A stretch of 35,425 nucleotides of DNA. Origin: Candidatus Methylomirabilis sp. Its GTDB lineage: Bacteria > Methylomirabilota > Methylomirabilia > Methylomirabilales > CSP1-5. How positions within the stretch are numbered: position 1 is the stretch's first letter; every line of letters starts with the position of its first letter. This document shows positions 1 to 35,425 of the stretch, piece by piece. The stretch covers positions 1-35,425 of the forward strand of contig JAAXQN010000036.1 of the NCBI GenBank assembly GCA_012974305.1, given 5' to 3'. A model generated the notes under the pieces. That model was not told the DNA's origin and ran no database searches. It saw only the letters and a program-made list of their open reading frames with translations. A program made the position numbers and the translations under genes.

Positions 1-1
1 G

Positions 2-1882
2 TACGGCACACTGGAACGGGACGATGTCTCCATGCGGGTCATTGCCGACCATGCCCGGGCGACCACATTCCTGCTAACCGACGGAATCCTGCCCAGCAAT
101 GAGTGGCGGGGGTACGTGCTGCGGCGAATTGTCCGACGGGCTCTACGGCACGGGAAGCTTTTAGGCCTTGAAGGACCATTCCTGGCCCAGATGACAGAGC
201 GTGTGGTCGATCAGATGAAGGAACAGTACCCGGAGCTTCAGGCGAGTCGAGACCGCGTGGCGCGCGAGACGCTTGCCGAGGAAGAACGCTTTGGCCATAC
301 CCTCAAGATGGCTATTCCTCGACTGGACGAGGAAATCGGACAAGCGAAGGCCAAGCCCTTGGATGCTCAGCTTATCCCGGGAGATCAATTGTTCAAGCTG
401 TATGACACCTATGGTCTTCCGCGCGATCTTATAGAGGAACTCGCCCAGGAACAGAGCGTTATGCTCGATTGGGAAACCTTTGAAAACTTGTTGCAACGTC
501 AGCGAGTCCTGGCCAAGGCCAGTGCTGTGGCCATGTTCAAAGGGGCTGAAGTCTCGCCCGTCTTGCAGGAGCTGGCGACCTCCCGCTCGACTCCCTTCGT
601 CGGGTATGACCAGACCGAGGTTGAGGCCGAGGTAACCGCCATCGTGAAGGCGGGGCAGAGTACCGAAGCAGTCCAAAAAGGGGAGGAAGCAGCGATCATC
701 CTGGACCGTACGCCCTTTTATGCCGAGGGGGGGGGGCAGGTAGCAGATGTTGGGACCCTGCAGGGCTCACGGGGCGTGGCCGATGTTCTGGATGTTCAAC
801 GGCCCCTTCCTGGGTTGACGGTCCACCGGGTCCTGATCGCACATGGGTCGATTCGGAAAGGAGACCGGTTGCGCGCAGCCATTGATGCGGAACGGCGAGC
901 GCAGATTCTAAAGAACCACACTGCAACCCACCTGGTTCATGAAGCCCTTCATCGAATTCTGGGGGATCATGTCCGACAGGAGGGGTCTTTGGTGGCTCCC
1001 GACCGTCTTCGGTTCGACTTTCGCCACTATGGACCAACGACGGCTGCGGAGCTTGCCCGCATCGAACGGATGGTGAACGAGCAGCTGTGGCGGAACCTCC
1101 CAGTGATGATCGAGGACGGGGTCCCGTACGAGGAAGCGCTAGCCCGAGGGGCCAAGGCCTTTTTTGCCGATAAATATGCAGACCGAGTTCGGACCGTGAC
1201 GGTACCAGGATTCGGGCTTGAACTCTGCGGGGGGACGCATGTCCAGGCCATTGGCGAGATTGGCCTCTTCAAGATCGCCAGCGAAGGGGGGGTTGCTGCG
1301 GGTATCCGGCGTATTGAGGCCAATACCGGTCCGGGAGCCTACGACTACCTCCTGAGGGAGGAAGCTGCCCTTCAGGAATCGGCTGATGCGCTGAAGGCGC
1401 GACCGCTCGAGCTTCCGGAGAAAGTGGACAGGCTAACCCACCGGGGCGGAGAGCTGGAGCGGGAGATCCAGCGACTTCGAAGCCGGGTTGCAGCCACCGT
1501 TGTAGAGGAGTTGCTCAAAAAGGTTGAAGCCGTCGAAGGGCTTCGGGTCGTCCGGGGGCGCGTGGAACATTTCGACCAGAAGGGGCTTAGAGACCTCGTA
1601 GACCGAGTCCGGACGAAGCTTGGTTCGGGAGTGGTGGTTCTCGGGACCCTCGCGGATAACAGAGTGGCTTGGGTTGCCGGGATCACACCAGACATCGTGC
1701 CGCGAGTCCATGCTGGAAAGCTGGTGCGAGAGATGGCCCGGATGACGGGAGGAGAGGGGGGCGGTCGGGCCGACTTAGCCGAGGCCGGAGGGAAGGATCC
1801 GTCGAGGCTCGATCATGCCCTTGGTCATGTCCCGGAACTCGTCCGCCAGCTGTTGGGTGAGGACGGAGGGAAGGGATCCTGA
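2..1882 (+). CDS. alaS: Alanyl-tRNA synthetase, 5'-truncated by window edge
   Basis: Frame is open from nt 2 (YGTLERDDVSMRVIADHARATTFLLTDGILPSNEWRGYVLRRIVRRALRHG), with the YAEGGGQ, NHTATHLVHEAL and ELCGGTHV motifs of AlaS and its editing domain. Confidence 0.97.
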   Translation, partial: YGTLERDDVSMRVIADHARATTFLLTDGILPSNEWRGYVLRRIVRRALRHGKLLGLEGPFLAQMTERVVDQMKEQYPELQASRDRVARETLAEEERFGHTLKMAIPRLDEEIGQAKAKPLDAQLIPGDQLFKLYDTYGLPRDLIEELAQEQSVMLDWETFENLLQRQRVLAKASAVAMFKGAEVSPVLQELATSRSTPFVGYDQTEVEAEVTAIVKAGQSTEAVQKGEEAAIILDRTPFYAEGGGQVADVGTLQGSRGVADVLDVQRPLPGLTVHRVLIAHGSIRKGDRLRAAIDAERRAQILKNHTATHLVHEALHRILGDHVRQEGSLVAPDRLRFDFRHYGPTTAAELARIERMVNEQLWRNLPVMIEDGVPYEEALARGAKAFFADKYADRVRTVTVPGFGLELCGGTHVQAIGEIGLFKIASEGGVAAGIRRIEANTGPGAYDYLLREEAALQESADALKARPLELPEKVDRLTHRGGELEREIQRLRSRVAATVVEELLKKVEAVEGLRVVRGRVEHFDQKGLRDLVDRVRTKLGSGVVVLGTLADNRVAWVAGITPDIVPRVHAGKLVREMARMTGGEGGGRADLAEAGGKDPSRLDHALGHVPELVRQLLGEDGGKGS

Positions 1883-1904
1883 CGCTTGAAATGCAGGAGG
1901 GCGA

Positions 1905-2579
1905 GTGGTATACAAGAAACTTCAGGAATCATCGCCTTTGACAGCCGACCGACGGAGGAAAAAGTTTCCGGTAGCCTCGGAGGGGTGGCCATTTATCGTG
2001 CCCCTTCTGGGAGGTGCTTTCCTTCTTTGGATAACGGGGATTACGCTGGGAAGCCTGTTCCTGGTCCTGCTCGCAGCAGCGGTCGGTTTTTTCTTCCGGG
2101 ATCCAGAGCGGTGTCCACCTGCGGAGGTCGGGGCGATCCTGGCTCCGGCCGATGGACGGGTCGTCCGGATTGGCCCTTCGATAGACGGGCGGAGGGGGAC
2201 GGAGGTCAGCATTTTCCTCTCCCTTTTCGATGTCCACATCAACCGTGCCCCGTGCGCCGGCCGGATCGAGGAGGTGCTTCCAAGTGCGGGGACCTTTCGG
2301 GTCGCATGGAAGGAAGAAGCCTCCCGAAGAAACGCCCAGACCTTGATCCACCTCAAAGGGGGTCCAAGGGACATATTCGTTCGGCAGGTGGCCGGGATCT
2401 TAGCCAGGCAGATCGTCACATGGGTTCGACCTGGGCAGGAGGTTCGGGCAGGAGAGCGTATTGGTATGATTCGGTTTGGGTCTCGGGTCGATCTGCTCTT
2501 GCCTGAGGGTGTGCGTCCGAGGGTGCAAATCGGGGATCAGGTGAGGGGCGGCGAGAGCGTCATGGGGGTAGTCTCATGA
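1905..2579 (+). CDS. psd: Phosphatidylserine decarboxylase (short form)
   Basis: GTG start with upstream aggagg. FFFRDPER, LAPADGRVV, FLSLFDVHINRAPCAG and a C-terminal GSRVD (Gly-Ser self-cleavage) motif. Followed by pssA with ATGA overlap. Confidence 0.93.
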   Translation: MVYKKLQESSPLTADRRRKKFPVASEGWPFIVPLLGGAFLLWITGITLGSLFLVLLAAAVGFFFRDPERCPPAEVGAILAPADGRVVRIGPSIDGRRGTEVSIFLSLFDVHINRAPCAGRIEEVLPSAGTFRVAWKEEASRRNAQTLIHLKGGPRDIFVRQVAGILARQIVTWVRPGQEVRAGERIGMIRFGSRVDLLLPEGVRPRVQIGDQVRGGESVMGVVS

Positions 2580-3370
2580 GCCGAGAGGTTCGCCGCGGGG
2601 TGTACATCCTGCCCAGCATTTTGACGCTTGGGAATCTCTTTTGCGGATTCTACGCGATCATCGCGATCTATAAGCACGATTTTTCCAAGGCAGTGCTGGC
2701 GATCATCATAGCCCTCGTAATAGATTTTCTGGATGGGGCGGTCGCGCGGTTCGCAAAGGCGACCAGCGATTTCGGAATGGAGTTGGATTCGTTGGCCGAT
2801 CTCGTTTCCTTCGGCGTCGCCCCCGGCATGTTGGCCTACGTCTTCGCCATGCAGCCCTTTGGGCGAATTGGCTGGCTGGCGGCTTTTCTTTTTGCGGCCT
2901 GCGGAGCGCTCCGGCTGGCCCGATTCAACATCCAGACCAAGAAGCTCGACAAGCGCTACTTTGTTGGCCTTCCAATCCCTGCGGCGGCGGGGATCGTGGT
3001 TTCCAGCGTACTCTTTTTGGGAGAATCTCCCTCCCTGGTCGTCTTGGATTACGAACTGCTTTCACCGGAGGTGACCTCGGCACTGATGGTCGTGTTGGTC
3101 ACCGTGACTGCCTTTCTCATGGTCAGCAAGGTCAGGTACCGCTCTCTGAAAGAAATCGACATTTCTCGGCGACATCCCTTTACGATCCTCATCAGCGTGA
3201 TCCTGGCCATGCTCGTTATCGCCTCGGAACCGCGTCTCCTGCTCTTTGGCTTTTTCTTCCTGTATGCCCTCTCCGGTTTCTTCAGGTACCTTCCCATCTG
3301 GCGCAAGCGGGTCGCGGTTGACTTGGGTGAAGAGCTCGAGCTTACGCCGGGGGAGCCGCGTTCCCCCTGA
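2576..3370 (+). CDS. pssA: CDP-diacylglycerol--serine O-phosphatidyltransferase
   Basis: CDP-alcohol phosphatidyltransferase motif DFLDGAVARFAKATSDFGMELDSLADLVSFGVAP. Multiple hydrophobic segments. Start overlaps psd stop. Confidence 0.95.
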   Translation: MSREVRRGVYILPSILTLGNLFCGFYAIIAIYKHDFSKAVLAIIIALVIDFLDGAVARFAKATSDFGMELDSLADLVSFGVAPGMLAYVFAMQPFGRIGWLAAFLFAACGALRLARFNIQTKKLDKRYFVGLPIPAAAGIVVSSVLFLGESPSLVVLDYELLSPEVTSALMVVLVTVTAFLMVSKVRYRSLKEIDISRRHPFTILISVILAMLVIASEPRLLLFGFFFLYALSGFFRYLPIWRKRVAVDLGEELELTPGEPRSP

Positions 3371-3389
3371 GGGAGGGTTCCCCCGGCGT
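3344..3389 (+). terminator. Long GC-rich inverted repeat spanning the pssA stop codon; possible terminator or attenuator hairpin
   Basis: Left arm acgccgggggagcc (3344-3357) pairs with right arm ggttcccccggcgt (3376-3389), with one G-T type mismatch. No U-tract follows. Confidence 0.4.
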
Positions 3390-3482
3390 GGCAGCACCAA
3401 TCGTGACTTTCGGATGGAATGAATCTTCAGGTTTCGTATGCCCTAATAGCAATGCCGTGCATGCATGGAGAGGAGAAACAGA

Positions 3483-5027
3483 ATGGCGACGCGGATTCTG
3501 ATCTTTGATACCACATTGCGCGATGGAGAGCAGTCTCCGGGATACAGCATGAATACCCGTGAGAAACTGGAGCTCGCTCGACAGCTCGCCCGGCTCCGGG
3601 TCGATATCATTGAGGCGGGTTTCCCTATCGCGTCCCCGGATGATTTTGAGGCCGTCAAGGTGGTTTCGCAAAATGTCCGGGACGGGATTGCCATTGCGGG
3701 ACTCTGCCGGACCCGAGAGCAGGACATCGATCGGGCATGGGAAGCGCTCCAGCACGCGGAGCGCCCGCGGATCCACACCTTCATTGCCACGTCCGATATT
3801 CACATGCGGCATAAGCTGAAGATGAGCCGGGAGGAGGTACTTGAGTCCGCCGTCCGGGCCGTGAAGAGGGCCCGAGGGTATACGGACGACGTCGAGTTTT
3901 CCTGTGAGGATGCCTGCCGGACCGATCAGGACTTCCTCTGCCAGGTGGTGGGGGCAGCCATCCAAGCGGGGGCCACGACGATTAATATCCCCGACACGGT
4001 GGGATATACGATTCCTTGGGAATACGGCGAGCGGATTCGGGATCTCATGAATCGCGTTCCCAACATCGACAAGGTAGTCGTGAGCGTCCACACCCACGAC
4101 GACTTGGGTCTGGCCGTCGCCAACTCCTTGGCGGGAGTAAGAGAGGGAGCTCGGCAGGTCGAGTGCACCATCAACGGCATTGGAGAGCGAGCTGGAAACG
4201 CCTCCCTTGAAGAGATTGTCATGGCAATCAGGACCCGCAAAGACATCGTTGATGCCGAGACGGGCGTCAAGGCCGAGGAGATCTACAAGACCTCAAAGCT
4301 GCTCACGACCATTACCGGCATTCCAGTCCAGCCGAATAAGGCGATTGTCGGCGCCAACGCTTTTGCCCACGAAGCGGGAATCCACCAGCATGGGATGCTT
4401 TCTCACACGTTGACCTACGAGATCATGACCCCGGAGTCGGTGGGGGTACCCCAAAGCCGTCTTGTCCTGGGCAAGCACTCAGGACGCCACGCCTTAAAGA
4501 AGCGGCTTCAGGATCTGGGCATGGATCTCGGTGAAGAGGATCTGTCAAAGGCGTTTCAGCGATTTAAGGAGCTGTGCGACAAGAAGAAGGAAATCTTCGA
4601 CGACGACCTCTTGGCTATCGTCGAGGAACAGGTGCTCACCTTGCCCGAAACGTACGTGCTTGACCATCTGCAGTTTGCAAGTGGGACCAATATGATCCCC
4701 ACCGCCACGGTCCGCTTACGAAAAGAGGACGAGATCCACCAGGAATCAGGCTGGGGCGATGGCCCGGTGGACGCAACCTTCAAGGCCATCGACCAGGTTA
4801 CCGGGATTCACCCCACGTTGAAGGACTATGGCATCCGGGCGGTAACATCAGGCAAGGATGCCCTAGGGGAGGTGATGGTCTCGATCGAGATCGATGGACA
4901 GACGATCATCGGTCGGGGGACCTCCACCGACATCATCGAGGCCAGCGCGAAGGCCTATCTGAACGCCATCAACCGAGCGGTGGGCCGGAAAGCCCCTCCT
5001 GGAAAAGAGGTGAAAGAAGGCGTGTGA
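3483..5027 (+). CDS. leuA: 2-isopropylmalate synthase
   Basis: [52 protein letters not shown] and a C-terminal regulatory domain. ATG at 3483 follows a purine-rich SD (gagaggag). Confidence 0.97.
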
Positions 5028-5089
5028 TGGGAACTCCGGTGCCCATGAGGACGGGCAGTTGAGTGTCCGATTCGGGAGAGTAACAGGGC

Positions 5090-6493
5090 ATGGCTGAAAC
5101 ACTCCTCGACAAAATCTGGCGTACCCATACGGTCCGGACGCTTCCGTCGGGGCAGACGCAGCTCTTTGTTGGCTTACATCTTGTCCACGAGGTGACGAGC
5201 CCCCAGGCTTTCCAGATGATTCGCGAGGTGAATCTCAGCGTCCGCCTTCCGGACAGGACGTTCGCGACAATTGATCACATCGTGCCGACCGCGTCGCAGC
5301 TTCGCCCCTTTGGCGATGTCCTGGCCGAGGAGATGACCGTCCACCTCGTGCAGAATTGTAAGGAGTTCGGCATCCCGCTGTTCGATCTAGATAGTGGCCG
5401 GCAGGGGATCGTCCATGTCATCGGACCTGAACTGGGTCTGACTCAACCGGGAATGGTGATTGCTTGCGGCGACAGTCACACCGGGACGCACGGAGCCCTT
5501 GGTGCGCTCGCCTTCCCTATTGGCACCAGCCAGGTTCGGGACGTTCTGGCGACGCAGTGCTTGGCATTGGACAAGCCGAAGCTCCGGCAGATCCGGGTAG
5601 AGGGTGAGCTTGCGCAGGGTGTCTACGCCAAGGACGTGATCCTGGCGATCATTCAGCGGCTTGGGGTGAAGGGCGGCGTGGGCTATGCCTACGAGTACGC
5701 CGGATCACTGGTCGAGACAATGTCGATGGAGGAACGCCTCACCATCTGTAACATGAGTATTGAGGGAGGTGCGCGGCTCGGGTACGTCAATCCCGACGCG
5801 AGGACGTTCGATTATATGAAGGGTCGCCCGTTTGCACCGCACGGCGAGGCCTTTGATCGTGCGGTGGCGTGGTGGAAGAAGATGGCGACAGACCCAGGTG
5901 CTCGCTTCGATGACGTGGTCACGTTGGACGGTAGGTCAATCCAGCCTGTCGTCACATGGGGAATCAACCCAGGGCAGTCTGTGGAGGTGAACGAGCGGAT
6001 TCCGGATCCAGCTGATGCCCCGGAAGCCGACCGAGCCGCTTGGGCCGAAGCGCTGGCCTTCATGTCCTTTGAACCGGGCCAGCAGATCGTCGGGACCCCG
6101 ATTGACGTGGCTTTCATTGGCTCTTGTACCAATGCGCGAATTTCTGATCTGCGCGCTGCTGCCGCGGTGGCACGGGGGCGGAGGATTGCGAAGAGCGTGC
6201 GGGCGCTTGTTGTTCCAGGCTCGCAGGCGGTGGCCGAGGCGGCCGAGGCTGAGGGGTTGCACGAAATCTTCCAAGAGGCCGGGTTTGAGTGGCGGAAGGC
6301 CGGCTGTTCTCTGTGTTTGGGGATCAACGAAGACAAACTCAAGGGTCGGGAGATCTGTGCCTCCTCGAGCAACCGGAATTTCAAGGGGCGTCAGGGTTCG
6401 CCGACGGGGCGGACGCTGCTGATGAGCCCGGCCATGGTGGCCGCGGCGGCCGTCACCGGAGAGGTCACTGACGTGCGGGAGTTGCTGCGATGA
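5090..6493 (+). CDS. leuC: 3-isopropylmalate dehydratase large subunit
   Basis: [40 protein letters not shown] and [13 protein letters not shown] Fe-S ligand motifs. Confidence 0.97.
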
Positions 6494-7080
6494 GTCCCAT
6501 CCGGCGGACGATCGTCGGCCGGGGTCTCCCCCTGCCGGGTACGGACATCGACACGGACCGAATCATGCCTGCTCGGTTCCTGAAAAGCGTCACGTTTGAG
6601 GGGCTCGAGGAGCACCTCTTTAAAGATGATCGTCTCCAGTTCCCGGACCATTCGTTCAACCAAGACCGGTACAGGGAGGCCACGATCCTCGTGGTCGGCC
6701 AGAATTTCGGCTGTGGCTCGTCGCGGGAGCACGCGCCGGAGGCGCTGCGGCGATGGGGAATCCGCGGTGTCGTCGGCGAGTCGTTCGGGGACATCTTCCT
6801 GGGAAACTGCACCGCCCTCGGGATCCCCTGTCTCACCGTAGATGTGGAAGATGCGGACTGGTTGATGGAGGCCGTCGCGGAGGATCCCGAACGCGAGATT
6901 GTGCTCGATGTCGAGAACCGAGAGGTACTCTTTGGTGAGCGAGCCATGCCTGCCATGATTCCGAAAGGCCACCAAGAGCAGCTCTTGACAGGCACGTGGA
7001 ACGCCACTTTTGTCCTGTTGGAGGCAGGGGAGGAGATCGAACAGGTGGCCAAGAGCCTTCCTTATGTGACCGGGTACTGA
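6490..7080 (+). CDS. leuD: 3-isopropylmalate dehydratase small subunit
   Basis: [13 protein letters not shown] and [34 protein letters not shown] motifs. ATGA overlap with leuC. Confidence 0.96.
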
Positions 7081-7081
7081 A

Positions 7082-7129
7082 GGTTCAGGGTCAAGAGTTC
7101 AGAGTTGTGGGTTCAGAATTCAGGGTTGA
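7082..7129. repeat. Degenerate GTTCAG-type short tandem repeats in the leuD-asd intergenic region
   Basis: ggttcagggtcaagagttcagagttgtgggttcagaattcagggttgag: repeated (g/a)(g/a)gttcag(a/g) octamer-like units. Confidence 0.6.
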
Positions 7130-7186
7130 GAGAAAACAAAAGTGGCCCTGTTCATCAACAGGAACTGATGCGATCCACCGTGAACG

Positions 7187-8254
7187 GTGAACTTCGATGA
7201 GGGAGATGTGGCGGGAACGGGATACAGGGTAGCAATTGCGGGGGCAACGGGAGCAGTCGGGCAGACGATGCTTTCGATCCTGGAGGAGCGCGACTTTCCA
7301 GTGCGGGGTGTCCGGCTGTTGGCATCCGAGCGCTCCGAGGGGAAAACCCTCACTTTTCGCGGCGAGGAAGTCAAGGTCGAAAAACTGACAGAACGCGCCT
7401 TTCAGGGAATTGAAGTAGCCCTCTTCTCTGCTGGCGCCAGCCGAAGTAAGACATTCGCTCCAGCAGGGGTGAAGGCGGGGGCATTAGTGGTCGACAACAG
7501 CTCCGCCTTCCGGATGGACCCGGAAGTCCCGCTGATCATCCCGGAGGTCAACCCTGAAGCCGCCTTTCAGCACAAGGGTCTGATCGCCAACCCCAACTGT
7601 ACGACGACTGTGACCGTCATGGCCCTGAAGCCTCTCCACGATGCCGCACGAGTGAAGCGTGTCATCGTGTCAAGCTATCAATCGGTCTCAGGGGCCGGGA
7701 CGCAGGCCATCGAGGAGCTGAAACAACAGGTCCTGGCGTGGGCAAAGGGGGAGCAGGCAGAAGCTAAGGTTTTCCCGCATCCCATTGCGTTTAATCTCAT
7801 TCCCCAGGTGGATGCTTTTGAAGACAGCGGTTATACCAAAGAGGAGATGAAACTCGTTCACGAAACTCGAAAACTGCTGGGGGACGCCTCGATGCAGATT
7901 GCTGCCACCACGGTTCGGGTTCCAGTGTGGTATGCTCACTCGGTCTCGGTGACCGCGGAGACCGAGCGGAAGGTAACGGTCAAAGAGGCGCGGGATCTCT
8001 TCAGGAAGTTCCCGGGACTTTGCCTTTGGGACGACCCGCCGAAAGCTCAGTACCCCACACCTCTCATGGCGACTGGGAAGGATGAGTGCTATGTGGGCCG
8101 CGTGCGGCACGACCTCTCGAGCGAGACGGGCCTGAACTTTTGGGTTGTAGGCGACCAGCTGCGGAAAGGGGCTGCGCTCAACGCCGTACAGATCGTCGAG
8201 CTGGTCCTGGGGGTGACGGAGCAGGGTACTGGCTCGTGCACAACCTCAAACTGA
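7187..8254 (+). CDS. asd: Aspartate-semialdehyde dehydrogenase
   Basis: YRVAIAGATGAVGQTMLSILEERDFPV, PNCTTTVTVMALKPLHDAA and SYQSVSGAGTQAIEEL. The true start may be the in-frame GTG at 7208. Confidence 0.95.
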   Translation: MNFDEGDVAGTGYRVAIAGATGAVGQTMLSILEERDFPVRGVRLLASERSEGKTLTFRGEEVKVEKLTERAFQGIEVALFSAGASRSKTFAPAGVKAGALVVDNSSAFRMDPEVPLIIPEVNPEAAFQHKGLIANPNCTTTVTVMALKPLHDAARVKRVIVSSYQSVSGAGTQAIEELKQQVLAWAKGEQAEAKVFPHPIAFNLIPQVDAFEDSGYTKEEMKLVHETRKLLGDASMQIAATTVRVPVWYAHSVSVTAETERKVTVKEARDLFRKFPGLCLWDDPPKAQYPTPLMATGKDECYVGRVRHDLSSETGLNFWVVGDQLRKGAALNAVQIVELVLGVTEQGTGSCTTSN

Positions 8255-8970
8255 GCGTAGAATACGACGGGACTGCCTATCATGGCTGGCAGGTCCAGCC
8301 AGGATTGCCCACCATTCAGGGATTCTTGCAGGAAACGGCAAAACGTATATCGGGTGAAGAGGTACGCATCACTGGCGCGGGCCGTACCGATGCCGGGGTC
8401 CATGCCCTTGGGCAGGTGGCGAACTTTTGGACAGCAAAGGATCTCGCCTGTGAAAGTTGGCAGCGGGCTTTTAATGGCCTGCTCCCGCCCGATATCGTGG
8501 TGCGACGCGCCGAGACAGTCCCTGACGGCTTTGATGCCCGGCGCTCGGCCAAGCAGAAGACCTATCGGTATAGCATCTTGAACGCCCCTCACCCCTCGGC
8601 ACTCGACCGGCACTGGCTCCTTCACATTCCGGACCGCTTGGATGTGGCCTCAATGGCTGATACCGTAGCCTCCCTCATTGGGGAGCATGACTTTTCCGCG
8701 TTCCGGGCGGCGGACGGGAACTCCCCCAATTCGGTCCGTCGAGTGTATGAAGCCTCCTTTTTGACTCAGGGTCACCGACTCGAGTTTGTGATCACGGGAG
8801 ACGGCTTCCTGAAACACATGATTCGAATCGTGGTGGGGACGCTCCTGGATGTTGGCAGAGGGAGGCTCACGCCGGCCACCTTTCGGAAAATCTTGGAGTC
8901 CAAAGACCGGCAGCATGCTGGGAAGACGGCGCGTCCCCACGGTCTCTGTCTTATGGAAGTTAGCTATTGA
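8236..8970 (+). CDS. truA: tRNA pseudouridine(38-40) synthase
   Basis: LKLSVEYDGTAYHGWQVQP and GAGRTDAGVHALGQVANF. GTG 8236 overlaps the asd stop. The listed ORF start at 8086 is an over-extension. Confidence 0.94.
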   Translation: MHNLKLSVEYDGTAYHGWQVQPGLPTIQGFLQETAKRISGEEVRITGAGRTDAGVHALGQVANFWTAKDLACESWQRAFNGLLPPDIVVRRAETVPDGFDARRSAKQKTYRYSILNAPHPSALDRHWLLHIPDRLDVASMADTVASLIGEHDFSAFRAADGNSPNSVRRVYEASFLTQGHRLEFVITGDGFLKHMIRIVVGTLLDVGRGRLTPATFRKILESKDRQHAGKTARPHGLCLMEVSY

Positions 8971-8986
8971 GCGGGCGGGAGGAGAA

Positions 8987-9256
8987 ATGGCTATCAGTGG
9001 GAATCCCGTAACGATGGCGAGAGAAATCGGCGATGGTTTTAATCCTCTCACCCCGGCAACTCTAAAGAGATTCATGCCAGCCGATCTGAAGGTGATCAAC
9101 AACAGCCTCAGACAAGTCCTCCGAGATGCACGGGCAGAGACGCCCTCGCCAGGCGACAACGAAGCGGTCCGAAAGAAGAACCTCCGCATCCAACGCTTGA
9201 ACCAGGCTATCCTCATCCTCGCCAACTACTGCCGCCAACATCGCATTTCCGTGTGA
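8987..9256 (+). CDS. Small hypothetical protein (89 aa)
   Basis: ATG preceded by ggaggagaa SD, directly after truA. MAISGNPVTMAREIGDGFNPLTPATLKRFMPADLKVINNSLRQVLRDARAE... No recognised domain. Confidence 0.65.
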   Translation: MAISGNPVTMAREIGDGFNPLTPATLKRFMPADLKVINNSLRQVLRDARAETPSPGDNEAVRKKNLRIQRLNQAILILANYCRQHRISV

Positions 9257-9293
9257 GTGGGTTATTGCACCCGACCCCTCAACTCCGCCGATC

Positions 9294-10292
9294 ATGAAGG
9301 CAATGTGTTTGGATCATCCCGGACCAGTCGCGACCAACCCCCTGAAGGAGGCGGACGTCCCGATCCCTGAACCTGGTGCCGGACAAGTCCGTCTGGAAGT
9401 GACTCATTGTGGGGTATGTCGGACGGACCTCCACATTGTGGAAGGGGACCTTCCGCCGGTGAAGGTACCAGTGATCCCTGGGCACCAGATCGTGGGGATC
9501 GTGGATGCGGTTGGGCCCGGATCGCGTCGCTTTCGTCTGGGTGATCGACTTGGAATCGCCTGGCTAAACTGGACCTGCGGCCGCTGTCACTATTGTACAG
9601 CTGGTCGGGAGAATCTGTGTGAAGCGGCACGCTTCACCGGTTACCACGTTGACGGAGGCTACGCCCAATATGCGGTTATGGATGAAACCTTTGCCTTTCC
9701 GATTCCTGACACCTTTACCAACGTGCAGGCCGCACCCCTTCTCTGTGCTGGCATCATTGGCTTTCGCTCACTGCGATTGAGCGAGATCAGGCCTGGTGAG
9801 CGCTTGGGCCTTTACGGATTTGGGGCTTCAGCGCATGTCGTCATCCAGATCGCGCGCCACTGGGGCTGTGAGGTGCTGGTCTTCACCCGGGGTCAAGCCC
9901 ATCAACAGCTCGCCCGGGACCTGGGAGCCACATGGGCGGGGAGAGCGGAAGAGATCCCACCGCATCCTCTCGATAGTGCCATCCTGTTTGCTCCCGTCGG
10001 CACCCTTGTGCCGGAGGCGTTACGCGCCTTGCGCAAAGGGGGTACGCTTGCCATCAATGCCATTCACTTAAGTCCCATCCCTGCGCTGGACTACTCACAG
10101 CTTTACCACGAGCGCACCATCCGCAGTGTGACCAACTTCACGCGCCAGGATGCCGAAGACTTGTTGCGGCTCGCAGCTGAGGTGCCGGTTCGGGCGGAAG
10201 TCGAGATTTTTCCACTTCGGGACGCCAACCATGCCCTGCAGCGCCTGAAGGCGGCCGAGTTGCGGGCGGGGGCGGTCTTAGAGATGCCGTAG
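9294..10292 (+). CDS. Zinc-dependent alcohol dehydrogenase family protein
   Basis: [30 protein letters not shown] and structural-zinc motif [15 protein letters not shown] of the MDR family. Confidence 0.92.
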
Positions 10293-10422
10293 GTGTGAGC
10301 GGACTTATCACGGCAAAGCGACACACCTCTTCGGCAGCGAACACGGCCAAGTGCGGCAGTTGCAACTGCCGCAGGCGTGTGCTATCTATAAGCGGAAATT
10401 CTCGAGAGGTGAGAGTATCAGG

Positions 10423-13005
10423 ATGGCAAAACCATACAATTTTAAGACGATAGAAACCAAGTGGCAGCGGATCTGGGAGGAGCGGGACGCTTTCCGGGTC
10501 ACGGAGGATCCCGGGCAGCCAAAGTACTACTGCCTTGAGATGTATCCGTATCCCTCTGGCAAAATCCATATGGGACACCTTCGAAACTACTCCATCGGAG
10601 ATGTGGTCGCCCGGTACTTCCGGATGCGAGGCTATAACGTCCTTCACCCGATGGGGTGGGACTCTTTTGGACTGCCAGCGGAGAATGCGGCCATCGAACA
10701 TGGCCTTCATCCTGCCACGTGGACATATGACAACATTGCCTACATGCGAGAGCAGCTGAAGCGGATGGGCTTCTCCTATGACTGGGGGCGGGAGATCACG
10801 TGCAGTGAGCCCGACTACTACCGGTGGAATCAATGGCTCTTTCTGAAAATGTATGAAAAGGGACTGGCCTACAAGAAACCCGCCTTCGTCAACTGGTGCG
10901 AGGAGTGTCAAACGGTCCTGGCCAACGAACAGGTGGAGGGAGGACGCTGCTGGCGCGATGAGTCAGAGGTGATTCAGAAAGAGCTCGAGCAGTGGTTCTT
11001 TAAGATCACCGCCTATACGGAGGAACTGCTCGAGGGGGTAGATCAGCTCCCCGGATGGCCCGACCGGGTCAAGACAATGCAGCGAAACTGGATCGGCAAG
11101 AGCGTCGGCGCCGAGGTGAATTTTCCGCTGGTCAACGGGGAAAGCCCTATCACCATTTTCACGACGCGACAGGATACGCTCTTCGGGGCCACCTTTATGG
11201 TATTAGCACCGGAGCATCCCCTGGCCCTCCAGCTCGGAGAGGGCAAAGCGGACGTTCAGGCCTTCATCAAGCGGATGCGGGCGGAAGATCGGGTAGTCCG
11301 AACCGCCGCCGACACGGAAAAGGAGGGGGTTTTCACCGGTGCATATGCCATCAATCCGTTGACCGAAGAGAAAATCCCCATCTGGGTGGCCAATTTCGTC
11401 CTCCTTGAGTACGGCACCGGAGCGATTATGGCTGTTCCCGCCCACGACCAGCGTGACTTCGAATTCGCCAAAAAATACCATCTCCCCCTCCGAGTCGTGA
11501 TTCAGCCAGAGGAGGAAGGCCTCGCCGCGGAGGCTTTGGCAAAGGCCTATGAAGATGAAGGGGTGATGGTAAATTCCGGCCCATTTAATAGCCTGCCAAG
11601 CCCGGAAGGACGTGAGGCCGTGGTTCGGTTTCTGGAGGAACGGGGAATTGGCAAAGGGGCGGTGAACTATCGGCTGCGCGACTGGGGAATCTCCAGACAG
11701 AGGTACTGGGGGACGCCGATTCCAATTATTTACTGCGACCAATGCGGCACCGTCCCGGTCCCGTATGACGACCTTCCGGTGCTGCTCCCGAAAGATGTGG
11801 AGATCAGCATGAAGGGTGGTTCTCCGCTTGCGAAAGTCGAGAGTTTCGTGAATGTGTGGTGTCCGACGTGCCGGGGGCCGGCCCGAAGAGAGACCGATAC
11901 GATGGATACCTTTGTCGATTCATCCTGGTACTTTCTCCGGTTTTGCAATCCGCACGCCCGGGACCGGGCCGTGGATGAGCCGAAGGTAGCCTACTGGATG
12001 CCCGTCGACCAATACATCGGGGGTATTGAACACGCCGTCCTTCATCTGCTGTATGCCCGGTTCTTTACCAAGGTGGTCCGGGATCTGGGCTTGGTCCCAC
12101 ACAGTGAACCATTTGTGAACCTGCTGACTCAGGGGATGGTCTGCAAGGAAACCTACCGGTGTCCCACGCATGGGTTGCGCTTCCCTCAAGAGATAGACCC
12201 GCAGGGTCGCTGTACCGAGTGTGCTCACCCGGTTGAGATCGGCCGGACCGAGAAAATGTCCAAGTCACGCAAGAACGTGGTGGACCCGGACGACCTCTTA
12301 AAGCGATATGGCGCGGATACGGCCCGTCTCTTTTCCCTCTTTGCCGCACCCCCGGAGAAGGACCTGGAATGGTCCGACAAAGGGGTAGAGGGGGCCTTCC
12401 GGTTCCTGAATCGGGTTTATCGGTTGGTCGACAGCTGGGCGGACGAATTGTCCCGTCCGGCGGCGCCTATTTCCTTCAACGATCTCACCGTCGGCCGGGC
12501 AGTGCACCAGAAGGCCCACCTGACGATCAAGAAAGTGACCGAAGATCTCGACCGGGATTTTCACTTCAACACGGCCATCGCGGCCCTTATGGAATTGGTT
12601 AATGTCCTGGGGCAATTTGAGCTTCGCGGCGATCCCGCGGAGGAGGCAGAACGGCGTTACGTGGCCCGCTTTGCCGTGGAGACCCTGCTCGTCCTCCTGG
12701 CCCCGTTTGCCCCGCACGTGGCGGAGGAACTCTGGGAGCGCCTCGGACACGGCTCGAGTATCTTTGAGGAATCGTGGCCCGTCTACGACGCCACGGTAAT
12801 TGAGCGAGAGGAGATTCTGGTGGTGGTCCAGGTGGATGGGAAACTGCGGAGCCGGATTTTCCTCCCCGCGCATGCTGGGGAAGATGAGCTCCGCACAGCG
12901 GCACTGGAGGACAGTCGGGTTCAGACGTGGCTGCAGGACAAGCAGGTCAAGCGCGTGGTCGTAGTTCCCAAGAAACTGGTGAACATCGTCACCGCCCGGT
13001 TGTAG
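10423..13005 (+). CDS. leuS: Leucyl-tRNA synthetase
   Basis: [26 protein letters not shown] (HIGH-like) and [15 protein letters not shown] (KMSKS). The first 24 codons of the listed ORF are probably not translated. Confidence 0.97.
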
Positions 13006-13109
13006 CCAGCAATTTTCTTTTCGGAAGTTATCTGCCAGTGACCAACGTTGAGTAATTGGCTCGCAGCACTTCATTTGCGCTGTGTGCTCACAGCCAGAGC
13101 AGAGATCTG

Positions 13110-13619
13110 GTGAACAAGAGGGTGGTTTCGATTGGACTTTTCCTTTTGGCGGTAACGGTGTGCGGATGCGGCTATCGCGGCCAGCTCGGCCTACCAGATG
13201 ACCTCAAGCGGATCCATCTGGACATCAGCAACCCAGGAACCTCTCGTCCCGGAATGGAGGCCGAGGTCAGGCATGCCCTCACCCAAGGCATCCTGAGTGC
13301 CGGGGGGCAGGTGGTGGCGGAGAAGTCTCAGGCGGACGCCACGATCAAGGGTGCGATCACCTCCCTCAGGGAAAACCCCGTGGCCTTCGATGCCCAGGAC
13401 ATCGCCACACGGTTTCGTACGGTGGTCGTCCTCGACGTCGAGGTGGTTCAGCGGAGCGGCAAGGTGGAACTGGCAAAAGAGCAGATCTCGGGAGAGGCGT
13501 ACTATTCTGCCCCTTCTGGGATCACCGGGACCGAGGTGGCGGCAAATGATGCGATCCGTCGGGCCCTTCGTGATCTTGCCGATAAGGTTGTTACAAGGGT
13601 AGCCGAACCTTTATTCTGA
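13110..13619 (+). CDS. lptE: LPS-assembly lipoprotein LptE-like
   Basis: Signal peptide and lipobox VVSIGLFLLAVTVCGCGYRGQ, LptE-family length, located between leuS and holA. Confidence 0.78.
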   Translation: MNKRVVSIGLFLLAVTVCGCGYRGQLGLPDDLKRIHLDISNPGTSRPGMEAEVRHALTQGILSAGGQVVAEKSQADATIKGAITSLRENPVAFDAQDIATRFRTVVVLDVEVVQRSGKVELAKEQISGEAYYSAPSGITGTEVAANDAIRRALRDLADKVVTRVAEPLF

Positions 13620-13628
13620 GGGACGACA

Positions 13629-14630
13629 CTGTTCGAGCCAGTCCTCCAAGCTGTAAGCCGGGGCCAGGTAGCTCCCATCTATCTCCTCTTGGGTGAGGAG
13701 ATCCTCCTTCGTCAAGAGTTCCTTTCTCGACTCCTGAAAGCCCTCCTCCCTCCAGGAATGGAAGCGCTAAACCTGGAAATCCTCTCGGGATATGAGGCAG
13801 CCGGGGCAGACGTTGCTGCACGGTGCCGAACCGTCCCGGCGTTCTCCCCACGACGGGTCGTCATGGTGAAAGATGCGGACCGCCTCCGCATGGAGGCGTG
13901 GAAGGGAATCTTGGCCTATCTCGAAGTCCCATCGCCCACTACCTGCCTCATTTGTATTGCTGACAGGTTAGACCAGCGGAATCCCGCAGTGCAGCAAATA
14001 GAGCGAACTGGGAAGACCCTTCGGTTTGCCGCTCCGAGGTCAGAGGAAGAGCGTCAACGATGGTGTCAGCGCTGGATAAGGGAGCGGGCCCAACAGCAGG
14101 GGAAATCTCTAAACCCGGAAGCAGAATTACTGCTCTTGAACCTTCAAGGTTCGGATCTTCTGCGCCTGGGTCAGGAGGTGGACAAGCTCTGCATTTTCGT
14201 GGGGGAGCGGCGTGATATCAATCTCGAGGCAGTCGAGGCCCTTGTCGGCGAAGGGAGGGTACGGGAGATCTTTGAGCTCACCCGAGCCGTCAGCCGCAGG
14301 GATCTGCAAGCAGCTTTGTCCTGCCTTCGGAGGTTGCTAGAAGGGGGGGAAGAGCCGCTCGGAATCCTCGGGATGCTCGCGCGTCAAGTTCGCCTGCTCC
14401 TGCGGGCCAAGGAACTCATCGTCCAGTCCCGCCCTCCTGCCGAGATCAGCCGGCTGCTGGGGATCCCACGACAGTTTGTTTCAGAGATCCTTGACGGGGC
14501 CAGGATCTCATCCCTGCCGCACCTGGAGCAAGGACTCGTCCGCCTTCTGGACCTGGACCGGGTGCTCAAATCCTGGGGGAGAGGCCAATTACTCTATCTG
14601 GAATTGGCGATTATCGATTTGTGCGGATGA
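13629..14630 (+). CDS. holA: DNA polymerase III delta subunit
   Basis: HolA-like throughout. In-frame homologous N-terminus (LFEPVLQAVSRGQVAPIYLLLGEEILLRQEFLSRLL) extends upstream of the listed TTG (13689) to a CTG at 13629 preceded by gaggga. Confidence 0.85.
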   Translation: MFEPVLQAVSRGQVAPIYLLLGEEILLRQEFLSRLLKALLPPGMEALNLEILSGYEAAGADVAARCRTVPAFSPRRVVMVKDADRLRMEAWKGILAYLEVPSPTTCLICIADRLDQRNPAVQQIERTGKTLRFAAPRSEEERQRWCQRWIRERAQQQGKSLNPEAELLLLNLQGSDLLRLGQEVDKLCIFVGERRDINLEAVEALVGEGRVREIFELTRAVSRRDLQAALSCLRRLLEGGEEPLGILGMLARQVRLLLRAKELIVQSRPPAEISRLLGIPRQFVSEILDGARISSLPHLEQGLVRLLDLDRVLKSWGRGQLLYLELAIIDLCG

Positions 14631-14638
14631 AGTTGCAA

Positions 14639-14911
14639 TTAGGCAGCGCTTTCAGGGGCCTGTAACCGATGGGCAAGGCGGGATTTGTACCGAGCCGCTG
14701 TCCTGGAATGGATTATTCCCTTCGAGGCCGTCTTATCGATAACCACTACCGCCGCTCGGAAGGCAGCCATAGCCGCCTCCCGGTTCCCCGTCTCTATGGC
14801 CTGACGGACCTTTTTCATGCTGGTTCGGAGTTGGGTCTTCGCTGCCCGGTTCCGCAGGGTCCGCTTCTTGGCCTGGCGGAGGCGCTTTTCTGCCGATCTA
14901 ATGTTTGCCAT
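14639..14911 (-). CDS. rpsT: 30S ribosomal protein S20
   Basis: MANIRSAEKRLRQAKKRTLRNRAAKTQLRTSMKKVRQAIE... (90 aa). It is the C-terminal part of the listed 290-aa ORF, whose upstream portion is antisense murJ. Confidence 0.95.
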   Translation of the reverse strand: MANIRSAEKRLRQAKKRTLRNRAAKTQLRTSMKKVRQAIETGNREAAMAAFRAAVVVIDKTASKGIIHSRTAARYKSRLAHRLQAPESAA

Positions 14912-14944
14912 CCATCCCTCCCGAGCCGATGTGAGACTTTGGTT

Positions 14945-14973
14945 TTTATAGGGGAATACGCCCTCCATGTCAA
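14945..14973 (-). promoter_or_regulatory. Sigma70-type promoter for rpsT
   Basis: On the minus strand, TTGACA (14968-14973), a 17-nt spacer, then TATAAA (14945-14950), 33 nt before the rpsT ATG. Confidence 0.75.
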
Positions 14974-16550
14974 GCGCTTTTGAAGGGAAAGGCACCTCCC
15001 ACGACGTGGCTGCTGCCGCCTCGGTGGTCAGTGGTGCAACGCTCGTCAGCCGGGTCCTGGGGTACGTGCGGGATATGTTAATTGCCCATGGGTTCGGGGC
15101 CGGTCTCGCTGCCGACGCGTTCTTCGTCGCCTTTCGCATCCCTAACATGGCCCGAGAACTCTTAGGGGAGGGGGCCCTCTCTGCCGCCTTCATTCCAGTT
15201 TTCACCGAAACCATCAGCAAGCGAGGACGGCCCTCAGCCTTTCGGCTGGCTGCGACGGCCTTTTGGACGCTGAGTCTGATTCTTGTCGTGATTTGCGCCC
15301 TCGGGATCGTCAGTGCCCCGGTCCTTGTCAACCTTATGGCCTTCGGGTGGCACGTAGATCCTGAAAAACTTGCCCTCACCATCGACCTCACCCGCATGAT
15401 GTTTCCGTACCTTTTCTTCATCGGGCTCACCGCGCTCATGATGGGGATCTTAAACTCCCTGGGCCACTTTGCCACCCCGGCCTTCTCCCCGGCCCTCCTT
15501 AACATTGCCATTATCCTGAGTATCCTCTTCCTGGGGCCGGTCCTTGAGAACCCGGTCTACGCCTTGGCTTATGGGGTGTTAGGGGGAGGGTTTCTACAAC
15601 TCCTTTCCCAGTTTCCACCTACCGTGCGCCGGGGGGTCATCCTGACTCGAATGGGGGAGTGGAGAGACCCAGCCCTTACGCGGATCGGAAAGCTCATGGC
15701 ACCCGGCGCTGCCGGGCTCGCTATCACCCAGCTGAATATCTTCATCACGACCCTTTTGGCCACCTTCCTCATCCAGGGGTCGGTCTCTTATCTGTACTAC
15801 GCGTTCCGTCTCATCCATCTCCCCATTGGCATGGTCGGGGTGGCGATGGCTACGGCCGTCCTCCCTACCATGGCCGCCGCCGCTGCGCAGCACTCACCAG
15901 AAGATGTTATGAAAACACTGGTTTTCGCCCTGCGTGTTAGCCTCTTCCTGACTGTTCCTGCCCTCCTCGGCCTTGCCATCTACCGCCACACCATCATCCA
16001 TCTCCTCTTTGAACGAGGCGAGTTTACCGCTGCAGCGACGGCCGCTACCGCCCAGGTCTTGCTGGGATACTGCCTCGGCCTCTGCTTTTTTGTTGCCAAT
16101 CGCATTCTTGCCCGGGCGTTTTATGCTTTTCAGGACACGGTGACCCCAGTCAAGGCGGGAGCCATCGCCGTGGCCAGCAACATTGTCTTCAGCTTGCTCC
16201 TTATGTATCCCCTTCAGGCGGCGGGGCTCGCCCTTGCGACTTCCCTTGCCTCGGTGGTCAATTTCTCTGCCTTGATGCTACTCCTGAGAAAGCACCTCGG
16301 TGGATTCCCGAGACAACTCATTGTTAAATCCCTGCAAAAGACGGGTTTCGCGGCTCTCTGCATGGCCGGCACCTTAATCGCCCTCCAAGGCCTGCTGCCA
16401 CCCATGGAGGGACAGGGGGTTTTCTTGGAACTTACCCGCTTCGTGGGGGAATTTGGGCTGGGAACGGCGGTCTTTTTGGGGGTTGCGACGTTGCTGGGCT
16501 GTGATGAGGTTCGGGTCCTCCGGGGGCTTTTTCAAAGGCGCTCGGGGTAA
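14967..16550 (+). CDS. murJ: Lipid II flippase (MviN/MurJ family)
   Basis: ATLVSRVLGYVRDMLIAHGFGAGLAADAFFVAFRIPNMARELLGEGALSAAFIPVFTE, with many TM segments. Start codon uncertain. Confidence 0.95.
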   Translation: MSSAFEGKGTSHDVAAAASVVSGATLVSRVLGYVRDMLIAHGFGAGLAADAFFVAFRIPNMARELLGEGALSAAFIPVFTETISKRGRPSAFRLAATAFWTLSLILVVICALGIVSAPVLVNLMAFGWHVDPEKLALTIDLTRMMFPYLFFIGLTALMMGILNSLGHFATPAFSPALLNIAIILSILFLGPVLENPVYALAYGVLGGGFLQLLSQFPPTVRRGVILTRMGEWRDPALTRIGKLMAPGAAGLAITQLNIFITTLLATFLIQGSVSYLYYAFRLIHLPIGMVGVAMATAVLPTMAAAAAQHSPEDVMKTLVFALRVSLFLTVPALLGLAIYRHTIIHLLFERGEFTAAATAATAQVLLGYCLGLCFFVANRILARAFYAFQDTVTPVKAGAIAVASNIVFSLLLMYPLQAAGLALATSLASVVNFSALMLLLRKHLGGFPRQLIVKSLQKTGFAALCMAGTLIALQGLLPPMEGQGVFLELTRFVGEFGLGTAVFLGVATLLGCDEVRVLRGLFQRRSG

Positions 16551-16562
16551 AACAGATTTTTA

Positions 16563-16592
16563 TTGACAGGGGAGGGGCAAGAGGGCTAATTT
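16563..16592 (+). promoter_or_regulatory. Putative sigma70-type promoter upstream of the ThDP-enzyme gene
   Basis: TTGACA (16563-16568), 18-nt spacer, TAATTT (16587-16592) in the intergenic region after murJ. Confidence 0.45.
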
Positions 16593-16711
16593 ATTCGGTA
16601 CTTTTCGTCTGGTCCGTAGCTCCCTCTTGGCCTCTAGAAGTGTCGACTTTGCTTTTTGTATGAACACACGGAACCTAACGTAAAATTTACTCTCTTAGTG
16701 AGGGGAGAACT

Positions 16712-18478
16712 ATGAGTATGGCAGCAGGTAGTCCTGGCCTTGAGAGAAACGTAGGAAACTTTGTTCTAATTGACACCTTGCGTCAATGGGGCGTCCATCA
16801 TTACAGTGGCGTAAATGGCGGGGGTGTCGTCCACGTTAGCAAGTACTTAGAGCCGCTTACCGATCCGTCGCAGATCACGGATGGCGTTCCCCGGTTTCTC
16901 ACCATGGGCGAATATGCGTCTGGCTTTATGCCCTTGGGCTATTACCTCGCCTCTGGGCGAATCGCCTGCTCGATTACCACGACGGGTGCGGCGACGAAAC
17001 TGGGGTCGAGTGGCATCACCGATGCCAAACTACATAACATCCCCGCCCTCTATATCATCGCCCTGAATTCCATCGGCTCGATCGGGAATGCTCCCTTACA
17101 GGATGTGTCGCAATACGGCATGAATATTGTCCCCCAACTTCAAGCCGAGCTGGGGGATGGCTGCATCGTCATCGACAACATCAACCGACTCGAACAAGAC
17201 CTCGACAAGGCCCAACGCATCCTTCACGATTCGCGACCCGTGGCCATCGCGTTCCATCCCGACATCCTGTCGCAAGAAATTGAGCTCCATGTTCCAAAAA
17301 GGGAAAGGCCGCGCACCCTCAACAGTCAAGACGTGGAGGCCTTCCTCGACCAGTTCCCGCCGATGGCGAAGGGACGCCGGGTGATCATTTACGTCGGTGA
17401 GGAGGCAGCCTTCTGTCCCAACATAGAGGAGCTTTCGACAGAACTGTCCGAGCTCCTCCAAGCCCCCACTATCTGGTCTGTCAATGGGGCCAATGCCGTC
17501 TCCCCGAAAAACCCGTACAGCCACGGGTATATTCTGTTCGGGGGCAATGACAAGGCGATGGAGATCTGGCGGAGCATCAATCAGGATGATATCGTGATCA
17601 CCCTCGGATTCTGCCCGGGGGAGTACTCGATCAATCTTGAGAACATTCGCGCGAAGTGCACCTGGCACTTTGGCGCGTACCCGTATGGGTACGGCCAGGT
17701 AGACGGCGATTTTCGACACCGGTGTCTGGGAGACTACAAGCAAGTCCGTGGCGATATCGCACTGGCACTTGAAGCAGTCATCCCACGGCTGAAGGCCATG
17801 GGGATCGGCAAGGACAGACCCAAGGTCGAGCGGCTGGACAATTTCAACTTCCGGGAGGTCTGGCGGGACGTCCGAAAAGACTGTGTGGACTTCATGGCCT
17901 TCTACGAGGAATTGCCGAGGCACTGGCAACCACACAGTATCGGATTCGATGATGTGTGCGTCTCGTACAAGGATCGGCAGTATGTCACCCAGCGGCCCGA
18001 CCCAAATATCAAATTCTGGACGATGCACCATGGCTCGGCTATGGGGGGTGCGTTCGGAATGGGTGTTGGCGCCAAGCTGGCCGATCCCAGTCTCCAGACC
18101 TTTATGTTCTGCGGGGATGGATGCTGGCGACTCTTTGGTGGGTGCTTGGCCGACGCGGCCAAGCTGGACCTCCGCATGTTCATCATCAATAACGGGACAT
18201 ACGGGATTGTCGATAAAGGACTAGAGGTCATCATCCCGACTGTCGAAAAATCCCGCTACCACTCAAAGCTGCCGAGTATCGATTTTGTGGCAGCGGCGAA
18301 GGCACACGGGTGGGACGGCTTCTACCTGAAGCCTGATCTCAGCAACTTGAAAGAGATCATGGATGCCTGCTATACCACGTCTGGCAGGTCAATCCTGGTA
18401 GATGTCCCCGTGGATACCGAGCAAGTGGTCGGCTTAAACGCCCGGCTGCTGAACCTGACGACACAAGCCTATCTGTAA
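16712..18478 (+). CDS. Thiamine-diphosphate-dependent enzyme, AHAS/pyruvate-oxidase-like, substrate unknown
   Basis: Pyrimidine-domain Glu (TMGEYASGFMPLGYYLASG) and ThDP-Mg motif GDGCWRLFGGCLADAAKLDLRMFIINN. Overall fold order resembles AHAS, but key AHAS motifs are absent. Confidence 0.85.
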   Translation: MSMAAGSPGLERNVGNFVLIDTLRQWGVHHYSGVNGGGVVHVSKYLEPLTDPSQITDGVPRFLTMGEYASGFMPLGYYLASGRIACSITTTGAATKLGSSGITDAKLHNIPALYIIALNSIGSIGNAPLQDVSQYGMNIVPQLQAELGDGCIVIDNINRLEQDLDKAQRILHDSRPVAIAFHPDILSQEIELHVPKRERPRTLNSQDVEAFLDQFPPMAKGRRVIIYVGEEAAFCPNIEELSTELSELLQAPTIWSVNGANAVSPKNPYSHGYILFGGNDKAMEIWRSINQDDIVITLGFCPGEYSINLENIRAKCTWHFGAYPYGYGQVDGDFRHRCLGDYKQVRGDIALALEAVIPRLKAMGIGKDRPKVERLDNFNFREVWRDVRKDCVDFMAFYEELPRHWQPHSIGFDDVCVSYKDRQYVTQRPDPNIKFWTMHHGSAMGGAFGMGVGAKLADPSLQTFMFCGDGCWRLFGGCLADAAKLDLRMFIINNGTYGIVDKGLEVIIPTVEKSRYHSKLPSIDFVAAAKAHGWDGFYLKPDLSNLKEIMDACYTTSGRSILVDVPVDTEQVVGLNARLLNLTTQAYL

Positions 18479-18625
18479 CCTTGCGACGCAGGCAGGAAAT
18501 CAGCCGCGGGGGGCTGCACGCCCACTGTCGAGGCCGGGAGGGGTTATCCCACAGGATGGCCCGCGAGGATGTGATGTGTCTCGTGTGATCCTGCGTATCC
18601 GGATTCACGGGCGGGAGAAAGCGTC

Positions 18626-20344
18626 TTGAAGATTAGTGGGTCAGAGATCCTGATGAAGTCTCTTGTGGATGAAGGGGTTACCACAATCTTCGGGCATCCA
18701 AGTGGGATGATCTTCTCTGATGCCGCGAGCGACCATCCGTTCAAATATATCTTGTGTCGGCACGAACAGGTTGCCGCCCATGCGGCTGAGGGATACTACA
18801 AAGCCACTGGGCGAACGGGGACGGTTATGGTCGCCTCAGGGCCGGGGGCCACGAATTGCGTGACCGCGATCACCGACGCGCTCGTCGACTCGATGGCCAT
18901 CGTGGTGCTGAGTGGACAGGTGCCGGTAGGCGTCATGGGGGGTGATGTCGCTCAGGAAGCGGATGTCGTGGGGACTACCAGAGCCTGTACCAAGTATAAT
19001 TTTTTAGTGTTGAGGGCCGAGGACATTCCACGCATCATCAAGGAGGCGTATTATATTGCCCGCTCCGGCCGGCCCGGCCCGGTCCTCGTAGACCTGCCGA
19101 GAGACGTCATTCTGAAGCACGCCGCGTTCAAAGGGGATCCCAAATCCGTCGCCATCAGAGGTTACCATCCCCAACTCGCTGGTCATCCGGGGCAGATCAA
19201 AAAAGCGGCCGAACTGATTGCCCAGGCCAAGCGGCCGGTGATTTTTGGGGGGGGAGGTATTATCCACGCGGACGCCTCCGAGGAGTTTCGCGAGCTGGTC
19301 GATATCACCCAGATTCCCACCACGCTGAGTCTCATGGGACTCGGGACCCTCCCCACCGATCACCCGCTCTGGCTGGGGATGCTGGGGATGCACGGGATCT
19401 ACTGGGCGAACATGTGCATGATCCACTGCGACGTGATGATCGCCATTGGGTCCCGTTTTGACGACCGGGTTACAGGTAGGTTTTCCGAATTCGGACAACA
19501 GTGCCAAATTATCCATGTGAATGTCGACCCGACGTCTATCCAAAAGAACGTCAAGGTGGATGTCCCAATCGTCGGCGATGTGAAGTGCGTCCTCCGAGAA
19601 CTCAACAAAGCGCTTCAGAAAGTGGACCGGTCCTGGGCGAGCGATCTTGAGGGGTGGTATGCACAGATCGAAGCGTGGAAGAAGCAGGATAGCCGCCGCT
19701 ATGAGCAGCGGGGAGCTACCATCAAGCCCCAGTACGCGATCGACATGATCCTTCGTCTGACGGAGGAGTATGACCCGATCATCTCCACCGGTGTAGGACA
19801 GCACCAGATGTGGACGGCCCAGCTCTATCGGGGGCACCACCCGCGCCGCTGGCTTACCTCGGGAGGTCTGGGAACCATGGGGTTTGGGCTTCCGGCGGCT
19901 CTGGGCGCGCAGGCGGGAATCCCCGATAGGTTGGTCCTCAACATCGACGGGGACTGCAGCTTCCAGGTGACGATGCAAGATCTCTGTACGCTCGTCCACT
20001 ATCGACTTCCGGTGAAGACATTCGTGATCAACAACAAGGGCTTGGGAATGCTGCGACAGTGGCAACGGCAGTATCCTTCTTCCCCGCATGCAGATCTGGC
20101 GCATCAGCCCGACTTCGTGAAGCTTGCAGAGGCCTGCGGCGTGGGTGGGATTAGGATCGAACGGCCCGAGGAAGTCAAGGCCGGCATCGAGAAAGCGATT
20201 AACACCCCTGGTCCTGTCGTGGTGGATATAGTGGTGGAGCGTGAGGAAATGTGCTTGCCTGTGATGCCAACGGGCGTGGGCACCGTAGACGTCGTTCAGG
20301 TCGGAGAAACGGCCCGCGATACATCGTTCCCGGGTTGGCGGTGA
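18626..20344 (+). CDS. ilvB: Acetolactate synthase large subunit
   Basis: RHEQVAAHAAEGYYKATGRTGTVMVASGPGATN, TSGGLGTMGFGLPAALGAQ, NIDGDCSFQVTMQDLCTLVHYRLPVKTFVINNKGLGMLRQWQ. Followed by ilvN. TTG start. Confidence 0.93.
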   Translation: MKISGSEILMKSLVDEGVTTIFGHPSGMIFSDAASDHPFKYILCRHEQVAAHAAEGYYKATGRTGTVMVASGPGATNCVTAITDALVDSMAIVVLSGQVPVGVMGGDVAQEADVVGTTRACTKYNFLVLRAEDIPRIIKEAYYIARSGRPGPVLVDLPRDVILKHAAFKGDPKSVAIRGYHPQLAGHPGQIKKAAELIAQAKRPVIFGGGGIIHADASEEFRELVDITQIPTTLSLMGLGTLPTDHPLWLGMLGMHGIYWANMCMIHCDVMIAIGSRFDDRVTGRFSEFGQQCQIIHVNVDPTSIQKNVKVDVPIVGDVKCVLRELNKALQKVDRSWASDLEGWYAQIEAWKKQDSRRYEQRGATIKPQYAIDMILRLTEEYDPIISTGVGQHQMWTAQLYRGHHPRRWLTSGGLGTMGFGLPAALGAQAGIPDRLVLNIDGDCSFQVTMQDLCTLVHYRLPVKTFVINNKGLGMLRQWQRQYPSSPHADLAHQPDFVKLAEACGVGGIRIERPEEVKAGIEKAINTPGPVVVDIVVEREEMCLPVMPTGVGTVDVVQVGETARDTSFPGWR

Positions 20345-20351
20345 GGAAAGG

Positions 20352-20927
20352 ATGAGGGAACAGGCCCCTGCACGGCGGCATATTTTGACGCTCTTGGTGG
20401 AAAACCGCATCGGTGTCTTGGCCAGAATCGCCGGGCTGATCGCGGCCAAGGGCTATAACATCGACAGTGTGTCCGTCGGCGAGACGATGGATAATTCAAT
20501 GTCTCGCGTTACTCTCGTGGTGCACGGGGATGACTGGGTGATGGAGCAAGTGGTCAAGCAACTCAATCGACTTATCGACGTGGTGAAAGTTGTGGATCTG
20601 ACGGAGGAGGACTGTATCGAGCGCGAAATGATTCTGATTCGGGTAAACGCAGAGGCTCCCAACAGAGCCGAGATTCTCCGAATCGCCGATATCTTCCGGG
20701 CCAGGGTTGTGGATGTCACCCACCGGACTTACACCCTAGAGGTGACCGGGGATGAGCATAAGATCCAAGCCTTGCTTGACCTCTTCCGGCCCTTTGGAAT
20801 TAAAGAACTGGTCCGGACCGGTCAAATCGCCATCGCCCGGGCGAGCAAGGCCGCTCCCCGGAAGCTTGAGCGGGAGGCGGGAAACGAGGAGCAGGTTGAA
20901 AGCAAGTCCACGGCAGGTACACCGTAG
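20352..20927 (+). CDS. ilvN: Acetolactate synthase small subunit
   Basis: ACT-domain [36 protein letters not shown] and the C-terminal IlvN domain. Confidence 0.96.
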
Positions 20928-20941
20928 GGGAAAGCGAGGGG

Positions 20942-21949
20942 ATGGAGATGGCCAGACTCTTTTACGATAAAGATGCGGATCTTGGACTCTTAAAAGGAAA
21001 GAACATTGCCGTCATTGGCTACGGAAGTCAGGGACACGCCCACGCCCTGAATCTGAAGGATGCGGGCTTGGACGTGGTTGTAGGGCTGTACAAGGGCTCA
21101 AAGTCGTGGGATAAGGCCATAGCGAATGGGCTGAAGGTCGCGCCGGTCGACGAGGCAGCATCGGCGGCCCAGGTCGTCATGATGCTTATCCCGGATCAGC
21201 ATCAGCGACATGTGTATAGCGAGTCGATCCAGCAGGGACTCACCGCTGGCAAGACGCTGATGTTCGCCCACGGTTTCAATATCCATTTTCATCAAGTGGT
21301 GCCACCAAAGGATGTAGACGTCTCGATGGTGGCCCCCAAGGCGCCGGGTCACATCATGCGGCAGATCTACACGGAAGGATCCGGGGTCCCAGCCCTTTTG
21401 GCCATCTACCAGGATATCTCGGGGAAGGCCCAGGAGACGGCTTTGGCTTACGCCAAGGGGGTTGGATGTACCCGGGCCGGGGTCTTGGAGACCACGTTCA
21501 AGGAGGAGACCGAGACAGACCTATTCGGGGAACAGACCGTCCTGTGCGGCGGTCTCTCGGCCTTGATCAAAGCGGCGTATGAGACGCTGGTCGAGGCGGG
21601 GTACCAGCCAGAAGTTGCCTATTTCGAGTGCCTCCACGAGGTCAAGCTGATCGTGGATCTGTTTTACCAGGGGGGCCTGGCCTACATGCGCTATTCCGTG
21701 AGTGATACTGCCGAATACGGAGATTATTCTCGGGGTCCCCGGGTTATCAACGAGGCAGTCCGAGCGGAGATGAAAAAGATCCTGCAAGAGGTCCAGGATG
21801 GGAGCTTTGCCCGGGAATGGATCCTAGAAAATCAAGCAGGCCGTCCCAGCTTTCTGGCCCTCCGGAAGAAGGATGCCGAGCACCCGATCGAAGAAATCGG
21901 GAAGGAACTGCGGTCCATGATGCCGTGGATCAAGGGAAGACCCAAATAG
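20942..21949 (+). CDS. ilvC: Ketol-acid reductoisomerase (class I)
   Basis: [40 protein letters not shown] and [22 protein letters not shown]. Confidence 0.97.
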
Positions 21950-21979
21950 CCTGCTACGTGTCGACCCATTATTACTCAA

Positions 21980-22014
21980 GAATGCCTCCGGAGGCCCGGA
22001 GGCATTCTCATTTT
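21980..22014 (+). terminator. Intrinsic terminator after ilvC
   Basis: Perfect 12-bp stem gaatgcctccgg / ccggaggcattc with loop aggc, followed by tcatttt. Confidence 0.85.
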
Positions 22015-22148
22015 ACAGCTGCTTCCCAGGATAACGGAAAGGCTGGATTCACACTCATTTCTCGTCTATGCTAGAAGCCGTGCGAATCCGCGAGACGGAA
22101 AACCGGGGGCACCGCCCGAATGAGCGTGTGCATCCTTGGCGCCTAGGG

Positions 22149-22508
22149 ATGGAGGGGCAAGGCAGGACTCGTGTCCTGCTCTTCCTTCTCTTCGTGGCTG
22201 CTCTGGTTTACGTGGGGAACCAGGTGGCCGGCGCTTATGTCAATTATCTGGCGCTCCGTGATACGGTTCAATTGGTGGTGCGTGACATTGTACTACGCCC
22301 TATTGTGGGGGTGGAGGAGGGGAGAGAGCGGATCCTGGCAAAGGCCCGCGAGTTGGAGCTGTCCATTTCGGAACAGCAGGTGGATGTGACGGACGACGGG
22401 GAGACCGTCGTCGCTCGTGTCAGATGGGAAGAACCAGTTGGTGTGGGTGACTACACGATCCCTTTCCCTTTCGAGATCGAGGAATCGTATCTTTTCGTTA
22501 AACGATAA
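22149..22508 (+). CDS. Small membrane-anchored hypothetical protein
   Basis: N-terminal TM helix (RVLLFLLFVAALVYVGNQVAGAY), then a short extracytoplasmic-like domain. Start taken at the in-frame ATG 22149; the listed ORF begins at 22068. Confidence 0.6.
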   Translation: MEGQGRTRVLLFLLFVAALVYVGNQVAGAYVNYLALRDTVQLVVRDIVLRPIVGVEEGRERILAKARELELSISEQQVDVTDDGETVVARVRWEEPVGVGDYTIPFPFEIEESYLFVKR

Positions 22509-22509
22509 A

Positions 22510-23520
22510 ATGATGCTTCCCCTTGACGTCCCGTCTCTGCAGGCTGGCCCCGTACCAACGCCCCCCTCAACCCCCCTTCCTTTCTTTATCGCCCTCGTCG
22601 GTCCGACCGGAATCGGCAAGAGTGCCATCGCAGGAGACCTAGCTAAGGTCATAGATGGGGAAATTGTGGCCCTGGACTCCATGCAGATTTACCGTTACCT
22701 CGACATCGGCACGGCCAAGCCGACTTTGGCAGAGCAAGATGGGATCCCGCACCACCTCATCAGCCTGGTAGATCCGAATGAAGCCTTTTCAGCGACAGAC
22801 TATGCCCGGTTGGTCCATCGCGTGCTCAAAGAAATCCATTCCCGAGGGAGGCTTCCTGTCGTCGTGGGAGGATCGGGCCTCTATCTCCGTGCCCTCCGTG
22901 GGGAGATTTTTGCGGGTCCGCGAGAAGTCAAGAGCATCCGGGCACGACTGGGACAGGAGGCGAAGTACGGCGGCCCCGAGGTGCTACACGCCCGCCTCGC
23001 TCGTCTGGATCCCTTGGCCGCGGACAGAATCCATCCCCGGGATCTCTTTCGCCTCGTTCGGGCCTTGGAGATCATCGAGGTTACCGGCAGGCGCGTTACC
23101 GACCTTTGGGAAGTCCATCGCAGGGGGCTGGTGAAACCCGCGTCCCTCCTATTGGGGCTTCACAGGGAGCGTACGGACCTGTACGGGCGGATCAACGACC
23201 GCGTAGATCGTATGATCGAGTCCGGCCTTATCGGGGAGGTCAAGAAGCTCCTTGCGGCGGGCTACTCTCCACATATAAAGCCATTTCGCAGCCACAACTA
23301 TCGCTATATTGTTGCCTTTCTTCTCGGAGAGAAGAGCCTCGAGGAGGCGACCAAACGCACCAAGCAAGAAACCCGTCACTATGCCAAGCGTCAAATGACC
23401 TGGTTCCGCCGGGAGACAGACATCACGTGGTTTGACCTGATGCACGTAGAGAGCAGCACGGTTCGAGAGGTCCTGATTCAACAAATCCAACGGGCCCGAG
23501 AGAGGCATGGAGCATCTTAA
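22510..23520 (+). CDS. miaA: tRNA dimethylallyltransferase
   Basis: FIALVGPTGIGKSAIAGDLA, VALDSMQIYRYLDIGTAKPT and VVGGSGLYLRAL. Confidence 0.95.
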   Translation: MMLPLDVPSLQAGPVPTPPSTPLPFFIALVGPTGIGKSAIAGDLAKVIDGEIVALDSMQIYRYLDIGTAKPTLAEQDGIPHHLISLVDPNEAFSATDYARLVHRVLKEIHSRGRLPVVVGGSGLYLRALRGEIFAGPREVKSIRARLGQEAKYGGPEVLHARLARLDPLAADRIHPRDLFRLVRALEIIEVTGRRVTDLWEVHRRGLVKPASLLLGLHRERTDLYGRINDRVDRMIESGLIGEVKKLLAAGYSPHIKPFRSHNYRYIVAFLLGEKSLEEATKRTKQETRHYAKRQMTWFRRETDITWFDLMHVESSTVREVLIQQIQRARERHGAS

Positions 23521-24814
23521 GATTCGTGGAGGAGCTCGGGGACTGCAGGGAAAGATTACGGTCCCGGGTGATAAGTCCATTTCCCATCGCGCGATCATTT
23601 TGGGGGCCCTGGCTGACGGGGTCACCGAAATATCCGGTTATCTCAGGTCTGAGGATTGTCAACGGACCCTGGAAGCTGTCCGGGCCCTGGGGATCGACGT
23701 TGAGGGCGGGGATCCTCTCCGGATCCATGGGAAGGGCCTTCACGGCCTACGAGAGGCAGGGGATATTCTAGATTGCGGGAACTCTGGCACCACCATCCGT
23801 CTCCTTGCGGGAGTGCTGGCAGGCCAACCCTTCCTCTCGATCCTCACCGGAGATGCATCTCTGAGGCGGCGGCCGATGGATCGCGTCGTCATCCCCCTCA
23901 AACAGATGGGAGCTGAGATGTGGGGGCGAGCTTGGGATACCCTGCCCCCTTTGGTTGTACGCGGTGGAAGACTACGAGGGCTAAGATACCACAGCCCTGT
24001 CGCCTCAGCTCAGGTGAAATCGGCCATCCTTCTCGCTGGTCTTTTTGCCGAGGGCCGGACCACCGTCATTGAACCTGCCCGATCGCGGGACCATACCGAA
24101 CGCTTGCTCAAGGCGTGTGGGCAGGTGCTGGAGACGGACGGGCGCGAAGTGACGCTGGTGCCAGCGGGCGCCCTGCGAACCAACCGCATCTCCGTTTCCG
24201 GAGATTTTTCGTCAGCTGCGTTTTTTCTCGTCGCCGGCCTTATTCTCCCCGATTCCGACCTCACCATTGAGGGGGTGGGTGTGAACCCGACCCGGACAGG
24301 GTTGCTCGACGTTCTCCAGGCGATGGGGGGAGTCGTGGAGGTTCAACAAGAAGAGGAAAGCGGCGGTGAGCCTCGGGCACGTCTGCGCGTACGCACGAGC
24401 TGCCTCAAAGGGGTAAGCATTGGGGGAGACTTGATCCCGCGTCTCATTGACGAGATTCCGGCCCTGGCGGTGGCCGCCGCTTGTGCGGAGGGAAAGACAA
24501 TCATCCAGGATGCTGCAGAGCTGCGCGTCAAGGAGTCCGATCGGATTCGGGCCATTGCCACGGCGTTGAACCAGATGGGAGTTCGCACGGAAGAGCTCGA
24601 GGACGGTCTAATCATCCATGGGTGCGGAAGCCTTCGGGGGGCCTCCTACGAAAGCCGTGGCGACCACCGAATGGCCATGGCGTTTACGGTGGCCGGTCTC
24701 AGAGCCGATAATGAAACGACGGTTCTGGACACGGCGTGCATCCAGACCTCCTTCCCCGGGTTCGTGCAAACCCTCCAAGACTTGTTTCCGGGCTCCGTAG
24801 AACAGAAGGTATGA
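23507..24814 (+). CDS. aroA: 3-phosphoshikimate 1-carboxyvinyltransferase
   Basis: VPGDKSISHRAIILGALADG, LDCGNSGTTIRLLAGVLAGQPF and the EPSP synthase C-terminal motif KESDRIRAIATALNQMG. Confidence 0.96.
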   Translation: MEHLKIRGGARGLQGKITVPGDKSISHRAIILGALADGVTEISGYLRSEDCQRTLEAVRALGIDVEGGDPLRIHGKGLHGLREAGDILDCGNSGTTIRLLAGVLAGQPFLSILTGDASLRRRPMDRVVIPLKQMGAEMWGRAWDTLPPLVVRGGRLRGLRYHSPVASAQVKSAILLAGLFAEGRTTVIEPARSRDHTERLLKACGQVLETDGREVTLVPAGALRTNRISVSGDFSSAAFFLVAGLILPDSDLTIEGVGVNPTRTGLLDVLQAMGGVVEVQQEEESGGEPRARLRVRTSCLKGVSIGGDLIPRLIDEIPALAVAAACAEGKTIIQDAAELRVKESDRIRAIATALNQMGVRTEELEDGLIIHGCGSLRGASYESRGDHRMAMAFTVAGLRADNETTVLDTACIQTSFPGFVQTLQDLFPGSVEQKV

Positions 24815-25512
24815 AGCGGCTGCCGAAAGACCTGATCATTACCATCGACGGCCCAGTCGCAGCTGGGAAAACCACGGCAGCCCGGCTGTTGGCCGAGCGG
24901 CTGGGCTATTGCTATATCGATAGCGGGACAATGTACCGGGCGCTCGCCTGGAAGGCGATACAGGAAGGTATCGATGTGTCGAGTCCAACGATGTTGTTGG
25001 ATCTGCTCGCCCGAACCGAGCTCGAGTTCCGACCCGGGCCCGAGAGGCTCCGGGTCCTGGTGGATGGGGAAGACGTTACCGATGCTCTCCGCTTGCCCAG
25101 GATCGAGACGGCTTCCTCAATCTTGTCTGTCCATCCGAGTGTGCGAGAAGAGCTGGTGAGGCGACAACGGCAGCTTGGGATTGGGGGAGGGGTGGTGATG
25201 GACGGTCGCGATATCGGTACGGTGGTCTTCCCGGACGCCCCTGTGAAGTTTTACCTCACCGCCTCCCCAGAGGAGCGTGGACGCCGACGCTTCCGAGAAT
25301 CTCCTCATGGCACCGGGAGCCTCGAGGGAACCCTAGCAGAGGTGGAACGCCGAGATCGTCGGGACATGGAACGGCCGGCCTCCCCTTTGAAGCCGGCACC
25401 AGATGCCATCCTCATTGACACCACCTTCCTGAGTGCAGAGGAGGTGGTCAAGGAGTTGGAGAGCCATATCCATAGAAAGCTCAGGGACCCCCGTGATTTT
25501 TTGCTTGCGTGA
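24811..25512 (+). CDS. cmk: Cytidylate kinase
   Basis: IITIDGPVAAGKTTAARLLAERLGYCYIDSGTMYRALAWKA and VVMDGRDIGTVVFPDA. ATGA overlap with aroA. Confidence 0.96.
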   Translation: MKRLPKDLIITIDGPVAAGKTTAARLLAERLGYCYIDSGTMYRALAWKAIQEGIDVSSPTMLLDLLARTELEFRPGPERLRVLVDGEDVTDALRLPRIETASSILSVHPSVREELVRRQRQLGIGGGVVMDGRDIGTVVFPDAPVKFYLTASPEERGRRRFRESPHGTGSLEGTLAEVERRDRRDMERPASPLKPAPDAILIDTTFLSAEEVVKELESHIHRKLRDPRDFLLA

Positions 25513-25541
25513 TCCTTACAAACTCGTTAAAATAAACGTCT

Positions 25542-26195
25542 TTGTTGGGCACCAGGAGGTTATATTGCGTGTGGTATCGGGCCTGTCAAATTTTCCTCCC
25601 ACTGATCGTGCCGGTTTTCAGCTTCCGGGTGGTGGGAAAGGAAGAAGTCCCTACCACGGGAGGCGTGATTCTAGCGGCCAATCACGTCAGTTATGTGGAT
25701 CCTCTGTTTATTGGCGTGGCCCTCGTAGAACGGCAGCTTCACTCCATGGCGAAAGAGGAGCTCTTTCGATGGCCCCTTTTTGGTGCGTTCATCCGAGGGC
25801 TTCATGCCTTTCCGGTCCGCAGGGGGAGGGTGGACTATGCGGGAATTCGACAGTGTCTGCGCCTTCTCAATCAAGGAGAGGTTCTCTTGGTGTTTCCTGA
25901 AGGAACACGCGGGGATGGAGTGGCTTTGCAGAAGGCGGAGGAGGGAATCGGGCTTCTGGCCGCACGCGCCGGTTGTCCAGTGATTCCCGTGTACGTCCAA
26001 GGCACGGACAAAGTCCTGCCGAGGGGTCAGCGGATCCCGCGAGTGCACCCCGTGACGGTCTATTTCGGTCACCCGTTGCGGGTGGCGGGTGAAAACTCTG
26101 GAAAGGAAGGGCGATGGAGTTATCGACGCCTCAGCGAACAGGTGATGGAGGAGATCGCCGAGCTTCAAGCCAGGGCTCGTGCACCGGAGGCGTGA
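25542..26195 (+). CDS. plsC: 1-acyl-sn-glycerol-3-phosphate acyltransferase
   Basis: NHVSYVDP (HX4D-like) and FPEGTRG acyltransferase motifs. Confidence 0.92.
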   Translation: MLGTRRLYCVWYRACQIFLPLIVPVFSFRVVGKEEVPTTGGVILAANHVSYVDPLFIGVALVERQLHSMAKEELFRWPLFGAFIRGLHAFPVRRGRVDYAGIRQCLRLLNQGEVLLVFPEGTRGDGVALQKAEEGIGLLAARAGCPVIPVYVQGTDKVLPRGQRIPRVHPVTVYFGHPLRVAGENSGKEGRWSYRRLSEQVMEEIAELQARARAPEA

Positions 26196-26243
26196 GACCT
26201 TGGCCTATAATTACAAATCTATTGCCAGGAGGGGCAACCAGGT

Positions 26244-27983
26244 ATGGTAGAGACAGAGCGTGATCGTCGGGGGCGAGAAACGGATCGGGACTTGCACGGA
26301 GTAATAGAACAGCCGGAATCCACCATTGACATGCAACAGATCTACGACCAAACCTTCAAGGACATTGTGGAAGGGGAGATCGTGAAGGGGAAGGTCCTGG
26401 CGATCGGACCGGATGAGGTCATGATCGACATTGGCTACAAGTCCGAGGGGGGTATTCCGCTCAAAGAGTTTCTGAACCCCCAAGGACAGCTGACGATCCA
26501 GGTGGGCGATGTCATTGACGCCTACCTTGAATCCAAGGAAGACAACGAGGGGCTGATCGTCTTAAGCCGCGAAAAGGCGGAAAAAATTAAGGTCTGGGAT
26601 GAAATCAGCAAGGTCTACGAAAAGGGTGGGGTGGTAGAGGCGACCATTGTAGGGAAGACGAAGGGAGGGCTGATCGCCGACATCGGGGTCCGGGCGTTCC
26701 TCCCCGGCTCGCAGGTGGACCTGCGTCCCGTGCGGGATCTTGATAAAGTGATTGGCAAGACGTTTCCCATGAAGATTATCAAACTGAACCAGCGACGGGG
26801 CAACATCGTCCTCTCTCGACGGGAGCTTCTGGAAGAAGAGCGGAAAGGCCTCAAGGAAAAGACGCTCGCCACGTTAGAAGAAGGGAAGATTTTGAAGGGT
26901 AAGATCAAGAACCTCACAGAATACGGCGCCTTTATTGACCTCGGGGGCCTGGACGGCCTCCTACATATCACCGACATGTCCTGGGGCCGGATCGGACACC
27001 CCTCGGAGCTTTTTGCGGTGGGGGACGAGGTTGAGGTAACAGTCCTCAAGTTCGACCGACAGGCAGAACGGGTTTCCCTGGGTTACAAACAGCGTCTGGC
27101 GGACCCGTGGGGAGACGTCATTCAGAAGTTCGTCCCGGGAACCAAGGTGAAGGGAAAGGTGGTCTCGATCACCGATTACGGAGCATTCGTCGAGTTAGAT
27201 CCAGGAGTGGAAGGTCTCGTCCATATCTCGGAGATGTCCTGGACCCAGCGGGTCAAACATCCTTCCAAGGTGGTGACCGTGGGAGATGTGGTGGACGTGG
27301 TAGTCCTGGATGTTGATCGGTCTTCCCGGCGGATCTCACTTGGGATGAAACAAGTGGAACCCAATCCGTGGGACGCCTTGGAACAGCGGTACCCCGTGGG
27401 GACCCGCCTCGAGGGAAACGTCCGAAACCTAGTTGACTTCGGTGCCTTCATTGAACTGGAGGACGGGATTGACGGACTCATCCATATCTCCGACATGTCT
27501 TGGACCAAACGCGTGAAGCATCCTTCAGAAATCCTGAAGAAGGGAGATCGCGTCGAGGCCATCGTCCTGCATGTCGATAAGATAGCCCGGCGTATCTCCC
27601 TTGGCCTGAAGCAGACCCAACCCGACCCTTGGAAGACCACGGTCCCCGAGAAATACCGGATCGGGATGGATCTCACAGGCAAGGTGGTCCGGATCACCGA
27701 CTTCGGGGCTTTCGTGGAGCTGCCCGACGGCATTGAGGGATTGCTCCACGTCTCCGAGCTGTCCGAGGGACGGGTGAACCGGCCGGAGGATGTGATCAAG
27801 ACCGGAGAGGAATTGACCCTCAAGATCATAAAGTTGGATACGGATGACCGCAAACTGGGCTTGAGCCTCAGGGCATTCCAAGAAGCGACCCAGGAACAGG
27901 AAGGGAAACAAGAAGCGACCCAGGAACAGGAAGGGAAACAAGAAGTGACCCAGGAACAGGAAGGGAAAGAAGAAGGGGAGTAA
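26244..27983 (+). CDS. rpsA: 30S ribosomal protein S1 (six S1 domains)
   Basis: Six consecutive S1 RNA-binding repeats (for example GKVVSITDYGAFVELDPGVEGLVHISEMSW). Start codon uncertain. Confidence 0.95.
   Translation: MVETERDRRGRETDRDLHGVIEQPESTIDMQQIYDQTFKDIVEGEIVKGKVLAIGPDEVMIDIGYKSEGGIPLKEFLNPQGQLTIQVGDVIDAYLESKEDNEGLIVLSREKAEKIKVWDEISKVYEKGGVVEATIVGKTKGGLIADIGVRAFLPGSQVDLRPVRDLDKVIGKTFPMKIIKLNQRRGNIVLSRRELLEEERKGLKEKTLATLEEGKILKGKIKNLTEYGAFIDLGGLDGLLHITDMSWGRIGHPSELFAVGDEVEVTVLKFDRQAERVSLGYKQRLADPWGDVIQKFVPGTKVKGKVVSITDYGAFVELDPGVEGLVHISEMSWTQRVKHPSKVVTVGDVVDVVVLDVDRSSRRISLGMKQVEPNPWDALEQRYPVGTRLEGNVRNLVDFGAFIELEDGIDGLIHISDMSWTKRVKHPSEILKKGDRVEAIVLHVDKIARRISLGLKQTQPDPWKTTVPEKYRIGMDLTGKVVRITDFGAFVELPDGIEGLLHVSELSEGRVNRPEDVIKTGEELTLKIIKLDTDDRKLGLSLRAFQEATQEQEGKQEATQEQEGKQEVTQEQEGKEEGE
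27882..27971 (+). repeat. Three 30-bp in-frame tandem repeats at the 3' end of rpsA
   Basis: Units at 27882, 27912 and 27942: gaagcgacccaggaacaggaagggaaacaa (x2) and gaagtgacccaggaacaggaagggaaagaa, encoding EATQEQEGKQ / EVTQEQEGKE. Confidence 0.95.
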
Positions 27984-27986
27984 CCG

Positions 27987-28889
27987 ATGTCAGGGGGACG
28001 GAAGCGTTCCTTCTTACGGGCCATGTTGATCACGGGAGGGATTGGACTGTTCTTCTTCGTCCTGATCTTCGGTGCAGCCGCCCTGCTAAGCAACCGAGAA
28101 CATTTCGGGGGCCCGAAGATGGCCCTGGTAAAAGTTGATGGAATCATCAGCGACTCAGAAGAAGTTATAGAGCAGATTCGTCATCACCTTGAGAATCCAA
28201 CCGTCCAGGCTTTCGTGATCCGCATTAACAGTCCAGGTGGGGGAGTGGCAGCGTCTCAGGAGATTCACGAGGAGATTAGAAAGATTCGTCAAGATCACGG
28301 CAAACCCGTAGTAGCCTCCATGGCCACCGTGGGGGCCTCGGGAGGGTACTATATCGCCACCGCTGCCGACAAGATCGTGGCCAATCCGGGGAGCATCACG
28401 GGAAGCATCGGGGTGATCATACAGATCCCCAATTTCTCGGGGCTTCTCCAAAAAGTAGGGATTCGGTCGGTGGTCATAAAAAGCGGACCCTACAAAGACT
28501 TGGCCTCGGCCACCCGAGAGCTGACACCGGAAGAGCGGGAGTTGCTCCAGCGGCTCATTGATGACATTCACGACCAGTTCATCCAAGCGGTGGTGGAGGG
28601 ACGCGGCCTTTCTCGAGAAAAGGTAGAGATGGTTGCAGATGGGCGAATTCTGAGCGGCCGACAGGCTCTAGAGTTGGGACTGGTGGATCAGCTAGGGAAC
28701 CTCCAAGATGCCATCGCGACGGCAGCAAAAATGGGGGATATCCCTGGAGAGCCCCAGATCGTCCAGGTAGAGGAGCGCAAGTTTTCTTTGCTCCGGTTGT
28801 TGCTGGGAAGCAGGGCCACGGCGTGGCCACAAAAGTTACTGGGAACGGAGGAAAGTCAGTTGTCCGTCGGTTACCTGTGGCAGTGGTGA
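27987..28889 (+). CDS. sppA: Signal peptide peptidase SppA (short, 36K type)
   Basis: N-terminal TM, VIRINSPGGGVAASQEIHEEI, VASMATVGASGGYYIATAADKIVANPGSITGSIGVI. Confidence 0.94.
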   Translation: MSGGRKRSFLRAMLITGGIGLFFFVLIFGAAALLSNREHFGGPKMALVKVDGIISDSEEVIEQIRHHLENPTVQAFVIRINSPGGGVAASQEIHEEIRKIRQDHGKPVVASMATVGASGGYYIATAADKIVANPGSITGSIGVIIQIPNFSGLLQKVGIRSVVIKSGPYKDLASATRELTPEERELLQRLIDDIHDQFIQAVVEGRGLSREKVEMVADGRILSGRQALELGLVDQLGNLQDAIATAAKMGDIPGEPQIVQVEERKFSLLRLLLGSRATAWPQKLLGTEESQLSVGYLWQW

Positions 28890-28916
28890 ACCCGCGGTGA
28901 GGAAGGAAGGGGTGCA

Positions 28917-29198
28917 ATGACTAAGGCCGACCTGGTAGAAAAGATCGCAGCAACAGTCAATCTCACGAAGAAGGAGACCGAGGTTGTCATTGATACTATG
29001 TTTGACGGCATCGCTAAAGCATTGGCCTCGAGCAACGACGGCAAGGTCGAACTTCGCGGCTTCGGGAGCTTTCGGGTCCGGCGCCGGGGGGCCCGTCAGG
29101 GTCGAAACCCCCAGACCGGTGCGATGGTCAGTGTCCCAGCCAAGAAGGTGCCCTATTTTAAGCCGGGAAAGGAGCTGAAGGCCCTCATCGACAGGTAG
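28917..29198 (+). CDS. HU/IHF family DNA-binding protein (IHF-beta-like)
   Basis: MTKADLVEKIAATVNLTKKETEVVIDTMFDGI...VELRGFGSFRVRRRGARQGRNPQTG, bacterial histone-like signature. Confidence 0.95.
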   Translation: MTKADLVEKIAATVNLTKKETEVVIDTMFDGIAKALASSNDGKVELRGFGSFRVRRRGARQGRNPQTGAMVSVPAKKVPYFKPGKELKALIDR

Positions 29199-29255
29199 GC
29201 CTCCTTCTGGTACAAGCCCATTCGGACTCAGACCTGTTCGATCGGCCATCGGTTC

Positions 29256-31055
29256 ATGGAGCAGTTTACGCACCCTGGGAAAAGCGATGTCCAATCGCCT
29301 CGCTTTATCGAGGGAAGGACCGAAGAGATTCAAGACCTCTTCGGGGTTCCCCTGCCTACCCTCCCGGAAGACCACGATTCCGCAGGAGACCACCCAGTTT
29401 TCCTCGTCCAACTTCATCCCCGCCTACAGCCGGCTTTCCTGACCTTTCTCGGGGCGGCTTCTCGCTCCATCATGGCAGGGGGGAGGGAGCCGCAGGAGTT
29501 TCAGGACGCCGAGCGCTCCTATTTCCAGCTGCTGCTAGAAATTGCAACGAATATCATCGAGAACGAACGCCGGTCTGGATTGCTGAATCTCTTCTGGCTG
29601 GCTCACTTCAAAGAAATCGCGGCCGCGGTTCAGGATTACTTCACTCGGGAAGGGATCCCGCCCTTTTTCAAATACCAGATGCACCCGCTGGTCCGTGGTT
29701 TTTACAGGCTCCTGCATCGATCGACCTGGAATCACTTTTCGAGCACAGCCTCTCAGACACTCGAATATAACCTTGGGCTCAACTTCAACCACCACCTGAT
29801 CGAAAGCCTCTTCGAGGATCAATTACCCTTCACCGAGGTGGACGTGGCCCATGCGAACCTGGAGGGGATCTTGGTCCCACAAAATCGGAGATTTCGTCTG
29901 AGTGGGGTAGAGTACAGAGAATTGCGAGATGTCTTGCAGGACCGGATTCGCCTTGGCCTCACCAAACAAGAGCGTGCCCTGATCGACCTCATCAAAACCC
30001 ACCTGCCAGGAGTGGATCCCTCCTCGTATGATGAGAAAGCCGCTCAACTGAAGATGGTTTTTCAGCCCGCCATCGTCGGCTATCTCTTTACTGACTACGA
30101 TGAGACCTTGGGGCGGCTCACCACCTCCGCCCAGCTCACGGCGGGGCGAGACCGTCGGGGCGGATGGCAGCATCTCTTGCATGACTATCTCGATTTTATC
30201 CAGGCAGTCCGTCGGTGTGAAATCATCGACCGCTTCCGACGCCGCATTGCCCTGGTCCCTTCAGGACTGGCTGAGATCCAGCTAAAACAATACTCTACTG
30301 AGGATCGGCTTTTCCAGTTTTCCGAAGCCACCGAGGTACTCAATAGCGCGCGAAAGGTGACCATTCTTTTCACGGATCTCCGGGGCTTTACTGCGGCTTC
30401 GGAGGGTGGGATCTCCGAGGTGGAACTGACGCGATCCCTTTACGCCATCTTTGACCCCATGGCTGGCATTGTCAAGCGTTTCAAGGGGAAGATCGACAAA
30501 TTCACCGGTGACGGACTCATGATCACCTTTGGGAGTACTCAGGTCAGCACTGAGGATGAGATGAACGCCCTGCGAACCGCTGTCGTAATTCGGACGCTGG
30601 TAAAAGACCTTCAGAAGCAAGGGAAGATGCCCTATCAGATGGGCATCAGTCTTCATACTGGTCGTGCCCAAATAGGTCACTTTCTCCCCGATGAAAAATC
30701 TGTCGATGTCACGGTAATCGGCCGCCATGTCAATATCGCCAGCCGCGTCGCAGGCTCTGGAGGCAGCCCCGTGGAGGTGCAGGGCGAGAAACGAGCGACC
30801 CCTGGGAGTGCCGATCAAGAGGTCTGGATCGATCGGCACGGTACCCTCTATAATTTCGGGATCACAGCGACCCGGGAGCACGTGGAGGCCCTGCGCCAAA
30901 GTAGCTCTTGGGAGATCGAGGAAGGGAAAAAGGGCACGCGATACACCGTGTTCGATCCCGAACTGGAAAAAAAGATCTTGATTGAGTATGTAGGGGATGC
31001 TAAGTTGAAAGGTGTGGAGCGGGCTCAGCCCGTCTACCGGGTGAATGCCTCTTGA
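29256..31055 (+). CDS. Class III adenylate/guanylate cyclase with ~340-aa uncharacterised N-terminal region
   Basis: Catalytic motifs ILFTDLRGFTAASE, KIDKFTGDGLMITFG and DVTVIGRHVNIASRVAG. The N-terminus has no recognised sensor domain. Confidence 0.88.
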   Translation: MEQFTHPGKSDVQSPRFIEGRTEEIQDLFGVPLPTLPEDHDSAGDHPVFLVQLHPRLQPAFLTFLGAASRSIMAGGREPQEFQDAERSYFQLLLEIATNIIENERRSGLLNLFWLAHFKEIAAAVQDYFTREGIPPFFKYQMHPLVRGFYRLLHRSTWNHFSSTASQTLEYNLGLNFNHHLIESLFEDQLPFTEVDVAHANLEGILVPQNRRFRLSGVEYRELRDVLQDRIRLGLTKQERALIDLIKTHLPGVDPSSYDEKAAQLKMVFQPAIVGYLFTDYDETLGRLTTSAQLTAGRDRRGGWQHLLHDYLDFIQAVRRCEIIDRFRRRIALVPSGLAEIQLKQYSTEDRLFQFSEATEVLNSARKVTILFTDLRGFTAASEGGISEVELTRSLYAIFDPMAGIVKRFKGKIDKFTGDGLMITFGSTQVSTEDEMNALRTAVVIRTLVKDLQKQGKMPYQMGISLHTGRAQIGHFLPDEKSVDVTVIGRHVNIASRVAGSGGSPVEVQGEKRATPGSADQEVWIDRHGTLYNFGITATREHVEALRQSSSWEIEEGKKGTRYTVFDPELEKKILIEYVGDAKLKGVERAQPVYRVNAS

Positions 31056-31079
31056 CGGTTTGAGAAGGCCGATGATAAA

Positions 31080-31565
31080 ATGATTCCTACCCTTTGGGCG
31101 CCGTGGCGGATGCAGTATATCGTCGGATCGAGATCCGCCGGGTGCATTTTGTGCGAGAAGGTGAAGGAGGGGGAGGACGCGAAAAACCTCATCCTGGCCC
31201 GGGGTCCTTTTGCCTACGTTCTCGTAAATATCTATCCCTATAGCAGCGGGCACCTGATGATTGCCCCGTACCGCCACTTGGAGTGCCTGGGAAAGCTCTC
31301 CGCAGAGGAAACGTCGGAAATGATGGCCTGGGCGTCCAAAAGCGAGCGCATTCTGGGGGACGCCTTCCACGCGGAGGGGTTCAACATCGGCCTAAACATA
31401 GGAAAGGTGGCCGGGGCGGGGATTGATGACCACGTACACATGCACGTGGTCCCGCGTTGGAGTGGCGACACGAACTTTATGCCCGTCCTGGGCGAGACCA
31501 AGGTAATTCCGGAGTACCTCGAAGAGACGTACGCGAAGCTCTTGCCCTATTATCAGGCTGATTGA
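31080..31565 (+). CDS. HIT family hydrolase
   Basis: CILCEK zinc-binding-like N-terminus and the HIT triad DHVHMHVVPRW. Confidence 0.93.
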   Translation: MIPTLWAPWRMQYIVGSRSAGCILCEKVKEGEDAKNLILARGPFAYVLVNIYPYSSGHLMIAPYRHLECLGKLSAEETSEMMAWASKSERILGDAFHAEGFNIGLNIGKVAGAGIDDHVHMHVVPRWSGDTNFMPVLGETKVIPEYLEETYAKLLPYYQAD

Positions 31566-31577
31566 GCGAAGGGGAGA

Positions 31578-32069
31578 ATGGCAATGATGATCGGGATGAC
31601 AGTCCGGGGGATCGCCCTTGATCCAATTACCAATATGCCTATCATCATCCTGAAAGATCAGGACGAGAAACGGGCCCTCCCCATCTGGGTTGGGATCTTT
31701 GAGGCAAACGCCATCGCCCTCGAGCTCGAGAAGATCGCGACGCCACGGCCCATGACCCATGACCTGATCAAGAACATCCTCGACGGGGTCGGGGCCTCAG
31801 TGCAGCAGATTGTGATCAACGACCTGAAAGAGAACACATTTTTTGCGGTTATCGAGGTCAATTTTAACGGTAATGTGGTAAATATCGACTCGCGGCCCTC
31901 CGATGCAATTGCGTTGGCGCTTCGGCTCAATGCCCCCATTTTCGTCACGGACAAGGTCGTCAGCAAGGCCAAGAGTATGGACATCGCTGAGGAGAAGGAG
32001 GACAGCGATCGCTGGCGGGAGTGGCTCGAGAATCTGAAGCCGGAGGACTTTGGTAAGTACAAGATGTAA
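31578..32069 (+). CDS. Bifunctional nuclease family protein (DUF151)
   Basis: [45 protein letters not shown]... and [20 protein letters not shown], characteristic of DUF151/BFN. Confidence 0.92.
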
Positions 32070-32102
32070 GTCTGTATAGGAGTGGTACTGTCCCTTATAT
32101 AG

Positions 32103-32131
32103 GGGCCCGTAAGACGTGACGGGCCCTTTTT
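32103..32131 (+). terminator. Intrinsic terminator after the DUF151 gene
   Basis: gggcccgt aagacgtg acgggccc followed by ttttt. Confidence 0.85.
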
Positions 32132-32265
32132 CTTTGTGGTGACGGCGGGTACTATAGGTGGGAGAAAAGTGGGGTGGCGGTTCGTTCTCGACAGACTAGG
32201 AAGGAGAGGATGGCGATATGTGTTAGAGACACATTAGTTTACATAATGTTTCTTATCTGAACAAC

Positions 32266-32961
32266 CTACCGCTCCAATAAAGCCATTCGCTCCTCCGCTT
32301 GCCTCGACCATATGCTTCCTGGATATGCCTCTACGACACCACGATAGACTGTGACCGCCTCCTCTTTTTGTTGAGACTGTTGGAGGGAGCGTGCAAGGCC
32401 CATGAGCGCCTCGACGCTTAATGCGTGCCCCCGGTACCGCTGCGACAGATTTCGAAAGATAGATGCCGCCACTTTGTACTGTCCTTGTGCCTCCATGGCA
32501 TAGGCTCTTCCGAGCGCAGCCAGAAATACCCACGATGCCTTTGGGTATTTCTCGAGGTAGCGTTGGTAAGCAACCAAGGCCTCTTGATATCTGCCCATTG
32601 CGTATAAGGTGTGGCCGATCTGCAGGAGCGCCTGCTCTGCCGCGCTCGACGAGGGATATTCCTCGCGTATCTGGTTGAGCAAAGGCAGCGCTTGGTCGGG
32701 GCCCTTGGCCGTTTCTTCCGTACCTTGTCCGGCTGCGGTCACCTCCGGGGGCCTTTGCAGCATCTGCAGGGCGTCGGTCAGCATGAACTGAGCCGCCGCC
32801 TCCTGCTTTGCTTGAAAGGTCCGATAGCCCCACCAACCAAAGACGACTACGAGCAGCGCCAGCACCCCCAGCGTGAGAAGCTTGCGCATCTCGTATAGGT
32901 AATCACCGAATTCCTTGGGGGTCACACGACGCGGTTTGATGATTGGGCCTTTGAGTCGCAT
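32266..32961 (-). CDS. Membrane-anchored tetratricopeptide-repeat protein (YfgM/YbgF-like)
   Basis: TM helix (LLTLGVLALLVVVFGWWGYRTF), then TPR units such as ALLQIGHTLYAMGRYQEALVAYQRYLEKYPKA. Confidence 0.82.
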   Translation of the reverse strand: MRLKGPIIKPRRVTPKEFGDYLYEMRKLLTLGVLALLVVVFGWWGYRTFQAKQEAAAQFMLTDALQMLQRPPEVTAAGQGTEETAKGPDQALPLLNQIREEYPSSSAAEQALLQIGHTLYAMGRYQEALVAYQRYLEKYPKASWVFLAALGRAYAMEAQGQYKVAASIFRNLSQRYRGHALSVEALMGLARSLQQSQQKEEAVTVYRGVVEAYPGSIWSRQAEERMALLER

Positions 32962-32989
32962 CTATTCCTGAATCCTTTCTTTTCTTGCT

Positions 32990-33019
32990 CTTCTAGCACT
33001 TTCGCGCGCTTCCTGTCAA
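32990..33019 (-). promoter_or_regulatory. Putative sigma70-type promoter for the TPR gene
   Basis: Minus strand TTGACA (33014-33019), 18-nt spacer, TAGAAG (32990-32995), just upstream of the ATG at 32961. Confidence 0.4.
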
Positions 33020-33278
33020 ATCCAAGTTCGTCCCTTTTTGGTACGGCTAAGCCCTTTTTTCACTCTCTAGGGCACCATTGCGGGCACAGCTCGATATATG
33101 CTACTTAACTTTATGGGTTGCAGCGTAATTATTTGACTATAAAGTAATATATATGTCAGATATGGCACCCCTACCCTACTACTAGAGCGCTCCAAGGAGA
33201 AGCGAGAAGATGGATGAAGAATTTATAGAGAAGCATCAGGAGTTCTTTTTTACGCTTCACAGAGGGTCAGAAGGTGGG

Positions 33279-34046
33279 CTACGGTTCGTTCTTGATCACA
33301 GCGAGTGCTTTAAGGTACCGCCTATACTGCAGGAAGCCGGTGTCCTCCACAAACCGCAGGAGATGGACGCCGTGGGGGAGAATCTGGTCAGCGACTTCAT
33401 CACTTTGCCACATCACTTCTCCCTCGGCGGTCACTGTCCCTTTGGGGAGTTCCATGTGAAGGCAAAGCATGGTCCCAGGTGCCAGCTTCTCGGACAGGAA
33501 GACATGGAGGCCGCGAAGGCTCGCGTTGATCGCGACCCCCGCGACTTCCCGGCTCGGCTCGCCATCCCCTGCAATGACGCACCGGACCGGCAGCTCCGCT
33601 GGAAGGCGGGGATCGCCTCGCCGTGGCGTCTCCCGCTGAGCCCTGCGCGTGGCTGAATTCACCACCTCGATGAGACTTTCAGCCTCAAAGGGCTTCGCTA
33701 GGCAGAACTCCGCTCCGGCGCGAAAGGCCTGCTCGGCGTCCTGCAAGTCCGATGAAACCGTGATGCCGACCACGGGAATGTCTGCGAGGGTACCATCCTG
33801 TTTGAGGCGCTGGCACGTTCTGACCCCATCGAGCCCGGGCAATGTCATGTCCAGGAGGATGACAGCAGGCTGCGCCGTCTGAGCCAGTTTGATCCCAGCC
33901 AGGCCATCGGGGGCCTCAAGGACTCGAAATCCCGCACCGGTGAGCACCGAGCCCGCTAGCTCGCGCAAGACCTGATCATCGTCAATAACTAAGATGGGGC
34001 GTATCTGCACTATTTTCTCCTGATGGTAGCCCCAAGCCGGATCCAT
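33279..34046 (-). CDS. Response regulator with REC and C-terminal PilZ domains
   Basis: REC: ILVIDDDQVLRELAG...VILLDMTLPGLDG...CLAKPFE. PilZ: RLPAELPVRC...INASLRGLHVFL. Start may be GTG 34010. Confidence 0.85.
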   Translation of the reverse strand: MDPAWGYHQEKIVQIRPILVIDDDQVLRELAGSVLTGAGFRVLEAPDGLAGIKLAQTAQPAVILLDMTLPGLDGVRTCQRLKQDGTLADIPVVGITVSSDLQDAEQAFRAGAEFCLAKPFEAESLIEVVNSATRRAQRETPRRGDPRLPAELPVRCVIAGDGEPSREVAGVAINASLRGLHVFLSEKLAPGTMLCLHMELPKGTVTAEGEVMWQSDEVADQILPHGVHLLRFVEDTGFLQYRRYLKALAVIKNEP

Positions 34047-34398
34047 TCTCTGTGATTGACTGGATGTAGTCGCTGATCACCTGCCGCGTCTCCTCTGAGA
34101 GGTCGAGAAATTCCAACCCGGTGTGGTAGATCAACGCCTGCTCCCCATCCGGCTGCAGCTCTATCCGGTTCACCACCGAACGGATCACGCGGCACCTCAG
34201 GCGGAGCCTCTTCCCTTCCAGGTCGAGGTCCAAGGAGGAAGTGGTGCCCGGTCGGACGACCTGGGAATGTTCGATCAACACCCCGCCGAAGCTGATGTCG
34301 ACGAGAGACGCATCATGCACGGCGGTTACACGCCCAGTGGCCTTGCCTGCCACGGTAAATCGGGGATGCTGTCGCCTGTCTCGCTGTCCTTCTCCCAA
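33982..34398 (-). CDS. PilZ domain protein
   Basis: RRQHPRF (RxxxR) and DISFGGVLIE (D/NxSxxG) c-di-GMP-binding motifs. Confidence 0.85.
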   Translation of the reverse strand: MGEGQRDRRQHPRFTVAGKATGRVTAVHDASLVDISFGGVLIEHSQVVRPGTTSSLDLDLEGKRLRLRCRVIRSVVNRIELQPDGEQALIYHTGLEFLDLSEETRQVISDYIQSITENGSGLGLPSGENSADTPHLSY

Positions 34399-34693
34399 CG
34401 CAACTCCTCGGCGATTATATGGCGGGTGGGATGCAACCTATGCTGAGGTTAGCAAAGGGCATGCCACTCAAATAGAGCCATATTGTCAAGGAGTTACGGC
34501 TTCCACGAGTCCAAATTGACCGCTTGTCGGCAGGCAAGGTGGCTTATTATGCCGTGCCTTGCTTGGTATGCGCCTCGTGTGCCACTGCAGGGCTGAGCCG
34601 AACTCCATGAAGCGGGCAAGTCGAAGCGGTGGGAGCGATACACCCTGGACGAGGTGAAGGGGACTTTGTGTGCCTCTTACTCGGACTTAGCAA

Positions 34694-35404
34694 CTACGTG
34701 CGGGGGGATAATTGAGAAATTTCTGGTGGGCCTGGCAGGACTCGAACCTGCGGCACGAGGTTTAGGAAACCTCTGCTCTGTCCACGGCGCGGGTCCACAT
34801 GACTGTACCGCTGCACCATCTTGAGGTCGCTCCACCCGCCAAGCTCCTGGACGGTGCGGAGGTCCACCCCCTCCATTACCAAGCGAGAGGCGAAGGTATG
34901 ACGCATGACGTGGGGGGTCACGTCCTCCCCCAACCCGGCCTTCTTTCGTGCTGTGTCGAAGGCGGTGCGGATGCTTCTCAATGCCCTACCCTGGCTCACA
35001 AAGATCGGACCGCCGTTCCGGTCCATTCTAAGGGATTGCAGGGCCTGCCACAAGGCGGAGTTGATCGGCACCGTCCGCGTCTTGCTCGTCTTGGAGTGCG
35101 TGCCCACCACCGTCAGCGTGCGCCGTTTCAGGTCCACCCCGTCCCAAGTGAGCGACAGGGCCTCGGAGGGGATCCGCAGCCCCGCGTGGATGCCCAGGAG
35201 GATCACGGCCCTCAGTTGGGGGCTTGTGCAGGCGTCGAGCAGGGCCTGTTCCTCCTCGGCCGTGAGATACCGCACCCTCCCCTCCGGCTCCTTGAGCTTG
35301 GACACCTCCCCCGGCTTCACCTCCCTGCCCGCCGCGACAATCATCGGCCGAACGGCAGTACTCACCGGCTCCGTACATACCTTCGAGATCGGTCGTACGG
35401 CCAA
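34694..35404 (-). CDS. Tyrosine recombinase/integrase catalytic domain; N-terminus apparently missing or degraded
   Basis: GIHAGLRIPSEALSLTWDGVDL, TPHVMRHTFASRLVMEGVDLRTVQELGGWSDLKMVQRYSHVDP contain the R, HxxR, W and Y catalytic residues. In-frame stop lies just upstream of 35404. Confidence 0.88.
   Translation of the reverse strand: MAVRPISKVCTEPVSTAVRPMIVAAGREVKPGEVSKLKEPEGRVRYLTAEEEQALLDACTSPQLRAVILLGIHAGLRIPSEALSLTWDGVDLKRRTLTVVGTHSKTSKTRTVPINSALWQALQSLRMDRNGGPIFVSQGRALRSIRTAFDTARKKAGLGEDVTPHVMRHTFASRLVMEGVDLRTVQELGGWSDLKMVQRYSHVDPRRGQSRGFLNLVPQVRVLPGPPEISQLSPRT
34724..34783 (-). other. 3' part of a tRNA-Arg(CCU) gene (candidate att core)
   Basis: Minus strand AGAGCAGAGGTTTCCTAAACCTCGTGCCGCAGGTTCGAGTCCTGCCAGGCCCACCA: intact anticodon arm with CCT anticodon, T-arm and acceptor 3' strand plus CCA. 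The 5' acceptor (expected GGGCCTG) and D-arm 5' side are absent. Confidence 0.88.
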
Positions 35405-35425
35405 CTATGCGGCCCGGCATTTGCC

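Follow-up and report, generated by a model that had tools for sequence, protein, structure and literature searches.

A tyrosine integrase catalytic domain joined in frame to the 3' part of tRNA-Arg(CCU) at an integration site in Candidatus Methylomirabilis

Results

The window, that is, the whole stretch of 35,425 nucleotides analysed here, is the complete contig C37 of a bin (G000) of 2.82 Mb in 282 contigs. At its right end, a tyrosine recombinase ORF runs through part of a tRNA gene and into host DNA, and the features on which our analysis turns are the following:

33982..34398, minus strand: an ORF that we take, from family resemblance, to be a PilZ-like gene, in the host flank beside the target tRNA; the flank is 97% identical in G006:C53
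34694..34723, minus strand: host DNA 3' of the tRNA, with the last ORF residues (EISQLSPRT) and the stop, assigned by comparison with loci that hold the intact tRNA
34724..34784, minus strand: 3' fragment of tRNA-Arg(CCU), nt 17-77 including CCA, 61/61 identical to the intact tRNA on contig C195
34697..35404, minus strand: tyrosine recombinase ORF of 236 aa, whose sole recognisable domain is catalytic
34790..35269, minus strand: catalytic domain, residues 46-205 (Pfam PF00589, E 2.4e-34)
35405..35407, minus strand: in-frame stop (TAG) that immediately precedes the ORF and lies 18 bp from the contig end

The ORF starts with a TTG immediately after the in-frame TAG and stops at a TAG (34694-34696), its C-terminal end reading ...MVQRYSHVDPRRGQSRGFLNLVPQVRVLPGPPEISQLSPRT. 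Its catalytic domain carries the R, K, HxxR, H/W and Y residues of a tyrosine recombinase (Phage_integrase, PF00589), and alignment with relatives finds the R, K, HxxR, W and Y motifs all kept, with the catalytic Tyr200 encoded at 34805-34807, within an open frame of ~200 codons of high GC3. No Pfam match precedes residue 46, so that the core-binding (SAM-like) N-terminal domain is absent from the contig, with the margin of error that a contig end leaves: the upstream TAG sits ≤21 bp from that end, in a zone of common assembly errors. The same alignment shows residues 1-33 to be unlike those of the relatives, and the helix HKAEAVERI that follows the catalytic tyrosine (SPSHKAEAVERI in G018, SPQHKADAVERI in G006) to be missing. 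When the N-terminal region of the G018 integrase was compared with the bin, no matching piece and no neighbouring contig with an integrase N-terminus was found, the one match being a different, 27% identical integrase on C258. Scans of genome contigs and viral contigs returned no close relative of the window integrase, and matches in phage records all fall below 60% identity (best among the matches listed, ~35%). No intact allele of this same integrase was found, and a deletion was thus not observed directly.

Six residues past Tyr200 the frame enters tRNA sequence, reads the fragment as GQSRGFLNLVPQVRVLPGPP, passes CCA and a few host codons, and ends at the TAG. This is as the first-pass annotation had described it, in both text and coordinates. 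The reference for the 61-nt identity is the intact tRNA-Arg(CCU) on the bin's own contig C195 (L004, 481-557), and the copy in G006 matches over 62 nt (34724-34784/5); the identity is not due to chance. The anticodon of the fragment lies at 34764-34766, and what follows CCA (34694..34723) also follows the intact tRNA in G006:C53 and, minus a 3-bp gap, in C195. Missing at the junction are the first 15 nt of the tRNA, the integrase joining it at nt 16-17. A tRNA finder, suggested earlier as a check, gave a mixed answer: ARAGORN does call a 'tRNA' at 34724-34796, but takes its first ~12 nt, the 5' end, from integrase codons, and the block is a fragment: with Rfam it reaches 28.2 bits, under the gathering score of 29, whereas the intact gene on C195 reaches 67.5.

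That the frame stays open here is unremarkable, because a stop-free reading of the block is possible in two frames out of three and because in a related genome (G091:C137, L153) an integrase ORF, a 254-aa open frame, crosses an entire tRNA-Ser(UGA) gene in frame and beyond; such read-through can occur incidentally. A search with the last 70 residues, covering 95 genomes of the class, found the integrase joined to the 3' half of the tRNA in the window alone; all other matches covered either the integrase part or an intact tRNA separately.

Comparison with related genomes confirms tRNA-Arg(CCU) as the target of integration, as had been proposed: the site is empty in two congeners and is occupied by another integrase in G006. 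In G001 (C51) and G002 (C9) an intact tRNA-Arg(CCU) adjoins the left flank of the window and leads into the right flank seen on C195, with no integrase between, and these loci are the empty sites, with intact tRNA, that a tRNA-targeted island implies. The genes after the tRNA in both are those on the right side of C195, a tRNA-Pro among them, together with genes that we name, from resemblance, APRT-like, acylphosphatase-like and PCM-like. On the other side, the stretch from ~32069 to the tRNA differs between species.

The sibling genome G006, 97% identical to the window, carries a different element in the same tRNA. On its contig C53 the left flank and the intact tRNA stand beside the gene for an integrase of 379 aa, and the first half of the tRNA supplies the last codons of that gene; the protein ends GPVAQVDRAEVS (PVAQVDRAEVS), with the TAA stop within the anticodon loop. 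On contig C171 of the same genome, the upstream flank of the host leads into nt 1-39 of the tRNA, beyond which the DNA is foreign. Taken together, these junctions show that the G006 element supplies the 5' half of the tRNA and that strand exchange takes place in the anticodon loop. If the same holds for the window, its element/host boundary would lie at ~34762-34785, because both G006 junctions place the exchange there, and the tRNA 3' half with CCA would be host DNA; position 34724, which the first-pass annotation had taken for the boundary, is probably not the exchange point. Islands with a 5' fragment represent the minority polarity in bacteria, numbering 159 of the 3919 in Islander (PMC4383910).

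A similar arrangement recurs among the relatives of the window integrase, the best of which (G018, 58%; G006, 51%) come from the same order. The G018 protein (392 aa), the closest, ends GVAQWQSS-stop inside an intact tRNA-Thr, and that of G046 ends PVAQVDRATVS-stop inside an intact tRNA-Arg(CCU). An old integrase remnant lies on C195 (L004, 567-1000), with a KAEAVERL C-terminal motif and a piece of the catalytic domain interrupted by other DNA; there and in G006:C171, which agree at ~97% in this region, the remnant is directly upstream of the tRNA, with KAEAVERL ~26 codons before a stop at the tRNA start. We considered whether this remnant derives from an integrase of which the window has the intact version and rejected the idea, as only 49 bp align at 82%. 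The frames of G006, G018, G046 and the remnant thus all end at or before the anticodon loop. The count of intact tRNAs beside integrases is biased, since ARAGORN mainly detects intact tRNAs.

To the right of the tRNA block the contig runs for another 641 bp. The earlier proposal that a mobile element lies to the right of the window holds insofar as any element must lie on that side; no element is seen within the contig. The companion prediction, an intact tRNA-Arg(CCU) at the far end, fared less well. Apart from the window fragment, the bin has a single tRNA-Arg(CCU), the intact copy on C195, and on its 3' side come 480 bp of the same host flank as in C37, ~95% identical, with C37, C195 and G006 roughly equidistant from one another in the flank. 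On this comparison C195 fits better as the empty-site allele of another strain than as an attachment end, and the bin thus yielded no copy that matches the predicted far end. The end of that contig (L004, 5231-5249) is CTGTCTCTTATACACATCT, a Nextera adapter left in the public assembly.

Discussion

We lean slightly towards a decayed or deletion-scarred host/element junction at a tRNA-Arg(CCU) hotspot, in which the integrase catalytic domain and the 3' part of the tRNA have become fused in frame. The right end of the window would be the junction of the host chromosome with a tyrosine-integrase element or its residue. In related elements the integrase gene immediately precedes the tRNA, with which it shares a strand, and exchange falls within the anticodon loop; such elements bring the tRNA 5' half, in which the last codons of the integrase are written, and so rebuild an intact tRNA at the integrase side. 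The window junction, on this model, is damaged or atypical: integrase coding ends 6 codons after the catalytic tyrosine and meets the tRNA at nt 16-17, so that neither the conserved helix of the C-terminus nor nt 1-15 of the tRNA is present. Both were presumably lost through deletion or decay, and the integrase gene is probably inactive. Read-through to CCA would then be a by-product rather than a functional C-terminus. Two observations temper this reading. With its ~200 open codons, complete active site and high GC3, the integrase is not visibly decayed, which counts against decay, and the upstream TAG lends weaker support than it might, since assembly errors are common so near a contig end. 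Landing sites in tRNA genes are well known, and the junction is in this sense mostly ordinary.

The first-pass annotation had instead proposed that the overlap couples the C-terminus of the protein to its target sequence. A functional integrase of this kind would have an attP with tRNA nt 16-77 inside the 3' end of int, an intact tRNA rebuilt at the unseen far end, and last residues that differ between the integrated and excised forms. Precedent exists: Mx8 and SSV integrases extend across attP and Islander permits overlapping tRNA fragments (PMC4383910), and the 3' end of int is altered by Mx8 integration (PMC6070905), so that even the functional reading would be of a known kind. The 61-62 nt identity ends at CCA in the correct orientation, the catalytic motifs are intact, and the frame does pass the att core in the integrated form, although read-through also happens without meaning. 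Against it stand the unseen far end, the in-frame TAG and the N-terminal domain lacking from the contig, the missing post-tyrosine helix and a fusion found nowhere else among the 95 genomes of the class. The nearest, functional-looking relatives, moreover, have frames that go no farther than the anticodon loop, and their tRNA is rebuilt on the integrase side. An integrase that stops there would keep its C-terminus, which is written in the tRNA 5' half, unchanged on integration; this would be the opposite of the coupling proposed earlier and speaks against it as a family trait. We consider such an attP-overlapping integrase unlikely. Less likely again, and quite improbable, is the specific version in which the targeted tRNA naturally supplies, from its 3' half, the post-tyrosine segment of a working integrase, and the change of C-terminus between attP and integrated form acts as an excision switch; if functional, it would be the tRNA-targeted counterpart of the Mx8 integrase switch.

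Two further accounts turn on the assembly and on C195. The 61-nt tRNA repeat could have led the assembler to join the host flank to the integrase of another element or strain, in which case the fused ORF would have no natural counterpart. The contig, of which the window is the whole, stops 641 bp beyond the repeat; the C195 copy with its ~95% identical flank and intact tRNA implies that the assembly contains several haplotypes or copies, and the adapter at the end of C195 indicates that the ends of its contigs are not free of artefacts. Yet a true attachment junction would likewise switch exactly at the tRNA, the 641 bp are shared with no other contig of the bin, and the integrase, whose best relatives are in the same order, does not come from an unrelated organism; we hold a chimera to be rather unlikely. 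Alternatively, C195 could belong to the same genome and mark the opposite end of the element, which would then be flanked by repeats of >540 bp made of duplicated flank and tRNA. Synteny places the right flank of C195 on the right side of the locus, and at 94.9% its identity to G006 falls inside the range of other G000 contigs (93.4-97.5%). This account demands a second copy of the 480-bp host flank inside the element end, whereas no such addition is required if C195 is an empty-site allele from another strain. The near-equal distances among C195, C37 and G006 also weigh against this account, making it very improbable.

Comparison with known systems places the window junction close to, but apart from, each of them. 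The Myxococcus phage Mx8 likewise has its att core within the 3' portion of its tyrosine integrase gene, and integration would give int a new 3' end (PMC6070905), but its integrase is full-length and tested, whereas in the window the N-terminal domain is missing from the contig and neither attP nor far end was seen. The SSV-type (suicidal) archaeal integrases share the att within the integrase gene, the tRNA target and the anticodon-loop exchange (PMC8371274); there, however, attP divides int into N and C parts, whereas the overlap in the window is at the extreme 3' end alone. Unlike the 5' tDNA-fragment islands of Islander and the pTN3-like integrases, the window retains just nt 16/17-77, and its integrase side carries no rebuilt tRNA. 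Phages with tRNA-dependent lysogeny (Fionnbharth and others) also integrate in the anticodon loop and leave the tRNA unrebuilt at the junction (PMC10865867), but they share a core of ~10 bp and encode a replacement tRNA.

The useful result is the tRNA-Arg(CCU) integration hotspot in this genus, used at least three times: by the old remnant, by the G006 integrase and by the window integrase. Beside it, the PilZ-like gene belongs to a dispersed multi-copy family, whose numerous paralogues in the genus share 70-77% DNA identity with it (L101, L102, L103, L104, L105, L107). Farther into the window (27915-27939), the EQEGKQEATQ repeats at the C-terminus of a ribosomal S1-like protein are ~60 bp longer than in G006.

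Other tRNA halves were seen in both genomes. G006:C151 (L043, 2182-2512) holds a further copy of tRNA-Arg(CCU) nt 1-39, with a second 'CAGAGGTTTCCTAA + hairpin' end ~270 bp away, possibly marking tandem or relict insertions. The sequence GTCGAAAAAGGGGTTGCAGG... was tried as a signature of the element end and rejected, since ordinary genes are followed by it too, as is an intact tRNA (G001:C51, G004:C97); at least in part, it is a terminator-like hairpin that occurs repeatedly. In the window's own genome, the end of contig C174 (L120, 2330-2464) carries a tRNA-Met(CAT)-like 5' half cut at the anticodon loop (GGCGGTGTAGCTCAGGGGCAGAGCAGGGGTCTCATAA) and followed by the same hairpin-bearing sequence as the G006 tRNA-Arg junction, and this genome thus seems to hold another anticodon-loop insertion.
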